Part shown: piece after piece, positions 1-64,000 of the stretch | Layout of the letters: each line of letters begins with the position of its first letter | How positions within the stretch are numbered: position 1 is the stretch's first letter | Origin: Candidatus Bathyarchaeota archaeon | GTDB lineage: Archaea; Thermoproteota; Bathyarchaeia; Bathyarchaeales; Bathycorpusculaceae | Length of the DNA stretch: 64,000 nt | Assembly (NCBI GenBank): GCA_013388895.1 | Contig: JACAEK010000056.1 | Coordinates: forward strand, 1 to 64,000 | Reading direction: 5' to 3' | Program-made: the position numbers and the translations under genes | The notes under the pieces: model-generated | Database searches by the model: none | Told to the model about the DNA's origin: nothing | The model's input: the letters and a program-made list of their open reading frames with translations, nothing else

Positions 1-96
1 GCTATAACTTTTCCGCAAATGTACACGTGTGTGCGCGCGTGCAAATCAAGGTTTTTTGTCCAAAATAGCCTAGGAATGAGTCCTAACTGGTTAAAA

Positions 97-231
97 TGGC
101 GCCGGGGAAGGGATTCGAACCCCTTCGAGCCCGAAGGCCCACTGGCTTACTTGTCCGCTAATATTCTAAAGCCCAATTTGCGTTGCTTTTTGATCTCGAG
201 GCCAGCGCGATAACCACTCCGCCACCCCGGC
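97..231 (-). tRNA. tRNA-Ser (CGA) with intron, CCA encoded
   Basis: Read on the minus strand, a 7-bp acceptor stem pairs GCCGGGG (231-225) with CCCCGGC (107-101). It is followed by discriminator G at 100 and an encoded CCA at 99-97. The anticodon stem is CTGGC/GCCAG and the loop carries anticodon CGA (198-196), which decodes the serine codon UCG. The long variable arm (about 141-127) and discriminator G both fit serine. A 47-nt intron (194-148) sits between positions 37 and 38, the canonical archaeal site cut by the splicing endonuclease. The T arm with GTTCGAA is intact. Confidence 0.95.
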
Positions 232-267
232 TAACAAAAAGAGAGTACAGTTATCCTAAAAGAGTTT

Positions 268-1083
268 TCATCTTCTAGCCAAAAGTGAGGGAAAAAGCCA
301 GTGTTTTCTCTTTTTATGTTTCTTCCTGTCCCATGCATAAAGTATTCTTACGGCTTCATTTGCGATTTTTATGACGTTTTCTTCGCCTGCTTCTGATTTA
401 AACTCATTTATGCATCTGTTGGCGTAAACGGCGCATACAGAACCAGCTCTTAACCCGTAAAGGCTTGCCAATGTGAAAAGCGTAGCCGTCTCCATTTCGA
501 AGTTTAATACTCCTGTTTTTTGCAATGTTGGAAGCAGATTCTCTATTTGTGTGCAACCCTTTATTGTAGGGCGATTTTGCCCAGCATAGAAATCTGCAGT
601 AGTTGCAGTTATACCCACATGATAGTTTCTTACACTTAGCTGTTCAGCAGCTTCAATCAGTGCTAACAAAACTTCGTAGTTGGCAACAGCGGGGTATTCA
701 GGCATTATGTAGCAGTTGCTTGTATAGTCCAAGCGAACAGCCGCGGAAGAAATAATCACGTCGCCGCAGTTTATGCTCGGTTGTATTGCGGCGGTGCTTC
801 CTACACGGATGAAAGTGTGCACATCTATACGAGAAGCCTCGTTGACAACGATAGCCATACAAGCTGGACCGATACCGCTTGACAAGGTAGAGATTCGAAC
901 CCCCTTATATTTGCCTGTAAGACTGCGAAACTCTCGGTGACATGAGATTTCTTTAAAGGAATCCCAAAATTGAGCAATCTTTGGAACACGATCTGGGTCG
1001 CCTGGCACTAGCAAATATTCAGCTAGATCGCCTTTTTCACAGTTAATATGATACTGTTTGCTGCTACGAGTTGCTGAGTGCAT
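268..1083 (-). CDS. udp: Uridine/purine nucleoside phosphorylase family protein
   Basis: This gene encodes a 271-residue nucleoside phosphorylase of the PNP/UDP type, which cleaves a nucleoside with phosphate to a free base and pentose-1-phosphate in nucleoside salvage. It shows the phosphate-binding segment VPGDPDRVPKIA (about residues 26-37), a glycine-rich SSGIGPACMAIV stretch, RVGSTAAI, and the ribose-binding NFEMETATLFTLA motif near the C-terminal third. I chose the ATG at 1083. The open frame runs 34 codons further upstream, but that part has no family similarity. The next gene is divergent on the plus strand. Uridine rather than purine specificity is likely from overall similarity but not proven. 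Confidence 0.85.
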   Translation of the reverse strand: MHSATRSSKQYHINCEKGDLAEYLLVPGDPDRVPKIAQFWDSFKEISCHREFRSLTGKYKGVRISTLSSGIGPACMAIVVNEASRIDVHTFIRVGSTAAIQPSINCGDVIISSAAVRLDYTSNCYIMPEYPAVANYEVLLALIEAAEQLSVRNYHVGITATTADFYAGQNRPTIKGCTQIENLLPTLQKTGVLNFEMETATLFTLASLYGLRAGSVCAVYANRCINEFKSEAGEENVIKIANEAVRILYAWDRKKHKKRKHWLFPSLLARR

Positions 1084-1117
1084 ACCGCTCACTATAGTTA
1101 AGATTAAGAGTTCAGAA

Positions 1118-1125
1118 TTTAATAA
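1118..1125 (+). promoter_or_regulatory. Candidate TATA box for the 1151 gene
   Basis: The AT-rich TTTAATAA lies about 29 bases upstream of the TTG start at 1151, inside the short divergent intergenic gap. This spacing would give a very short leader. Confidence 0.4.
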
Positions 1126-1150
1126 TAGTGGAAATTGGAGAACTTGACTG

Positions 1151-1429
1151 TTGTCTAGCGAGCGAAAAAGAACGAAATACGACATTTACGCAGATATCGT
1201 AGAAATGGTTGCAAAGAAGGATTTGTGCTCTCTAACCAGAATCTCTTATGGGGCAAATATGCCAGTAGACCGAGCTAAAACAGTTGTGAATTTTCTGGTT
1301 TCCCATGGCTTCTTAAGAGAAATGGTCTTAGGCGACCGCAAAAAGTATAGAGCAACCAAATGGGGGCTGGAGTATTTGGAGACCTTTAAGCACGTGCGCA
1401 AGTTCTTTGCTGCGTTAGAAGAGAAATAG
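1151..1429 (+). CDS. Small winged-helix DNA-binding protein
   Basis: This 92-residue protein is probably a single winged-helix domain of the archaeal Sso10a/DUF4364-like kind. The pattern is YADIVEMVAKKDLCSLTRISYGANM, then a recognition-helix-like VDRAKTVVNFLVSHGFL, then a wing ending in KYRATKWGLEYLETFK, which is typical of these regulators. The start is TTG with a GGAG at about 1137-1140. It is transcribed divergently from the nucleoside phosphorylase. No target can be named. Confidence 0.7.
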   Translation: MSSERKRTKYDIYADIVEMVAKKDLCSLTRISYGANMPVDRAKTVVNFLVSHGFLREMVLGDRKKYRATKWGLEYLETFKHVRKFFAALEEK

Positions 1430-1530
1430 AAGCAGTAACAGTTTGTAACTACAGGAAGTGTTCTCTCCATGTGCGTCGCCTTTTAAAGTATCCTGACGAC
1501 ATACTTTCATTCAGAAAAAGGTGGTAAATA

Positions 1531-1761
1531 ATGGGAAAATTAGTAAAGATTAAGTTCGAGCTAAAAGAAAAGACGAAGGAAAGATTCAGTCCAAGCCCTC
1601 AAAAATTATTCAAATTCATAAAAAGCACTTACCTTAATGCAGACTCGAAATCAACAACCAGTATTCCTGTTCATCAATCAAATAGGACAACCAAAATATG
1701 CGACACAGAAAAAGCCGAAGCCATAATGCTCATACAAAGACAACTATCTTTTCTCGGTTAA
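1531..1761 (+). CDS. Hypothetical protein (76 aa)
   Basis: I do not recognise this small basic protein. Its N-terminal half is lysine-rich (KIKFELKEKTKERF, then QKLFKFIK) and its C-terminal half is polar. The reading frame begins with ATG just after a GGTGGT sequence that could serve as a ribosome binding site. A T/A-rich TTTTAAAG lies about 45 bases upstream. It may be a real small gene, but codon evidence is weak. Confidence 0.4.
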   Translation: MGKLVKIKFELKEKTKERFSPSPQKLFKFIKSTYLNADSKSTTSIPVHQSNRTTKICDTEKAEAIMLIQRQLSFLG

Positions 1762-1815
1762 ATCATAGTCACAAAACGTGAGTGCTTTTTTTAAACCAGT
1801 AATATATGGGTTAAA

Positions 1816-3051
1816 ATGGTGAGACAGAGCATGAGTAACAAGATATCTGTACCGTCTCAAAGTATCACAACGTTAGATCATGTCGACGGTGACTTGATAG
1901 TAGGTAGGCATTCAACCGTAAAAGCAAGAGGAACTCTACTAACAATAAATGTTGCTGGTACCATTTATTGCGAAGGAAACAACATTTTCGAGGGTAATGT
2001 TTCAGCAAAGAGTCTAGAAGCTGGAGACAACGTAATAATTCATGGTAATCTGCAAATAGAAACCGATGTTGAAGTTGAAGAAGGGCGCCTAGAAGTTTAC
2101 GAAAACATGACTGTGCGACATGTGGATATTGGCGAGGCCTTGTTTGTGGTTAAAAATCTGGTGGCTGAAGAAATTGACATTGGTGGAAGTTTGAAGGTTG
2201 ATGGAAATGTAAAGGCTCAAACTATTGATGTTGGTGGAAGTTTCAACGCTAAAGGAGAAGTAGAAACGAACAAAATAGACGTAGGAGGAAGTGTTTCAAC
2301 CGACTCCAAAGTGAACATTGAAAAGTTGGATGTTGGAGGCACAGCAAAAGTTCGCGGAGGAAGAATTCGTGAAATAGACGTGGGCGGAAGTTTTGAATCA
2401 AACGGTCCATTAGAGTTTGAAAGCATAGATGTGGGTGGAACTGTGCGACTTACTGAGCAAAGTGTAGGTAAGAAAATAGAGGTGGGAGGTTCATTTCGAG
2501 TTGAAGGAGACTTGAAGTTTGGAGAAATAGAAGTGGGAGGCAAAGTAGAGATAACAGGTTCAGGTGAGGGCGAAGAAGTAGAAGTTGGCGGAAAAGTAGA
2601 AGTCGGTGGAGGTTTAAAGCTTTCTGAAAAGCTTGAAGTGGGAGGCAAAGTAGAAGTTGGCGGAGAGTTATTAGCAAAGAACATTGAGGTTGGCGGAGTG
2701 GTACATGCGAAAAAGGCTACTGCTGAAGAACATATAGAAGTTGGTGGCGCAATAGCAACAATCGACGGCACGACCGCACGTTTTGTTGAAATAGGAAAAA
2801 AAGGTGAAGTTCAAGGACCTATAAAGGCAGACCAAGTTATTGTTGGCAAAGAAGCCCATGTAGAAAATATTTACGGGAAAGAGATTTTCCTAAGAAGTGG
2901 AGCCCACGCAGAAAACATATACGGTGAAATTGTCACAATTGAATCTCATTGTCAAATAAACGGAGAAGTCCTATACGTTGATGAGTTAAGGCTAGGTGAA
3001 CATGTGTCCTTAGCGAAATCTCCACAAAAGGTCAAATCCCTTCCATCATAG
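1816..3051 (+). CDS. Bactofilin-like beta-helical repeat protein
   Basis: This 411-residue protein has no signal peptide or membrane segment. It has an N-terminal bactofilin/polymer-forming-like segment (about 20-110: DGDLIVGRHSTVKARG, GTIYCEGNNIFEGNV). A central array of about a dozen 17-residue repeats (about 120-315) each begins with I-D/E-V-G-G. The C-terminal part (about 325-395) has ENIYGK/ENIYGE repeats. The periodicity and alternating hydrophobic residues predict a right-handed beta-helix or stacked beta rungs, as in bactofilins. The gene stands alone between a small hypothetical and a convergent PhoU-like gene. An internal ATG at 1831 is an alternative start. A polymerising structural or scaffold role is inference. 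Confidence 0.65.
   Translation: MVRQSMSNKISVPSQSITTLDHVDGDLIVGRHSTVKARGTLLTINVAGTIYCEGNNIFEGNVSAKSLEAGDNVIIHGNLQIETDVEVEEGRLEVYENMTVRHVDIGEALFVVKNLVAEEIDIGGSLKVDGNVKAQTIDVGGSFNAKGEVETNKIDVGGSVSTDSKVNIEKLDVGGTAKVRGGRIREIDVGGSFESNGPLEFESIDVGGTVRLTEQSVGKKIEVGGSFRVEGDLKFGEIEVGGKVEITGSGEGEEVEVGGKVEVGGGLKLSEKLEVGGKVEVGGELLAKNIEVGGVVHAKKATAEEHIEVGGAIATIDGTTARFVEIGKKGEVQGPIKADQVIVGKEAHVENIYGKEIFLRSGAHAENIYGEIVTIESHCQINGEVLYVDELRLGEHVSLAKSPQKVKSLPS
2173..2760 (+). repeat. 17-codon tandem repeats inside the beta-helix gene
   Basis: Successive units start with IDIGG, IDVGG, LDVGG, IEVGG, VEVGG or LEVGG, spaced 16-18 codons and mostly exactly 17. The repeats are diverged at DNA level, so this is an old amplification held by protein structure rather than a recent DNA repeat. 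Confidence 0.85.
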
Positions 3052-3061
3052 AAAGAATATT

Positions 3062-4045
3062 CTACAGCTTTTTTGGCATTGCTAAATCAGCCATGTCAAC
3101 GCTATGTTCATAAATCTGCCTTAAAATTGAAGCCACAGCGAGAACATGCGGAACTACATCAAGGGATTGCGCTTTAGCTATCTTTTCAATGTCAACGGAC
3201 ATTTTCTCAATTTTTCCGCGCATTAGCCTTACGTTTTCAGCTGTGCTTACGTCTCCAGCTAGGAAGGCTTTTAGAGCATTTTCATGTGCTTCAAAACAAG
3301 TAGCATGAAACTCAGCAAACCTCTGCTTCAAATCTTCTGCTAGTTTTGTGCCTTTCAACTCGGTTACTTTCATCGCTAATCTTACGCATTCATCTCCAAT
3401 GGCTTCAACTAGGCTCGCCACAAGACGATAGTCCAAGCATTCGATTGGGCTAACACCAAGTTTCTCGCTAAGATTAGGGTTTTGAGTTATAGTACGTAGA
3501 ATACGAACTAGAAGAAAGTGAAGTCTGTTGACTTCGTCATCACGTGCTATGATGCTTTTGGCTAAGTGCACATCTCCATCTATCAGAGAATTAGTGACAT
3601 CGCGATGCATTCCGGCAGCAATAGTATAGCCTCTGCGAAGAATCTTTTCAGGCGGAAAACTTGATGGTTCCAACAAGCATTGCATAACGATACGCGAATA
3701 ATCTTCCTCGACAATTTCCAATCCAATCAAACGGCTGGCAGCGTTCTTAACAGTGTCTCGAACCTCAAAACTAATACGATCCTTCGCCTCAACAGTAATT
3801 ATGTCAAAACCAAGCAAATACTTCCCAATAATCTCCCTGTTCAAATAAGGTCCAGGCTTCAAAGCAATGCTTCGGGGAGAAGGCTCAACACCATATTCAG
3901 TGTCTACAAGGAGTCTACCATCACTCGTCTCAGCAACCGACACTACTGCTCCTCGTTTCAAACCGTGATTTTCAGCCCAAGATTTGGGCAGGCAGACAAA
4001 GAAGGTGCCACTTGGAGTTTGCTGAACCTTACGCAATTCACCCAT
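3062..4045 (-). CDS. PhoU-like phosphate uptake regulator with AbrB-type N-terminus
   Basis: This 327-residue cytoplasmic protein has an N-terminal SpoVT/AbrB-like swapped-hairpin segment (about 1-50: RKVQQTPSGTFFVCLPKSWA then GLKRGAVVSV). A long all-helical PhoU-type region covers about 115-320, with paired patterns such as DEVNRLHFLLVRIL, LVASLVEAIGDECVRLA and HSVDMADLA. The AbrB plus PhoU fusion is a common archaeal form thought to tune phosphate transport transcription. No Pst transporter genes lie nearby, so the target is unknown. It converges on the beta-repeat gene. Confidence 0.8.
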   Translation of the reverse strand: MGELRKVQQTPSGTFFVCLPKSWAENHGLKRGAVVSVAETSDGRLLVDTEYGVEPSPRSIALKPGPYLNREIIGKYLLGFDIITVEAKDRISFEVRDTVKNAASRLIGLEIVEEDYSRIVMQCLLEPSSFPPEKILRRGYTIAAGMHRDVTNSLIDGDVHLAKSIIARDDEVNRLHFLLVRILRTITQNPNLSEKLGVSPIECLDYRLVASLVEAIGDECVRLAMKVTELKGTKLAEDLKQRFAEFHATCFEAHENALKAFLAGDVSTAENVRLMRGKIEKMSVDIEKIAKAQSLDVVPHVLAVASILRQIYEHSVDMADLAMPKKL

Positions 4046-4136
4046 TCACTTCACCATAGCAGAAGAGAGACACTTGAAGATTTAAACCCATCTAAACTAA
4101 TGCTGCGTATACCATAATTGGGCTTGAGTATTAGAA

Positions 4137-4723
4137 TTGAAGAGAAATGTTACAATCGGTATAGACTTGGCGTGAAAGCCACAAAATCCTACAGAACTAG
4201 CAATTTTGGATAACTGCAAGGTGAAAACGAGTCTACTTTACACAAACAATCAAATAATTGAGAGCATAACACAAAACGAACCTACTCTCCTAGCTATTGA
4301 TGCTCCTTTTAGTCTACCAAAAAAGGAATTCTCAGAAAAGCTGACAAAGAAATGATAACAAAGGGCTACCACGTTTTCCCTCCAAGCCTGCCAGCAATGA
4401 AAGAGCTGACTTTACGTGCTATGAAGCTGAACAAACTAGCAAAAGTAGAAGGATTCAAAACAATAGAAGTGCATCCAACGTCAACGCGTAAGGCTCGAGG
4501 CATGCCATTGAAAGAGTGGAAAAAAATTCAAACCATTCTAATACAAATAGGCTTATGGAGAGATCTCCTAAAACGCGCCTTAGCATCTCATGAGATTGAT
4601 GCAGTTACAGCGACGTTGACAGCATACCTATATACACAGAACAAGACAGAAGCATTAGGGGACGAAGAAGGAGGCTATATAATCATCCCAAAACAACAGG
4701 ATTGGAGAAAACTTCAGGTATGA
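4137..4723 (+). pseudogene. DUF429 family protein, broken by a TGA and a frameshift
   Basis: From a TTG at 4137 the frame reads MKRNVTIGIDLA, then TGA at 4173-4175, and continues in the same frame with KPQNPTELAIL and LLAIDAPFSLPK, stopping at 4353. The rest (MITKGYHVFPP, VEVHP-like IEVHPTS, EIDAVTATLTAYL) is in the +2 frame from 4352 to 4723. Joined together these match the order of motifs in DUF429 (RNase H-fold predicted nucleases): GIDLA, an IDAPLSLP-like motif, VFPP, EVHP and D-A. So one nonsense codon and one single-base shift near 4350 separate what was one gene of about 195 codons. Its stop overlaps the DP1 start (ATGA). It could be a true pseudogene or contain sequence errors. Confidence 0.75.
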
Positions 4724-6276
4724 ATGACGCGCAGAAGCTGCAAAAAGCCATAGAACTGACAATCGCTGCAGGGTACCAGATCGACAGTAACGCCTTTGAA
4801 TTTCTAAGCCTCTTGTCTTCAACACAAGACCCGACAGAAGTAATGAGCAAAGCAATATATGAGATAAACGCACTAAAAGAAAAGCCATTATTTATTGATA
4901 GAAGTTTCTTGGAAAAAATGGTGCAACCATTAAAACCAAAAATGGATGACTCCACTAAATTATTTGAGGAGCCACCTGCGCCACTTTTAGAGCCACATGT
5001 AACGGAAGGAAAGAAACAGTTCCACCCATATGCAAAAGAAATCGAGTCAAACATCAAAATACTTGGCGATCCTGCTAGCAAACTGAGTTCAAGTGGGGCC
5101 ATAGAGGATTACTTGGAGTATTTTCGAGATAGGTTCAAACGAATGGAGAAGTTACTGAGGCAACGAATGGATGTTAAAAACGCAACATCCATTTTAGATG
5201 CTTTAAGAGCATCAGCTAACATGCGACTTAAAGTTATAGGGATGATAACAGAGAAACGCGAATTCCAACAGAAAGTGTTGCTAACAGTGGAGGATTTGCA
5301 TGCAAACGTCACGATGCTCGTTCCACAAAACGCTTCAGCAGAGCTTATGGAAAAAGCTCATTTACTTATGCGCGATCAAGTTGTCTGCTTAAGCATTGTA
5401 AAGACGAGGAGTAATCTCTTAATCGTTGAAGACATAATTTTACCAGATATTGCACAAAAAGCCCAGCATAAGGCGCCCATTCCTGTATACGCGGTTTTAA
5501 CGTCAGACATACATGTGGGAAGCACAAAATTCCAAAAAGACTCCTTTAATCGTTTTATTTTATGGCTTAATGGAAAATACGGCGACGAAAAGATGAGAGA
5601 GATGGCAAGCCATGTCAAATATGTTCTAATAGCCGGCGATATTGTGGATGGAATAGGAATTTACCCAAATCAAGTGAAAGAGTTAGCAATTAAAGACGCA
5701 TACGGGCAATATAGGCTTGCAGCCAAATACATTGAGCAAATTCCCGATTATGTAGAAGTGCTAATTATACCTGGGAATCATGACGCTTCACGAAAAGCAT
5801 TGCCTCAACCAGCAATATCCAATGCTTTCTTAGAAATACTGCAAGAATCAAGAAATATCTATTCCCTTGGAAACCCATGCCTTACAAGCATACACGATGT
5901 CGAAGTATTATTGTACCATGGTCGTAGCTTAGATGACATTATTTCAACAGTTCCAGGCATGAATTTTAACCATCCGGAAAAAGCAATGAAACTATTGCTA
6001 CAGAGTCGCCATTTAGCGCCCATATATGGTGAAAAGACAATGTTGTCAGCAGAGATTAGAGATCATTTAGTTATCGAACATGTGCCCGACATATTTCATG
6101 CTGGCCACATTCACGTTTTAGGATATTGCAATTATCGCGGAGTCTTAACGGTGAACTCAGGCGCATGGCAAGATCAGACAGGCTACATGCAAAGATTAGG
6201 ACTAGTTCCTACGCCAGGAAAAGTTCCCCTAGTAAACCTTCAAACCTTAGAAGTTACAGTCGTCTCGTTCAATTAA
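4720..6276 (+). CDS. polB: DNA polymerase D small subunit DP1
   Basis: This is the proofreading subunit of archaeal replicative polymerase D. The 518-residue protein has a helical N-terminal region, an OB-like middle and a C-terminal calcineurin-like phosphoesterase domain that supplies the 3'-5' exonuclease. The metal-binding motifs are all present in order: SDIHVGS (about 257), GDIVDG (about 302), IPGNHD (about 350), LYHGRS and AGHIHVLGY (about 460). The ATG at 4720 overlaps the stop of the broken DUF429 gene, and an alternative start lies 6 codons upstream. The partner DP2 gene is 11 kb downstream on the same strand. Orc1 follows on the opposite strand. Confidence 0.95.
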   Translation: MNDAQKLQKAIELTIAAGYQIDSNAFEFLSLLSSTQDPTEVMSKAIYEINALKEKPLFIDRSFLEKMVQPLKPKMDDSTKLFEEPPAPLLEPHVTEGKKQFHPYAKEIESNIKILGDPASKLSSSGAIEDYLEYFRDRFKRMEKLLRQRMDVKNATSILDALRASANMRLKVIGMITEKREFQQKVLLTVEDLHANVTMLVPQNASAELMEKAHLLMRDQVVCLSIVKTRSNLLIVEDIILPDIAQKAQHKAPIPVYAVLTSDIHVGSTKFQKDSFNRFILWLNGKYGDEKMREMASHVKYVLIAGDIVDGIGIYPNQVKELAIKDAYGQYRLAAKYIEQIPDYVEVLIIPGNHDASRKALPQPAISNAFLEILQESRNIYSLGNPCLTSIHDVEVLLYHGRSLDDIISTVPGMNFNHPEKAMKLLLQSRHLAPIYGEKTMLSAEIRDHLVIEHVPDIFHAGHIHVLGYCNYRGVLTVNSGAWQDQTGYMQRLGLVPTPGKVPLVNLQTLEVTVVSFN

Positions 6277-6364
6277 GAAAATCCGCGAGCAATTAATCAC
6301 GCGATCCGAATTGACCCAGGGGTTTATCACAAAAAGTGAAAATTGAACAATACTCTGAGGTTCA

Positions 6365-6514
6365 TTAATGCTCGTGCCTACAGTCTCGGTATAAAATTGG
6401 AACTCCACCAGTTACTACGAGGATTATTATGCGTGTCGTTTTTGAATACTTTCCGCCGTTTTTCTCGGTCTTCAAAATGATTTTCTGTTGCATCTGAATA
6501 CTTGCAGCTATCAT
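6365..6514 (-). CDS. Possible 49-aa small ORF downstream of orc1
   Basis: After the orc1 stop at 6560 the same frame stays open for about 65 codons to a TAA at 6365. The first ATG is at 6514. The sequence is basic and looks protein-like (MIAASIQMQQKIIL, YSKTTRIIILVV). I do not recognise it, and it could be a chance open stretch or an old C-terminal extension of Orc1. Confidence 0.25.
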   Translation of the reverse strand: MIAASIQMQQKIILKTEKNGGKYSKTTRIIILVVTGGVPILYRDCRHEH

Positions 6515-6559
6515 CTTTGTTTTTATGTTCTCAATTGTCGTTTCTTCTAGTTTCCATCA

Positions 6560-7732
6560 TCAACTCTTATTGCGGGTGTTTTTGGAAAGGCACCTCGGGT
6601 CATAATCAGTCAAACGCCCAACCCGATCATCACTGGAGAGCACATCTTTGATTAGACAACGTGCCATCTCAAGCCTAATCTTTTTTGTGCGCCCATATCT
6701 TCCCATGCTTATTACCCTAGCATTCAAAAGCCCCATAGAATCAAGTTCGTTCACCAAAGTGCTCAAACGCCGCTGCGTTAAAGGCGAGACACCTAACTCT
6801 CCGCATATCTCTGTATAGACCTCGTAGATTTCCCCAGTATTAGCTTGATGCGCATCCGCTTTTTTCAGATGGTAGACGCTCAAAACCACAAGTTTAGAAT
6901 GCAAAGTCAAATTCTTAAGAGCCTCAACGACACGGTTGTGTTCAATATGCTTCTCAGCCTCTCTGACATGTTCTTCGCTTACGATAGTTGTACTCTTTCT
7001 TTCAGCAACTTCGCCAGCAACACGTAGCAAGTCTAGAGCCCGCCTGGCATCGCCATGTTCTGCAGCAGCCAAAGCAGCACACAGGCTAAGAGCAGAATCT
7101 GATAAAGCATCTTTGAAGAAGGCGATTTTTGCACGGTCAAGAAGGATGTTTCGCAATTCATAAGCATCATACGGCCTAAACACAATTTCCTCTTCACTCA
7201 ACGAACTGAAAACACGTGGATCAAGAAACTCTTTCAGTCGAAGATCATTTGATATGCCAATAAGAGATGTTTTGCTTTTTGTCAGCGTTTCATTGATTCT
7301 CGTCAATTCATAGAGAAGACTATCACCGCGCATTTTTATAAGTGAATCAATCTCGTCCAGCGCTACAATCAAAATGATATGCGAGGAATCTAGACTTGCT
7401 CTGAATCGTTCAAAGACTTCTCCGACAGATAAACCGGTGAAAGGAACTGAGACGCCTACACTTTGGCACAGTCTCGCAAAAACCCGGTACTCAGACCCTA
7501 CTACGCGACAGTTGATGTAACAGAATTTGACTGGCGCATTAAACTCCTTCGCTTTAGTCTCGAGATGGCTTAACACATATTTTGTTACAGCCGTCTTGCC
7601 TGTTCCGGTTTTTCCATAAATGAAGACGTTTGAACATCTTGCGCCCTTCAAGACTGGCGCAACTATCTCTCCAACTTGGCGAATCTGTTCTTCTCTATGG
7701 GGCAATGTGTCAGGTAAGTAATCATGCCGCAA
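6560..7732 (-). CDS. cdc6: Orc1/Cdc6 replication initiator
   Basis: This AAA+ initiator binds origin recognition boxes and loads MCM. From the first usable start (TTG at 7732) it has 390 residues. Walker A is GKTGTGKTAVTKYV (about 40-53), Walker B is ALDEIDSL (about 125), and sensor 1 is IGISND. A C-terminal winged helix follows (about 285-375, with PLTQRRLSTLVNELDSMGLL). Sequence upstream of the TTG, in frame to 7828, encodes NNILDDLFDKFASE and THIFEDREV, which fits the normal Orc1 N-terminus. However, it contains no ATG, GTG or TTG. The real gene therefore probably starts near 7827, through a non-standard start or after a one-base error. The non-coding region just upstream holds origin boxes. 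Confidence 0.93.
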   Translation of the reverse strand: MRHDYLPDTLPHREEQIRQVGEIVAPVLKGARCSNVFIYGKTGTGKTAVTKYVLSHLETKAKEFNAPVKFCYINCRVVGSEYRVFARLCQSVGVSVPFTGLSVGEVFERFRASLDSSHIILIVALDEIDSLIKMRGDSLLYELTRINETLTKSKTSLIGISNDLRLKEFLDPRVFSSLSEEEIVFRPYDAYELRNILLDRAKIAFFKDALSDSALSLCAALAAAEHGDARRALDLLRVAGEVAERKSTTIVSEEHVREAEKHIEHNRVVEALKNLTLHSKLVVLSVYHLKKADAHQANTGEIYEVYTEICGELGVSPLTQRRLSTLVNELDSMGLLNARVISMGRYGRTKKIRLEMARCLIKDVLSSDDRVGRLTDYDPRCLSKNTRNKS

Positions 7733-7954
7733 AACCTCTCTATCCTCGAAAATATGCGTTTCACTAGCAAACTTGTCGAAAAGGTCATCAAGTATATTAT
7801 TGTTGCGCGTAAAGTCTCCTCCTCCATCTTAGTTTTAGAGGCAATGCCTCATTTTCTTGTGAAGAAATAAGCACTGTCGTACAGAAAAGTGAATGCAGCA
7901 ACACAAAAATCTAAAAGTATTGAACATGTTACGGACGGCAAATAGAAAAAGAGT

Positions 7955-7977
7955 CACCCCACTATTTCTGGTGGAAG
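7955..7977 (-). promoter_or_regulatory. Degenerate ORB-like element
   Basis: On the minus strand this reads TTCCACCAG, then AAATAGT, then GGGG. It keeps the 7-base spacing between the core and the G run seen in the two better boxes, but has three mismatches in the 8-base core. Confidence 0.35.
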
Positions 7978-8146
7978 TTGCGAAACTAGCCTCCCAAAAA
8001 GGGTAAAGAAGTCTGATACTTACTCTTTAACTGTTATACTCTGGATTGTAATGCAACGAAGTTCTAATAAAATAGTTGTCCCTCAAAAATTTAGATGCAA
8101 AAATCTAGAAAATAGTCAACTGAATTTTCTTTCTGGTGCAGACTTT

Positions 8147-8167
8147 TCTCCAGTGGTTATGAAGGGG
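8147..8167 (+). promoter_or_regulatory. Origin recognition box (ORB) 1
   Basis: The element reads TCTCCAGTGG, TTATGAA, GGGG. It matches the archaeal ORB core TCCAGTGG followed by a G run 7 bases later, the contacts used by the Orc1 winged helix and AAA+ domain. It is inverted relative to the box at 8341-8362. Confidence 0.75.
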
Positions 8168-8173
8168 CGCCCC
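8164..8173. promoter_or_regulatory. Perfect palindrome GGGGCGCCCC at the ORB1 G run
   Basis: The G run of ORB1 forms the left arm of a perfect 10-bp palindrome, an unusually GC-rich island in an AT-rich region. Confidence 0.55.
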
Positions 8174-8228
8174 TGGTAAGTGGTTTGGAAATGAGGGATG
8201 CATTTTTCTTAAGACTATTTGCCTCTGT

Positions 8229-8246
8229 AATTTGTGTTCACAAATT
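8229..8246. promoter_or_regulatory. Inverted repeat AATTTGTG-TT-CACAAATT
   Basis: This element has 8-bp perfect arms separated by 2 bases. TTGTGAA occurs again just downstream (8245-8251 and 8256-8262) and TGTGAA again at about 8515 and 8530, close to the start of the winged-helix gene at 8558. The arrangement suggests operators, possibly for that protein, although an origin function is also possible. Confidence 0.45.
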
Positions 8247-8340
8247 GTGAAGACCTTGTGAAATTAACTTGCTCGTGTCTCTTTTCAGCTTCTTTTTGCT
8301 TTTCTTTCACGTTTTTCTGTACTTTTTCTGTGAAGATGCT

Positions 8341-8362
8341 ACCCCTTGCTTTCCACTGGAAA
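8341..8362 (-). promoter_or_regulatory. Origin recognition box (ORB) 2
   Basis: On the minus strand this reads TTTCCAGTGG, AAAGCAA, GGGGT. It is a near-perfect match to the archaeal ORB consensus, with the same 7-base spacing as ORB1 and opposite orientation. Confidence 0.8.
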
Positions 8363-8557
8363 TATATCCACAATGCTGCCTTATTGCGCTTTTGACTTCT
8401 GAGAAGACTGTGATGCTCGTAACTTCTAAACATCTACAATTTCGCCTTCTTTTTGCCTTTTTTACCTATTTAGACCCTTTGGTTTTTTGCGTTTTCACCA
8501 TAAACTCTATAACCTGTGAACTGCAATTTGTGAACACCAACTAGGTGCAAGCTGTCA

Positions 8558-8989
8558 ATGGCAACTAGGAAAATGCGTGTTGAAGTGTTCGATGGTGAAG
8601 GCAACAAATATACTGTGTCCTTTGAAGGACAGATCAGTAGAGAAAAGGCAATCCGGCTTTTAGAATTGGTGGAATTATTAGGTGGGGTGCCAAGTAGCGA
8701 AGGAAACGTCGCAGTCACTCAGTCAACTTCAAATAATGACATTTCGAAATATGAAAGAGTTCGCGCACTGATTCGCAAACACTTCCCCTTGGTTTGGTTT
8801 TCCTCCCGCGATGTCCAGCCGGTCTATGAGCAGGAATATAAAGAACTAATAAGTCTTAGCACTGTAGGAACTTACCTTGCCAGAATGACAGACAAGGGAT
8901 TCCTCGTGAAAGTTGGCTCCCCTAGAAGTTTGAAATATAAATTGACAATTAGCCTGCCTCAAGCCACGCTTAAACATCAGATATTATGA
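8558..8989 (+). CDS. Conserved-looking hypothetical with C-terminal winged helix
   Basis: This 143-residue protein has an N-terminal beta-hairpin-like segment (MRVEVFDGEGNKYTVSFEG) and a linker. Its C-terminal half is winged-helix-like, with KYERVRALIRKHFP, a helix-turn-helix around LISLSTVGTYLARMTDKGFL, and a wing RSLKYKL. It sits between the probable origin and the NurA-HerA pair, on the same strand as them. Operator-like inverted repeats lie just upstream, so autoregulation or control of nurA-herA is plausible. I do not recognise the family. Confidence 0.6.
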   Translation: MATRKMRVEVFDGEGNKYTVSFEGQISREKAIRLLELVELLGGVPSSEGNVAVTQSTSNNDISKYERVRALIRKHFPLVWFSSRDVQPVYEQEYKELISLSTVGTYLARMTDKGFLVKVGSPRSLKYKLTISLPQATLKHQIL

Positions 8990-9075
8990 TACGACTAGGT
9001 CACAAAAAGATAATAAATGAATTATTCTCATCTTATGGTGTGACAACATAAGAATCTTTATGGGACGCGCTCTTA

Positions 9076-10086
9076 ATGGAAGCCAAAATTAAAGAAGATT
9101 TAGTTGATATGGAAAAGAAATTTGTCTGGTACGTGGAAAAAGGGCGAGTTGCTGGTCCTGCTGAGGTTCATGAGGAACCGATGATTGCTCTTAAGCCAAA
9201 CCTCGACAGTATAAAACCCTTAAAAAAACTAGGCAACTTCAAAGGACAGTTTTGGGCGGTTGACTGTTCTACCAGAACTTTGAAGAGAGCAAACAACTGG
9301 GGCATCTACCTTATGCGCACAACATATGCTGCACTTGAGGGTCGTGATGTTAACTGGAATTACATGGAAAGAATATGTTCAGTAGTAGGGGATGCATATA
9401 CTCGTAGTAATTACTTGACCGACTTTAGAATTGAGTTAGAAAGCCAAATGGCTCTGCAACTTCTAAAGAATGATAGTATGACATACTACGAGTATCCTCG
9501 TAGTATTTACCTCCTCCTAGATGGCGGCGGCTATTTTGGTGGTGAAAGGAAATTTCGTGTGATATTGTATGAGGAAAGTAAGAAAAAGGGCATTAACCTT
9601 TTGGCAATAAGCAAAAATTCGCCCCTACTTCATGATGATAAAGGTCGTGACTTCATTGCTACTACGAGTACACTCTCACCCTATGACATTTGGGTTTACC
9701 ATCCAATTAGGCGAGCTGAGAAAGATCGTAGTCTCTACGGCGACATATCCATAGTAAAGCTGTGCCAGGAAAGCCAGCGCATTTTCCGGTGCGACATTAT
9801 GGATTACCTCACGAGTCAGGATGTAAGTGAAATCTTGTCACCTTTGACTTTTTCCTCTGTAGATCCAAGGTGTATGGGGTATCCAATTGCTCTTTGGCTT
9901 GCTCACGAGTTTTCTGCACCATCTGAATCTATGCTTCTTCATTATCACGACTTGGTTGAGAAGGAACTAGGTGCTGCTGGGCTTTTAGATATTCTTCGCA
10001 GAGAAGAACATACGTGCAGTTTCGCAGATGAAATTCACGGAGTAAGATATGCTTACCAACGGGAGTCTTGGGGTGAATATGTCTGA
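9076..10086 (+). CDS. nurA: NurA-like nuclease
   Basis: This is a 336-residue divergent NurA-domain protein. NurA is an RNase H-like nuclease that resects DNA ends together with the HerA translocase. The visible signs are a first acidic motif FWAVDCSTRT (about 58-67), a second LLLDGGG (about 149-155), and a later SKNSPLLHDD segment. The immediate HerA neighbour starts 8 bases before this gene ends, a strong sign of one complex. The sequence is far from the textbook NurA pattern, so the call leans on the partner. The start is ATG at 9076. Confidence 0.7.
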   Translation: MEAKIKEDLVDMEKKFVWYVEKGRVAGPAEVHEEPMIALKPNLDSIKPLKKLGNFKGQFWAVDCSTRTLKRANNWGIYLMRTTYAALEGRDVNWNYMERICSVVGDAYTRSNYLTDFRIELESQMALQLLKNDSMTYYEYPRSIYLLLDGGGYFGGERKFRVILYEESKKKGINLLAISKNSPLLHDDKGRDFIATTSTLSPYDIWVYHPIRRAEKDRSLYGDISIVKLCQESQRIFRCDIMDYLTSQDVSEILSPLTFSSVDPRCMGYPIALWLAHEFSAPSESMLLHYHDLVEKELGAAGLLDILRREEHTCSFADEIHGVRYAYQRESWGEYV

Positions 10087-11617
10087 ATCAATAGGCTTTG
10101 TGTGTGGAACCGAAGGAGACAAAGTATCTTTCTTCTTGAATCATGGGGTCTCGCTTTCTTATGGGCAAATTGTGAGAATAGATTCGGACGGAAGAAGCTT
10201 CTATGCAAGGGTCGTTAACGCCCAAAGTAGCTCTACTTTGAAGACAATCGAACAACTTCGTGAGGCTGAAGGCAAAGAGGCTTTTGGTCCCTACTCCAGT
10301 TTTCGAAACGTCGAAGCCGTTCTATTCTTAGAAAAAAGAGAAAACAAAATTCGCTCGCCGACTTTCAACCCAAACTATAGAGATAAAGTGTTCACTGCAA
10401 ATGAAGAGGATTGCACTATTCTGAGACTCTTTGGAGAACTTGAAGTAGGTCACCTACGTTCTGGAGAACAACTTCTAGGGTCTGCTGGAATAAATTTCGA
10501 AGCTATACCGTTAATGATGGGCATGTTCGGAATGACTGGTTCGGGAAAAACCAATACTGAATTGATTCTTAATGCGCAAATTATTGACAATAGCCCTCAA
10601 ACAGTTGCGCTTATCTTCGATTTTGCAGGGCAGCTTCTTGAAGGAAAAGGAATTAAACCACAAAAGGGGCTAAAAGATCATCCATTATTTTCTATCAAGG
10701 TTCAATATTATTCTGCAAGAGATAGAAAAATGATTGTTGGCTTATACACAATCACTCCTGAGAAACTAATTACACTCTTTCCCGATTTGGGGGTTCCTCA
10801 ATTTAGGCTTGCTCGAAAACTACACAGAAAAATTGGCAAAGGCTGGATTCAAGAAGTTAGAGAGGTTTATGGTGCTGAAGGCTATGCTGGTGTCGGCCGC
10901 CTCGCAGATTACAAGATGAAACATGTTATAGAGGCTCTATTACTTAAGATATCCTCTCTTTCTCACGACCTTTTCCCATCATCTGACTATAGCTTTGTTG
11001 ACAGCGTCACCCAGAACATAGCTAAGGGGATAACGTGCCTAGTCGACATTTCGGGGATGAGTTCTGATGAACAAAATAAAATCGTATGCCTTACAGCATC
11101 AACAGTGGCCCAACATTATAAGCACATGTGGGAAGAAAACTACGAGGAATGGAAGAAGTTGCCCACCCTTCTCATAACCTTAGAAGAGGCACACGAATTT
11201 CTTGACCCGAACAAATTAAGAACAATATTCTCCGATATTGCTCTAACGTATCGTAAATACCGCGTTGGGCTTAACGCTGTGACGCCTAGACCTTCGCGAA
11301 TTAACTTTGACGTTTTTGCCGAGTTATGGACAAAAGTGATTATGAAGACAGAGCTGCGCAAAGACAGAATTTATCTAACCGAAAACACACCTTACTTGGA
11401 ATACAGCGATACAGAGATAAAAATGCTAGATGTTGGCGAGGCCCTGCTTATATCAGAACCAAAAATCAAGTTCGCCGTACCAATAAAAGTGACCCATTAC
11501 CCCGAATATTTGACCAAAAAAGGAAAAGAAGGCTATGAACTACCTGAATCACAGAATCTTTCAGAAATGGATAAACGCCTAAGGCAACTGAATGAACAAA
11601 AATCTCTTTCTTTATAG
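10079..11617 (+). CDS. herA: HerA-like DNA translocase ATPase
   Basis: This 512-residue hexameric FtsK/HerA-type ATPase pumps DNA for NurA-driven end resection in recombination repair. It has an N-terminal HAS-barrel-like domain (about 1-110), Walker A GMTGSGKTNTE (about 153-163), an IFDFAGQL motif, and Walker B LLITLEEAHEFL (about 360-371). It also has the arginine-bearing YRKYRVGLNAVTPRPS. The C-terminal TKKGKEGYELPES tail resembles HerA. The ATG at 10079 overlaps nurA by 8 bases. No Mre11 or Rad50 genes are nearby. The pair could be housekeeping or part of a defence-type HerA-nuclease set. Confidence 0.85.
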   Translation: MSESIGFVCGTEGDKVSFFLNHGVSLSYGQIVRIDSDGRSFYARVVNAQSSSTLKTIEQLREAEGKEAFGPYSSFRNVEAVLFLEKRENKIRSPTFNPNYRDKVFTANEEDCTILRLFGELEVGHLRSGEQLLGSAGINFEAIPLMMGMFGMTGSGKTNTELILNAQIIDNSPQTVALIFDFAGQLLEGKGIKPQKGLKDHPLFSIKVQYYSARDRKMIVGLYTITPEKLITLFPDLGVPQFRLARKLHRKIGKGWIQEVREVYGAEGYAGVGRLADYKMKHVIEALLLKISSLSHDLFPSSDYSFVDSVTQNIAKGITCLVDISGMSSDEQNKIVCLTASTVAQHYKHMWEENYEEWKKLPTLLITLEEAHEFLDPNKLRTIFSDIALTYRKYRVGLNAVTPRPSRINFDVFAELWTKVIMKTELRKDRIYLTENTPYLEYSDTEIKMLDVGEALLISEPKIKFAVPIKVTHYPEYLTKKGKEGYELPESQNLSEMDKRLRQLNEQKSLSL

Positions 11618-11620
11618 CAA

Positions 11621-12334
11621 CTATGGGTTACTTTCAGCCTTTTTAAGAAGTTTACTCATTTCCTCCTTGACATGATATTTAAACGGAATTTTGCTAGTGT
11701 CCCGCTCTAAATAGCCTCCTTCATAAAGCTTCTTCATCAACCTCGCGGTATGTTCCCTACTGAGCCTAATTTTCTCTTTAATTTCAGGCGCTGTTTTAGG
11801 GCCTTCCAAAGCCAGCATCTCCAGCGCGGACAATTCTGTTTCCGTTAATGGAGCTAATGCTTTTTCTCTTTTTATCGGTATTACCGCTTCAATTTTTGCC
11901 TCGGGGGCAATCAGAGACTGTCGAGCTTGCTCCTCTATTGTAGAAAACTTGACAACTAACGCCTCTTGTGACATGGCGATATCATGCACTTTTCGGTCGA
12001 TTTCATCTAAGCGTTTGACTTCGGTTTCTCTGTTTTCTGTCGCAGTGCTGACTTTACTTTCTAGGTCTGGAATCTTCTTATTTGCTTCTTCTGCATTTTT
12101 CAAAGCATGATCACTTTTCGAGGAAACTGCTTCAACCTTATACGCTATACGCTCCAGCTTGTCAGCTTCCTGCTTGAATTGTCTGTTGAAGCTTAGAACA
12201 ATGTCTTCAACGGCTTCTCTCGCCTTTTCATACTCCTTCTTAACACTTCGCAGTTGCCTATAATACTCCACCGCGGCGCCTGCGGTCACAGCGAGCAGAA
12301 TACCAGCTAGAATCAGCAAAACTTCTTCAATCAA
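11621..12334 (-). CDS. Membrane-anchored coiled-coil winged-helix protein
   Basis: This 237-residue protein has an N-terminal transmembrane helix (about 4-24, EEVLLILAGILLAVTAGAAV). A long coiled coil follows (about 28-150, rich in E/K heptads such as KEYEKAREAVEDIVLSF). The C-terminal winged helix (about 165-225) includes LTETELSALEMLALEGPKTAPEIKEKI, SREHTARLMKKLYEGGYLERD and a wing KIPFKYHVK. A DNA-binding head tied to the membrane could act as a membrane-bound regulator or tether chromosome regions. It converges on herA. TGTGAT repeats lie directly upstream. Confidence 0.7.
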   Translation of the reverse strand: MIEEVLLILAGILLAVTAGAAVEYYRQLRSVKKEYEKAREAVEDIVLSFNRQFKQEADKLERIAYKVEAVSSKSDHALKNAEEANKKIPDLESKVSTATENRETEVKRLDEIDRKVHDIAMSQEALVVKFSTIEEQARQSLIAPEAKIEAVIPIKREKALAPLTETELSALEMLALEGPKTAPEIKEKIRLSREHTARLMKKLYEGGYLERDTSKIPFKYHVKEEMSKLLKKAESNP

Positions 12335-12345
12335 GAGAATCTCCT

Positions 12346-12474
12346 CTGTGATTTACACGTGATAATGTGTGATTCACTCATGTTGCATCACAAATCACAG
12401 TTTGATAGATACGCCATTTAAAGTTTATGGTGCTGACCATAGATAGAAAGTGCATATGACATCACACATCACAA
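12346..12474. promoter_or_regulatory. TGTGAT/ATCACA repeat cluster upstream of the membrane winged-helix gene
   Basis: CTGTGATTT (12346-12354) and AAATCACAG (12392-12400) form a 9-bp inverted repeat around a further GTGTGATTC. ATCACACATCACA follows at 12461-12473. The cluster lies immediately upstream of the minus-strand gene that starts at 12334 and looks like a multi-site operator. Confidence 0.5.
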
Positions 12475-12630
12475 GCTAAAATAAACATGATTTCACTTGC
12501 GCAAAAGCATGATGTAGAAAACTCTTCGTTTTGAGGTTGTTTTCACATTTTCAGTATTTTTTGATGTGAATTATGCCTCAGACTAAATTTGTGTTTGCAG
12601 GTTGCTTACTCGCTCGTGTGATTTGTGATG

Positions 12631-13110
12631 TCACGAAGAGTTTCCTGAAGTATTTGACAGCTGTTTTAGGCATTTTTCGAGCTCTTGTCGCACAATTTCC
12701 ATGGATTTTAAGTGTTCGTTTAGTTCTGCATCTTTGTTTGGCATGTTCTGGTATGCTTCTAAATATTCTTTCAATTTGTTTGCTATTTCAAGGTAGGGGT
12801 CTAAAGCTGTGCTTTCAAAGACTCCTAGGTATCCTAAGAGTAGTACTGTGTAGATGGATTTTATGACGTTTTCTTTTGCCTGTTTTAGTGTTCGATTAAA
12901 GGCACCTCTGCTTATTTTTGCCTTTGTTAGCCGTAATCTGGCTTTTTCATCGTATTTGAGCATTTTGCCTGAGATATTCTCAGCTAAAATGTCAATTAGA
13001 AGAGTTTCAATCTGTGTTTTGGTTAAGTGACTGCTGTGTGAGAGTGTTTGAACAATGGGGTCATTTAATGAGCTTATCAGCCATGGTTGAACACATTCCT
13101 TCAGTCTCAA
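12631..13110 (-). CDS. Hypothetical helical protein (159 aa)
   Basis: I do not recognise a named family. The protein is all-helical. An N-terminal half contains TKTQIETLLIDILAENISGKML, and a helix-turn-helix-like SRGAFNRTLKQAKENVIKSIYTVLLLGYLG follows. The C-terminal half is a likely coiled coil (LEIANKLKEYLEAY to LEKCLKQL). The start is TTG at 13110, preceded by a strong GAGGAGGA ribosome binding site 4 bases upstream. It lies between the repeat cluster and the divergent aminotransferase. A regulatory or nucleic-acid-binding role is only a guess. Confidence 0.6.
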   Translation of the reverse strand: MRLKECVQPWLISSLNDPIVQTLSHSSHLTKTQIETLLIDILAENISGKMLKYDEKARLRLTKAKISRGAFNRTLKQAKENVIKSIYTVLLLGYLGVFESTALDPYLEIANKLKEYLEAYQNMPNKDAELNEHLKSMEIVRQELEKCLKQLSNTSGNSS

Positions 13111-13246
13111 ATCTTCCTCCTCACGGTTTGTCCTTATTGGATACAGTTTCGTATACAGGCTTCGCTCTTAAAGCTATCGAAAAAATGCGATTTTGTTAAC
13201 GCAAACATTTTATTCTCATGCAAGCAATCCATAGTGAGGCATCTCT

Positions 13247-14425
13247 GTGACTCTGAACTTTAAGCCTGCAAATAGGCTGAAACGCATAAAACCCTCTGGA
13301 ATACGCCGATATTTCACTTTAGCCCAAGAAACACCTAATATCGTTAATTTAAGTGTGGGAGAACCCGATTTCACCCCTCCAGAGTATGCGCTTAAAGCTG
13401 GCTGGCAAGCAGCAAAGGAAGGCAAAACTCATTATGCTCCTACGAATGGCATCCTCGAACTTCGGGAAGAACTTGCGCAAAAAGCTTACAGAGATTATGA
13501 TCTCAATTATGATCCTGCCTCGGAAATTTTGGTAACTGTCGGCGGCACTGAAGCAATTTTTTCAGCACTTATGGGCTTAATAAACCCTCGTGATGAAGTT
13601 CTAATTCCCAACCCTGGTTTCGTTTGTTACGAACCGTGCGTTCGTTTAGCAGGAGGCGTTCCAGTTTCTGTTCCTTTACGGTAAAAAAACGGTTTCAAGC
13701 CGTCCATCAGTGATGTGATGTCACTTATCACGAAAAAGTCACGTGTGATAATTCTTAATTATCCGAATAATCCGACTGGTGCCGTTCTCTCTCGTGAAGA
13801 GCTTGCTGCTTTGGCGAAAATTGCTGTTGAACATGACTTGATCGTAATTTCCGATGAGGTTTACGAAAAGATAACATATGACAACACTAAACACTATTGC
13901 ACTGCAACTTTTCCAGAAATGCGTGAACGCACTCTTGTTGTTAATTCTTTCTCTAAAACATACGCCATGACAGGTTTACGAGTTGGATTCATTTACGGTC
14001 CACGAGAGCTTGTTTCTCCTATTTGGCTTGCCCAACAATACATTGTCGCGTGCGTAGACAGTTTAGCACAATACATTGCTTTAGCCGCGTTAAAAGGGTC
14101 ACAAGATTTTGTCAAAGAAATGGTTCGAGAATTCAATCGACGCCGCCATTTGGTTCATAAGAGACTAGGCGAGATTGATGGTTTTAAGTGCGTTCTTCCC
14201 AAGGGCGCTTTCTATGTATTCCCAAATGTGAAAGATTTTGCCATGACTTCCGAAGAATTTGTGGTTTTTCTCGCGAGGAATGCACATGTTGCAACTGTTC
14301 CAGGCTCGACCTTTGGCAATTACGGGGAAGGTCACATAAGAATTTCTTACGCTGCAGCGTATGAACAAATAGAAGAAGCATTAGACCACATAGAAAAGGC
14401 AACCAAAAAACTAGGAAAATCATGA
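13247..14425 (+). pseudogene. Aspartate-family aminotransferase interrupted by an in-frame TAA
   Basis: This is a class I/II PLP-dependent aminotransferase of the aspartate aminotransferase type. Its N-terminal part (13247-13684) includes NLSVGEPDF and VGGTEAIFSALMGLI. Its C-terminal part (from about 13685) includes NYPNNPTGAV, ISDEVYEK and the PLP lysine segment VNSFSKTYAMTGLRVG. Both parts are in the same frame, separated only by TAA at 13682-13684 after PVSVPLR. The open frame continues KNGFKPSISD right after it. Without the stop the protein would be 392 residues, normal for the family. A G-to-T change of GAA would explain it. It could be a real nonsense mutation, readthrough or a base error. 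Confidence 0.8.
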
Positions 14426-14440
14426 CTCCTGATTCTTATT

Positions 14441-15289
14441 TCACAATTGTTCCGCAGAACTTTTCAGTTTGTCAAAGAGTTCAGGTCGCAAATCTTTCAA
14501 AGCGGGTACAAATGTTTCCACAGGCTTTATGTCTTCATAGTTGATATCACACATCACGAAATCTTCTTCATAGTATTTGGCCTGAACAAGGACCTTTCCA
14601 TTAGGTCCAACAAGTCTGCTTCCTCCCCAGAACTGCAGCCCATCTTCTATGCCCACTAAATTCACGTAAGCCAAGAAAGTCGTGTTTTCTACGGCTCTCG
14701 CTAAAGTTAATATTTCAAAAAAGGTTCGCCGAACTGCAGGAGAAGCAGAAATGCACACTATCAATTGAGCACCATTTAAGCGTGTTAACCTAGTTACTTC
14801 TGGAAAGAATATGTCGTAGCATATGATTAACCCTATTTTTCCAAGCTCTGTGTCAAAAACTGCAGTTTGATAACCTGGACGGAAATATCTTTTTTCTTCA
14901 AAAACGCTGTGGGTTGGCAAATACATTTTCCTATATTTCCCGATTAAACCTTTCGGGCCCACTAATACTGCAGCGTTATGAAGCGTTGCCTGTGTTTTTT
15001 CATCTATTTCTGGCATACCAAATATTATATGCATGTTACTTTTTCTGGCAATAGTTTCAATGGTTCTGGTTGCTGGTCCCGGTATAGTTTCTGCAAGTTC
15101 ATATATTTGGTCTCGAACCACGTAACCTGTTAATGTCAGTTCTGGAAAGATGACGAGTTCCGCGCCTTTTTTCTTTGCCTTCAATACATTTTTCTCAATT
15201 TTCTTTATATTTCCAGTTTTATCTCCAAGTTTAGAGTCTATTTGCGCAAGAGCCATTCTGATTTCTTTTTTCATTATTCTTTCCTCCAT
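14441..15289 (-). CDS. Nitrilase-superfamily amidohydrolase, probable NadE partner
   Basis: This 282-residue carbon-nitrogen hydrolase has the full catalytic set: glutamate in FPELTLTGY (about 47), lysine in GKYRKMYLP (about 117), and cysteine in GLIICYDIFFPE (about 150). It starts 10 bases after the end of nadE on the same strand. In many organisms NadE is fused to or paired with a glutaminase of this superfamily. It may therefore supply ammonia from glutamine for NAD synthesis. An independent amidase (for example omega-amidase-like) cannot be excluded. Confidence 0.8.
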   Translation of the reverse strand: MEERIMKKEIRMALAQIDSKLGDKTGNIKKIEKNVLKAKKKGAELVIFPELTLTGYVVRDQIYELAETIPGPATRTIETIARKSNMHIIFGMPEIDEKTQATLHNAAVLVGPKGLIGKYRKMYLPTHSVFEEKRYFRPGYQTAVFDTELGKIGLIICYDIFFPEVTRLTRLNGAQLIVCISASPAVRRTFFEILTLARAVENTTFLAYVNLVGIEDGLQFWGGSRLVGPNGKVLVQAKYYEEDFVMCDINYEDIKPVETFVPALKDLRPELFDKLKSSAEQL

Positions 15290-15299
15290 GTACGTTTTA

Positions 15300-16139
15300 T
15301 TATGGGTTACGTGAGAGTCTTAAATCTGTCCCTATTGTACGATATTCTAATTTCATTGTTAATAGCATCCGCCTCTTGTGTTCTGCAGAAAGCCATTTAC
15401 GTTTTATGCCCTCAACCGTCTTTTCCTCAATGCCTAGCTGTCTAGCAATGTCTTCAACATTCATAAAGTGTTCAAGCCCGTAAAGAATGAGATCTAAAAG
15501 TTCATATTTTATGCCAAGTTCTTTTTCTGCAAGTTGTCCTGGCCACAAGGCAGGCGAAGACGGTTTTGCTATAACTGTTTTTGGTATACCTATGTGCAAC
15601 GCAAGTTTTCGGACTTGTGTTTTGTACAAGTCCATTATGGGCGAAATGTCTGCTGCAACATCGCCCCATTTAGTAAAGTACCCCATCATTGTCTCAGATT
15701 TATCTGAACTTCCACAAACAATCAGGTTAAACTTGTTAGCATAATAATAAAGGTAAATCATTCTGGTTCGTGCCTTCAAGTTGCCCATGCACAGTTTACT
15801 AGCTGGATCAAAATCTGGTATGGACATATAGAACGTTCTTAAAGTTGAGGTGATGTCAATCATTTTCGTTTTGAGGCTAAATTTCTCGGCTACGAGTTTC
15901 GCATGTTTGATATCCTTTGCATTATGTGTTTCTTTTTCAGGTAACATAAGTCCTAGAACTTTCTCTCCGCCTATGGCTAGTGCAGAAAGCGCGGCTACAG
16001 TGCAACTGTCAATCCCTCCCGATAACCCCACAAGTACGCCTTTGGCGCCGCTCTGTTCCACGTAACTACTGATGAACCGTTTTATTTTTGTCACTGCGTC
16101 TTGCCAGTCTAAATCGAGAATGAATGATGCCAATTTCAA
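15300..16139 (-). CDS. nadE: NAD synthetase
   Basis: This gene encodes a 279-residue NH3-type NAD+ synthetase, which adenylates deamido-NAD and amidates it with ammonia. The ATP pyrophosphatase P-loop is GLSGGIDSCTVAAL (about 38-51). NLKARTRMIYLYYYAN (about 120-135) is the classic NadE helix. GSSDKSETMMGYFTKWGD (about 143-160) binds the substrate and pyrophosphate. It heads a two-gene minus-strand unit with the nitrilase-like protein. The length is normal for the ammonia-dependent form. Confidence 0.93.
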   Translation of the reverse strand: MKLASFILDLDWQDAVTKIKRFISSYVEQSGAKGVLVGLSGGIDSCTVAALSALAIGGEKVLGLMLPEKETHNAKDIKHAKLVAEKFSLKTKMIDITSTLRTFYMSIPDFDPASKLCMGNLKARTRMIYLYYYANKFNLIVCGSSDKSETMMGYFTKWGDVAADISPIMDLYKTQVRKLALHIGIPKTVIAKPSSPALWPGQLAEKELGIKYELLDLILYGLEHFMNVEDIARQLGIEEKTVEGIKRKWLSAEHKRRMLLTMKLEYRTIGTDLRLSRNP

Positions 16140-16239
16140 GCTTCTGTATCCTCATTGTTTATGGGTATAGGCAAATATTTAAGGGCAAACATAAAAATAC
16201 TGGTATGGCATGAATTTTACGATATAGAAGGATTTGGAA

Positions 16240-16509
16240 GTGGGGCGAAGAAGGAGAAAAGTTGTTCGCATTCCCAAGAAACGTTTGCCTAGATTCTTCT
16301 CTTGCCCTAGATGTGGAAAAGAAACAGTCAGGGTTGAAATTTTCAGGGAAAATGGTCGAGCCATTGTTGGTTGCAGCAGTTGCGGCTTAAAGCAAGAATT
16401 CCAAGTCAAGCCTGCACAAGGGGAAGTTGACGTTTACTGCATGTTTACCGATGCAATTTATGGAAGCGGCAGAAAAACCTCAGCGACAGTAGAGGGCAAA
16501 GTCGCTTAA
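16240..16509 (+). CDS. elf1: Elf1-like transcription elongation factor
   Basis: This zinc-ribbon protein of about 89 residues has a basic N-terminus GRRRRKVVRIPKK and two cysteine pairs, CPRCG and CSSCG. It matches archaeal Elf1, which rides with RNA polymerase. I chose the GTG at 16240 because the AAGGA at about 16228 is properly spaced from it, while a TTG at 16234 is too close. It is followed by the GGGP synthase gene after 14 bases, so the two probably share a transcript. Confidence 0.85.
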   Translation: MGRRRRKVVRIPKKRLPRFFSCPRCGKETVRVEIFRENGRAIVGCSSCGLKQEFQVKPAQGEVDVYCMFTDAIYGSGRKTSATVEGKVA

Positions 16510-16523
16510 TTAGGCTGGTTATC

Positions 16524-17276
16524 ATGGCAGGAAATGTTGAAAGATACTTGCTTGAGAAAATTGAATCCGAGGGCACCATCCACATAACACTTATAGACCC
16601 TGAAAAGGTGACATCATCCCAAGCTTCGAGAATTGCTGACAAAGCAAAATTAAGCGGAACCTCAGCTATAATGGTTGGCGGTTCAACCTTCTTTTCTACC
16701 ACACATTTAGATGATGTGGTTAAAACTGTTAAACGAGTCGTTCAAATTCCAATAATCCTTTTCCCAAATAACGTAACAGGCATAAGTCACCATGCTGACG
16801 CCATATGGTTTATGTCACTTCTAAACTCTGTCGACCCATACTTCTTAATGGGCGCTCAAATACTCGGCGCACCGTTAGTGAAAAGATATCGACTAGAGCC
16901 TATTCCCATGGGATACATCATTGTTGGCGAAGGTGGTGCTGCAAGTATCGTTGGAAGGGCGGTTCCAGTTCCGTATGATAAGCCCGAAATTGCTGCTGCT
17001 CACGCCTTAGCAGGGCAGTACTTGGGCATGCGCTTTATATACTTGGAGGCAGGTTCAGGCGCAAAAAAACCTGTTACTCCAGAAATGATTCGCGCTGTCA
17101 AGGATTATATTGACGTTCCTTTGATTGTAGGAGGAGGCATAAAGTCCAGAAGTCAAGCCTTAGCTGCAGCCTCAGCAGGCGCTGATATAATAGTGACTGG
17201 CAATGTTATTGAGAACGCTGAGGTAAAAAGCAAGGTTGCCGAAATCATCGAGGGCATTAAACGCTTCAGAATATAA
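16524..17276 (+). CDS. Geranylgeranylglyceryl phosphate synthase
   Basis: This 250-residue TIM-barrel prenyltransferase makes the first ether bond of archaeal membrane lipids, joining sn-glycerol-1-phosphate to geranylgeranyl diphosphate. Diagnostic segments are ITLIDPEKV (about 21-29), IMVGGSTFF (about 49-57), PIILFPNNVTGIS, MGYIIVGEGG, RFIYLEAGSGA (substrate loop, about 166-176), and the phosphate-binding LIVGGGIKS and DIIVTGNVIE at the end. It is transcribed with the Elf1 gene. Confidence 0.94.
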   Translation: MAGNVERYLLEKIESEGTIHITLIDPEKVTSSQASRIADKAKLSGTSAIMVGGSTFFSTTHLDDVVKTVKRVVQIPIILFPNNVTGISHHADAIWFMSLLNSVDPYFLMGAQILGAPLVKRYRLEPIPMGYIIVGEGGAASIVGRAVPVPYDKPEIAAAHALAGQYLGMRFIYLEAGSGAKKPVTPEMIRAVKDYIDVPLIVGGGIKSRSQALAAASAGADIIVTGNVIENAEVKSKVAEIIEGIKRFRI

Positions 17277-17449
17277 ACCACTGTTCTAACTGGCTTTTTA
17301 TACTAGGAGTGAAGCCGTTCTGTATGGTTTTGCTTGGAATACATGTGAAATAGAAAGCTGTGCAATGACATTTTTGACTTTTTTATGTTACAAAACCGAA
17401 ATAAGCCATTAACGCACAAAGATTTGCGGGACAAAACTTGAACAGTCCA

Positions 17450-20400
17450 ATGAGCGAGGCACATTATCAATACACCAAAAGCCTAGAAAGCCAACTTGAA
17501 CAATTATATAAGCTAAGCAAAGAAGCTAGAGAAAAAGGCCTTGACCCGGCGCTAAGTCCTGAATGCAGAATTGCCAGAGATCTGGCCGACCTCGTAGAAG
17601 GCCTTGTAGGTCCTAAAGGTGTTGCTGCAAGCATAAGAGAGCTAAGCGCAAAACTTCCAAGGGAAGAGTTGGCTTTTAAGGTTGCTGAAGAGATTGTTTA
17701 TGGCAAATTTGGGCACATGGAAGCTGAATCAGCGGCTGAACAGGCCATACGCACTGCTTTGGCAATTCTTACAGAAGGGCTCACTGCGGCGCCTCTAGAA
17801 GGAGTAGCAAAGGTAAAGATCAAAACAAATAAAGACCGCACTCGACACCTAGCAATTTACTTCGCAGGGCCTATAAGATCTGCTGGAGGAACTGATCAGG
17901 CTTTAACACTTGTTGTGGGAGATTTTGTCAGACACCTCTTAGGTCTTGATCGGTACAAGCCTCTTGAAGAGGAAATTTTACGTTTTCTTGAGGAGGTACG
18001 GCTTTATGAGCGTTCGATAGGACGTTTTCAATACCATGTTTCAGATGAGGAGTTGAGGAAAGTGTTTCAATGGCTGCCCGTAGAAGTTACCGGTACGGAA
18101 TCTGATCCAGTTGAAGTTTCCTCTTTTCGAAATCTTTCTCGAATAGAGACAAATCGTGTAAGAGGTGGCGCCCTCAGGGTCGTAAATGACGGTGTGGTTG
18201 GGCGCGCCTTAAAGGTTTTGACTATAATTGAAAAGCTTGGGGTTCAGGGGTGGGATTGGCTTAAGGAATTTCGTAAAAAATCTGAGAGAAAATCTGCCGG
18301 TTTTATGGATGAAGTTATTGCTGGGCGCCCAGTATTTTCATTTCCCTCTACGCAAGGCGGCTTTCGCTTAAGATATGGTAGGGCGCGAAACAGTGGTCTC
18401 GCTGCTGTTGGTGTACATCCAGCTACTATGCTTGTGCTTCACAATTTCTTAGCTGCCGGCACGCAAATGCGGTTGGAACTTCCAGGGAAAGGCGGCATCG
18501 CTGTCCCAGTGGATGCTATCGAACCGTCTGTTGTTATGCTAAAAGACGGCTCTGTAATTCGGGTCTCTGTTGAGAATTTTAAGCAGATAAAAAGTGAAAT
18601 TAAGCGAATTCTTTTTCTAGGCGACATTCTAATCAGTTTTGGCGATTTCTTGTACAATAGTAAATGCCTTGCCCCTTCTGGTTATGTTGAAGAATGGTGG
18701 GCTGAGAATCTGCTAAACGCTTTTCAGAAAAGATTTGATGGGCATTTTGAAAGAGCTGCAGAAATTGTAAATATTGGGGCAGATAGGCTGAAAGATTTCA
18801 TATGCAATCCTTTTGGCAACAAGCCTAGTGTTTCTGAGGCAATACTTTTGTCTTCAACATTGAATGTGCCACTTCATCCATCTTTTACATTTTTCTGGTC
18901 GAACCTTTCTTCAGTTGACGAGCTTAAAATGCTAAGGAACTGGCTTCTTAACTCGGAAATAGAAAAAGATGGTGCTGTCATCCACCGTGTTTCTGGTAAA
19001 ATGGACGCAAACGCGAAAAAAGCTTTGGAGACAATATGCTTGCCACATAAGGTCTTGATTAACAGAATTATCATTGAGGGTGATGATGCTTTCTCGTTTG
19101 CATTCTGCCTTGGCCATAATAACTCTGCAGATGCGGATCTTTCTCCAGCTAAGTCTCCATTAGAAGCAATTGGTTTGTTGTCTAATGTGCAGGTTAGGGA
19201 AAAGGCTCCGACGTTTGTAGGCGCACGCATGGGAAGACCTGAAAAGGCTAAAAGGCGTGAAATGAGACCACTCGTGCATGTTCTTTTTCCAGTTGGCTTA
19301 GTTGGAGGTTCGCAAAGAGATGTTTTAGAAGCAGCGAAGAAGGAGCGTGTTCTGGTTGACATTGTCAAACGTAAATGCCCAAAATGTGGCACTTTTACAT
19401 TTAGAATTAAATGCCCCGCCTGCGATTGTGAAACACTTTACGAAAAACTATGCCCTCGTTGCGGAAAAAACCTAAAGGAAGAAGAGTGTCCAACATGCGG
19501 ATTGCCAGCAAAGAAATATCAAAAGCAAGCTGTGAATTTCAAAGTATTGTTAGAAGGTTCCTGTAATCGCCTAGGAGTTTCCATTCCTAAAGTCTTGAAG
19601 GGAGTTAAGGGCTTAACAAATGAAACGAAATCTCCGGAAATTATGGAAAAAGGTGTTCTCCGGGCCAAATATGACTTGTCAGTGTACAAGGATGGAACAA
19701 TACGGTTTGACGCAACTAATGCTCCATTAACTCATTTTAAACCAGCCGAAATCGGAATCTCAATTGAGAAGCTTAGAGAACTTGGGTATGTTCAGGATGT
19801 TTATGGAGCGCCATTGACTGATTTGAACCAGTTGTGTGAGCTCAAGGTTCAAGATGTTGTTATTCCAACTAGATGTGCTGAATACTTTGTGCATGTTGCA
19901 AACTTCTTAGATGACCTCTTAATGAAGATTTATGGGCTTCCACCTTATTATACTATCAAGCGAACAAACGACCTTGTTGGGCACCTTGCTATTGGCTTGG
20001 CCCCCCACACCTCTGTCGGCATTCTTGGGCGGATTATCGGCTTCACAGATCTAAATGTTTGTTATGCGCATCCAATATGGCATTCTGCTAAAAGAAGAGA
20101 TTGTGACGGCGACGAAGATGCTCTAATGCCGGCACTAGACACGCTTCTCAATTTCTCTCGTGATTATTTACCTGCGCAAATAGGCGGAATAATGGATGCG
20201 CCATTGCTTCTAATCTCAATCGTTAATACGCAAGAAGTGCAAAGACAAGCACATGATTTTGATGTTGCTGAAACGTATCCTATTGAGTTTTATGAAAAAA
20301 CTTGGGAAAATATTGAAGCACGACATATCAGCCGAATTATAGACGTCATAGAACATCGCCTCGGCACGGAGGCGCAGGTCGAGGGCTTTAAGTTCACAAC

Positions 20401-20854
20401 ACCTGTTTCGAACATAAACATGGGAAATGCTGAAAGCTCTTACAAGAAGCTCAAGACAATGATAGAGAAAATGAACAGCCAGCTTGAGTTAGCAGAGAAA
20501 ATAGAGGCTGTAGACGCTAGAAAAGTTGCCTTAAAAGTTTTAACTAAACATTTCATCAGAGATATCGCTGGAAACTTGAGGGCTTTCTCAACGCAGAGCT
20601 TCAGGTGTAAATCTTGTAACAAACGTTTCCGTCGTCCGCCCCTACGAGGCGTATGTTCGTTCTGTGGCGGTTCATTAGCCCTGACAGTATATCGTGGCGG
20701 CATCGAAAAATACTTGGGTGCGGCACAGCAATTGATTGATAAGTACAAGCTACCCAGATATTACACTCAAAGAATTTCACTCGTGAAAGAAGAGATTAAT
20801 GCACTATTTGAGGGTAAAAAACCCAAACAAATAAGCCTAGTAGATTTTGCCTAA
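17450..20854 (+). CDS. polC: DNA polymerase D large subunit DP2
   Basis: This is the catalytic subunit of replicative polymerase D, a two-barrel polymerase related to RNA polymerase, at about 1134 residues with no intein. Key regions are YFAGPIRSAGGTDQALT (about 138-154) and a zinc cluster with CPKCGTF, CPACDC, CPRCGKN and CPTCG (about 640-690). The catalytic KRRDCDGDEDALM is at about 880-892, followed by GGIMDAPLLL. A C-terminal zinc module (CKSCNKRF and CSFCGG) sits near 1055-1080. The first acidic position of the active-site motif is Asp where I recall Asn in Pyrococcus. The start is ATG 17450, with TTG 17438 as an alternative. Confidence 0.96.
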   Translation: MSEAHYQYTKSLESQLEQLYKLSKEAREKGLDPALSPECRIARDLADLVEGLVGPKGVAASIRELSAKLPREELAFKVAEEIVYGKFGHMEAESAAEQAIRTALAILTEGLTAAPLEGVAKVKIKTNKDRTRHLAIYFAGPIRSAGGTDQALTLVVGDFVRHLLGLDRYKPLEEEILRFLEEVRLYERSIGRFQYHVSDEELRKVFQWLPVEVTGTESDPVEVSSFRNLSRIETNRVRGGALRVVNDGVVGRALKVLTIIEKLGVQGWDWLKEFRKKSERKSAGFMDEVIAGRPVFSFPSTQGGFRLRYGRARNSGLAAVGVHPATMLVLHNFLAAGTQMRLELPGKGGIAVPVDAIEPSVVMLKDGSVIRVSVENFKQIKSEIKRILFLGDILISFGDFLYNSKCLAPSGYVEEWWAENLLNAFQKRFDGHFERAAEIVNIGADRLKDFICNPFGNKPSVSEAILLSSTLNVPLHPSFTFFWSNLSSVDELKMLRNWLLNSEIEKDGAVIHRVSGKMDANAKKALETICLPHKVLINRIIIEGDDAFSFAFCLGHNNSADADLSPAKSPLEAIGLLSNVQVREKAPTFVGARMGRPEKAKRREMRPLVHVLFPVGLVGGSQRDVLEAAKKERVLVDIVKRKCPKCGTFTFRIKCPACDCETLYEKLCPRCGKNLKEEECPTCGLPAKKYQKQAVNFKVLLEGSCNRLGVSIPKVLKGVKGLTNETKSPEIMEKGVLRAKYDLSVYKDGTIRFDATNAPLTHFKPAEIGISIEKLRELGYVQDVYGAPLTDLNQLCELKVQDVVIPTRCAEYFVHVANFLDDLLMKIYGLPPYYTIKRTNDLVGHLAIGLAPHTSVGILGRIIGFTDLNVCYAHPIWHSAKRRDCDGDEDALMPALDTLLNFSRDYLPAQIGGIMDAPLLLISIVNTQEVQRQAHDFDVAETYPIEFYEKTWENIEARHISRIIDVIEHRLGTEAQVEGFKFTTPVSNINMGNAESSYKKLKTMIEKMNSQLELAEKIEAVDARKVALKVLTKHFIRDIAGNLRAFSTQSFRCKSCNKRFRRPPLRGVCSFCGGSLALTVYRGGIEKYLGAAQQLIDKYKLPRYYTQRISLVKEEINALFEGKKPKQISLVDFA

Positions 20855-20897
20855 AAAAACTTTTCTAATACAAAGACATAATCTGATTTGGGTAGAC

Positions 20898-21170
20898 ATG
20901 TCCAGAGAGGCTTATCATCCGAACGCTTACTTATCGAACATTAAGAACATAAGGCTTGGCTTGCAGTCGAGAACTCGGATACTAAACGTTTTGGACAAAA
21001 ATTCTCTTGATGCTAAAAATATTGCCGAAAAAACTAGCATGCATTATGGAGTCATTATTCATCACTTAAGACTTCTAGAGGCTGAAGGTATAGTAGAGCG
21101 GAAACATAGTAAACCGCACATTTGGGTGCTTACTGGATTGGGTCAAAAGCGGCTGGTCAATTCAAATTAA
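20898..21170 (+). CDS. ArsR-like winged-helix regulator
   Basis: This 90-residue single-domain protein has an HTH: SRTRILNVLDKNSLDAKNIAEKTSMHYGVIIHHLRLLEAEGIV, followed by a wing ERKHSKPHIWVLT. It begins 43 bases after the DP2 stop on the same strand and overlaps the 3' end of the convergent MazG-like gene by 9 bases. This archaeal HTH type is common near information-processing genes. The target is unknown. Confidence 0.75.
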   Translation: MSREAYHPNAYLSNIKNIRLGLQSRTRILNVLDKNSLDAKNIAEKTSMHYGVIIHHLRLLEAEGIVERKHSKPHIWVLTGLGQKRLVNSN

Positions 21171-21461
21171 AACGCATTGGCATGGTGAATGTTTACACTT
21201 TGGGCATGTATGGGCATATTTGTTAAAGGCTGCTTTTTCAAGGTCTATGCTGGCGATGTTTGCAAGTGAAGCTAACCATGCTACAACATCGGCAAACTCG
21301 TTTTCTAAGGCTTTTTTGTCATTCGCTTTTAATGCTTCTCCTAATTCCTCAACTTCCTCTTTAAGCCAATTATATGTGCCTTCTATACCTCGCTGAGAAT
21401 CTCTCTGAAAATATATCCGATACATCATTTTCTGAAATTCGGATACATGCATATCATTCAC
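21162..21461 (-). CDS. MazG-like nucleotide pyrophosphohydrolase
   Basis: This 99-residue all-alpha NTP pyrophosphohydrolase carries the metal-binding ExxE...ExxD pattern (WLKEEVEELGEAL about 33-45, LENEFADVVAWLASL about 52-66). It probably hydrolyses non-canonical or excess NTPs to NMP. A short C-terminal tail CPKCKHSPCQC (about 86-96) looks like a small zinc knuckle, a feature of some archaeal members. Confidence 0.85.
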   Translation of the reverse strand: MNDMHVSEFQKMMYRIYFQRDSQRGIEGTYNWLKEEVEELGEALKANDKKALENEFADVVAWLASLANIASIDLEKAAFNKYAHTCPKCKHSPCQCVLI

Positions 21462-21526
21462 CTATACTAAGTTGAATCAATCAATATTTAAGAATCGGCA
21501 ATCTAAGCTTTAACACGGGTGAGGCA

Positions 21527-22030
21527 ATGTCAAAGTTTTATGCTGTTCGGAAGTATCGGGAAGGTGATAGAGAGCAATGTCGCTCTTTGTGGCGAGAATT
21601 GACTGAATGGCACCGTGAAATCTATCAAGACCCAACTATCGGCGGGGAACACCCAGAAGACTATTTTGACAAACACTTGTCCAAAGTGGGACCCGATAGG
21701 CTCTGGGTTGCTGTTCACAATTCCCTGACAGTTGGGCTTGTTGGGTTGATCGTTGAAGAAAACGAAGCTGAAATAGAGCCGCTTATAGTAAGCAAAGACT
21801 ACCGTGGCAAAGGAGTAGGGAAACAACTGATAGAGACTGTTATTTCTGAAGCCCGCAAAATCGGAATGAGGCTTCTCAAAATAAAACCAGTGGCAAGAAA
21901 CGCGGAAACTATAAAATTCCTATGCAAACAAGGTTTCAAAAACCTTGGGCATGTGGAATTGTTCATGGATTTCTCCAACTATCCTTGGAGACCAGGTCCA
22001 GAGATTTTCGGCTGCGAATTTAATTTTTAA
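21527..22030 (+). CDS. GNAT family N-acetyltransferase
   Basis: This 167-residue acetyltransferase has the acetyl-CoA-binding motif VSKDYRGKGVGKQLIETVI (about 87-105) and a C-terminal beta-alpha part FLCKQGFKNLGHVELFMDF. The start is ATG after a GAGG-like site. The substrate cannot be told. It converges on glyA. Confidence 0.85.
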   Translation: MSKFYAVRKYREGDREQCRSLWRELTEWHREIYQDPTIGGEHPEDYFDKHLSKVGPDRLWVAVHNSLTVGLVGLIVEENEAEIEPLIVSKDYRGKGVGKQLIETVISEARKIGMRLLKIKPVARNAETIKFLCKQGFKNLGHVELFMDFSNYPWRPGPEIFGCEFNF

Positions 22031-22073
22031 TGGAAAACAGTCGTTGTTGACAAGGCTTATAGCGAGACAATTT

Positions 22074-23390
22074 TCAGCGGATTCTTACGTATTTATAGGC
22101 TTCTGTCGCGTTTTCGAAGCAGTAGTGCACTTTTTGATAATCCTTTCGAAATTCCGCTACGTCTGTCTTCACTTTTTCTAATGATTCTTTATCTATTATT
22201 ACGCGTTTGACAAGTTTTGCTATTTCATTCATTTCAGGCTCCTTCATTCCAAGCCTTGTAACTTCTGAAACACCCAGCCTAATGCCGCCCGGATGCATAA
22301 AGTGTCTCCCCTCTTTAATGTCCCATGGCAACAAATTCCTGTTTATGATTATGTTTGCCTTTTCCAATGTTTCTTCGATTGTTCCACCGTCGCCATGCTT
22401 CGTTATGTCAATCAGAATTACATGCGACTGCGTGAAGCCTTTGTGTTCTGCCAAAACGTTGAATCCCCTTTCGAAAAGCGCCTGTCCCAACGCCTTAGCG
22501 TTTCTCACTATCTGGCTTGTATACTCTCTACCATACTCGAGCATTTCTGTACAGGCAATCGTTAAGCCTGCAACAGCGTGTAGATGGTGATTGCTTACCA
22601 TTCCTGGAAATGTAGCCCGCTTTACCTTGTCTGCATATTTCTCCCATGACAAAACTCCGCCGTGTTGAGGTCCAAAAAACGTTTTATGTGTGCTTAAACT
22701 GACGATGTCTGCTCCTTCTCTGAGAGGATCTTGGAATTGTCCTCCAGCAATTAAACCTGCAACGTGTGCTGCATCATACCCCACTGTTCCGCCCATTGAG
22801 TGAATAGTCTCAGTCAATTCTTTGATTGGATGTGGAAATGGAAAAACGCTCGCGCCGAACATGACAAGTTTTGGCGGACGATTTTTTGATGCCAATTCGT
22901 TAATTCTGCTTTTGGCTTTGTCCACATCGATACTTAGCTCCTTGTAATCCAAGGGCAAATATTCAACAATTAAGCCCCGAACAGCGCCTGCTGTGCCACC
23001 TAACTCTTTCTTACCAGTTGTTATGTGTCCACCACATGGAATGGACAAAGCCATCATAGTGTCGCCAGGTTCAGTAAAAGCTGCGTAAACAACAAGATTT
23101 GCCACAACACCTGAAATGGGCCTGACATCAACAAACTCTGCGTCAAAGAGTTTTTTCATCAGTTCAATACACTTGAATTCTATTTGGTCTATAAAACGAC
23201 AGCCTGCGTAGACACGTTCTCCAGGCCATCCTTCTGCGTAACGATTTCCAAAATCTGTGCAGAGAGCTTCACGAACTGCTGGACTCGGAATATTTTCGCT
23301 CGCAATCAACGGTATGCTTTCTTGAAACCATTTGTGATGCTGCTGTAGGAGGCCAAAAGCATTAATATATTCTTCATGTGGAGTCGCCAT
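22074..23390 (-). CDS. glyA: Serine hydroxymethyltransferase
   Basis: This PLP enzyme of about 438 residues interconverts serine and glycine with a C1 carrier. The PLP lysine lies in SLSTHKTFFGPQHGG (about 226-240). Other family segments are SENIPSPAVREAL, GNRYAEGWPGERVYAGC and GYDAAHVAGLIAGGQF. I chose the ATG at 23390, preceded by GGTG, rather than the one at 23411. The gene is single and convergent with the acetyltransferase. In archaea the carrier may be a methanopterin-type C1 carrier. Confidence 0.95.
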   Translation of the reverse strand: MATPHEEYINAFGLLQQHHKWFQESIPLIASENIPSPAVREALCTDFGNRYAEGWPGERVYAGCRFIDQIEFKCIELMKKLFDAEFVDVRPISGVVANLVVYAAFTEPGDTMMALSIPCGGHITTGKKELGGTAGAVRGLIVEYLPLDYKELSIDVDKAKSRINELASKNRPPKLVMFGASVFPFPHPIKELTETIHSMGGTVGYDAAHVAGLIAGGQFQDPLREGADIVSLSTHKTFFGPQHGGVLSWEKYADKVKRATFPGMVSNHHLHAVAGLTIACTEMLEYGREYTSQIVRNAKALGQALFERGFNVLAEHKGFTQSHVILIDITKHGDGGTIEETLEKANIIINRNLLPWDIKEGRHFMHPGGIRLGVSEVTRLGMKEPEMNEIAKLVKRVIIDKESLEKVKTDVAEFRKDYQKVHYCFENATEAYKYVRIR

Positions 23391-23510
23391 TGTAAACACC
23401 TTTTGCATCACATAATCATTTGTTCACAAATAAAATTCTTTTGAGTGGCAAAACATTAATAATGGAGATGATTGTAGGCTTTAATTACACTAGTGCAGAG
23501 ATGTTGCCGA

Positions 23511-23678
23511 ATGAGTAAAAAGAAGAAAGAAAAATCGTCACCAATGCCTGCTGCAAGCGCCGGACTCCTAAGATTCTTTGAAGAGGAGACGGAAGGCGTC
23601 AAGGTTAAACCAGAAATTCTGATAAGCTTAGCAGTGGCACTAGTAATAGTATGTGTCCTAGCAAACATATTCTTCTAA
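23511..23678 (+). CDS. secG: Sec61 beta / SecG preprotein translocase subunit
   Basis: This 55-residue tail-anchored protein has a basic N-terminus (SKKKKEK), the typical AASAGLLRFFEEETEGVKVKP segment, and one C-terminal membrane helix (PEILISLAVALVIVCVLANIFF region). That is the standard archaeal Sec61 beta layout. It stabilises the SecYE channel. I chose the ATG at 23511. Confidence 0.9.
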   Translation: MSKKKKEKSSPMPAASAGLLRFFEEETEGVKVKPEILISLAVALVIVCVLANIFF

Positions 23679-23689
23679 GCGCAATGCCT

Positions 23690-23977
23690 TTAGTGTCTAG
23701 AAGATGGATGCAAAACTTCTATTCGCTGAACAGAATTAAGATGAATGAATATCTCGCTTCTTTCCTCTCTACTTGCAATTTGTGGAATGGGTTGGGCGAT
23801 TGTAGCGCGCATTACGATGGCTTCAGCGTCTGAAAGCCATATTCCTGCAGGTTCATGCGTTACAGCCACAAGTCTGCCTTCGAAGCCATAAGATGGGTCC
23901 AAAATTACCCGTATCTTCTTATCGAGATTCCTTTCGAGCATGTGAAATATGGTAGGTGGAAGGATTTGGTCTGGCAT
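23690..23977 (-). CDS. LSm-like small protein
   Basis: This 95-residue protein carries a core KKIRVILDPSYGFEGRLVAVTHEPAGIWLSDAEAI that resembles the Sm1 motif of archaeal LSm proteins (beta strands with a conserved D and G). The C-terminal IFIHLNSVQRIEVL would be the last strands. It is probably RNA-binding or an Sm-fold protein of unknown role. It is convergent with the Sec61 beta gene. Confidence 0.6.
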   Translation of the reverse strand: MPDQILPPTIFHMLERNLDKKIRVILDPSYGFEGRLVAVTHEPAGIWLSDAEAIVMRATIAQPIPQIASREERSEIFIHLNSVQRIEVLHPSSRH

Positions 23978-24195
23978 AAGTTTCGCAAACCCTTATAGTA
24001 GGCGCTCTAGGGATAAAACAGTTGCCCTTTCTCAAGTATTATTGCACTAATGGTGTGTAGCGTTTAGTCTTTGGGATACCGTTTCCATTTTTTCAATTTT
24101 CATGTTAAAACTGAAACAGCCTAGTATGTATTGGTTGTTTAAAGAATGTTTCAATCTTTCGTGAATAATTGTGCGCGGCTTCGCGACACTTTAAT

Positions 24196-26058
24196 ATGTT
24201 TGATAGATTTCATACAACATCGCTTGAGAGGATAAAAGTGAAAACCGCAGACTCTTTGAATCGGTCTATGAATAGGGCAGTCCAACATTATTCATCATTA
24301 TTTAAACTTCCATCATACGAAAAAATGCTTCTTCTTCAGGCTTTGATGTGTCTGAGTGGAGGGTCATTGTCTGTGATTATCCTCTTTTCACACTGCGAAA
24401 TGCTAATTGGCGGCTTGTTTCTAGGCATATCTCTATTTCTTGTTAACTTCGTTGCTGACAATATTGTAAGCATCCTAATCTTAAAGCATGACTCGATATA
24501 TGATCTGCGACGAATTACTGGGCTTTCACTTTTCAGTTGGGGCTTTTGGCTTCCCTTCAACTTTTTAGGAGTCGCTATTGCGACAATATTTGGCTTACCC
24601 TGGTGGATTAGGCTTTGTCTTTTAGGCTTTTCGGCCGTTATAATACTGCGTTCTATAGTACTACTTTCCACGTCTCCCGCGCATTACGGTCATGTTTTTG
24701 CAGGTTCTCTTCTACAACCCTTTTTCTGTGTAATTCCTTTTCTTGTATTTTGGTTAGGGGTAGGCTACGCAATAACTGTTTTTGCAGGGTTCTTTTTTAT
24801 TTTTTCGTCAGCTTTAGGAGTGATCTCAAGTTTTGTCTTCGTTTACGTCTTAAACTACGCAGGGCAGCAAACCTTAAGAATTCCGTCAATACCTCTGTTC
24901 AAAGCTTTTCTGCTTAACTGGATAATGGACTTGAATGTTCCTTTCGAAGAATTTCTTGAAAGATTAGGAGAAAACCAAAATGTTGAAGTTTCATTATTAC
25001 AGTTCAGTTCTTCAAAACCTAAGGCAATAATAGCCGTTCCCTCTATTCACCCAGGACCATTCAAAAACATTGGAAGCAGCCTTTTACCGTCAATGCTTAA
25101 AACTGCTTTGGAAAAGAAACTTGAGTGCGTAGTATGCGTTCCGCACGGTTTATTTGGCCACGAATTCGATTTAGCCTCCCAAATCCAGAGTCAGAAAGTA
25201 ATAAACCGCGTTGCCGAGCTTGCGAATCATGAAGGCTATGAGGTTACGGCGACATCATTTACTAAAGCCAGTAATGGTTTAGCTACCGTGTGCTGCCAAA
25301 TTTTTGGTAACATTGCTTTCCTTTCGTTTACTTTGGCGCCTAAGACAACTGAGGATTTGCCGCAGGAGCTAGGAATGTTTGCCCGTGAAGAATGCAAAAA
25401 GTATGGGTTAGACTGTTGTGTTGTTGTTAATTCGCATAACAGCATTAACGGGATGATAAACGTGGAAGAAGCTTTGGACGCGTTGAAAACTGTTTTGATT
25501 ACCTGCCTTAAAAAGGCAGTTTCCCTGAAGCAGTTTTCCTTTGAGGTTGGTGCTGCTACAATTGTTCCGCAAGAGTTTGGTCTAAGAGATGGTATGGGGC
25601 CTGGTGGCATTGCTGCAGTGGTCGTGAGGGTCGGACAGCAGAAAACTGCTTATGTTGTTATTGACGGTAACAACATGGTTTCTGGACTGCGTGAACATAT
25701 CCTTTCAGCCATGAACTCTATAGGTGTTGACGAAGGCGAAGTTTTCACTACAGACACGCATTCTGTAAGTGCTGTAATACTGGGAAACCGTGGATACTAT
25801 CCGATTGGAGAAGCAATACCACATAACACCATTATTCGGTATGTCAGAGAGACAATTCTTGGTGCTATGTCCAATTTAGAACCAGTTAAAGCCGCATGTA
25901 ATAGCATAACAATACCTGCAGTCAAAGTCATTGGCGAGAAACAACTTGAGAAATTATGTCTGCTAATAGACAATACACTTCAAAAAGCAAAAAAGGCTAT
26001 TATCCCCATACTGGTTACTGATGGCTTACTCTTAATGTTGATTTTGATGTTTGTGTAA
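24196..26058 (+). CDS. DUF2070 family membrane protein
   Basis: This archaeal protein of about 620 residues has seven or so membrane helices in its N-terminal third (about 45-230). A large cytosolic part contains VPSIHPGPFKNIGSSLLP (about 281-298), CVVCVPHGLFGHEFDLAS, VVVNSHNSING and GLRDGMGPGGIAAVVVRVG. A final hydrophobic helix ends the protein (VTDGLLLMLILMFV). This domain order is the DUF2070 family, of unknown function and almost only archaeal. A GTG at 24169 is an alternative start. It lies upstream of the Por operon without obvious coupling. Confidence 0.88.
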   Translation: MFDRFHTTSLERIKVKTADSLNRSMNRAVQHYSSLFKLPSYEKMLLLQALMCLSGGSLSVIILFSHCEMLIGGLFLGISLFLVNFVADNIVSILILKHDSIYDLRRITGLSLFSWGFWLPFNFLGVAIATIFGLPWWIRLCLLGFSAVIILRSIVLLSTSPAHYGHVFAGSLLQPFFCVIPFLVFWLGVGYAITVFAGFFFIFSSALGVISSFVFVYVLNYAGQQTLRIPSIPLFKAFLLNWIMDLNVPFEEFLERLGENQNVEVSLLQFSSSKPKAIIAVPSIHPGPFKNIGSSLLPSMLKTALEKKLECVVCVPHGLFGHEFDLASQIQSQKVINRVAELANHEGYEVTATSFTKASNGLATVCCQIFGNIAFLSFTLAPKTTEDLPQELGMFAREECKKYGLDCCVVVNSHNSINGMINVEEALDALKTVLITCLKKAVSLKQFSFEVGAATIVPQEFGLRDGMGPGGIAAVVVRVGQQKTAYVVIDGNNMVSGLREHILSAMNSIGVDEGEVFTTDTHSVSAVILGNRGYYPIGEAIPHNTIIRYVRETILGAMSNLEPVKAACNSITIPAVKVIGEKQLEKLCLLIDNTLQKAKKAIIPILVTDGLLLMLILMFV

Positions 26059-26121
26059 GCTAATGCTAATAAGTCCGAACACTCCCATTTTCATTTCTCC
26101 ACATATAGAAGGGCGAAAGCA

Positions 26122-26679
26122 GTGCTCAAAGAAATTAGAATTCATGGTCGTGGGGGGCAAGGCAGTGTCACTGCTGCAGAGCTGCTGGCTCATGCTGCTT
26201 TCACTGAGGGCAAGTGGGTTCAAGCTTTTCCTTTTTTCGGCGCAGAAAGACGAGGCGCTCCTGTAAAAGCTTTTGCAAGGATAAGCGATGAACCTATACT
26301 TGTTCACAGTCAAATCTACACCCCTGATTATGTGATAGTGCTTGACCATGCAATCTACAAAGTTGTAGACGTAACCGAAGGTTTGAAAAAGGACGGAATG
26401 ATAATTTTAAACTCTAGGAAAAAGCCTAAAGAAGTAGGGTTAAAGGATTGCCGAGTTGCTACTGTTGATGCAACTGGAATAGCCCTTGAATTGAACCTAC
26501 TTGTAGCTGGATTACCTGTTGTTAACACTTCAATTGTGGGCGCTTTTGCCAAAGCAACCAGTGAGGTTGAATTAGCAAGTGTCTTAAAAGCCGTAAAAGA
26601 TACATGGTCGGGTAGCGCTGGCGAAAAAAATGCTAGAGCAGCAGAGTTGGCCTATGAACGTCTGGCAAAAGGATGGTGA
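26122..26679 (+). CDS. porG: Pyruvate:ferredoxin oxidoreductase gamma subunit
   Basis: This 185-residue gamma subunit of the 2-oxoacid:ferredoxin oxidoreductase begins with [20 protein letters not shown] (about 4-23), the hallmark of the family, and [18 protein letters not shown]. It is the first gene of a tight G-D-A-B operon in which all junctions are a few bases. The start codon is GTG. Confidence 0.93.
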
Positions 26680-26684
26680 AATTC

Positions 26685-26972
26685 ATGAGTCGTGTTCCTA
26701 AAACTCGTAAGGAAATGCCTTTGACACCGCTGTCTTTTCCCACAGTTGGTAGCATGGGCAAGACTGGTACTTGGCGGACCTTTCGTCCAGAAGTTGACTA
26801 TTCCAAATGCACACGTTGTACGCTTTGTTGGATTTACTGTCCAGATGCAGCCATAATACGGCAAGCAGATGATTCTCCAAAAATAGACTATGATTACTGT
26901 AAAGGCTGCGGAATATGCGCCAACGAATGTCCTGTTAAGGCGATAACAATGTGTAGAGAGGAGGAAGAATGA
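26685..26972 (+). CDS. porD: Pyruvate:ferredoxin oxidoreductase delta subunit (ferredoxin)
   Basis: This 95-residue iron-sulfur subunit has two CxxCxxCxxxC motifs (CTRCTLCWIYCPD about 42-54 and CKGCGICANECPV about 72-84), giving two 4Fe-4S clusters. These pass electrons from the beta subunit to ferredoxin. I chose the ATG at 26685. It ends immediately before porA. Confidence 0.93.
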   Translation: MSRVPKTRKEMPLTPLSFPTVGSMGKTGTWRTFRPEVDYSKCTRCTLCWIYCPDAAIIRQADDSPKIDYDYCKGCGICANECPVKAITMCREEEE

Positions 26973-28151
26973 ATGGCGCAAATGATTATTGACACGGCAA
27001 ACCACATTGCTGGCTACGCTGCGAAAGCTGCAAGGGTCAAGGTGGTTGCGGCATATCCCATAACTCCTCAAACAACTGTGGTTGAAAAAATAGCAGAGTT
27101 TGTCGAAGAAGGAAAAATGGACATTGAATATATCCGTGTGGAATCCGAACACAGCGCCATGATGGCGTGCATTGGCGCTGCTGTGACTGGGGTCAGAACT
27201 TTCACAGCAACATCTGCTCACGGACTTGCTTTGATGCACGAAGCTTTACATTGGGCTTCTGGCTCACGTTTACCAATTGTGATGGTAGTTGTTAACCGTG
27301 CTATGGGGGCTCCTTGGAGCATAATGCCAGACTTCAGCGATTCTCTTAGCCAGCGGGATACAGGTTGGTTACAGTTTTATTGTGCTGACAACCAAGAAGT
27401 CTTCGACACAATAATTCAGACCTATAAACTCTGCGAGAACGAACGTGTGTTTCTGCCAGCTATGGTTTGTCTCGAAGGTTTCATTTTGTCACATACTTAC
27501 ATGCCTGTCAAAATCCCCAAACAAGAAGAAATAGACGCGTTTCTGCCACCATACAAGTCCGGATGGACGCTGGATCTTAATGATCCAATATCTCATGCAA
27601 ATTTGGTTTCGCCTGAATGGTTTATGGAATTTCGCTATATGATTCAGGAAGCCATGGAAAACGCAAAACAGCTCATTCCAAAAATTGACAGGGAATATCG
27701 TGAACGTTTTGGTGTTGAACATGGGGGGCTCATCGAGAAGTATAGGTGCGAAGATGCCGATTTATTATTGTTAACGATGGGAACTATGGGCAGTGATGCA
27801 AAAATAGCTGTTGACAATCTGCGCAAAGAAGGATTAAAAGTTGGCTCAGCGAGAGTTCGAGTTTTCCGTCCATTTCCAACTGAAGAAATAGGAAAGTTAG
27901 CTGAACGAGCGCAAATGCTTACGTCTATAGATCGTCACATATCCTTTGGAATGGAAGGGTTCCTCGCTACAGAAATTAAGGCGTCTGTTTTCAACAGAAA
28001 AGACAAGCCTCTGGTGGCTGGTTATATTGCTGGCTTAGGCGGAAGAGACGTAACATCTGGGACACTTGAAAAAATTGCTAAGAAATCGCTGAAGTGGATG
28101 CGTGACGGAAAGGTGGAAAAAGAAACCACGTGGGTTGATTTAAGGGAGTGA
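26973..28151 (+). CDS. porA: Pyruvate:ferredoxin oxidoreductase alpha subunit
   Basis: This 392-residue alpha subunit has the pyrimidine-binding start VVAAYPITPQTTVVEKIAE (about 24-42), ESEHSAMMACIGAAVTGVRTFTATS (about 57-81), and the C-terminal domain with VGSARVRVFRPFP. It has strong gene-order support, with porD directly before and porB after. Acetyl-CoA formation from pyruvate and CoA, reversible for carbon fixation, is the known role. The 2-oxoacid preference is inferred from similarity. Confidence 0.93.
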   Translation: MAQMIIDTANHIAGYAAKAARVKVVAAYPITPQTTVVEKIAEFVEEGKMDIEYIRVESEHSAMMACIGAAVTGVRTFTATSAHGLALMHEALHWASGSRLPIVMVVVNRAMGAPWSIMPDFSDSLSQRDTGWLQFYCADNQEVFDTIIQTYKLCENERVFLPAMVCLEGFILSHTYMPVKIPKQEEIDAFLPPYKSGWTLDLNDPISHANLVSPEWFMEFRYMIQEAMENAKQLIPKIDREYRERFGVEHGGLIEKYRCEDADLLLLTMGTMGSDAKIAVDNLRKEGLKVGSARVRVFRPFPTEEIGKLAERAQMLTSIDRHISFGMEGFLATEIKASVFNRKDKPLVAGYIAGLGGRDVTSGTLEKIAKKSLKWMRDGKVEKETTWVDLRE

Positions 28152-28153
28152 TA

Positions 28154-29083
28154 ATGATGGTGACAGTGAAGGAGTTTTCAAAAGAAGAGTATTTGCTTAA
28201 AGGACATGCAGCATGTGCTGGGTGCGGTCCAGCCATTTCTCTTCGTTTGCTCTTCAAAGCTTTAGGAAACAAAATCTTCCTCGTCGTGCCCGCGTGCTGC
28301 ACCACTGTGATTCAAGGACCCTATCCTTACACGTCCTTCAGTGTCCCTCTTCAAAACGTATTATTCGAATCGACAGCCGCAGCTGCTTCCGGAATTGTTG
28401 CTGCTCTACACCAAAGAAACGTCAAAGACATAACAGTCGTTGGCTGGGCTGGAGACGGAGGGACTGTTGATATAGGCATTCAAGCATTGTCTGGAGCAGC
28501 TGAAAGAGAAACAGACTTCATCTACATATGTTACGATAACGAGGCTTATGGCAATACAGGAATGCAGCGTAGCGGAGCAACACCATATGGCGCATGGACT
28601 ACAACTACGCCTTCTGGAAAGAGAGAACGTAAGAAAGACATGCCCTTAATTATGGCTGCTCACAAAATACCATACGTGGCAACAGCTTGTCCATCATATC
28701 CAATAGATTTCGTAAGCAAGCTTAGAAAGGCTAAGGAAATCAAAGGCACAAAATACATTCACATTTTGGCACCATGCCCAACTGGTTGGCGCTATGACAC
28801 AGGTAAAACCGTTGAATTAGGAAGGCTTGCCGTTCAAACAGGTCTATGGGCTCTATACGAGATTGAAAATGGAAAGTTTAAACTTAATCCACCCAGCGAC
28901 CGATTGATTGACAAGGCAAAACGAAAATCTGTCAAAGAATATTTTGCGTTGCAAGGCAGATTCCGAAACTTGACCGAAGAAGACATAGACAGAATTCAGA
29001 AAGGGGTTGATGAAGACTGGGAGAACTACCGTGCGCAAACATCCTGCAGTGCGTCTGATGCCACACTGCACGGAAAAATATAA
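28154..29083 (+). CDS. porB: Pyruvate:ferredoxin oxidoreductase beta subunit
   Basis: This thiamine-pyrophosphate-binding subunit of about 309 residues has HAACAGCGPAISLRLL (about 19-34), VPACCTTV, and the TPP motif GWAGDGGTVDIGIQALSGA (about 96-114) with YDNEAYGNTG. The cysteines at both ends of CAGCG plus CC fit the 4Fe-4S cluster typical of beta subunits. Two adjacent ATG codons (28154, 28157) follow the porA stop with almost no gap. Confidence 0.93.
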   Translation: MMVTVKEFSKEEYLLKGHAACAGCGPAISLRLLFKALGNKIFLVVPACCTTVIQGPYPYTSFSVPLQNVLFESTAAAASGIVAALHQRNVKDITVVGWAGDGGTVDIGIQALSGAAERETDFIYICYDNEAYGNTGMQRSGATPYGAWTTTTPSGKRERKKDMPLIMAAHKIPYVATACPSYPIDFVSKLRKAKEIKGTKYIHILAPCPTGWRYDTGKTVELGRLAVQTGLWALYEIENGKFKLNPPSDRLIDKAKRKSVKEYFALQGRFRNLTEEDIDRIQKGVDEDWENYRAQTSCSASDATLHGKI

Positions 29084-29155
29084 GAAACTGAAAGTTTACG
29101 ATATAGTCTCGCCTTACGTTGCCATCAAAAGTAATCAAATAAAGGAAGTTAAAAC

Positions 29156-29497
29156 ATGACAGAAGAAAAACAGAAAAAAGAGGCTTCACAAAAAACACTA
29201 AAACCCACAAAAACCGTGAAGGTCAACAGCGAAAACATTGTTTACATCGGGCAAAAACCAGTGATGAACTACGTGGTTGCCTGCCTTACTTTCCTTAACT
29301 CCGGAGCCAAAAAAGTAATTATAAAAGCCAGAGGACAGGCAATCAGTAGAGCTGTCGACACAACTGAATTGCTAAGACGCTCTTTCGCGAAGGACCTAAG
29401 ACTCAACGGTATCAGTCTGAGTACGGAAGAAGTTACAAGAAGCGAAGGCCAAAAATCAAAAGTATCAGCTATCGAGATCACGGTCACCAAACCGTAG
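29156..29497 (+). CDS. alba: Alba DNA/RNA-binding chromatin protein
   Basis: This 113-residue protein has a lysine-rich tail (1-25) followed by an Alba fold: NIVYIGQKPVMNYVVACLTFLNSGAKKVIIKARGQAISRAVDT. The KP of GQKP (about 39) is the lysine region that binds nucleic acid and is regulated by acetylation in some archaea. It is probably a chromosome or RNA architectural protein. Confidence 0.92.
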   Translation: MTEEKQKKEASQKTLKPTKTVKVNSENIVYIGQKPVMNYVVACLTFLNSGAKKVIIKARGQAISRAVDTTELLRRSFAKDLRLNGISLSTEEVTRSEGQKSKVSAIEITVTKP

Positions 29498-29592
29498 CAA
29501 GCTGACCTTTTCTCTGCAATACAAACGTGATGTAGCAAATCGGTTTAGGTTATAATCTGCTTTTTATGATGCTTTCTGTTTATGTGTATAGG

Positions 29593-29601
29593 TAATTATA
29601 T
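29593..29601 (+). promoter_or_regulatory. Candidate TATA box for the class III aminotransferase
   Basis: AATTATATAAAG lies about 50 bases upstream of the ATG at 29648. A run of ten T residues follows it in the leader. Confidence 0.45.
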
Positions 29602-29647
29602 AAAGAACTTTTTTTTTCAAATTGTTAACCCTTATAGGTGATGTGAA

Positions 29648-30985
29648 ATGGGCGTTTACCCCAAAATGGTTGTTGCTCCACCCGGACCTAAAGCCAGAGA
29701 ATTGGTCAAAAAAGATGAAAGTCTAATTTCGCCTTCTTACGGACGGTTTTATCCGCTTGTAGTTGAGTATGGTAGAGGCTGTATTGTTAGAGACGTTGAT
29801 GGAAACGAATACATAGACTTCAATTCAGGTCTTGTATGCCTAAACGTTGGCCATAATCACCCGCAAGTGGTTACAGCCATAAAAAATCAGTGCGACCGCT
29901 TTTTGCACTATTCCAACACAGACTTCTACTACAACGAAGTTGTAAACTTGGCCGAAAAACTAGCAGGAATAATGCCTGGAAAGTTTGATAAGAAAGTCTA
30001 TTTTGGTAATAGTGGAGCAGAAGCAATTGAGGCTGCGATTAAACTTGCGAGGTGGCATACTCGTAAGCAACTGTTTATTGGTTTCATTAGCGCATTCCAT
30101 GGGCGTACAGTGGGCGCGTTGGCGTTTACAGCTAGCAAGCCTGCTCAAAGGCGCTATTTCTCTCCTTTAATGCCGGGTGTGACGCATGTTCCATACCCGT
30201 ATTGTTACCGCTGCCCGTTCAAGCTAACTTATCCTGAATGTCACCTTTGGTGTGTAGACTTCATAGATGAATTCGTTCTGCAGAAATACGTGCCCCCAGA
30301 GGACGTTGCTGCAATGCTTTTTGAACCGATTCAAGGTGAAGGCGGTTACGTTGTTCCGCCCCCAGAATATTTCGCGCGGCTAAAGAAGCTTGCCGACAAA
30401 TATGGCATACTGCTACTAGACGATGAGGTTCAAGCGGGCATAGGCAGAACTGGGAAATGGTTTGCAATTGAACATTGGAATGTTGAACCCGATGCTATAT
30501 GCAGCGCAAAAGCATTAGCCTCTGGATTACCATTGAGCGCAACTATTGCCAAAGCAAAAATGATGGATTGGGTCGGCGGTTCTCATGCAAGCACTTTTGG
30601 CGGTAATCCTCTTTCATGTGTTGCCGCAAGCGCCGTTATCGACATCATTGAAGAGGAAAGGTTACTGGAAAACGCGAATAAACAGGGCGCATATATTATG
30701 AAGAGACTTGAAGGCTTCAAAGAAGAAAGCGCAATTGTGGGCGATGTGAGGGGTAAAGGCTTGATGATAGGCATGGAAATTGTGGAAAACAAAGAGAATA
30801 AGAAGCCCGCTTCTAAGCTTTCTTCAGAAATTATGCTGCGTTCGTGGAGACGCGGAGTCGCCGTCATCACTTGTGGGGTTTCAACTGTTAGAATTGCGCC
30901 GCCGCTTAACATTACGAGAGAACTTGTAGATTCTGCAATGGACATAATTGAGGACGTTGTAAAAGAAGTTGAAAAAGAAGCTTAA
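29648..30985 (+). CDS. Class III PLP aminotransferase (GabT / amino-acid racemase-like)
   Basis: This 445-residue class III aminotransferase shows FGNSGAEAIEAAIKLAR (about 121-137), FHGRTVGALAFT (about 152-163), and LLLDDEVQAGIGRTGKWFA (about 256-274). The PLP lysine is in ICSAKALASGLPLSA (about 283-297). Archaeal members of this subgroup include GABA aminotransferases and broad-specificity amino-acid racemases, and sequence alone does not decide. A separate acetyltransferase gene follows 17 bases later and may share its transcript. Confidence 0.88.
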   Translation: MGVYPKMVVAPPGPKARELVKKDESLISPSYGRFYPLVVEYGRGCIVRDVDGNEYIDFNSGLVCLNVGHNHPQVVTAIKNQCDRFLHYSNTDFYYNEVVNLAEKLAGIMPGKFDKKVYFGNSGAEAIEAAIKLARWHTRKQLFIGFISAFHGRTVGALAFTASKPAQRRYFSPLMPGVTHVPYPYCYRCPFKLTYPECHLWCVDFIDEFVLQKYVPPEDVAAMLFEPIQGEGGYVVPPPEYFARLKKLADKYGILLLDDEVQAGIGRTGKWFAIEHWNVEPDAICSAKALASGLPLSATIAKAKMMDWVGGSHASTFGGNPLSCVAASAVIDIIEEERLLENANKQGAYIMKRLEGFKEESAIVGDVRGKGLMIGMEIVENKENKKPASKLSSEIMLRSWRRGVAVITCGVSTVRIAPPLNITRELVDSAMDIIEDVVKEVEKEA

Positions 30986-31002
30986 ATTGTCGGCGCATTT
31001 GC

Positions 31003-31431
31003 ATGGAAATTCGAAAACTAACGATAAATAATTATGAAGAACTGATTGATTTTTGGTCAAGAGCTGGGTTGCCCTTTAAACCAAAGGGAAGAGACAACAA
31101 AGAAGCCATAGCAAAACAAATGGCAATAAATCCAGATTTCTTTCTAGGAGCTTTTGTCAACAATCGCCTCGTGGGTGCCGTCGTCTTAAGTAGCGACGCA
31201 CGAAAAGGGTGGATTAACCGTTTAGCAGTGGATCCAACTCACAGGCATTACGGCGTTGCGAAGACATTGATTGCTGAATCTGAGAAAGTTCTGAGAAAAC
31301 ATGGCTTCAAAATTTTCTGTGCTTTAATCGAGGACTACAATGTTGCATCAAAGAATCTTTTCAAGAAATGTGGGTACGTCGAGCATCATGATATAATATA
31401 CTTCAGCAAAAGAGACAGCGAAGAAATCTAA
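31003..31431 (+). CDS. GNAT family N-acetyltransferase
   Basis: This 142-residue acetyltransferase has WINRLAVDPTHRHYGVAKTLIAESEKVL (about 67-94) carrying the acetyl-CoA-binding segment, and a C-terminal NVASKNLFKKCGYVEHHDIIYF. It begins 17 bases after the class III aminotransferase on the same strand. The substrate is unknown. Confidence 0.85.
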   Translation: MEIRKLTINNYEELIDFWSRAGLPFKPKGRDNKEAIAKQMAINPDFFLGAFVNNRLVGAVVLSSDARKGWINRLAVDPTHRHYGVAKTLIAESEKVLRKHGFKIFCALIEDYNVASKNLFKKCGYVEHHDIIYFSKRDSEEI

Positions 31432-31455
31432 CCTATTCTTAACGTAGTGTCCACT

Positions 31456-32064
31456 TTAGAAGTCATTCGGTTTAGCTACAATCTCTCTTATTTTCAAATC
31501 AAAGAATCTGGCAGCGTTGGCAGGGCGTATCCTTAGCGCCGTATCTGCACCTTTGCCAGTTCCACCAATAGCAACAATGTCTCTATCTGATGGAATCATG
31601 CCCGCATCAGTCGCCATCAAAGTAATTTCCACACATACTTTTGTTCCTTCACCCATAAGCCTAAGCACATTAGCAATAAGCTCCAAAGGTTGAATTGTCC
31701 CAAAATTCTTGCGGACTGCCCGCTCGACACTGCTTAGAGCGTGTACACCTGTAAAAATCTTGGCTCCATTCGCCAGAATTTCCCTTTTGTATTCTTCCTG
31801 CACTTCAGTCTTTCCTGGTTCTTTGAATCCAAAGCAATGTGTGACTACAACAAGATTGTATCCTTTGAAAAGTCTAGCCGCTTTTGCCCCTGTTTCGCCT
31901 GAAGTTGAAGCTATCACTATATCGTTTATGCCTTCCCTTTTAACATACTCCTTAACAAGCTTCAGGAGGGCTTCTGTGTTCCGGTTACCTGCACCTTTAA
32001 AGTAGACCGCTTTTCTCTTTGTCAAACTCATAGGCTGTATGCCCCTGTTTTCTTCTTCACGCAT
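31456..32064 (-). CDS. Pyruvate kinase C-terminal-domain-like protein
   Basis: This 202-residue stand-alone protein has the pyruvate kinase alpha/beta C-terminal fold. It shows NTEALLKLVKEYVKREGINDIVIASTSGETGAKAARLF (about 29-66), NLVVVTHCFGF, and a C-terminal GGTGKGADTALRIRPANA. There is no catalytic TIM-barrel domain, so it is not a pyruvate kinase. It is the third gene in the nadK-nob1 unit, and an internal ATG at 32031 is a possible start. The function of such stand-alone domains is unknown. Confidence 0.8.
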   Translation of the reverse strand: MREEENRGIQPMSLTKRKAVYFKGAGNRNTEALLKLVKEYVKREGINDIVIASTSGETGAKAARLFKGYNLVVVTHCFGFKEPGKTEVQEEYKREILANGAKIFTGVHALSSVERAVRKNFGTIQPLELIANVLRLMGEGTKVCVEITLMATDAGMIPSDRDIVAIGGTGKGADTALRIRPANAARFFDLKIREIVAKPNDF

Positions 32065-32613
32065 TTATGATCTAAGGAGTTTTTTGCCTAATGGTTTTCT
32101 TTTCAGTTCTGTGCCGCATATCTTACATTTGCATGATTTGTAGTTTGCTGAGTATTTTCTGTAGCATGCTGGGCAATATCTGACCCATTGTAAGCGGAAG
32201 CGGATGCCCAAAGTAGCCAGTGAAGCAAATTTGATGTGCAATTGGTCTGCAACGTTCTGTATTGAATAGTCGTCAGTTACAATTAGTGGAGAATGGCCTT
32301 GCGCTTTAAGTTCTTGGGCTAACGCTAACACTTGGATGTCAGTTTTGGACAGAAAAAATGCGTCTCCTACTTCGTTTGCTGACGTCTTGATCTGGCGCAA
32401 AAAGGCTTTCTTTGGTGATCTCACTTCAAGTTTTCCGCTTTCAATCGCCGTCTTGAATCTAACCTGAGGCATTGAATCTCCAAATATTTCCTCTCTAACT
32501 GTGGGCACAGTATATTGTTCTTCACTTATCGAGAAGGGGTCGAAACCAGCCAGAAAGGCTGACGTGTCCAAGACTATGACCCTTTTGCTCGTTTTTTCTG
32601 TTGAGTTCTTCAA
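32065..32613 (-). CDS. nob1: Nob1 rRNA maturation endonuclease
   Basis: This 182-residue protein has an N-terminal PIN nuclease domain (VIVLDTSAFLAG about 11-22, then E, D and TDDYSIQNVADQL near 113-125). Its C-terminal zinc ribbon is CPACY...CKCKICG (about 147-166). It is the enzyme that cuts the 3' end of 16S rRNA. The start is TTG, 1 base after the nadK stop, so the genes are co-transcribed. Confidence 0.92.
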   Translation of the reverse strand: MKNSTEKTSKRVIVLDTSAFLAGFDPFSISEEQYTVPTVREEIFGDSMPQVRFKTAIESGKLEVRSPKKAFLRQIKTSANEVGDAFFLSKTDIQVLALAQELKAQGHSPLIVTDDYSIQNVADQLHIKFASLATLGIRFRLQWVRYCPACYRKYSANYKSCKCKICGTELKRKPLGKKLLRS

Positions 32614-33480
32614 TCAAGTTCCCTTAAAGAGAAGTCTACTTTTTAAGCGATGGTAAAAGTTTTCTTTAAACCTTATGAACGACGTTTCATGTTTTGAACG
32701 TGTTACCGTCAAGCCCAAAGCCTTAGAACTTAAAAGTTTGCGATGATGTCCATCAACCACTATGAGCACTTTGCTAGGTCGAATTACATCTATTGTGAGG
32801 CTTGACTTCGCTGGAAACACAACAGGACGAAAGACACTAAGTGGACATACTGGCGTCAAAACAAAAGCATCTACACCAGGATCTAACACTGGTCCTCCAG
32901 CTGAAAGTGAATAACCCGTAGAGCCAGTTTGCGTTGCAACCATTAAACCGTCTGCCTGACAGTTCAAAACATGTTCATTATCTTTTAAAACGCGTGCATA
33001 CACTAGTTTTGCCAGCTCGTCAGCCGAAATCAATACTTCGTTTAAAGCATCTGGAAACTTGGTGTCTCCTGCTTGAATTAAAAGCTTCATGCATTTTTCG
33101 ATTATGAATTTTCCTTTTAGGCAGTTGTCCACTGCTGTGAAAGCCTGTTTTGGTTCCACCTCTGTTAGGAAGCCTCGGACACCCATGTTTATTGCAAGTA
33201 TTGGCGGCTCTGGCTTCGGAATTGAGACACATGTCCTTAATATTGTTCCATCTCCGCCAATCGTAATTATAAAATCTGTTTTCATCCCCTCCAATGGCAC
33301 ACTATTTTCTTTTGTGGCCATTTTCTCCGCTAACGTGTTTTCTACAAAAACCTCAATTCCTTTTGCTTTCATATGATTGGCCAAGTTTTCTGCGAGTTTT
33401 ATGGTTGCCTTTTTGTCGAATCGAGCGACTAAGCCAACGTTTTTGAACACGTTTTCACCCTTTTCACCTATTAGCGACAC
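32614..33480 (-). CDS. nadK: NAD kinase
   Basis: This 288-residue ATP-NAD kinase makes NADP. The GGDGT motif (IITIGGDGTIL, about 71-81) is present. So are INMGVRGFLTEVEP (about 95-108), the substrate loop QADGLMVATQTGSTGYSLSAGGP (about 173-195), and TPVCPLSVFRPVVFP. It heads the nadK-nob1-PK-like unit. An alternative start may lie 11 codons inside. Confidence 0.93.
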   Translation of the reverse strand: MSLIGEKGENVFKNVGLVARFDKKATIKLAENLANHMKAKGIEVFVENTLAEKMATKENSVPLEGMKTDFIITIGGDGTILRTCVSIPKPEPPILAINMGVRGFLTEVEPKQAFTAVDNCLKGKFIIEKCMKLLIQAGDTKFPDALNEVLISADELAKLVYARVLKDNEHVLNCQADGLMVATQTGSTGYSLSAGGPVLDPGVDAFVLTPVCPLSVFRPVVFPAKSSLTIDVIRPSKVLIVVDGHHRKLLSSKALGLTVTRSKHETSFIRFKENFYHRLKSRLLFKGT

Positions 33481-33548
33481 CTTAATCTATATATTGGTGT
33501 TGTTTAAAATTGCTGTGAGTGTAAGCCTGCAAAATAGTTGGTGAATGG

Positions 33549-33941
33549 ATGAGCAAACCTGTTGATGTTGGAAGTTTACGCGTAGGTGGCTACATGATTG
33601 TTGATAACGAGCCATGCCGCATAGTGGACATAACAAAGTCAAAACCAGGAAAACACGGTTCAGCAAAAGCGCGAATAGTTGCTATAGGCGTTTTTGACGG
33701 CGTAAAAAGAAGCATCGTGAAACCTGTGGATTTGAACGCAGAGGTTCCCATAATTGACAAAAGGGCTGGCCAAGTCTTCGCAGTTAATCCCACTGGCATT
33801 CAAATAATGGATATGGAAACTTACGAGTATCTGGATGCTCCTTATCCTGAAGAAGAGGATTTGAAAGCGAAACTTGTTGCTGGCGTGGAAATTGAATATT
33901 GGAAAATACTTGGGAAAGTCAAAATCATCAGAGCAAAGTAA
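33549..33941 (+). CDS. eif5A: Translation initiation factor aIF5A
   Basis: This 130-residue factor relieves ribosome stalling. The hypusination loop is SKPGKHGSAKARI (about 30-42), with the modified lysine in KPGKHG. An SH3-like N-terminal domain and OB-fold C-terminal domain follow, and the length is normal. The gene is divergent from nadK. Deoxyhypusine synthase is not in this window. Confidence 0.95.
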   Translation: MSKPVDVGSLRVGGYMIVDNEPCRIVDITKSKPGKHGSAKARIVAIGVFDGVKRSIVKPVDLNAEVPIIDKRAGQVFAVNPTGIQIMDMETYEYLDAPYPEEEDLKAKLVAGVEIEYWKILGKVKIIRAK

Positions 33942-34022
33942 GATTAGAGCAAAACTTGAGCGAAATCTTTGGAGTCGTTGCCACCTCAACTACCATTCTG
34001 AAAGCACTTCTTGTTGAATGCC

Positions 34023-34223
34023 TTAACCCCACCAGTCCCAATTAAGTGCTCTGAAACTTATGTAAAGCACTAGAAGGATTACTCCCCAGCTTAATGTGAT
34101 GCCTGCGAGCTCTAATATTATGTTATCACTCAAATATGTGTAACTCGCCCAAGCGCTTGTACTGCACAAACCAACTAATATGAGAACAAACATTGCGACG
34201 TGGATTGCTTTCTCAGCAGTCAA
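34023..34223 (-). CDS. Small two-helix membrane protein
   Basis: This 66-residue protein has two hydrophobic helices (about 8-27 AMFVLILVGLCSTSAW and 40-57 AGITLSWGVILLVLYISF) and a tryptophan-rich end (NWDWWG). I do not recognise it. It lies alone between aIF5A and the sRNA candidate. Confidence 0.5.
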   Translation of the reverse strand: MTAEKAIHVAMFVLILVGLCSTSAWASYTYLSDNIILELAGITLSWGVILLVLYISFRALNWDWWG

Positions 34224-34315
34224 CCAACCCTCACCCTGATTTCCTAGAAGCTAGAGTTTCATATTGTAAAGATTTTCTATTAAGCTTTATCTCGCTATTC
34301 TACGTACTGTTATTT

Positions 34316-34382
34316 GAAGCCGATGATGCAAGAAGAGCCGTCTGAATTGTGAAGACGCTTTTAAACCCAGCGCTGAGGCTTC
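34316..34382 (+). ncRNA. C/D box guide sRNA candidate
   Basis: All four boxes are in order: C (ATGATGC, 34323-34329), D' (CTGA, 34342-34345), C' (GTGAAGA, 34349-34355) and D (CTGA, 34373-34376). The ends form a perfect 6-bp terminal stem, GAAGCC (34316-34321) with GGCTTC (34377-34382). The D' guide is 12 bases and the D guide 17 bases. The D guide (34359-34371) can pair with GCUGGGUUUAGAA of the 23S peptidyl-transferase ring (with one G-U). The five-base rule would then place the methyl group on the first G of GGG, about G2581 in E. coli numbering. The D' target is not recognised. Confidence 0.75.
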
Positions 34383-34429
34383 GCTGACTGTTAGAATTTA
34401 TGTCTATGTTTATCTTGACAACGGAATAT

Positions 34430-34438
34430 CTATTTAAA
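34430..34438 (+). promoter_or_regulatory. Candidate TATA box for srp54
   Basis: CTATTTAAATG lies about 38 bases upstream of the ATG at 34472. A second TTTTTAAAT at about 34449 is closer. Confidence 0.4.
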
Positions 34439-34471
34439 TGCGTGTATGATTTTTAAATCTGGAGAAATACC

Positions 34472-35806
34472 ATGGCTTTAGAACGCTTAGGCTCCTCGCT
34501 CTACGAAGCTCTGAAGAAGGTTTTGAGAGCCTCTGTTGTAGACGAGGCAACCGTCAAAGAACTTGTACATGATGTTCAAAGGGCACTCCTTCAAGCAGAC
34601 ATCAACGTTAAACTTGTTCTGGATATTTCAAAACGAATAGAAGAACGTGCCTTGAAAGAGAAGGTTCCCCCGGGCATTTCCCGACGCGAACACGTAATTA
34701 AGGTTGTCTATGAAGAGTTAACGCGATTCCTCGGAGAAAAATCAGTTCCAATGAAAATCGAGCCGGGAAAGAGAAAGGTGATTATGCTTGTTGGTATACA
34801 AGGTTCTGGAAAAACAACTGCCTCAGCGAAAATTGCAAGGTACTTCCAAAAGCGAGGACTAAAACCTGCTCTAATCTGCGTTGACACGTATCGTCCAGGC
34901 GCCTACGCACAGCTGCAACAGTTGGCAGCTAGAATAAACGTACCAGTATATGGAGAATCAAACGCCAAAGACCCTGTCAAAATCGCCTCTAACGGGCTAA
35001 AACAGTTCGCTGACAAAGACATAATAATTATTGATACAGCTGGTCGCCACAAAGAAGAGCAAGAATTAATCAAAGAAATGACCATGCTTGAGAAGAACAT
35101 TAAACCAGACGAAGTCATGATGATAATCGACGGAACAATCGGCCAACAAGCAATGGCGCAAGCCAAAGCCTTTCATGAAGCAACGCCTATAGGCTCCATT
35201 CTCGTAACAAAGCTAGACGGTTCAGCAAGAGGCGGAGGAGCCCTATCAGCAGTTGCCACAACAGGCGCCCCAATAAAATTCATCGGCACTGGAGAGAAAA
35301 CTGAGGACATAGAACAGTTCATTCCTTCACGTTTTGTAGGCAGACTCCTAGGCATGGGCGACCTAGAAACACTAATCGACAAAGTGCGCGAAGCAGAAAT
35401 AAAGGTTCCAGAAAAAAAAGCTAAGGCCATCTTAAGCGGAAAATTCACATTAACAGACATGTACGAACAATTCGAAGCCATGAAAGGCATGGGACCCTTC
35501 AGAAAACTTTTGAAAATGCTGCCTGGCATGTCCTACGACATACCCGAAGACAAACTGGAAATGGCAGAAGACCATTTAGAAAAATGGCGTGTAATAATCC
35601 AATCAATGACACCAGAAGAAAAAGACAATCCGAAAGCCTTCAACGCCTCAAGAATAAAACGTGTGGCAAGAGGTTCAGGAACAAGCGAAAAGGAAGTAAA
35701 AGAACTTCTGAAGCAATATGTTATGATGCGACGCATGCTTAAAACGTTAAGAAGGAAAAAGAAACTGCCTTTCTTTGGAAAGGGGTTGCCACTCGACCTT
35801 AAATAA
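34472..35806 (+). CDS. ffh: Signal recognition particle GTPase SRP54
   Basis: This 444-residue SRP subunit has an N domain (1-95). The G domain contains P-loop GIQGSGKTTASAK (about 109-121), VDTYRPGAYAQLQQLA (about 138-153), DTAGRH (about 188) and TKLDGSARGGGALS (about 246-259). The methionine-rich M domain (about 300-430: MYEQFEAMKGMGPFRKLLKMLPGM) binds signal peptides and SRP RNA. It leads a long plus-strand run of translation genes. Confidence 0.96.
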   Translation: MALERLGSSLYEALKKVLRASVVDEATVKELVHDVQRALLQADINVKLVLDISKRIEERALKEKVPPGISRREHVIKVVYEELTRFLGEKSVPMKIEPGKRKVIMLVGIQGSGKTTASAKIARYFQKRGLKPALICVDTYRPGAYAQLQQLAARINVPVYGESNAKDPVKIASNGLKQFADKDIIIIDTAGRHKEEQELIKEMTMLEKNIKPDEVMMIIDGTIGQQAMAQAKAFHEATPIGSILVTKLDGSARGGGALSAVATTGAPIKFIGTGEKTEDIEQFIPSRFVGRLLGMGDLETLIDKVREAEIKVPEKKAKAILSGKFTLTDMYEQFEAMKGMGPFRKLLKMLPGMSYDIPEDKLEMAEDHLEKWRVIIQSMTPEEKDNPKAFNASRIKRVARGSGTSEKEVKELLKQYVMMRRMLKTLRRKKKLPFFGKGLPLDLK

Positions 35807-35834
35807 AGTCTCAACGGGCACTGAAGGATCAATT

Positions 35835-37169
35835 ATGAACATTCTGGAAAAATCGCTAAGAATGCTTGAAGAATACTCTTTATGCGATCACTGTCTAGGT
35901 CGACAGTTTGCTTTGCTCGGACATAACATGGAGAACAATGAAAGAGGATGTGCAATAAAACTAGCCTTGACATTAGAAGCTCACAATTTTGCTCTTTCCA
36001 AGAGTAAAGAAGGCATAAAAAACCTTAAAATCCTTGCAGCAAAAGGTTTCTCCGAAAAAGCGGCTAAAATACTGCAAAAAATGAGAAAATATGTATCAAG
36101 CAAAAGTCTCCCAGAAAAATGTTTCCTATGTGAAGATAGGTTTGAGAAGGCTGAGGGCTTGGCGCGAAATGCCCTTGAGCAACTTGAAGGTTACGAACAC
36201 ACGAGTTTCTTAGTTGGAATAGAACTGCCAGTCGCTGTTGAAGAAAGAGAAGATGAATTCAAAGCCAAATTTGACATAGGCTATAGCGAAAACATGCGAA
36301 ACGAGTTTGGAAGAGTCATTGGCAAAAAAATTGCTGAATGTAGTGGAACAATTGCAGACTATAAGAAACCGGAAGTTGTTGTACTTGTTAACCCTTTCAC
36401 TGAAGAAATGCGCCTTCAGATAAATCCGCTTTTCATTGCTGGCTATTATAAAAAATTAATAAGGGGTATACCGCAATCGAGATGGTTCTGTTCAAACTGT
36501 CGAGGAAAAGGCTGCAAAAAATGCAACTGGACAGGGCAGATGTATCCAGAATCAGTGGAAGAATTGATTGCAAAGCCCACATTAGACCTAACCAGCGGCA
36601 CCAAAGTCTCACTTCATGCTTCTGGTAGAGAAGATATTGACGCTCGTATGCTGGGCAGAGGACGACCCTTCGTAATAGAGGTGACAAAACCTCAAAGACG
36701 ATTTCTAAACCTCGAAAAACTGGAAGAAAATGTCAATATACATGCTAAAGGAAAAGTTGAAGTTTCAAATCTTCGGTTTGTAGACAAATCCTTTGTCAGA
36801 AAGTTGAAAAAGGCTGAATCTTCACAAAAGGAATACCGTGTCATGGTAGAATTTGAGCATAAAATTGGTGTTGAAGATTTAAATCTATTAGAGAAAAAAT
36901 TGACTAATGTCATGGTTAAACAGAAAACTCCCCTTCGTGTTGTGCATAGGCGTGCAGATTTAATGCGGGAAAAGTACATATACGAGGTGAAAGTAAAGAA
37001 ATTGTCGCCTAAAAAGGGTAGAATGTGGATAAGATGTCAAGGAGGACTTTATGTTAAAGAATTGGTGACTGGAGATGAAGGAAGAACAACACCTAGCGTC
37101 TCGGAAATTCTTCAAAACAAAGCGAAGCCTATGAAACTTGACGTTTTGAACGTGATTATGGAAGATTGA
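35835..37169 (+). CDS. pus10: tRNA pseudouridine synthase Pus10
   Basis: This 444-residue archaeal Pus10 makes pseudouridine 54 and 55 in the tRNA T loop. An N-terminal THUMP-like part has two CxxC pairs (CDHCLGRQFALLG about 17 and CFLCEDRF about 95) and a zinc region CSNCRGKGCKKC (about 215). The catalytic aspartate lies in HASGREDIDARMLGRGRPFVIEV (about 250-272). I chose the ATG at 35835, 28 bases after srp54. Confidence 0.93.
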   Translation: MNILEKSLRMLEEYSLCDHCLGRQFALLGHNMENNERGCAIKLALTLEAHNFALSKSKEGIKNLKILAAKGFSEKAAKILQKMRKYVSSKSLPEKCFLCEDRFEKAEGLARNALEQLEGYEHTSFLVGIELPVAVEEREDEFKAKFDIGYSENMRNEFGRVIGKKIAECSGTIADYKKPEVVVLVNPFTEEMRLQINPLFIAGYYKKLIRGIPQSRWFCSNCRGKGCKKCNWTGQMYPESVEELIAKPTLDLTSGTKVSLHASGREDIDARMLGRGRPFVIEVTKPQRRFLNLEKLEENVNIHAKGKVEVSNLRFVDKSFVRKLKKAESSQKEYRVMVEFEHKIGVEDLNLLEKKLTNVMVKQKTPLRVVHRRADLMREKYIYEVKVKKLSPKKGRMWIRCQGGLYVKELVTGDEGRTTPSVSEILQNKAKPMKLDVLNVIMED

Positions 37170-37180
37170 AAGGTGAAAAA

Positions 37181-37480
37181 ATGAAGAAATCACTGGGGTA
37201 TCGCGCTGGAACACGTCGTCTTCTAAGAAAGGAACCGAGAGAACATGGTAAAATCAGAATAAGTAAACTATTACATGAATATCAACCTGGAAGCCGCATC
37301 GTCATTAAAATAGACCCAAGTATTCAAAAGGGAATGCCTCATCGACGCTATCACGGCAAAATTGGAACAATCATTGATAAACGTGGGCGGAGCTACGTTG
37401 TAAGTGTGCCACAAGGAGACGCTGTTAAAGAGATAATTGTTAGACCAGAACATTTAGAACCCTATAAGGTGTCGCAGTAA
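37181..37480 (+). CDS. rpl21e: Ribosomal protein L21e
   Basis: This 99-residue large-subunit protein starts KKSLGYRAGTRRLLRK and contains the KOW-like HGKIGTIIDKRGRSYVV (about 64-80), diagnostic for L21e. It lies between Pus10 and RpoF. This L21e-RpoF-DUF655-KsgA-HemK order is widely conserved in archaea. Confidence 0.95.
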   Translation: MKKSLGYRAGTRRLLRKEPREHGKIRISKLLHEYQPGSRIVIKIDPSIQKGMPHRRYHGKIGTIIDKRGRSYVVSVPQGDAVKEIIVRPEHLEPYKVSQ

Positions 37481-37822
37481 ATGTCCGAAAAAGAAAGCAT
37501 AAGAGAAAAAGAAATAACTCTTCCTCAAGTTAAAAAACTATTAGAGTCGTTGGGCGAGGAAAATCTTGACCAGTTTCAACGTCGTACGCTTGATTACTTA
37601 TCCAAGTTTTCCAAAGTAGATATTGATGGTGCAAAAAAACTCGTGGAAAAACTTGTCGCAGAACACGGTTTAGAAACAGTCGAAGCAGTTCAAATCGTCA
37701 ATTGCATGCCAAAAAGCGTTGACGAATTAAGGGTGTTTCTCGCTGGTGGGCGCAAAATTTTCGAAACGTCAAAATTGGAAGCTATAGTTGCTCTTCTTAA
37801 TGAACAGCGAAAAGTGAAATAG
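37481..37822 (+). CDS. rpoF: RNA polymerase subunit RpoF (Rpb4)
   Basis: This 113-residue subunit forms the stalk of RNA polymerase with RpoE. The HRDC-like C-terminal pattern KKLVEKLVAEHGLETVEAVQIVNCMPKSVDELRVFLAGG is clear. It starts directly after the L21e stop. RpoE is not in this window. Confidence 0.92.
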   Translation: MSEKESIREKEITLPQVKKLLESLGEENLDQFQRRTLDYLSKFSKVDIDGAKKLVEKLVAEHGLETVEAVQIVNCMPKSVDELRVFLAGGRKIFETSKLEAIVALLNEQRKVK

Positions 37823-37872
37823 GCAAAGCCTATTACTATTTTTAAGCAATAAGACAATGAAAGGCGGGCGTG

Positions 37873-38439
37873 ATGGAGAAGCGATACGAAGAGCACGCTT
37901 ATGTTCTAGACTTCTTGCCGCACGGTCGTCCAGGAGTACAACCTTCTGGAAGAGCTGGTTATCGAGCAGGAGCCCTAGTCCAGCTGATAGGCGAAGAATT
38001 TTTCACTCTCCTAGAAGCGTTGGCTAAGGAGGGTGTTACCCTTAAACCTCATGACCGCGTCTATGTTGGAAAAGAAAATCGCGAGGAAATCACGTACATA
38101 ATTGGGCGTATTGGCTATGATGAGTTGACAGCCTCTGCGAGAGGAGAGCTTTCAACGGTCATCAGTAGAATAGTGCTAAACCGAGAGAAATGGTTCATAG
38201 ACTTCTTCAATACTACGAGGGCTATAACGCCTAGGATGCATGCTTTAGAGTTGATTCCTGGGATAGGGAAAAAGTACATGTGGCAAGTCATAAACGAAAG
38301 AGACAAAAAACCTTTCGAAAGTTTTGACGATTTGCAGAAACGTACAGAACTACCCAATCCAGTTAAGCTAATTACTAAGAGAATTTTAGAGGAACTAGAG
38401 GGCGAAAGCAAGTATCGACTGTTTACAAGAGCCCACTAA
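37873..38439 (+). CDS. DUF655 family RNA-binding protein
   Basis: This 188-residue protein has an N-terminal OB-like part with YVLDFLPHGRPG. A C-terminal helix-hairpin-helix domain follows (ELIPGIGKKYMWQVINERDKKPFESFDDLQKR, about 127-158). It is conserved in archaeal ribosome/transcription operons between rpoF and ksgA, where an RNA-related role is assumed. Confidence 0.9.
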   Translation: MEKRYEEHAYVLDFLPHGRPGVQPSGRAGYRAGALVQLIGEEFFTLLEALAKEGVTLKPHDRVYVGKENREEITYIIGRIGYDELTASARGELSTVISRIVLNREKWFIDFFNTTRAITPRMHALELIPGIGKKYMWQVINERDKKPFESFDDLQKRTELPNPVKLITKRILEELEGESKYRLFTRAH

Positions 38440-38461
38440 ACAAGCTGGTCCGCGAAGAAAC

Positions 38462-39274
38462 ATGAGTCTCTTAGAGACAACAAAGTCACTGCTCCGAAAA
38501 TATCGGATTTCTCCCAAAAAATCTCTCGGACAAAACTTCATGATTGATTCCTCAATTATTCAAAACATGGTTAATCACGCTTCATTAGATGTAGCTGATT
38601 TTGTGTTAGATATTGGCGCTGGTTTGGGTTTTTTGACACGATTTATGGCGGGTAAATGTGGAAAGATTTTGGCTGTTGAGTCAGATGCGAATCTCGTAAA
38701 TATTTTGCATAATGAACTTGCAGATGTGCCTAATATCGAAATAATCCATGGTGATTTGTTCACGAAGAAAATTCCAAAGTTTAACAAGATTGTGTCAATT
38801 CCACCCTATTATATTTCTTCTCAGTTGCTTCTTTGGCTCTTCCGACAAAAATTTGATAGTGCTGTTCTAATATTGCAACGAGAATTTGCAGAGCGCCTTG
38901 TCGCTTCTATCGGAAGTCGGAAATATGGATGGCTAGCCGTTGTCACACATTACTATGTGGAAAGCGAGCTTCTGGAAGCAGTCCCTAGATTGATGTTTCA
39001 TCCGCCTCCAGAAGTTGACTCTGTAATTGTGCGGTTAAAACCGAAGAGACCTTCACCATTTAGCTTAGAGAATGAAGCCTTTTTTAAACAGCTAACACAA
39101 TCATTGTTTACCCATCGCAACCGAAAGGTCAGAAATGCTACTGCCCCCTTTATTAAGAATGTGCGCATAGCAAGTGAACAAAAAACTACTGGGCTTGTTC
39201 ATTTCCTAGACAAAAGAGTAAGAGAATTGGCGCCTGAAGACTTTGGAGCATTAGCAAATGCGCTCAGCAAGTAA
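38462..39274 (+). CDS. ksgA: 16S rRNA dimethyladenosine transferase KsgA/Dim1
   Basis: This 270-residue enzyme dimethylates two adjacent adenines at the end of 16S rRNA. It starts RISPKKSLGQNFMID (about 15-29), the typical motif. The SAM-binding VLDIGAGLGFLTRFMA (about 48-63) and the motif IV segment VSIPPYYISS (about 111-120) follow. It overlaps the next gene by 17 bases. Confidence 0.95.
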   Translation: MSLLETTKSLLRKYRISPKKSLGQNFMIDSSIIQNMVNHASLDVADFVLDIGAGLGFLTRFMAGKCGKILAVESDANLVNILHNELADVPNIEIIHGDLFTKKIPKFNKIVSIPPYYISSQLLLWLFRQKFDSAVLILQREFAERLVASIGSRKYGWLAVVTHYYVESELLEAVPRLMFHPPPEVDSVIVRLKPKRPSPFSLENEAFFKQLTQSLFTHRNRKVRNATAPFIKNVRIASEQKTTGLVHFLDKRVRELAPEDFGALANALSK

Positions 39275-39881
39275 AAAAGTGTTTTTTGCTGACTACGTCT
39301 TTTATATTTCGAAAAATGTCTACGAGCCGGCTGAAGACTCGTTTCTTTTCGCTGAAAATTTGACTGTTAAAGAAGGCGACACTATTCTAGATGTAGGAAC
39401 TGGATGCGGCATATTGGGCATAATAGCGGCAGAAAAAGCCTCCAACGTCTTTGCTATCGATGTGAATCCTTATGCTGTCCGCTGCGCTAAGAAAAATGCA
39501 AAGCTTAACAACGTCTCTGACAAAATGTTCATTGTACAGTGCGACCTATTTGCAGCAATGAGAACTGGACAAAAATTTAATTCTATATTTTTTAATGCTC
39601 CTTATCTCCCTTCCGGAGACTTGAAAAATGCAAATTGGCTTGAGCGTGCTTGGTTAGGTGGAGTTGAAGGGAGGCAAATCATAGACCGGTTTATCTGTGG
39701 ATCACCGAAATATTTAGAGGAGAATGGATGCGTCTTTTTGATGCAGTCTACTTTGTCTGGCTTTAGTGAAACTTTGCGAAAATTTGAAGAAAATGACCTA
39801 AAAGCAAGCATAGTTGCAAGATGTGATTTGCCATTTTTCGAAGCAATAGCACTTTTCAAGGCTAGGCAGCAAATAACTTGA
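39258..39881 (+). CDS. HemK/Mtq2-like glutamine methyltransferase
   Basis: This 207-residue SAM methyltransferase has VYEPAEDSFLFAENL (about 20-34), LDVGTGCGILGIIAAEK and the catalytic motif FFNAPYLPSGD (about 113-123). The usual N-P-P-Y is here N-A-P-Y. The family methylates the GGQ glutamine of class 1 release factors. The start overlaps ksgA. Confidence 0.87.
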   Translation: MRSASKKVFFADYVFYISKNVYEPAEDSFLFAENLTVKEGDTILDVGTGCGILGIIAAEKASNVFAIDVNPYAVRCAKKNAKLNNVSDKMFIVQCDLFAAMRTGQKFNSIFFNAPYLPSGDLKNANWLERAWLGGVEGRQIIDRFICGSPKYLEENGCVFLMQSTLSGFSETLRKFEENDLKASIVARCDLPFFEAIALFKARQQIT

Positions 39882-39919
39882 GTTAAATAGATGATAGACT
39901 AATCGTTTGAGTGATTAGT

Positions 39920-40264
39920 ATGGAGAAAATGGTTGGATATTGCGGAATAATATGTTCTGATTGTCCAGTTTTTATTGCCACTCGAGAGAATGACGACGCG
40001 GAAAGGCGTCATGTTTCTGAAATTTTCACTAGGCAATATGGAACCGAATACAAACAGGTGGATATTAATTGCGATGGTTGTCCGAGCGATAGTTCACGTA
40101 TTTTCAATTACTGCAATGTTTGTAATGTGAGGAAATGTGGAAAGGAGAAACAAGTTGAAAACTGTGCTTGTTGTGGAGATTATCCCTGTGAAAAACTCTC
40201 TAAAGTGTTCGCGGAATATTCAAAAGCCAAAGAAACCTTAGATAACATAAAATCTCAGTTATAG
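39920..40264 (+). CDS. DUF3795 cysteine-rich protein
   Basis: This 114-residue protein starts MVGYCGIICSDCPVFIAT and contains eleven or more cysteines in CxxC pairs (CDGCPSD, CNVCNVRKCG, CACCGDYPCEKL). This is the DUF3795 pattern, thought to bind zinc or an iron-sulfur cluster. A GTG at 39911 is an alternative start. The function is unknown. Confidence 0.8.
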   Translation: MEKMVGYCGIICSDCPVFIATRENDDAERRHVSEIFTRQYGTEYKQVDINCDGCPSDSSRIFNYCNVCNVRKCGKEKQVENCACCGDYPCEKLSKVFAEYSKAKETLDNIKSQL

Positions 40265-40265
40265 T

Positions 40266-40616
40266 TTAGCTGTATTCTCTGAATGTGTAGTTGCATTTTG
40301 TGCAGCGTAGGAATTGAGTTGACGACTCGTCAGCGCCTCTTGTTTGTACTTGCCAAACATAGGCTAGGTTGTTTCCGCATTTTGGGCATTCAATTCTAAC
40401 CGTGGGTAATGTTCGAAGTTTCTGTTCTTCTTTGCTTATTACTGCCACCAATTGTTGCGGCTTATGTTGTATAACTTTTGCCACCTTTGGCTCCACTTCT
40501 TTACTCGATGAGTGTTTTCTGTAACCACATTTTGGACAAACTAATGATACAGATGCCTCTTTGCCTTTTCCCTTTTTAGGCACCAATCGAGAGCCACACT
40601 TCGGACAAAATTCCAT
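40266..40616 (-). CDS. tfs: Transcription factor S (TFS)
   Basis: This 116-residue archaeal TFIIS-like cleavage factor has an N-terminal zinc ribbon CPKCGSRL...CPKCGYRK and a C-terminal one CPKCGNN...CTKCNYTFREYS. The two ribbons are separated by a linker. RGADESSTQFLRC carries the acidic D-E pair that enters the polymerase channel and stimulates RNA cleavage. I chose the ATG at 40616 because residues upstream of it are unrelated. Confidence 0.94.
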   Translation of the reverse strand: MEFCPKCGSRLVPKKGKGKEASVSLVCPKCGYRKHSSSKEVEPKVAKVIQHKPQQLVAVISKEEQKLRTLPTVRIECPKCGNNLAYVWQVQTRGADESSTQFLRCTKCNYTFREYS

Positions 40617-40695
40617 AGCTTTTTTCTCCGCTATTCGTCTGTTCTCCCTTACATGGCGCCTTTTAAACTTTTTCTTACTACAATAAATATTGATG

Positions 40696-41283
40696 CTAAG
40701 TAGCGCTAAGTCCAGAAGCAATCAAATGAGCTACACGTAATGCCTCTGGGACGTTACTTCGAGTTGAAGTTAATCTTAGAATCTTTTTTGCGTCTTCTTC
40801 GCAGATTCCAGAATATTGCATGTAGACCGTTTCTCGTTTGTTCCTAGTGTCAACTTGAATTATTTCCCCAGTATTTCGAATAGCCTTCCATCGCTCTCTA
40901 CTTTTTGGCAAATGCCTCAAGGCTTCGCGAATTTCTTTAAAATTAGGTTTATCTCGTGTGACAGCTAAAACTGGAAGTTTGGTCTTCGCATTTAACTTTT
41001 TGGCGTCAACAACGTTGAATCCAGCAAATGTTATCCCATTGAGCATTATAACCCTTAACTGCTTGTAGTGTGGCGAATTGAGTACCATTGACGCTATTTT
41101 TGTCGTAGCGTCGAAACCGTCGATTTTTATCTTAGTGTGCATTACACCATCAAGCCAATATCCGCCTCGGAAAACAACTCCCACAACTAGCACAAGACCT
41201 TTTGAATGGGAAGTAAATGTTCCGTCGTCAACGCCGAGAACACGAATTTCCGGCTTAATTACACGAAATTTCCTGCAAACCAA
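40696..41283 (-). CDS. DUF99 family protein (endonuclease V-like fold)
   Basis: This 195-residue archaeal protein has a VLGVDDGTF start (about 15-23), VIMLNGITFAGFNVVDAKKL (about 98-117) and LPVLAVTRDKPNF. The family is distantly related to endonuclease V, with conserved aspartates at the first strand. No activity is established. It lies next to TFS. Confidence 0.85.
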   Translation of the reverse strand: MVCRKFRVIKPEIRVLGVDDGTFTSHSKGLVLVVGVVFRGGYWLDGVMHTKIKIDGFDATTKIASMVLNSPHYKQLRVIMLNGITFAGFNVVDAKKLNAKTKLPVLAVTRDKPNFKEIREALRHLPKSRERWKAIRNTGEIIQVDTRNKRETVYMQYSGICEEDAKKILRLTSTRSNVPEALRVAHLIASGLSAT

Positions 41284-41389
41284 AACAATTCCTCGATAAT
41301 GTTATCCAAAAATATAAGATAAGAACTGTTATAAATTTACTGAGAAAGATTTCCATAGGCTTATAAACTGTTTCTCGTCATTTAAAATC

Positions 41390-42013
41390 ATGCAAGTTGA
41401 ATTTGTCGTTGCCATTGTCATTTTGATTTGTTTAATTTTCTTTGTCTCAATTAACTTACACAATATTCTGGTAGTTCACAAACGCAGAGGACATGTGAAA
41501 ACTTGTGCTGAAGTTGAACATCCTTATGGATTTGTCGTAAATATGGCTGGAATCGGAACACTTGTTTACTTTCTAGAAGTCTTTGCATATTTATTTCTTG
41601 TTTTTGCTGGTTTAACTTCCCTATTGCGTGACGTGCCCTTTTACTTCGAGTTTTCGTTAACGCCTCTTGTCCAGATTCTAGGCTTAGTTTTGACCATAAC
41701 GGGATATTCTATCTTCATTTGGAGCGTAATCATTAGAGGTCAATATGCAACTTCTTGGGCTATGCCGGAAAATCAAAAACTAGTAACATGGGGACCATAC
41801 AAGTATGTGAGACATCCTTCTTGTCTAGGCTACTTTCTCATGTTCTTCGGACTCTTCTTCATATGGCCAAACCTGCTTACACCTATTTCTCTATTGGCTA
41901 TCCCAGGCTATTTTAGTGTCGCTTCGAAAGAGGAACAACTCTTAGCCCAACGTTTCGGCGACGAATATCTAAACTATCAAAAAAGAACCGGAAGATTTAC
42001 TCCGAGACTGTAA
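41390..42013 (+). CDS. Isoprenylcysteine/phospholipid methyltransferase-like membrane protein
   Basis: This 207-residue protein has about five membrane helices and the ICMT/PEMT signature in its C-terminal half: NQKLVTWGPYKYVRHPSCLGYFLMFFGLFF (about 128-157), with the RHP motif, and EEQLLAQRFGDEYLNYQKRTGRF. The family methylates isoprenylated cysteines or lipids with SAM. The substrate is not clear. TATA-like CTTATAAAC lies about 30 bases upstream. Confidence 0.82.
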   Translation: MQVEFVVAIVILICLIFFVSINLHNILVVHKRRGHVKTCAEVEHPYGFVVNMAGIGTLVYFLEVFAYLFLVFAGLTSLLRDVPFYFEFSLTPLVQILGLVLTITGYSIFIWSVIIRGQYATSWAMPENQKLVTWGPYKYVRHPSCLGYFLMFFGLFFIWPNLLTPISLLAIPGYFSVASKEEQLLAQRFGDEYLNYQKRTGRFTPRL

Positions 42014-42126
42014 AAAGCTTGTCCCATAAGAAACTGAATCATATTTTGACCCTATTAGAGGGGCCTAGAACTGCTGCGCACGAACACACATAAGCATATT
42101 AGTAAACCAACACAAACAACACAACC

Positions 42127-42516
42127 ATGCCCAAACACACCTATACATTCACAAAAAAACGCCACAACCTAACACAGATACTAACAGACCACGATTTAGC
42201 CTCCCTCGGAGACGCATATGTAAACTTTGCCTACTCACTAGCCCTCTCAGACAGAATTGGGAAACCTTCAGGCGCCAAGACGAAAGGGAGTATGCTCGCT
42301 GAAGCCCTTAGAAAGGCTGGGTTGAGAAAATATCTGCCATCAAGAATGACTCGACACATGTTAGCTGATGCTGCAGAAGCATTGATAGTTTATGCTTGGC
42401 TCGATGGCGATATAACACTAGAAGAGTGTGTTGTCGTTCTTGAAAAGGATGATGATATCACTAGCGGTTTAAGTCAACTACTCAACATAATAAAAACGCG
42501 AATCAAGCTTTTTTAA
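42127..42516 (+). CDS. Archaeal RNase III-like family protein
   Basis: This 129-residue all-helical protein has ASLGDAYVNFAYSLALSDRIGKPSGAK (about 25-51), SRMTRHMLADAAEALIVYAWLDG and EECVVVLE, which match the archaeal ribonuclease III-like family. The first 45 codons are A/C-rich and T-poor, while the rest have the usual composition. The switch is near 42255. It overlaps the rpoL end tail-to-tail by 14 bases. Confidence 0.78.
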   Translation: MPKHTYTFTKKRHNLTQILTDHDLASLGDAYVNFAYSLALSDRIGKPSGAKTKGSMLAEALRKAGLRKYLPSRMTRHMLADAAEALIVYAWLDGDITLEECVVVLEKDDDITSGLSQLLNIIKTRIKLF

Positions 42517-42787
42517 GAACTTTTTGCAGTTCTTTGCCGAATTCTTTGTTTGTTTCTCGTATCTTTTCCACGGCACTCTGTAAGACTTCTTCTGCCTTCA
42601 TTCTGCCCTTTGTACGAACATAAATTATAGCGTTTGAGGCTAAAGGATGCGGCACGTCATAGCCTGCTGACTCCACATGAGCATCTTCTAAAAGCCTTTT
42701 TTGAAGCAGATTGCAGAGTGTATGTCCAACCCCTTCTACTTCGATTTTAAGTTCATTTGCAGTTTTCTTCAAAGCCTTAACTTTCAT
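42503..42787 (-). CDS. rpoL: RNA polymerase subunit RpoL (Rpb11)
   Basis: This 94-residue subunit has the dimerisation-fold signature GVGHTLCNLLQKRLLEDAHVESAGYDVPHPL (about 20-50), diagnostic for Rpb11/RpoL, which pairs with RpoD in polymerase assembly. It follows csl4 on the minus strand by 17 bases. Confidence 0.94.
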   Translation of the reverse strand: MKVKALKKTANELKIEVEGVGHTLCNLLQKRLLEDAHVESAGYDVPHPLASNAIIYVRTKGRMKAEEVLQSAVEKIRETNKEFGKELQKVLKKA

Positions 42788-42804
42788 TTTTCTCTATCCT
42801 TCTA

Positions 42805-43380
42805 TTATAGTGCTCCTTTTCCATAATCCAATGTAGTCTTACGTTTTTCAATCTTTCCACATCTTGGACAATATGCGGTTTGCCTCTTTGCCTCTAACTC
42901 ATAGCCACATTGTGAACAAAATGCGTAGACCACGCCTAAATTCCTATCTTTCGTGGACAAATGGTAAACTTGGTTCTTTTCACTAATCACTTCAGCTCTC
43001 ATAATGTCGCCAGGTTTGCAAACGTCAAACATGGACTCTACATAGCTAGGCTGCACGTCAGAAATGTGAAGGATGCCTGTGAAGAAGCCAGAAAGTTGCT
43101 TATTACCAATCTTGAAGATTCTTATGCTAGCGTTCTCTGCCTGAACGCTCGAAACTTGTCCTAGAACTATACTTTCAATTTTCGGAATCTTGGCACCATG
43201 AACTAACGGATAAACCGAAACACGTTTGTTCGAAAGATCAAGCAACGCTCGACCTACAATTCCTGAATAGATGATTCCGTCTTTAACGTAAGTTCCAGGG
43301 TCCGGGGTGAACTCCTCAATTACACCTAGACTGTCGCCTGGCAACACAATTTTCCCACTTTTTCGCTCAGACGAATTCAA
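42805..43380 (-). CDS. csl4: Exosome subunit Csl4
   Basis: This 191-residue RNA-binding cap protein of the archaeal exosome has an N-terminal domain (VLPGDSLGVIEEFTPDPGTYVKDG about 12-35) and an S1 domain with GILHISDVQPSYVESMFDVCKPGDIM. The C-terminal zinc ribbon is CSQCGYELEAKRQTAYCPRCG (about 154-174). The csl4-rpoL-METTL5-like-dph2 order is typical of archaeal translation clusters. Confidence 0.93.
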   Translation of the reverse strand: MNSSERKSGKIVLPGDSLGVIEEFTPDPGTYVKDGIIYSGIVGRALLDLSNKRVSVYPLVHGAKIPKIESIVLGQVSSVQAENASIRIFKIGNKQLSGFFTGILHISDVQPSYVESMFDVCKPGDIMRAEVISEKNQVYHLSTKDRNLGVVYAFCSQCGYELEAKRQTAYCPRCGKIEKRKTTLDYGKGAL

Positions 43381-43542
43381 ATTCTTTTAAACTCCTTTTT
43401 TGCCATTGTCACGTTTTAGTGCAATTAATACATATGGTGAAATGATCATGCATTTTGTGGATGATTACAGTTGTCATTTCTACCCACCTCAATAAACCTT
43501 TTCGTTTAATAACAATTTTAGACATGATAAGCGACAACTCTT

Positions 43543-44241
43543 TCATTTCTTTTCTATAACAAATAGGTCAACTATGAACTCATGTCTTTTTTTGCAATGA
43601 AAGCTGAACATATGTGGAACTGTCATAATCATGCTGTGCACGGCTCTAATTTTTCCCCTGTGGTCTTCAACAAATTTTTCCAAGAAAGGAGAAGGCGTTA
43701 CCAACGGAATATGGGCTCTCTGTGTCTTTAGCTTTTTTAAAAGGATTCTGTCTCTTTCTGGATGCCTGTGAAGTGAGTAGATAACTTTAGCTGATTCTAG
43801 GGCTTTTCTCACGAATTTTCTGTCCGCCCTTCGTTTTTGTATACCAAATGGCGGGTTTTGTAGAACAGTGTCAAAGCTTCCTTGAAGTGCGTCTATATCT
43901 CCAGTTATCCACTGGACTTTTTCCTTTAAACCTGTCTTCACTGAATTTTCAAAGGCTACCTTTGTTGCATCTCTGTCTACATCAATGCCTACGACATGTC
44001 GCGCGCCCAAAAACGCGGCTCCTAGAGCGAGTCTTCCAGTGCCACATCCTAAATCCAAAATTGTTTTATCAATTACGTCGTCATATGTGTAAGCTGCCAT
44101 ATGAAGCATGGTTGCAGCGACGTCGGTGGGAATCGTGTATTGTTCGAGGTTTGGTTTAGGAAATGGATGCGAATCAATGTGCGAAAGGAATGTCTCTAAT
44201 TCTAGTTTCCGAACAAGCCTTCTTTGCATAACTTTTCCCAA
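43543..44241 (-). CDS. METTL5-like rRNA adenine methyltransferase
   Basis: This 232-residue SAM enzyme has ILDLGCGTGRLALGAAFLGA (about 57-76), VGIDVDRDA, and catalytic NPPFGIQKRRADRKFVRKAL (about 126-145). Its homologues METTL5/DUF4917-type proteins make m6A in small-subunit rRNA. It starts inside the end of dph2, with an internal ATG at 44229 as an alternative start. Confidence 0.88.
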   Translation of the reverse strand: MGKVMQRRLVRKLELETFLSHIDSHPFPKPNLEQYTIPTDVAATMLHMAAYTYDDVIDKTILDLGCGTGRLALGAAFLGARHVVGIDVDRDATKVAFENSVKTGLKEKVQWITGDIDALQGSFDTVLQNPPFGIQKRRADRKFVRKALESAKVIYSLHRHPERDRILLKKLKTQRAHIPLVTPSPFLEKFVEDHRGKIRAVHSMIMTVPHMFSFHCKKRHEFIVDLFVIEKK

Positions 44242-45203
44242 GATAACTCTCCAACGACGACTAACGCTTCATTAACTGTAAGCACTGGCTTTTGAAATCT
44301 TGAAGCATCGTCGAGTGATATTCTTGGACATGCAGTGTTTACATAAGCGTCTATTGTTGGAAACGCTATAAGCGTTTCCGGAGTAATCTCTTTAGTAGTT
44401 AAAATACAAGCTGCTTTTTCCTTTCCTTCAAGTTTCTTTTTCACGTCTAATGCTTCTTCAAATTTTATCTGTCCTGGTTTTAGTCCAACTAAAACTGCAA
44501 AGTTTTTCGCTCTTTTTGCCTCTTCAATGCTGGCCCATCTTTGCTTTATAATTTTGTCAGCTTCCTTATCAATTGAATACGCTCTGTTTTCATAAGGGTC
44601 CGCAACCACTGTGGGTCTTGATGTTGAAAGGGCGACACCTAAAGCGTGAAATTTTCCGCCGCCAACAAAGAGGAACGCGTCAACATCTTTGGCTATTGAT
44701 TTAGCGTTACTGTAATCGCAACCAATAACTTGTCCTGGATAATTCAAACGCCCAGCATCACCAATCACAACTACTTTTCGTGCGTGAAGCAAGATTTCTT
44801 TAGCTTCATCAAGTGTCTGCACATGTTGAACAGATGTGGTTAATCCTATCTTCTGATAATTCTTTAGCATTGGTAAAGCTTCTGTGACAGCGTTATTTAC
44901 ATTTAGGGTGGCTCTTGCTTCGACATAAATCGTGGGAACACGTTCATATCTAAGCAGTTTAGCATGTCCATAATGGATCAACAAATCCACGTTCAGCCTT
45001 TCAGCTTCTACGATTGCTAAATCGCATGCGCCGTAGCATGGGTCTGCAGAAACTATCGGTAGGGCTCCAAATCTCTCAATAGTTTTAGCTATATGCAGCG
45101 TCTCAGGTTTTAGTCCTTCAGGAAGCTGAATTAGAACGCGCTTTGCATTCAATCTGAGTATTTCCCGCTTTATCCTTTCCTGCTCAAAATCGTAGTGCTT
45201 CAT
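44202..45203 (-). CDS. dph2: Diphthamide synthase Dph2
   Basis: This 333-residue radical-SAM-like 3-amino-3-carboxypropyl transferase modifies a histidine on EF-2. The three cluster cysteines are in SADPCYGACDLA (about 60-71), VIGCDYSNAKS (about 164) and NTACPRISLDD (about 281). I chose the ATG at 45203, because about 50 codons upstream are unrelated. It shares its 3' end with the METTL5-like gene. Confidence 0.93.
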   Translation of the reverse strand: MKHYDFEQERIKREILRLNAKRVLIQLPEGLKPETLHIAKTIERFGALPIVSADPCYGACDLAIVEAERLNVDLLIHYGHAKLLRYERVPTIYVEARATLNVNNAVTEALPMLKNYQKIGLTTSVQHVQTLDEAKEILLHARKVVVIGDAGRLNYPGQVIGCDYSNAKSIAKDVDAFLFVGGGKFHALGVALSTSRPTVVADPYENRAYSIDKEADKIIKQRWASIEEAKRAKNFAVLVGLKPGQIKFEEALDVKKKLEGKEKAACILTTKEITPETLIAFPTIDAYVNTACPRISLDDASRFQKPVLTVNEALVVVGELSWEKLCKEGLFGN

Positions 45204-45255
45204 AACATTTCGCCAAAAATCAAAATTGACTTTTAAAAAGAGAATATGGAAACTG

Positions 45256-47715
45256 TTATTCTGTATTTTCACTCCATTGGGGTATCCATTTCCACTTTTC
45301 TTTCGGCTTTCTGTTTGGATGCCCAAGAGCTTTCTCGCGTTGTTCAGCGAGTTGTTCAAGAATCATTTTCTGTTCAATACTCGCCACAAGTTTCTTAGTG
45401 GAAACTAATGCATCGTTGTTTACGGAAATGCTGTCAATTCCAGCTCTAACCAGAAATTCAGCGAAGTCTGGTAGGTTTGATGGGCCTTCTCCGCAAATAG
45501 AGACTGTACATCCGTTTTCGTGGGCTACTTTGATCAAGTGTGTAATTATTCTTTCTACTGCTGGATCTCTCTCATCAAAATATCCCATTTGTCCAAGTCG
45601 TTCAGAATCTCTGTCAATCATAAGTATGCCTTGGGTCATGTCGTTTGAGCCTATGGAGAAGCCGTCGCAGAGTTTTGAGAATTCGTCTGCAAGTATTGCA
45701 ATTGAAGGAGTTTCAGCCATGAACCACACTTGAAAGTCTCTCGATCTTTCTAAAGCCTCTTCGCGCATAATTTCGAGGCATTTATTGGCTTCCCAAAGTG
45801 TGCGTACAACAGGAAGCATAACCCAAACGTTTTTGAGACCCCATTCCATTCGGCATTTTCGAACAGCTTGACATTCAAGTCTGAACGCATTCTCGTACCA
45901 TTGGCTTATGTAACGGCTGCATCCCCGCCATCCAAGCATTGGATTGGCTTCGACAATCTCGTATTTCTCTCCGCCTTTGAGCTCTCTATATTCATTGGTT
46001 TTGAAGTCGCTGAAGCGGACGACAACTGGACGCGGTTGTATAGCTCTCGCAACTGTCGCTATTCCTTCTGCAAGTTTATCAACAAATTTTTGGGATTGCC
46101 CAGTTTCTATAAGATAAAGAGGATGTTCACCTATGTAGCTGGCTAAAATAAACTCTATGCGCATCAAGCCTATGCCTTCAAAAGGCAAGTCCTTATATTC
46201 CTCAATTTTCTCTGGAACACCCAAGTTCATGTATATTTTTGTTGCTGTCACTGGCACAGATTGAAACACCCCTCCTGCAGCAGCAACTGCCAAAGGCGTT
46301 ATCGGGGCAGATGGCGTTTGCCCCACTAACGTTGGCATTGCGCCTTCATATACGACACCGCTTCCTGAATCCACCGTGTATTCTCTTCCCGAAACCATCA
46401 GTTTCGTGGCATTTTCCGTTCCCACTAGACAAGGTATGCCAAGTTCACGACTTACGATAGCTGCGTGAGACGTCACTCCACCTTTATCGGTTACTATGGC
46501 GCTAGCGAGTTTCATAAAGGGCACATAATCAGGGTTAGTCATGTCCGTAACAAGAATGTCACCTTTACGCATTATCTTGGAAGCTTCTTCAGGGTTTAAG
46601 ACAACTTTTGCAACGCCTGAGATTAGGCCCTTTCTGCCAGCTTGTATTCCTTTAACAATTACTTTTAGTATTTCTGCTGATTTCATTTCGGCTTCTTTTG
46701 TTGGCGCTTGTGCCATTTCTGTACTCCAGACAGTTTCTGGTCTTGACTGCACAATGAAAACGTTGGCTGGAAATGGCAAGTCGCTGTCGATTGCCCATTC
46801 AATGTCCTGAGCTTTTCCATAATGTTGTTCAATATGCTTGGCTAGTTCTGCAAGTTTGAGAATTTCCTCGTCATTTATGCATGCTTGCTCCTGCTTTTCA
46901 ACTGGAACCTCGATGTGAACTGTTTTACCAGCGTTTGGGTCGCGCATGTATTGAACTGTTTTTTTGGCTATGCGCCTGTCTGTTATTTCTAGCGTTTTCT
47001 TGTCAACGACAAAGTCGTCTGGTGTAACAGCGCCAGAGACTACGGCTTCGCCGAGTCCATAATTGCCCTCAATAACTATCTGGCCAAAATCTCCAGTGAC
47101 AGGGTTTAGTGTGAATATGACACCTGCAGCCTTCGCGTTCACCATCTTCTGAACTCCCACACTTATGAGGACTTTCTCGTGGGCAAAGCCCTTTTCTGTG
47201 CGATAAAAGATAGCTCGTGGTGTGAAAAGACTGGACCAGCATTTGACGGTTTTTTGGAGAAGGTCTTCTGCGCCTCTGACATTTAGGTATGTTTCTTGTT
47301 GTCCAGCAAATGAAGCGTCTGGCAAGTCTTCAGCCGTTGCGCTTGAACGTACAGCAACGAAGACGTCGTTTACGTTGAGTCTTTTGCACAGTTCTTCGTA
47401 AGCAGTTTTTATTGCGTTTCCGATTTCTTTTGGCATAGGTGTTAATTCTATTAGTTCTCGAATCTTTTTGGATGCTGTTTCGTATTGTTTTGGGTCTTCG
47501 GGATTTGTTACTGTTTCTTTTATGATTTCGTAGATTTTTTGGGCTATTCCTGTTTTTTCAATGAAGACTTTGTAGGCGAAGGCTGTTATGGCGAAACCTG
47601 GCGGGACTGGTATTTTGGCGTTTATCATTTCGCCTAGATTGGCGTTTTTGCCGCCGACTGAGGATATGTCAGTTTTTTTTAGATCTTCGAACCATATTAC
47701 TAATTCTTCTCGCAT
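45256..47715 (-). CDS. ppsA: Phosphoenolpyruvate synthase
   Basis: This 819-residue enzyme makes PEP from pyruvate and ATP for gluconeogenesis. The ATP-grasp start has SSVGGKNANLGEM (about 15-27) and SSATAEDLPDASFAGQQETYLNV. The phosphohistidine is in GGVTSHAAIVSRELGIPCLVG (about 408-428). The C-terminal PEP barrel has SIGSNDMTQ and CGEGPSN. About the first 100 codons are A/C-rich like L10e, while the rest have normal composition. Confidence 0.95.
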   Translation of the reverse strand: MREELVIWFEDLKKTDISSVGGKNANLGEMINAKIPVPPGFAITAFAYKVFIEKTGIAQKIYEIIKETVTNPEDPKQYETASKKIRELIELTPMPKEIGNAIKTAYEELCKRLNVNDVFVAVRSSATAEDLPDASFAGQQETYLNVRGAEDLLQKTVKCWSSLFTPRAIFYRTEKGFAHEKVLISVGVQKMVNAKAAGVIFTLNPVTGDFGQIVIEGNYGLGEAVVSGAVTPDDFVVDKKTLEITDRRIAKKTVQYMRDPNAGKTVHIEVPVEKQEQACINDEEILKLAELAKHIEQHYGKAQDIEWAIDSDLPFPANVFIVQSRPETVWSTEMAQAPTKEAEMKSAEILKVIVKGIQAGRKGLISGVAKVVLNPEEASKIMRKGDILVTDMTNPDYVPFMKLASAIVTDKGGVTSHAAIVSRELGIPCLVGTENATKLMVSGREYTVDSGSGVVYEGAMPTLVGQTPSAPITPLAVAAAGGVFQSVPVTATKIYMNLGVPEKIEEYKDLPFEGIGLMRIEFILASYIGEHPLYLIETGQSQKFVDKLAEGIATVARAIQPRPVVVRFSDFKTNEYRELKGGEKYEIVEANPMLGWRGCSRYISQWYENAFRLECQAVRKCRMEWGLKNVWVMLPVVRTLWEANKCLEIMREEALERSRDFQVWFMAETPSIAILADEFSKLCDGFSIGSNDMTQGILMIDRDSERLGQMGYFDERDPAVERIITHLIKVAHENGCTVSICGEGPSNLPDFAEFLVRAGIDSISVNNDALVSTKKLVASIEQKMILEQLAEQREKALGHPNRKPKEKWKWIPQWSENTE

Positions 47716-47716
47716 T

Positions 47717-48235
47717 TCATTCAACGGCTTCCACCTCTTTCGTTTGCACTTTTTCGACTGTTATTCTGCACGGGATTGGGAGTTTTGCGCTTCCGAGTTT
47801 AAGTGCTTTTTTGGCTGTTTCAACACCGTCTGCGTTTACGTTTATGGTGATGATTGGTTGGTTTGTTTTTATATGGGCTGCTGTTCCGATGGGTTTTCCG
47901 AAGGATCTGCGCATGCCGTCTTGTAGGCGGTCTGCGTGTGCACCAAAGATCATTTTGTTTTCTCTTAGGATTGTGTGTGGGTATGGGTGGACTTGCATGA
48001 GGTAGTTGTTTACGAGTTTTTCCATTAGTTCGCGGTTTGTTGCTACGCGTGCGGCTTCTAGGGCGTTGTGGCGGATTTGAGCTTCTTGTAGGGCGATTAG
48101 TTGTGCTTGGTATTCGAATTTTGTTTTTGTGTCGCCCATGGTGAATTTGTTTATTTTTGGTGCTGGGAAGCCTTTTACGAAGTCTGTTCTAGTGTAGGCT
48201 CGTCCTTTTGGGTGTCTGTAGTTTTTTGCTCGCAT
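47717..48235 (-). CDS. rpl10e: Ribosomal protein L10e
   Basis: This 172-residue large-subunit protein starts RAKNYRHPKGRAYTRTDFVKGFPAPKI and contains RVATNRELMEK and ENKMIFGAHADRLQDGMRRSFGKPIGTAA (about 108-136), diagnostic for L10e (bacterial L16). The coding strand is extremely A/C-rich. It is followed at once by ppsA. A TATA-like GTTTAAATAG lies upstream on the minus strand near 48270-48278. Confidence 0.95.
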   Translation of the reverse strand: MRAKNYRHPKGRAYTRTDFVKGFPAPKINKFTMGDTKTKFEYQAQLIALQEAQIRHNALEAARVATNRELMEKLVNNYLMQVHPYPHTILRENKMIFGAHADRLQDGMRRSFGKPIGTAAHIKTNQPIITINVNADGVETAKKALKLGSAKLPIPCRITVEKVQTKEVEAVE

Positions 48236-48269
48236 TTTGAATATCCCCTTTTGGTTAGCTTGGGTGCGC

Positions 48270-48278
48270 TATTTAAAC
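48270..48278 (-). promoter_or_regulatory. Candidate TATA box for rpl10e
   Basis: On the minus strand GTTTAAATAG lies about 35-40 bases upstream of the L10e ATG at 48235, a good archaeal promoter spacing for a short leader. Confidence 0.5.
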
Positions 48279-48346
48279 GATTTGTTGATGTTTGGTTTTG
48301 ATTAAAGTTATGAATTGTGGATATGGTTTTAGAATTAGAATGTGGT

Positions 48347-48859
48347 TTATGGTTTGTTTTTTTGCCATGTTTCGGCGAGTTCTTCGTAGTTTGGGAAGAT
48401 TTTGCGTAGGATGGGGATGTATATTTGTTTTTCTTCTTCGGTTAGGTATTGGAATTGGTATTCGCCTGTGTATGGTGATGGTTCACCTTCGCGCGTGACG
48501 AATTCTATGTGCATGAATGGGTCTCCGCGTTTGATTGTGATTGGGTGGCGGTCGTTGCTGAGGTTTACTAGTTCTAGGACTAGTCTGCCGATGAAGCCGC
48601 TGTGGGCTTTTGCGGCGTTTAGGAAGCTTAGGCCCATGCGTCCGTATTTGCTTTTGGCTGTCATGTGTGCTACGTAGTTGGGTGGGACGAATACTATTTC
48701 GTATGTTGTTAGGTTTTTGTGTTCGAGATAATGTAGTGTGGTTTCTTGTTTGACTGTGAGTATGTAGCTGTCGCCGTCGAGGAGGTTGTGGTCGTATGGG
48801 TATATGCATTTGTATTGTTCGATGAGTTCTTTGAGTTTGTCTTTGCCAAGTATGCACAT
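48347..48859 (-). CDS. dcd: dCTP deaminase/dUTPase-like protein
   Basis: This 170-residue trimeric dUTPase-fold protein contains AKSKYGRMGLSFLNAAKAHSGFIGRLVLELVNLS (about 69-102), matching the dCTP deaminase core, plus DGDSYILTV and a C-terminal YTGEYQFQYL. It would make dUMP or dUTP for thymidylate synthesis. The gene has strong A/C bias in its coding strand. Its leader ends CAGAGGCTAA just before the ATG, shared with the acetyltransferase at 53171. Confidence 0.8.
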   Translation of the reverse strand: MCILGKDKLKELIEQYKCIYPYDHNLLDGDSYILTVKQETTLHYLEHKNLTTYEIVFVPPNYVAHMTAKSKYGRMGLSFLNAAKAHSGFIGRLVLELVNLSNDRHPITIKRGDPFMHIEFVTREGEPSPYTGEYQFQYLTEEEKQIYIPILRKIFPNYEELAETWQKNKP

Positions 48860-49045
48860 AGTATTAGCCTCTGGTGGTGTGGTATAGTGCGGTTGTTTTG
48901 TTGTATTAAAGCTTTCTAGACATGATTGTGCGTGTGTGCAACACTGTCTAAGGCCCTCTATTTGGATCCTAATAGGTTTTCTTGTGAATTTGTGAATGGG
49001 TTTGTTAGGGATAGTTGTGTGGTTGCGGAAAAATTAGGTTGTTTT

Positions 49046-49813
49046 TTAGAGGTGTTGTGGGTGTGGGCGGGGGTGTTGTATTTTTTGGGCTGTGATTCCG
49101 TCGTATTCTATGGCTTTTGTTTCGCCTGTTTTTAGGTTTGTGTATAGGGCTCTGTATCTTGGTGTGTAAATTATTGCGCGTTCATTGATTTCGAAGAGTT
49201 CGTTGTTGAGTCTGTTTATGTCTTTTGGGCGTTTGAGTATTCTGGAGCGGATTGTGTCTAGGTCTGTGTCTTGGGTGATTTCTTTTACTCTGTATGTTGT
49301 TAGTATTTCTTTGGGGTTTGGTTCTGGTGGGGTGGATGGAAGTTCTTTTGGTTTGATTTCTTGTCCAAATTTGTCTAGGATAAGCGATGCTTTTGCTTCT
49401 GTTGTTAGTCGTTCTTCTCCTTGGAGTTTGATTACGTTGTGGTCTTTCGTTGGGTTGTCTGTTGGTTGGCTGGGTTTGTATTTTTGGTTTGAGAGGATGA
49501 CTTCGTGTACTTTGTTGTCGACTTTGACTGTGTAGACGCATTTGCGGTAGTAGTCTATCATGTATCTGCCGCTGATTGCCATGTAGGGTTCGTAGTATTT
49601 GTCGATGGAGAGGAGTTGGATTTCTTCTGGTTTGGGTTTCATGAATCCGAATCTGGTGAACAGTTGCGTTTTGGTTTGCTCTCCTATTGTTTCTATTACG
49701 TTTGGTTCTATGCGTGTTTCGTAAACGATAATGCTTCTTTCGGCTATTTTTTCGCTGGATGGCGTTGTTGTGGTGGATATGACTATTTTTTCTTCGGATA
49801 CTGATTCGGTCAT
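49046..49813 (-). CDS. Hypothetical protein (255 aa)
   Basis: I do not recognise this protein. It is soluble. An N-terminal hydrophilic tail (SEEKIVISTTTTPSSEKIAE) precedes beta-strand-like segments such as YEPYMAISGRYMIDYYRKCVYTVKVDNKVHEVIL (about 73-106). A C-terminal repeat of the same style follows (NERAIIYTPRYRALYTNLKTGETKAIEYDG, about 211-240). The coding strand is very A/C-rich like its neighbours, which supports it being a real gene. It lies directly beside the Argonaute operon on the same strand, 104 bases downstream of the pAgo stop, but differs from it in composition. Confidence 0.65.
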   Translation of the reverse strand: MTESVSEEKIVISTTTTPSSEKIAERSIIVYETRIEPNVIETIGEQTKTQLFTRFGFMKPKPEEIQLLSIDKYYEPYMAISGRYMIDYYRKCVYTVKVDNKVHEVILSNQKYKPSQPTDNPTKDHNVIKLQGEERLTTEAKASLILDKFGQEIKPKELPSTPPEPNPKEILTTYRVKEITQDTDLDTIRSRILKRPKDINRLNNELFEINERAIIYTPRYRALYTNLKTGETKAIEYDGITAQKIQHPRPHPQHL

Positions 49814-49917
49814 GTGTAGACCTTTTGATTTTGTTTGGTGTTTTGTGGGTAATATGGATTATGTACTAGAAAAATGAATCGTCGGTTAACTTTTCTTTGG
49901 CATCTCTTTAGGTTAAT

Positions 49918-51444
49918 TTACATATAAAACCGGTACTCAGGTCTTGGAATGACTTCTTCTGGAACATATGCAAGGATTTTTCCAACTTCACTAGCATATT
50001 CAAGGGTTATTGGCTTTCTAATACAGAAATCTGCGCTATTCCAGTTCATTTTTGTTAAGGAAAATATCTCTTGACAGATAATCTCTAGCGATGAATCGCC
50101 ATGATGTTCCACAATCTCTATTGGAGTTGGGACTCTAAGTCCTGGATATGTTTCAAGATAGCGTGAGTATCCTTTTGTAAAGAGAAGATAGTCACTGTTT
50201 CCTATTTGAATCACAGTTCCCCTCAAAGGCGGGTATATTCCCTTTTTTCGCATGAATCTTATGCCTCGTGTCTCAATTGTAACAAAGTCTCTCTGTTTGA
50301 CGTTCTTTGCTCCTTTCTCAAAACCAGCAAGTTCATCTGGTTTATACCTAGAGCTTTTGTGGACAACGAGTCTTCTTGGGAGTTGCCGCATTTGTTTCTC
50401 GTATTCCTTGAGCACATCAATGATTAGTTGATAGGCACCTTTTTCTGTAAGATGAGGAGAACCTGTGACTTCATCTATTATTGCACGACTTCCCCTAAGA
50501 ACTAGACCTTCCCCGGTATGAGTAAAAACTTGGGCAATGCTCGACTTCATGTTTCCTCTTGAATCTGGTGGGTCTTTGTAGAAAGACACACCGACGTAGC
50601 ATGTACCACTTTCCATGTTTGCCAACTTCCAAGGATATCCTTCTGCCTTGTAGTAAATGGCAACGGAGAAATTCCATGCGCGTGTCGCTTCATCCTGAAG
50701 AGTTTGGTCTGTAGAGTCTGTTCTAAGTGTTCGCGGCTTTACAAGTTGTGTTGGAATATCCAGTTGCATTGCCCCGACTTTTATTAGACGTCTTAAATTG
50801 CTTGCCTCAGATGTTCTTTCAATATCCTCCTCACGTATTGGAAATAAAGTTGTTTGACCAGTTCTACGATGCTTCTTGATCTTCTCTAGTATCTTCTTTT
50901 CTTTTTCAGTGAGTCTGATTCTTACTGTAGCATATCCTCTTGTTTTTGTTGCACACTTATCTACGATTTCCTGAGGCAATGCGCAAATTACAACGTGAGG
51001 TCTAGGTTCTCGTCCTTTAAAATTAGATAGTTTTTCAATGAATAGTCTTGCAGCTTCCTTTACTCTCCGTTGAAAACCTCTTATTTCCAAGACTTGTTCA
51101 GTCTCTTCCCTTGTCAACGTTTCTATACATTCATTTAGAATATATAACTTACAGCCAAATATTTTAGTGAAACCAGGAAATGATTGAAAAAGCAGAGAAT
51201 TATCTTTCTTTGCAGGAATTTCACCTTGGCATCTTTCAATCCATTGTTGGACTAGGCTTATTGTTTCTCCTGAGCCAACAATTCCTAGTCTTATTGAAGA
51301 GGATATTGCTCGCCTGTTATCATACAAGCAAGGACCATATGCCAGCAATCCTTTTTTGGGATCAATATATCGCTTACCATCTCCAAATGCAAGCCAAGGT
51401 TCTTCGATAAATATGGACTTAAAAGCTTGTGTCATGATCTTCAT
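49918..51444 (-). CDS. Short prokaryotic Argonaute (MID-PIWI, catalytically inactive)
   Basis: This 508-residue short pAgo lacks N and PAZ domains. The PIWI core shows CYVGVSFYKDPP (about 284), VFTHTGEGLVLRGS (about 309-322), RRLVVHKSSRYKPDEL (about 356-371), GNSDYLLFTKGYSRY and RKPITLEYASEVGKILAYV (about 477-495). The first catalytic aspartate of the usual Y-G-D strand is Ser here, so target slicing is not expected, as in other short pAgos. The ATG at 51444 overlaps the stop of the APAZ gene (ATGA). The pair would bind a guide and sense invading nucleic acid, with the partner as effector. Confidence 0.88.
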   Translation of the reverse strand: MKIMTQAFKSIFIEEPWLAFGDGKRYIDPKKGLLAYGPCLYDNRRAISSSIRLGIVGSGETISLVQQWIERCQGEIPAKKDNSLLFQSFPGFTKIFGCKLYILNECIETLTREETEQVLEIRGFQRRVKEAARLFIEKLSNFKGREPRPHVVICALPQEIVDKCATKTRGYATVRIRLTEKEKKILEKIKKHRRTGQTTLFPIREEDIERTSEASNLRRLIKVGAMQLDIPTQLVKPRTLRTDSTDQTLQDEATRAWNFSVAIYYKAEGYPWKLANMESGTCYVGVSFYKDPPDSRGNMKSSIAQVFTHTGEGLVLRGSRAIIDEVTGSPHLTEKGAYQLIIDVLKEYEKQMRQLPRRLVVHKSSRYKPDELAGFEKGAKNVKQRDFVTIETRGIRFMRKKGIYPPLRGTVIQIGNSDYLLFTKGYSRYLETYPGLRVPTPIEIVEHHGDSSLEIICQEIFSLTKMNWNSADFCIRKPITLEYASEVGKILAYVPEEVIPRPEYRFYM

Positions 51445-52592
51445 GTCACCTTTTCATTCAATATTCCAACTGGCATTCTCGACCCAATAGGAACTGTATT
51501 GATTTCGATAAATTGTTTCCCAGCGGGAATCGATATTTTTACGTCAAGTCTAGATAGGTATTTTGCCCAGAACCTAACTGAGCTCAAATATGCATTATTA
51601 TATTCCTTAGACAAGTAGCGACTCATTAAAGAAGTGAGTTTTTCTGTACGGATTGGATTAAAACCGTCAAATGTAAAGGTCTTGGTCGGTTCGATTTTTA
51701 GGAACAGTGTATCATCAATTAACATGAAGTTTAAGCTTGCAGCATAATGAATAACAAAAAGAAGTAGTCCATCTTTTCCGCAGACCCTTCTTGCCACCTT
51801 TCTCTCGATATATTTTGACCCTGCTCGCCATTGGAAGACATTATCTTTGCCATCCTTTAGACGACATACAAATCTGTCATGGTTCTTATCATAATACATA
51901 TCTCTCTTTCTACAATACTTCACAAGGGCAATGTTGAACAGATATTTCAAGTCGTTCCTCTTGACATCATCATGTAGCCAATCAAGAGTCTGCTCTTCTA
52001 GAATGTAATTCCTCTGAATAATAGGTGCAAAAACTGAAGAAGGGTCTCTAAGATTATCAAAAGTATAGAGTCTCTTGTTCTTCAGGAGAAAGGGATAATC
52101 AGCAATGTCAGACCCTAGCTTCGCATAAACATCTCTAACCCGCCTGATGTCTGTTGGACTGGAGAGAATTGTAGATGGAATTTCTGTGACAATAAAGAGA
52201 TTCGACAATAAGTGCTCTTCTACTCTATCTACTGATTTCGGTTCTGGTAGTTTGGATTCTACTTGCTTTCCTACAACTTTGCCATATTTTTGAATGTGAG
52301 TCATCAGTTCCAGAACCGCTGTTTTGAATTCATTTTCCAAGTAAGAACTATTGCCAATTACCCTACCACCATCAATTAACTCACCATGCATAGCAAAACC
52401 AAGTTTTCGTTGCGAGATAGCCACTTTTTCAAATTCTCGTTGGTATCTTTCATTAGCCAAAATCCTTGGACTGACTATAACTATCTTGATATTTGCATCG
52501 GAACTCTGAATCATACTCATGTCTCTGTAGAAATTCTGGAGTGATTCAGACCATATGATTTCAACATAGATGCTGATTCCATCTGGAGTCAT
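51441..52592 (-). CDS. Nuclease-APAZ effector partner of the short Argonaute
   Basis: From its first ATG this 383-residue protein has a REase-like N-terminus (VEIIWSES, then DANIKIVIVSPRIL). A long APAZ domain covers about 130-380: YTFDNLRDPSSVFAPII, LDWLHDDVKRNDLKYLFNIALVKYC, VIHYAASLNF, KTFTFDGFNP and AYLSSVRFWAKYL. In-frame sequence upstream to 52808 adds KTLVCNRLKEW and GHELDVFA. With EII this completes a PD-(D/E)xK-like site, so the true start is upstream, although no ATG, GTG or TTG is available there. The protein fits DREN-APAZ or RE1-APAZ proteins of SPARDA-type systems. Confidence 0.83.
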   Translation of the reverse strand: MTPDGISIYVEIIWSESLQNFYRDMSMIQSSDANIKIVIVSPRILANERYQREFEKVAISQRKLGFAMHGELIDGGRVIGNSSYLENEFKTAVLELMTHIQKYGKVVGKQVESKLPEPKSVDRVEEHLLSNLFIVTEIPSTILSSPTDIRRVRDVYAKLGSDIADYPFLLKNKRLYTFDNLRDPSSVFAPIIQRNYILEEQTLDWLHDDVKRNDLKYLFNIALVKYCRKRDMYYDKNHDRFVCRLKDGKDNVFQWRAGSKYIERKVARRVCGKDGLLLFVIHYAASLNFMLIDDTLFLKIEPTKTFTFDGFNPIRTEKLTSLMSRYLSKEYNNAYLSSVRFWAKYLSRLDVKISIPAGKQFIEINTVPIGSRMPVGILNEKVT

Positions 52593-52808
52593 TGCAAAAA
52601 CGTCAAGTTCGTGTCCTGAAGATGGATATTCTTGTAAAGTTGCTCCTGTCCACTCCTTAAGTCGATTACAGACCAGAGTTTTTATTTTTGTGTTCTTCAG
52701 ATTCAGATGAGGACAAATAGCAAACCCTATACTCTTTTCGTTAATACTATTATGGGAACTGAAAATATAAGCTTTGAAAGATGATGAAAATGGCTTCTTT
52801 TTTCTTAT

Positions 52809-53170
52809 TTAACTTTAGGCCTATCATTAAGAAAGATCATGAACAGCCTGAAAAATCATTTATTTTTCTCTAGTCCTTATTCATACTAACCACATCGGCA
52901 TTTCATAAGTAAGAGAGAGGAGAAAAACTGCTCCCCTCCAAATCCTCAAAGTCCGAAGTCCTACTCGTATACCACAAAGATATACCAGAAACCTTCTCCT
53001 TTTCAAAATCCAAAAAAATATTACAAGTCTGACTTTTGGCACCTTCTATAAATTCTTCACCCAACACACTCTTAACTAACTAACAGAAAAGGCGGAAACA
53101 ACCACAACCAAAAATTCAATCTATATATAAGGGGGGTCTAGACAAAACACACACAGAGGCTAACACCCTT
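52809..53170. other. Non-coding gap with the acetyltransferase promoter
   Basis: No convincing gene is seen. Composition changes from normal to A/C-rich on the plus strand at about 52900, matching the acetyltransferase and PCNA genes that follow. A frame reading EVLLVYHKDIPETF (about 52952-52995) ends at a TGA near 53020. It has no start and may be a remnant or chance. Confidence 0.4.
53121..53130 (+). promoter_or_regulatory. TATA box for the zinc-finger acetyltransferase / PCNA unit
   Basis: CTATATATAA is followed by a G-rich run. A start of transcription about 26 bases on would give a leader of about 20 bases containing CAGAGGCTAA (53154-53163) before the ATG at 53171. Confidence 0.65.
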
Positions 53171-53776
53171 ATGAAATGCAAACACTGCCAAAACCCAGCA
53201 ACATACAAATGCACAGTCTGCGGAGCACTACTATGCCCACAACACACCCGACTACAAACCACCTGCCCAACACACACAACCAAAACCACACCAATACGCT
53301 ATACAATCACCAAAGCCACAACCGACAAAGAAAAAAGCCAAATCCAAAAGCTCGTAAAACAATTCTGGGGCGAGCCACAACAACTCACATTCAACAAAAC
53401 CTACACCATAACAAACCTCCCAACATACATAGCAAAAACCAGACAAAACAGCATAATAGGCTTCATCACCTACACACAAACAAAAAACGCCACACTAATC
53501 ATCGCCCTAGCTATCCATCCACAACACCAAAACAAAGGCATAGCCAAACGCCTAATAGCAAAAATAGAAACAGAAGCCAAACAACAAAAAAAGAAACGAC
53601 TACTTGTTTCAACATCAAACGACGACCTACCCGCACTCGCATTCTACCAACACCTCGGCTTCCAAACAACCCAAATAAAACCAAACGTAATAGCACAAAA
53701 ACACGGCACAACACTCAAAGGCATAGGCGGACTGCCAATAAGAGACGAAATAAGATTGCAAAAAACAATTGAATAA
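53171..53776 (+). CDS. Zinc-finger plus GNAT acetyltransferase
   Basis: This 201-residue protein begins with a small zinc finger CKHC...CTVCGALLCPQHTR (about 3-27), B-box/HIT-like. The GNAT domain follows, with LIIALAIHPQHQNKGIAKRLIAKIE (about 109-133) and PALAFYQHLGFQTTQI. The coding strand is extremely A/C-rich. It is the first gene of the PCNA-PriL unit and is read from its own TATA box. The zinc finger may choose a protein substrate. The gene next door is PCNA, but no link is shown. Confidence 0.82.
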   Translation: MKCKHCQNPATYKCTVCGALLCPQHTRLQTTCPTHTTKTTPIRYTITKATTDKEKSQIQKLVKQFWGEPQQLTFNKTYTITNLPTYIAKTRQNSIIGFITYTQTKNATLIIALAIHPQHQNKGIAKRLIAKIETEAKQQKKKRLLVSTSNDDLPALAFYQHLGFQTTQIKPNVIAQKHGTTLKGIGGLPIRDEIRLQKTIE

Positions 53777-53825
53777 GCCTTTTATTCCTTACCAACCAAT
53801 ATCCAATAGAAAGGAGAAAACCATC

Positions 53826-54581
53826 ATGTTCACACTCAAAGTAGCTGACGCCAAACTACTAAAAGACATGATAACCAGCATAAGCATACTCGTAGACGAA
53901 GCCACATTCAAAATCGACCCCGACGGCATAAAACTCCGCGCAATGGACCCAAGCCGCGTCGCCATGATAGACTTCGAATGGCCAAAAACCATGTTCGAAG
54001 AATACTCCGCCTCAGAACCAACAAAAATGTGCATAAACATATCCGAACTACTAAAACTACTCAAAAGAACCAGCAAAGACGAAATAGTCGAACTAAACCT
54101 AGACGAAAAAACCGCAAAACTACAACTAAAAATCACAGGCAAATACCAGCGAAGCTTCACAATGCCCACACTCGAAGCCACAGAAGAAGAAGTCCCAACG
54201 CCAAAAGTCACCTTCAACGTCAAAGCCAAAGCTACAACACAAGGGCTAAGCCAAGCAATCGAAGACGCACAACTCGTAAGCGACCACGTCAAAATCGAAG
54301 CAGACCCAGAAAAACTGGTCTTAAACGCATCCGGCGACCTCATGGGCGCCACAATAACACTCCAAAAAGGAAGCGACACACTACTAGACCTAGAAACAAA
54401 AGAGCCCGCAAAAGCCACATTCAGCCTTAGCTACCTAGCCGAAATCATAAAAGCAGCATCAGCAACATCCGACATAGCAACACTCGAATTCTCATCCGAC
54501 ATGCCAATAAAACTAGACTTCCAACAAACAAAAGAAGGAAAACTAACATTCTATTTGGCACCAAGAATCGAAACAGAATAA
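53826..54581 (+). CDS. pcn: PCNA sliding clamp
   Basis: This 251-residue clamp has DEATFKIDPDGIKLRAMDPSRVAMIDFEWP (about 22-51), the classic first-domain signature. TISLQ-like and LAPRIETE ends follow, the latter being the C-terminal tail contacted by PIP-box partners. I chose the ATG at 53826, preceded by AAAGGAG. The gene is strongly A/C-rich. It is followed by priL after 14 bases, so both are in one replication operon. Confidence 0.95.
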   Translation: MFTLKVADAKLLKDMITSISILVDEATFKIDPDGIKLRAMDPSRVAMIDFEWPKTMFEEYSASEPTKMCINISELLKLLKRTSKDEIVELNLDEKTAKLQLKITGKYQRSFTMPTLEATEEEVPTPKVTFNVKAKATTQGLSQAIEDAQLVSDHVKIEADPEKLVLNASGDLMGATITLQKGSDTLLDLETKEPAKATFSLSYLAEIIKAASATSDIATLEFSSDMPIKLDFQQTKEGKLTFYLAPRIETE

Positions 54582-54595
54582 ACAGGAAACACAAA

Positions 54596-55633
54596 ATGCA
54601 AACCGTATTCTCCAAACTAGCCAAGAACGACTATGCAAAATACCCATTCCTAAAAGACGCAACCAAATACGTGAAAACACCCAACCTAAAAATCGAAGAC
54701 CTAGAAGACCCCAGCCTGGAAAAAATCCTAAACCGCGCCGAACAAAGAGTAAAAGACGCAATACTCTACAACACCATCAACAAAACACCACACTTTGACG
54801 AAGACATCGAACTAATGTCATTTCCCATCGCAATAATATTAGCCGTCGCCACCAAAAACGCCTACATCCAAAAAAGATACGCTCTGGCAGAAGCAAAACG
54901 AGCAACCGAGGACCTAAAAAAAGAACCAAAAGAAAAAATCCTCAAAATCGCACAAAACTTCGAATGGAAACTTGACACAACAACGTCAGAAAAAATACCC
55001 GGCGAATTTTCGCTCAAATTCACCGACTACCTCCGCAATATAACACATTTACAAACCAAAGAATGGAAACTCGTTAACCACATCCTGTTAAATGGGAACA
55101 TCCATCTAACAAAAGATGAAACAGCAAGACTGTTACAAGAGGAAATCCGCAAACATATTGAAAAAAGACTAGAAATCAAGGAACTACCGAACTTTCCACC
55201 TAAAATAATTGAAACGGCGGAAAAAATAAAGAAATTAGCTGCGGAAAAAATAGGTAAAGCTGAAATGGAAGGTTTTCCAGAAATCATATCGCAGTCAGCC
55301 TTCCCACCATGCATAAACGCGCTCTATGAGGCAATTTCAAAAGGACGCCACCTCTCACATGTTGGTCGATTCACCTTGACGTCTTTTCTTGTGAACATCG
55401 GCATGTCACCAGACAAAGTGATCGAATTATTCAAGAACTTCTCCGATTACAACGACAGAATGACTCGCTATCAAGTAGAGCATATAGCAGGTGAAAGAGG
55501 TTCTAGAACACACTACAAGCCTCCAAAATGCACTACCTTACAGACACACGGAGTTTGCACAAACTCAGACAAGAGGTGCAAAAAAATCCGTAATCCACTG
55601 GGATATTACAAGAACAAACTTGAGTCATCATAA
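54596..55633 (+). CDS. priL: DNA primase large subunit PriL
   Basis: This 345-residue regulatory primase subunit has an N-terminal helical part (FSKLAKNDYAKYPFLKDATKYV). A C-terminal iron-sulfur domain follows with cysteines at PPCINALYEAISKGRHLSHVGRF (about 239-261) and CTTLQTHGVC...CKKIRNPLGYY (about 311-338). DNA composition switches inside the gene at about 55090 from A/C-rich to normal. The catalytic partner priS is 5.8 kb downstream, beyond the glycan cluster. Confidence 0.95.
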   Translation: MQTVFSKLAKNDYAKYPFLKDATKYVKTPNLKIEDLEDPSLEKILNRAEQRVKDAILYNTINKTPHFDEDIELMSFPIAIILAVATKNAYIQKRYALAEAKRATEDLKKEPKEKILKIAQNFEWKLDTTTSEKIPGEFSLKFTDYLRNITHLQTKEWKLVNHILLNGNIHLTKDETARLLQEEIRKHIEKRLEIKELPNFPPKIIETAEKIKKLAAEKIGKAEMEGFPEIISQSAFPPCINALYEAISKGRHLSHVGRFTLTSFLVNIGMSPDKVIELFKNFSDYNDRMTRYQVEHIAGERGSRTHYKPPKCTTLQTHGVCTNSDKRCKKIRNPLGYYKNKLESS

Positions 55634-55840
55634 TAAACAATCAGTCGCACTGACTTTTCTAGTGGTAGGCTTTATATAGTAAATAAGAGATTACAAAACA
55701 CCATTCATCAAAGGTGTCTGGCAAGTAATGAACTTTCAAGCTTCTACGAAAGGTTCTAGTATAATACGGCAAATTGGAGGCTTGAAACTATAGAAACTCG
55801 TTTTTCCTCAGTTGAAGGAAACAGTGGCATACAATCAGAC

Positions 55841-56539
55841 ATTGGAATAATTCTTCCTACATATTGTGAAGCCGCTAACATAGGTCAACTGATAGACGAG
55901 ATTGAGGGATTAAAGCAGAAAATATGTATTTTAGTTATTGATGATTCGAGTCCAGACGGAACAGCAAACATCGTACGATCTCTCCAGAAGAAATACAGCA
56001 ACATTCTGCTTTCAGTGAGATCGAAGAAATCTGGGCTTGGAACCGCCATAACTTATGGGTTCAAGGCGTTTTTGTCATTAAAAAAACCGCCTAAATATAT
56101 AATCACGATGGATGCTGATTATTCGCATAATCCCAAGGAAATTCCTCAGCTCATAGAATCAATACAGCAAGATTATGACTTGGTTATAGGAAGTAGATAC
56201 TGCCGAGGCGGTGGTGCAAGGAATTGGGGTGTGATACGCCTGATAATAAGCAGAATAGCTAACCTCATTGCTTCTTTTAGAATAGCTGCGCGGATACATG
56301 ATCATACAAGCGGATATCGTTGCTATTCATTTAAGCTTGTCAGAAATATAATAGATGATTTACATAGCCAAACTTACGAGATACAAATCGAGACAATCCG
56401 GCAAGCATCTCTCCAGAAATTCAGGATCAAAGAAGTGCCAATTACCTTTGCCAATCGAAAGAAGGGAAAATCAAAACTAACCTTTAACGAAATAAAAGAT
56501 TTCCTTACGTACATCTTTGGCTTAAAAAGAAAATACTAG
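55841..56539 (+). CDS. Dolichyl-phosphate mannose synthase-like GT2, 5' end unresolved
   Basis: This is a family 2 glycosyltransferase of the DPM1/polyprenyl-phosphate type. Conserved sequence begins IGIILPTYCEAANI (55841) and continues in one frame with ILVIDDSSPDGTA, RSKKSGLGTAITYG, IITMDADYSHNP, VIGSRYCRGGGARNW, SGYRCYSFKL and NRKKGKSKL, ending at 56539. The frame is open back to 55760 but offers no ATG, GTG or TTG before the conserved part; the first is GTG 56015, inside the domain. The true start is therefore non-standard, or a base has been lost or gained near 55830. The family transfers mannose from GDP-mannose to a lipid phosphate. Confidence 0.8.
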   Translation: MGIILPTYCEAANIGQLIDEIEGLKQKICILVIDDSSPDGTANIVRSLQKKYSNILLSVRSKKSGLGTAITYGFKAFLSLKKPPKYIITMDADYSHNPKEIPQLIESIQQDYDLVIGSRYCRGGGARNWGVIRLIISRIANLIASFRIAARIHDHTSGYRCYSFKLVRNIIDDLHSQTYEIQIETIRQASLQKFRIKEVPITFANRKKGKSKLTFNEIKDFLTYIFGLKRKY

Positions 56540-56596
56540 CACCATCGATGGTCTGTTGCACACAAAACTAATCATAGTTCTTGGCGTTGATGATCT

Positions 56597-58207
56597 GTGG
56601 AAAAGATGCAGAGACTAAGGATGCTGTCATTGGAAGACTTGGAAACGTGGCTAAGTCAAAAACTCGCTAAGCGTGACCGCAGTGAAATCATTTTATATCT
56701 TTCGATAATCACTTATGTTGTTGTTTTTTCAAGTCTTACAATCGTAAGACATTACGCTTTCAAAACACGCGCGTGGGATTTAGGCATTTTTACGCAATCA
56801 TTATGGACAACATCATTTGCTGGTAGATTTTTTTACCACACATGTGAACTTATGGTTAATCCTAGTGGTAGCTTTTTTGGGGTTCATTTCAGTCCTATAT
56901 TGTTTTTTGTTTTGCCTTTTTACCGAATCTTTCCTACAGTCGAGACGTTGTTGATCATTCAAGCATTAGTTTTGTCTTCGGCTGCCATCCCAATCTATAA
57001 ACTTGCGAAAGAATACATTGGTTATAGAGTCGTAAGTTTGATCTTTGCGCTTACTTATCTTGCCTATCCGGCAACTCAATATGTGAATTGGTACGATTTT
57101 CATGTACAGATTTTCTTACCGCTTTTCTTTAGCTTCGCAATCTATTATCTCTTTAAGGAAAGATGGCCAAAATACTTCTTGTTTATTTTTTTTGCTCTTA
57201 TGTGCGAAGAACATGTAGCAATTATCACTTTTTTCGTCGGCATATACGTAGCCTGGAAATACAGAGAACAGATTATCTCTGCAGTAAGACGAAAGGGACC
57301 AGTTGAGAGAAAGTTATTCGTTCCATTTATCACCATGGTCATTTCTGTGATTTGGTACTGGTTTACATTGTGGCAGCGAAACACGTTCTTTCCCACGAAT
57401 CCTGCAGCGCTCGAAGTCTTCTTGGGGTCAGCGAATTTCACTATTTTGGGGGCGAAGAATCCGTTGGAAATACCTTTGCTGATTGTGTTGAGACCATTGA
57501 ATGCCCTGCAAGCATTAGCATACGACGGTCATTTGAAACTTCTATATTTATTCGTTCTTTTTGGGCCATTGGCATTGTTTTCGTTTAAGGCATCTTCTCT
57601 GTTGATACCTACCATTTCATGGTTTGGATTTTCCTTGATTTCCCAGACGCTGGCACATCACGTTTTGGGGCATCAGTATGAAACCTATGTTATTGCCTTC
57701 ATATCTGCTGCTGCGATATTTGGATTGAGAAAGACTTTTTTGAAAAAGCAAGGTTTGAAAGATATCAGTGGGTCATTGAAGAAACTCGTTGTGTGTAGCT
57801 TTATTTTTTTAGTTACAATCAGTCCGCTTTCTCCTTTAATAACAACACTATTTCCGGGTTATGCCTCCATCCAGATTGGAGAGCATGAAAGATTGTTATA
57901 TGAGGTCCTAGCTCTAATTCCGACAAATGCCTCTATTCTTACGCAAGACAATATTTTTCCACACGTTTCGCATAGGGTTGAAGCCTATGTTGTACCATAC
58001 ATCTTTTTGGACAGCGGAATTCGTGAATTAGCGATAGATTTTGTATCTCAAACAATGGACAAAGTTGAATTCATACTTGTGGATAATAAAACAGATCCAA
58101 CTTCAACGTCACTTATTCATTCACTATTAGAAACTAAACCTCCCCAATTTACGTTAATCGTCACCGAAGACAACAATACTATACTTCTTTACCAGCGCAA
58201 AACTTGA
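56597..58207 (+). CDS. DUF2079 multi-pass membrane protein
   Basis: This protein of about 536 residues has ten or so membrane helices. It contains the DUF2079 segment RHYAFKTRAWDLGIFTQSLWTT (about 47-68) and GVHFSPILFFVLPFYRIFPT. The MCEEHVAIITFFVGIY and AHHVLGHQYETYVI stretches are also typical. The family resembles GT-C membrane glycosyltransferases that use lipid-linked sugars. It sits within a glycosyltransferase cluster, so a role in surface glycan assembly is plausible. The start is GTG. Confidence 0.88.
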   Translation: MEKMQRLRMLSLEDLETWLSQKLAKRDRSEIILYLSIITYVVVFSSLTIVRHYAFKTRAWDLGIFTQSLWTTSFAGRFFYHTCELMVNPSGSFFGVHFSPILFFVLPFYRIFPTVETLLIIQALVLSSAAIPIYKLAKEYIGYRVVSLIFALTYLAYPATQYVNWYDFHVQIFLPLFFSFAIYYLFKERWPKYFLFIFFALMCEEHVAIITFFVGIYVAWKYREQIISAVRRKGPVERKLFVPFITMVISVIWYWFTLWQRNTFFPTNPAALEVFLGSANFTILGAKNPLEIPLLIVLRPLNALQALAYDGHLKLLYLFVLFGPLALFSFKASSLLIPTISWFGFSLISQTLAHHVLGHQYETYVIAFISAAAIFGLRKTFLKKQGLKDISGSLKKLVVCSFIFLVTISPLSPLITTLFPGYASIQIGEHERLLYEVLALIPTNASILTQDNIFPHVSHRVEAYVVPYIFLDSGIRELAIDFVSQTMDKVEFILVDNKTDPTSTSLIHSLLETKPPQFTLIVTEDNNTILLYQRKT

Positions 58208-58401
58208 CAAAAGCGAGTTTTCACGAATCAAGAGCAAGATTCAAACTAAAAGAAATTTCTAAATGGTCAAAGTTTTTAAGTTTAAAATAGACCATTCCGT
58301 GTTGAAGAAATCGAGATGACTTTGTTAGAAACATCATTCAAAAGACGAATGCGATAATTATTATACTGCGTTATTGATAAAGATTGCAGCAAGGGAAGCA
58401 A

Positions 58402-59556
58402 ATGAATATTGCCATCGCGCATCACAGCCTAAACATTCCTGGAGGGGCTGAACGACTCTGTATAGCTACTATCGAAGCCTTGCTGAGGAAGAACCACGAA
58501 GTCACTCTAATAACGGTTGAAAAAACCGACTGGCAGACTGTTACGAAAAATTTCGGTGAAATAAAACTGCCTGAAAGAGAAGTCTACTTGACGACAAGCA
58601 AAATTTCAAAACATTTGTCGAACGTGTCTATAGCATCCGCATATTTCATGAGCTATCTTGCTCAGCTCTTAATCAGCCGAGGACAAAAAAAATATGATTT
58701 ATTATTGAACACGTTTGGTGACATCGTGAACTCAATCGCAGACATTACATATGTTCATTTTCCACTTCGTGCAGCAGGTCAACTTTCTCAAATTCCGGCT
58801 TTCTCAAACAAGCCAATGTGGCGATTTGTTGCGCCCTTATATGGAAAGTTGATGAGAGGACTTGACCTAGTTTCACCAGGAATACTCCTGACTAATTCCA
58901 AGTTTATGCGAGAAGTGATAAAACGTTTTCTTAATCGTAACTCGCTTGTAGTATATCCACCTGTTGACGTGGAACCTTTTTCATCAAAATGTTACAAAAA
59001 CCGAAAAAACGGATGTACTGTTGTAGTTGTCGCCAGCTATACTCCCAAAAGGCATTTGGAACAAGTTCCATTGATAGCAAAACATGCAAAATCTGCAAGG
59101 TTCGTGATCATGGGAAAAGCAGACAAATATTCTTTACCGATCTTGAGAAGATTGAAGAAGGAAATAAAAGAACTAGATGTAGAAAACCGCGTGTCGCTGT
59201 TGCAAAACGTACCTTTCAACAAGCTATTGGACGTGTTTTCACGATCAGAAGTCTATCTGCATGTGATGCCATTCGACCACTTTGGAATTTCGGTTGTTGA
59301 GGCAATGGCATCTGGATGCGTTCCTGTAGTGCACCGTTCTGGCGGTCCTTGGTCGGACATACTTGGCTGCCAACAAGGAAGGTATGGTTATTCATATGAC
59401 ACTGCGGAAGAAGCAGGGGAATTAATTGATATGCTGGTCGCTGACGAAAATCTCAGAATTGAAATAGCCTCTAGAGCCATAGTCAGAGCAAAGAAATTTG
59501 AGAAAAATGCTTTCATGAATAGAATAGCCGAGGTTGTTGAGAAAGTTGCAGCATAA
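58402..59556 (+). CDS. GT4 family glycosyltransferase
   Basis: This 384-residue GT-B glycosyltransferase starts NIAIAHHSLNIPGGAERLCIATIEAL (about 1-27). It has the C-terminal nucleotide-sugar part VVVASYTPKRHLEQVPLIAK (about 210-229) and HVMPFDHFGISVVEAMASGCVPVVHRSGGPWSDI (about 294-327), with the E-x7-E motif. I chose the ATG at 58402. It overlaps the next gene by 23 bases. Confidence 0.9.
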   Translation: MNIAIAHHSLNIPGGAERLCIATIEALLRKNHEVTLITVEKTDWQTVTKNFGEIKLPEREVYLTTSKISKHLSNVSIASAYFMSYLAQLLISRGQKKYDLLLNTFGDIVNSIADITYVHFPLRAAGQLSQIPAFSNKPMWRFVAPLYGKLMRGLDLVSPGILLTNSKFMREVIKRFLNRNSLVVYPPVDVEPFSSKCYKNRKNGCTVVVVASYTPKRHLEQVPLIAKHAKSARFVIMGKADKYSLPILRRLKKEIKELDVENRVSLLQNVPFNKLLDVFSRSEVYLHVMPFDHFGISVVEAMASGCVPVVHRSGGPWSDILGCQQGRYGYSYDTAEEAGELIDMLVADENLRIEIASRAIVRAKKFEKNAFMNRIAEVVEKVAA

Positions 59557-60307
59557 GAAAGAAGCGTGCATATCCACAATTGTGCCAACGCTAAATGAGG
59601 AGAGAAATATTCAGCTTCTTCTTGAATCTATAAGACATCAATCTCTAGATTCTGAAACATTAGTGGTCGATGCAAAAAGCAAAGATAGAACCGTGGCGGT
59701 TGCGCACAAATATGGAGCCAAAACTATTATTTTGCCTGGACATGGCGAGTTTATCTCACGAAATATAGGTGCAAAAGAGGCTAAAGGTACTCTCTTAGTT
59801 TTTACATGCGCAGACATAATTTTTCCAAAAGAGCTATTCATCAGAGTCATAAACAAATTTGAGAAAAACCCGCAAATCATAGCACTTACTGGTCCTGGAT
59901 ATGCATATGATGCGCCTTTATTTGGCAAAATAGAATATATCGTCTACAATCTTCTACGATACTTCTTTGCAAAGCTTCCAAAGTCACTGAAGAGGTTTTC
60001 AACAAGCACCAACTTTCTGGTCGTTCGAAAGGATTATTTTGAAAAGACTGGAGGATTCGCTGTTGATGATATAAATGCAGATGGTCTTATGGGTCGAACG
60101 CTACTGAGTATGGGCGAGGTAGCATTTTCTCTGGATACGTACTTCTATTTATCAGCAAGACGCATGAAAAATATGGGTTTCCTAAATTTCAACAAGCATT
60201 ACCTATATGCGCTTGAAAACTTTTTCTTCTCTTTTTCCGACACCAGCACATTGAAATCCATAAAAAATCGCTCGAGGAAAAAACATCGGAAAATGCGCGA
60301 GGTCTAG
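59534..60307 (+). CDS. GT2 family glycosyltransferase
   Basis: This family 2 glycosyltransferase of about 257 residues has CISTIVPTLNEERNIQLLLESI (about 12-33), TLVVDAKSKDRT, and HGEFISRNIGAKEAKGTLLVFTCADI (about 70-95), where the usual DxD is ADI. The C-terminal TSTNFLVVRKDYFEKTGGF follows. The start is TTG inside the end of the GT4 gene, with another TTG at 59546 possible. It is presumed to add sugars to surface glycan. Confidence 0.85.
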   Translation: MLRKLQHKKEACISTIVPTLNEERNIQLLLESIRHQSLDSETLVVDAKSKDRTVAVAHKYGAKTIILPGHGEFISRNIGAKEAKGTLLVFTCADIIFPKELFIRVINKFEKNPQIIALTGPGYAYDAPLFGKIEYIVYNLLRYFFAKLPKSLKRFSTSTNFLVVRKDYFEKTGGFAVDDINADGLMGRTLLSMGEVAFSLDTYFYLSARRMKNMGFLNFNKHYLYALENFFFSFSDTSTLKSIKNRSRKKHRKMREV

Positions 60308-60315
60308 CTGAATTT

Positions 60316-61299
60316 CTAACTTACTGCTAAAACCTCTTTTTCGTTCGCACACATCATTTCTATCCAAGAATAGGTTTTGGACAGTCCTTCCTCAAGAGTG
60401 ACTTTGGGTTCCCAGCCGAGAACTTTTTTGGTGAGGCTTATATCAGCGTTCCTTCCTCTCACTCCTTGAGGAGCGGACATATCGTGGGTTTTCGTTACTC
60501 TCTTCCCAGAGATTTTTATAATCATGTCTGCAAGTTCATCTATCGTCACTAATCTTTCTGAGCCGATGTTTAGTGGTCTGTCAAAATTCGAGTCCATAAG
60601 CATGATTGTTCCTCTGACAGCATCATCAATATAACAGTAGCTTCTTGTTTGCTTCCCATCTCCCCACACGCTGATAGATCCTGGATCGTCAGCCATCACT
60701 ACCTTTCTACAGAGTGCTGCAGGAGACTTTTCTCTTCCTCCCTTGTATGTTCCTTCGGGGCCATAGATATTGTGATATCTTGCAATTCTCACGTTTAATC
60801 CATAATCATGCTGATACGCTTCGCACATTTTTTCAGAGTAAAGTTTTTCCCATCCATAAAAGTTGTCTGGGTCTGCAGGATAAGCATCTTCCTCTTTCAG
60901 TCCTTTTATGTTTGGGTCATTTTGTCGGTAAGTTGGATAGATACAAGCTGAACTACTGAAAAAGTATCTGTTAACAGCGTTCTGTCTAGATGCCTCTAAC
61001 ATATTTGCGTTTATTAAAACGTTATCATGCATCACGTCAGCGCCTACTGAAGTGATGAAGCCTATGCCGCCCATGTTAGCGGCAAGATTAAAAACTGCAT
61101 CAACATTTTTCGTGACAGTTAGACAGTTTTCAAACTCTCGTAGGTCAAGTGTCAGTTTTTCATTGCAGTATGTCTCTTGAATATAGTCATCAAATTTCGT
61201 GTCAACAATTCTGACGAATTTGCCTAGACGGTATAGTTCCCTTCCTAAATGACTGCCGATGAAACCGCCACCACCTGTTATTAGTATTCGATTCATCAT
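60316..61299 (-). CDS. GDP-mannose 3,5-epimerase-like SDR sugar epimerase
   Basis: This extended SDR protein of about 327 residues has NAD-binding RILITGGGGFIGSHLGREL (about 3-21) and FNLAANMGGIGFI (about 69-81). The SSSACIYPTY segment (about 115) is followed by YGWEKLYSEKMCEAY (the YxxxK pair, about 148-162). YHNIYGPEGTYKGGREKSPAALCRK and GVRGRNADISL are also present. The MGGIGFI, ACIYP, TYKGGREK-PAA and GVRGRN blocks match GDP-mannose 3,5-epimerase, the enzyme known from plants and some bacteria that makes GDP-galactose. Two adjacent ATGs (61299, 61296) follow GGTG. It is opposite in strand to the rest of the glycan cluster. Confidence 0.85.
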   Translation of the reverse strand: MMNRILITGGGGFIGSHLGRELYRLGKFVRIVDTKFDDYIQETYCNEKLTLDLREFENCLTVTKNVDAVFNLAANMGGIGFITSVGADVMHDNVLINANMLEASRQNAVNRYFFSSSACIYPTYRQNDPNIKGLKEEDAYPADPDNFYGWEKLYSEKMCEAYQHDYGLNVRIARYHNIYGPEGTYKGGREKSPAALCRKVVMADDPGSISVWGDGKQTRSYCYIDDAVRGTIMLMDSNFDRPLNIGSERLVTIDELADMIIKISGKRVTKTHDMSAPQGVRGRNADISLTKKVLGWEPKVTLEEGLSKTYSWIEMMCANEKEVLAVS

Positions 61300-61431
61300 T
61301 GTCACCGTTATTTCTGAATTTGGGAATAATTTTCGGCTTGATATAAAAAACTTGCTATACATTTAGCGTAATATGAGTATCTTTGTAATAAGCTAAGGAG
61401 AGCCTAAAATACTTTGTCGTGGAATTATGTC

Positions 61432-62694
61432 ATGAGTAAAATGCCTAATCTCGCAGAGGATTTCGTAAAAAAAATGTTTCTTAAATACTACAGTGAATGC
61501 TTTGACCAGGTTTGTATTCCCAATTTGTTCAAAAAACGAGAGTTCGGCGGTTTGCTTTCTAAAGAGAGAATCATGATTCGACACAGAAAAATTGAAACCG
61601 CCGCTGAACTTCAAGAGTTCCTATGTTCAATAATTCCTTCAGACGTCTATTTTTCAAGTGCCTATTATGAGCAGCCAGACGCTCCTGAAATGAATTCTAA
61701 GGGTTGGTTTGGTGCTGACCTGATTTTCGATGTTGACGCAGACCATTTGTCTACGCCGTGTGACAAGATTCACGACGATTGGATCTGCAGCAAGTGCGGT
61801 TTTGCTGGTAAAGGTATCTCTCCAGAGAAATGTCCCGTCTGCAATAGTGAAAAGTTTGACGTGAAGACGTGGCCTTGCGAACTGTGCGTAAATGCCGCCA
61901 AAGAAGAAATAATCAAGCTTTTGGAAATGTTAAAAAGTGATTTTGGATTTTCTGACAAAGAAGTTCACGTATTCTTCTCTGGACATCGTGGTTATCACAT
62001 ACATGTGGAGGATGATTCAATTAGGACTCTCGATTCAGTGGCTCGCAAAGAAATTGTTGACTATGTCTGTGGCTTAGGTCTTACTGTTGCGTTTGGGCGG
62101 TCACGTTACAATGATTCAGACGCGTTAAACTTGTTAAGAACTCTGCGGTTAAGTAATTACGGTTGGCGTGGGCGAATTGCGCAAGGTGTATACAACTTTA
62201 TTTCAAATGCGGCACGGGAAGATTATCAAAACATAGGGTTGAAAAAGAATTTTGTTGAAGCAATTCTGGCAAATAGGAACATGATTCTGAAGAATTGGAG
62301 AGAAAAAGGGACGTTGCCCTTAATTAAAGGAGTAGGTGTTAAGAATTGGAGTAAAATAGCTGAACATTGCGCAAGAGTGCAATCTGCTAATGTGGATACC
62401 GTAGTTACAACTGATATCCATCGTTTGATTAGACTAGCAGGCACGTTGCATGGTAAAACAGCATTGAAAAAAATGGAATTCCAGCCGTCGGAAATTGAGG
62501 ATTTTGACCCCTTTAAGGATGCGATAGCCTTTAAGGATGGCTCCACTAGTGTTCTGGTTCACAGTGCGCCCGAGTTCAGGTTAGGAGACATAACGTTTGG
62601 TCCCTACAAGAGTGAAAAAGTGGAATTGCCGACTGCAGCGGCTCTGTTACTTGTGTGTAAAAACAGGGCAGAGGTGGTAAGCGATGGTATATAG
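61432..62694 (+). CDS. priS: DNA primase catalytic subunit PriS
   Basis: This 420-residue archaeo-eukaryotic primase has a catalytic DLIFDVDADH (about 99-108), a zinc segment CSKCGFAGKGISPEKCPVC (about 120-138), HVFFSGHRGYHIHVEDDS (about 179-196) and TDIHRLIRLAGTLHGKTALKK (about 322-342). It synthesises RNA/DNA primers with PriL. I chose the ATG at 61432. It overlaps the GINS gene by 11 bases, so both are co-expressed. Confidence 0.95.
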   Translation: MSKMPNLAEDFVKKMFLKYYSECFDQVCIPNLFKKREFGGLLSKERIMIRHRKIETAAELQEFLCSIIPSDVYFSSAYYEQPDAPEMNSKGWFGADLIFDVDADHLSTPCDKIHDDWICSKCGFAGKGISPEKCPVCNSEKFDVKTWPCELCVNAAKEEIIKLLEMLKSDFGFSDKEVHVFFSGHRGYHIHVEDDSIRTLDSVARKEIVDYVCGLGLTVAFGRSRYNDSDALNLLRTLRLSNYGWRGRIAQGVYNFISNAAREDYQNIGLKKNFVEAILANRNMILKNWREKGTLPLIKGVGVKNWSKIAEHCARVQSANVDTVVTTDIHRLIRLAGTLHGKTALKKMEFQPSEIEDFDPFKDAIAFKDGSTSVLVHSAPEFRLGDITFGPYKSEKVELPTAAALLLVCKNRAEVVSDGI

Positions 62695-63247
62695 CGAGTT
62701 ATATGAAACTTGGAAAAGAGAGCTTGAAAACAGAGAACTTGAAAAACTTCCACCTGACTTTTACTCGAAAGCTATAGATTATCTGAAAAAATTGAGAGAA
62801 GAAGGACGAATGCTTGACAAAAGAACGATAAAGGCGAATCTTCTCAGGAAAGAGTTGAGGAATGCGAAAAGGATGATCAGCGACATAATTCAGACGCGTT
62901 ATAGGAAAGTGATACAGAAAATGATTAAGGAAGAAAAGGTTTCCTCAGGTTTTCTGACGATTGAGGAGGAAAAAATCTACAGAGGCATTTCGCCCTTGAC
63001 GGAGGCATACAGTAGTTTCGCTAAGGAAATTCTGAGCGGGCACATACCAAAAATTAACATTGAGCAAAACCAGAAAAGAGCGGTCTTGCGTTTCTTGAAG
63101 GGCACTCCTCCCATAGTCGGCGTTGACATGAAAGCTTACGGCCCCTTCAAAATTGAAGACATCGCATCCTTGCCAGTTGAAAATGCCAAAATAATGATTA
63201 AACAAGGTTTAGCTGAGAAGGTTGAAATTACTTTGGGACAACAATAG
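62684..63247 (+). CDS. GINS complex subunit
   Basis: This 187-residue archaeal GINS protein belongs to the Gins51 (Gins15) type. An N-terminal helical part has LYETWKRELENRELEKLPPDFYSKAIDYLKKLREE (about 5-39). A small C-terminal beta domain follows (PIVGVDMKAYGPFKIEDIASLPVENAKIMIKQGLAE about 146-181). With the MCM helicase and Cdc45/RecJ it forms the replicative helicase. The placement after priS is typical. Confidence 0.92.
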   Translation: MVYSELYETWKRELENRELEKLPPDFYSKAIDYLKKLREEGRMLDKRTIKANLLRKELRNAKRMISDIIQTRYRKVIQKMIKEEKVSSGFLTIEEEKIYRGISPLTEAYSSFAKEILSGHIPKINIEQNQKRAVLRFLKGTPPIVGVDMKAYGPFKIEDIASLPVENAKIMIKQGLAEKVEITLGQQ

Positions 63248-63908
63248 GCGTGACTTTTGCATTGACCTTTCTTTCTTTTATTTTTGCCCAGAGCAAGCTG
63301 ATTCCAATCAGAATGAGCGGATAGGATATTATCCAGGAAATAGAATACAACTGACCGTAGTAATCATGAAAGGTTCCCCAATCACCGCCATCTATCGCTA
63401 TCCTGAAAATAGTTACTATTCTCAAAATGTTGATAAAATAGGTTACAACAGCCCCAAATGCAAAGTATACTGCCTTAACTTTCAGCGGAATAGTGCTTTT
63501 CGAAAGGAATAGGAGAATCGTAATGGTGTAGATTAGAAGGCTTTCGACACCCGCGCATGGCCACCCTATAAGAAATCCTGCCCACCTCACATATGGATTT
63601 GCTGGATCTTGTACAAGCAAATAAGGCATTAGCCCGTGTTCAGGTGTAGGTTGCCTTATTGATATAGTTGTTTTGAATCCCATAGAACTGAGAATATTTG
63701 CTGCAAGGTTTGTTGTAGGAAAGACAGGCAACTGCATTGGTGTCCATTTTCCATTTGGATACAGATTGTCTGACATGTATATGAGACCGATGAGTCCAAG
63801 AAATATGGCAGAGATTGCGTATTTCCGTACGTAACTCATTTCGTATCCTACGAGTAGCATAATGACGAAGAGAATAGTGAAAACAAGATACTCTATCGTA
63901 AGTGGCAT
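63228..63908 (-). CDS. Archaeosortase/exosortase-like membrane protein (may extend past window)
   Basis: This multi-pass membrane protein carries the sortase-like catalytic pattern. The Cys is in GWPCAGVESLLIYTI (about 123-137), the Arg in TYFINILRIVTIFR (about 163-176), and the His in TFHDYYGQLYSISWIISYP (about 184-202). Archaeosortases cleave C-terminal sorting signals of surface proteins and couple them to the membrane lipid. The frame stays open upstream from 63908 to 64000 (GGLSDPNAIAIFANLM), so the gene may start beyond the window. It ends 20 bases inside the GINS end, tail-to-tail. Confidence 0.75.
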   Translation of the reverse strand: MPLTIEYLVFTILFVIMLLVGYEMSYVRKYAISAIFLGLIGLIYMSDNLYPNGKWTPMQLPVFPTTNLAANILSSMGFKTTISIRQPTPEHGLMPYLLVQDPANPYVRWAGFLIGWPCAGVESLLIYTITILLFLSKSTIPLKVKAVYFAFGAVVTYFINILRIVTIFRIAIDGGDWGTFHDYYGQLYSISWIISYPLILIGISLLWAKIKERKVNAKVTPIVVPK

Positions 63909-64000
63909 GAGATTTGCAAAAATTGCTATAGCATTAGGGTCACTGAGACCGCCTACTTTGATTTTTGTAGAAACATCGGCAATGAGTGCATTTAAGCCCG

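What the first reader, a model, noticed from the sequence alone, without database searches (positions are those of the whole stretch)
7829..8557. Probable oriC with inverted ORB elements next to orc1
Two boxes share the core TCCAGTGG, a 7-base spacer and GGGG, one on each strand (8147 plus, 8341 minus). A third weaker one with identical spacing is at 7955 (minus). They lie in a gene-free, AT-rich region beside orc1 and between DP1 and the NurA-HerA pair. The layout matches known archaeal origins.
Basis: partly seen in the sequence, partly recalled or inferred. Interest (0 to 1): 0.7.

Follow-up and report, generated by a model that had tools for sequence, protein, structure and literature searches.

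The report
Bathyarchaeal replication origin with second repeat
This is very probably the chromosome replication origin of an uncultured archaeon, built from the usual initiator-binding boxes, and it also carries a second repeated DNA motif that is probably read by a small, uncharacterised DNA-binding protein encoded next to it.

Summary
Two exact boxes (8149-8167 +, 8342-8360 -) and a third (7957-7975 -) lie between orc1 and a divergent gene. The two exact copies are the only ones in the 1.58 Mb MAG. The divergent orc1/ORB/gene layout recurs across Bathyarchaeia and further: 110 loci examined, 316 box hits in 90 kb of spacer against 3 in 750 kb of flank, orientation + - + in 80. The likely unwinding element is 7976-8148, between the inverted inner boxes. 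This is an ORB-type oriC in all but experimental proof. GC skew in two near-complete relatives was uninformative. Two things were missed. First, TTCACA is the most enriched hexamer of these spacers (165 seen, 12 expected), and it stays with the orc1-side origin where the neighbour gene has moved. Second, that neighbour (8558-8989, no Pfam family) is a single-copy winged-helix protein found in 246 of 397 phylum genomes. Its recognition-helix residue T102 covaries with the repeat (TTCACA versus TTAACA/TCAACA), though with too few independent events for significance. I propose that it binds the repeat as origin cofactor and autoregulator.

The parts
6560..7810 (-). orc1/cdc6 initiator gene (orc1-1 type). 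ORF listed from a TTG at 7732; homology extends to 7810, where the codon is ACG in place of the relatives' ATG
   Evidence: Pfam Cdc6_C 3e-28, Cdc6_lid 7e-25; TIGR02928 3e-126; N-terminal comparison
7957..7975 (-). ORB c (orc1-proximal), TCCACCAGAAATAGTGGGG
   Evidence: PWM 21.3, second best of 64 kb; present at about -245 in most family relatives
7976..8148 (.). Probable duplex-unwinding element between inverted ORB c and ORB b; least stable 60-mer at about 8058-8117
   Evidence: AT 66.5%; in 22 relatives this interval is 78% AT with spacing 183 +/- 3, against 68% and 256 +/- 10 for the other interval
8149..8167 (+). ORB b, TCCAGTGGTTATGAAGGGG
   Evidence: exact match, PWM 15.9; inverted box at about -430 in relatives
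8342..8360 (-). ORB a, TCCAGTGGAAAGCAAGGGG
   Evidence: exact match, PWM 24.3; box at about -680 in relatives
8229..8246 (.). Palindrome AATTTGTG-TT-CACAAATT holding TTCACA repeats, between ORB b and ORB a
   Evidence: TTCACA-N4-TGTGAA-like element present in nearly all aligned relatives
8237..8262 (.). TTCACA repeats at 8237-8242 (+), 8246-8251 (-), 8257-8262 (-)
8329..8334 (-). TTCACA repeat next to ORB a
8515..8534 (-). Two TTCACA repeats (8515-8520, 8529-8534) just downstream of the TATA-like CTATAAC (8507) of the divergent gene, so also operator-like
   Evidence: both conserved in nearly all 24 aligned spacers
7858..7863 (-). Isolated TTCACA; alignment places it in a degenerate fourth ORB-like box (TTCCA-N3-GAAAT in relatives) at the orc1 promoter
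   Evidence: degenerate box found in 21 of 24 spacers
8558..8989 (+). Divergent gene, 143-aa protein: N-terminal beta-beta-alpha plus winged helix (recognition helix about residues 100-113); proposed reader of the TTCACA repeat
   Evidence: AlphaFold mean pLDDT 72, about 90 in the winged helix; Foldseek hits to RosR, MecI, MarR, Fur folds; no Pfam family above cut-off; single copy in 246 of 397 phylum genomes
4702..6276 (+). DP1, small subunit of DNA polymerase D (context gene)
   Evidence: NF003118 above cut-off

Best explanation
This is the Orc1-dependent chromosomal origin (oriC) of a bathyarchaeal chromosome. Orc1, made from the adjacent gene, binds three ORBs. The inverted inner pair (7957 -, 8149 +) brackets the easily melted stretch 7976-8148, where MCM would be loaded and the strands opened. 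A second set of sites, TTCACA repeats on the far side of the origin including a palindrome between ORB b and ORB a, is bound by the winged-helix protein encoded at 8558-8989. That protein acts as an origin cofactor (architectural or regulatory) and represses its own gene through the two repeats over its promoter. Shown by sequence: the boxes, their conservation, the repeat, the conserved gene pair, the predicted winged-helix fold. Inferred: binding, initiation, and the role of the winged-helix protein (about 0.55 for that part alone; the confidence below is for the origin itself).
For: The boxes are real and unique. Box architecture is conserved over Bathyarchaeia and beyond: 316 hits in spacers against 3 in 750 kb of flank, pattern + - + in 80 of 110 loci. 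An AT-rich, fixed-length interval lies between inverted inner boxes. orc1 and DP1 are neighbours, as at known euryarchaeal origins (PMC2643942). The orc1-2 paralogue locus has no ORBs in 18 genomes. For the second system: TTCACA is the top hexamer, 165 against 12. It persists upstream of orc1 where the winged-helix gene is elsewhere, and is absent upstream of that gene there. Where both the winged-helix gene and the repeat are gone (G107), ORBs remain, while relative G455 keeps all three. Recognition-helix residue 102 ranks first of 123 columns in association with the repeat's base.
Against: No footprint, marker-frequency or ARS data exist. GC skew in two near-complete relatives shows no inversion at orc1. 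For the cofactor: some lineages have the protein but no TTCACA on the orc1 side (f16: L280-L283). L012 and L087 changed T102 to A without a repeat change. Phylogenetically independent pairs are too few for significance. A few Orc1 columns also correlate with repeat type.
Confidence: 0.88

Rival explanations
1. The boxes and repeats are only operators: Orc1 and the winged-helix protein regulate the divergent orc1/wHTH promoters, and the working origin lies elsewhere.
For: Two TTCACA copies straddle the wHTH gene's promoter, and a degenerate ORB lies at the orc1 promoter. Skew gives no support for an origin here.
Against: Three strong ORBs are spread over about 400 bp around an AT-rich core with fixed spacing. 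In L103 the ORBs and repeats stay together while orc1 is 3 kb away. Repeats stay at the orc1-side spacer when the wHTH gene has moved. There is no other ORB cluster in the genome.
Confidence: 0.07
2. The origin is real, but the TTCACA repeat is read by something other than the neighbour: Orc1 itself, the Orc1-2 paralogue, or a general chromatin protein as with UBP/ucm in Sulfolobales.
For: Repeats occur at origins in genomes where the wHTH gene is unlinked. Some Orc1 columns also track repeat type. UBP shows that a general nucleoid protein can read an origin motif (PMC12141716).
Against: Residue 102 of the predicted recognition helix is the best-associated wHTH column, also without the TTAACA clade. 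The protein is absent in G107, the intact origin that lacks the repeat. It is found almost only in genomes that also have the orc1-1 type initiator.
Confidence: 0.35
3. The chromosome has several origins and this is one of them, possibly not the main one.
For: A second Orc1 paralogue exists in most family genomes. Multi-origin chromosomes are common in Thermoproteota, and skew is flat.
Against: The orc1-2 loci carry no ORB-like boxes in 18 genomes. No second ORB cluster in the own genome.
Confidence: 0.25

Closest known systems
ORB-type oriC of Pyrococcus and Sulfolobus oriC1 (Orc1/Cdc6-ORB replicator-initiator pairs)
   Same: TCCA...TGGAAA...GGGG boxes in inverted orientation around an AT-rich stretch, next to orc1, with DP1 nearby as in Thermococcales, Halobacteriales and Methanosarcinales (PMC4010727, PMC2643942; box letters of the known origins from memory)
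   Different: Three boxes in a conserved + - + order over an ~870 bp spacer, a second conserved TTCACA array, and a conserved divergent winged-helix gene
ucm motif and UBP at Sulfolobales origins (PMC12141716)
   Same: A non-Orc1 motif conserved at origins, with a small DNA-binding protein
   Different: UBP is a 111-aa saddle-shaped nucleoid protein with many chromosomal sites and acts on one motif inside the unwinding element. Here the motif is a multi-copy repeat mostly outside that element and the candidate reader is an origin-linked winged-helix protein
Single mapped origin of Nitrosopumilus maritimus (Pelve et al. 2013, via PMC4010727)
   Same: Genomes of group f21, which may be this family (unnamed in the collection), show the same orc1/ORB/wHTH layout with TTAACA instead of TTCACA
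   Different: ORB letters differ (CCTGGAATGGAAATnAAGGGGT) and the order is + + -
WhiP, winged-helix initiator of Sulfolobus oriC3
   Same: A winged-helix protein encoded beside an origin
   Different: Described as Cdt1-related and as the initiator of an origin without ORBs (PMC4010727); here Orc1 and ORBs are present. Sequence relationship not tested

Membership tests
ORB-type archaeal oriC | ORB repeats with TCCA-TGGA core and G-string | tested here: met
ORB-type archaeal oriC | Adjacent orc1/cdc6 gene | tested here: met
[quoted passage not shown]
   7976-8148, 66.5% AT here and 78% in relatives, between inverted boxes
ORB-type archaeal oriC | Boxes and layout conserved in relatives | tested here: met
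ORB-type archaeal oriC | Strand-skew inversion at the site | tested here: inconclusive
   G052 and G318 sampled at about half coverage; noisy, no inversion at orc1, other extremes equally weak
ORB-type archaeal oriC | Orc1 binds the boxes; replication starts here (footprint, MFA, 2D gel) | not testable with these tools
   No reads or proteins available
UBP/ucm system | UBP orthologue binding a single motif inside the unwinding element | not tested
   The UBP sequence was not compared directly; the wHTH profile found no convincing solved-structure relative by sequence, and the repeats lie mostly outside 7976-8148
BlaI/MecI-type penicillinase repressors (PF03965) | Whole-protein match above the curated cut-off | tested here: not met
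   Window protein 18.8 bits and best relative tried 22.3, against cut-off 22.6; only the winged helix resembles it

The most novel reading that the evidence does not exclude
A two-component origin code spans much of the phylum Thermoproteota. Besides Orc1/ORB, an uncharacterised winged-helix protein, whose gene is usually divergent from orc1, reads a TTCACA or TTAACA repeat at the origin, and protein and repeat coevolve through one recognition-helix residue.
Probability: 0.5. Interest if true: 0.75.

Novelty: new variant of a known kind. Interest (0 to 1): 0.55.

Why it matters
It places a replication origin in Bathyarchaeia, a class known mainly from metagenomes, for which I found no described origin in the library held here. 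It also names a specific protein and a specific DNA repeat as a second origin component, with a testable one-residue specificity rule. If true, archaeal origins outside Sulfolobales would also use a non-Orc1 factor. Group f21, if it is the Nitrosopumilaceae, contains cultured species in which this could be tested.

Tried and rejected
GC skew and strand-corrected third-position skew in G052 (1.46 Mb contig) and G318 (1.50 Mb, one contig), sampled at about half coverage: no clear inversion anywhere; uninformative. The orc1-2 locus as a second ORB origin: no boxes in 18 genomes. The repeat as merely an autoregulatory operator of the wHTH gene: rejected as the whole explanation, because it stays at the orc1 side when the gene moves. 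A first reading of L247 and L250 used the wrong offset and was redone. A phylogenetic pair test of residue 102 against repeat type had too few independent events, 3 to 6 pairs. An Rfam scan found no structured RNA here, only a tRNA at 100-231. Paper searches for a bathyarchaeal origin or for TTCACA at archaeal origins found nothing; subscription journals are not held.

Full report
Observation. The two exact boxes are at 8149-8167 (+) and 8342-8360 (-), and the third, with three mismatches, is at 7957-7975 (-). In the whole 1.58 Mb genome the exact pattern occurs only at these two places. A looser family pattern has exact matches only at 7957 and 8342. A matrix built from the boxes of relatives, excluding the window and its congener, ranks all three boxes at the top of the 64 kb window. 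The 'weaker' 7957 box comes second (21.3 bits) and the 8149 box third (15.9). orc1, DP1 and a HerA-type ATPase are supported by profiles; the 'NurA' gene is not recognised by Pfam or NCBIfam.

Conservation. Relatives from the genome collection are mostly titled Bathyarchaeota or Bathycorpusculum. orc1 faces a 143-aa gene across a spacer of 825-905 bases in nearly all of them. The three boxes sit at about -680 (+), -430 (-) and -245 (+), read along orc1. Over 110 loci with the adjacent pair, 316 matrix hits fall in 90 kb of spacer and 3 in 750 kb of flanking DNA; the order + - + is found in 80. The matrix was built from 22 of these loci, so for those the hits are by construction; the rest, and the low flank count, are not. 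More distant groups of the phylum keep ORBs and mostly the same layout, including f21 and f51.

Anatomy. In relatives, the interval between the inner, inverted boxes is 78% AT with a spacing of 183 +/- 3, against 68% and 256 +/- 10 for the other interval. In the window it contains the least stable 60-mer of the spacer (about 8058-8117). A degenerate fourth box lies near the orc1 start in 21 of 24 spacers and may serve autoregulation (inference).

Second repeat. TTCACA is the most enriched of all hexamers in the spacers: 165 against 12 expected from flank density. The window has 7 against 0.9 in shuffles. Copies sit on both sides of ORB a, in a palindrome at 8229-8246, and over the promoter of the 143-aa gene. 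Where the 143-aa gene is not next to orc1 (groups f26, f40, f30), the repeats are still upstream of orc1 and missing upstream of that gene. In L103, where orc1 is 3 kb away, ORBs and repeats are together beside the 143-aa gene. The repeat therefore belongs to the origin. In f21, f48 and f51 the repeat reads TTAACA; in f67 it reads mostly TCAACA.

The 143-aa protein. It is predicted as a winged helix with a small N-terminal beta-beta-alpha part. Foldseek finds RosR, MecI, MarR and Fur-type folds. It passes no Pfam cut-off and has no convincing solved relative by sequence. It is single copy in 246 of 397 genomes of the phylum. In the class, 95 of 115 genomes at least 92% complete have it. Most of those without it lack the orc1-1 type, or their contig breaks at the origin. 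G107 is the one clear case with an intact origin: it keeps two ORBs and has no TTCACA repeats, while G455 of the same group keeps all. Residue 102, third in the predicted recognition helix, is T where the repeat is TTCACA and usually V, I, L or A where it is TTAACA/TCAACA. It ranks first of 123 columns for association with repeat type, and stays first when the main TTAACA clade is removed. The caution is phylogeny: only about five changes of the residue are implied, L012 is an exception, and the paired test cannot reach significance. Some Orc1 columns also correlate.

Replication evidence. GC skew and strand-corrected third-position skew were computed from half-coverage samples of two near-complete relatives. 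Neither shows an inversion at orc1 nor any other convincing one. This neither supports nor refutes. No read data could be used. The second Orc1 paralogue has no ORB cluster at its gene in 18 genomes.

Comparison. The layout works like the known Orc1/Cdc6-ORB origins, with DP1 close by as in euryarchaeal origins (PMC4010727, PMC2643942). The idea of a second, non-Orc1 origin motif has a precedent in the ucm/UBP pair of Sulfolobales (PMC12141716), but the protein type and the repeat arrangement differ.

Verdict. The finding as given is right: it is an ORB-type archaeal origin by every sequence criterion that gave an answer, not yet by experiment. On its own that would be a new member of a known kind. 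The conserved second repeat and its likely winged-helix reader make it a new variant. I found no description of them in the searched library, which does not hold most subscription journals.

Noticed in passing
window 7808-7810 (minus strand), and L011/L036: orc1 has ACG exactly where nearly all relatives have ATG, after a purine-rich GGAGGAGGAG; the same ACG is in the congener, so it is not a single-assembly error. Possible non-standard start codon limiting Orc1 synthesis.
   Followed up: partly
window 9076-11617 and relatives L014-L034: The NurA-like/HerA pair beside the origin is not conserved: most family relatives lack it there, whereas the marR-like gene (11621-12334) stays nearby.
   Followed up: partly
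genomes G459-G466 and G368 (group f17): These mostly complete Bathyarchaeia lack both the orc1-1 type initiator and the winged-helix gene, while G444 of the same group has both; these lineages may initiate replication differently, or the origin region is missing from their bins.
   Followed up: partly
window 1816-3051: Long repetitive protein with many 'DVGG/EVGG' units (polymer-forming/bactofilin-like appearance), with strong GC skew from the repeats.
   Followed up: no
window 48000-50000 and 53000-55000: Two stretches with extreme, opposite GC and AT skew (about +0.37/-0.45 and -0.4/+0.5), suggestive of long low-complexity or repetitive genes on opposite strands.
   Followed up: no
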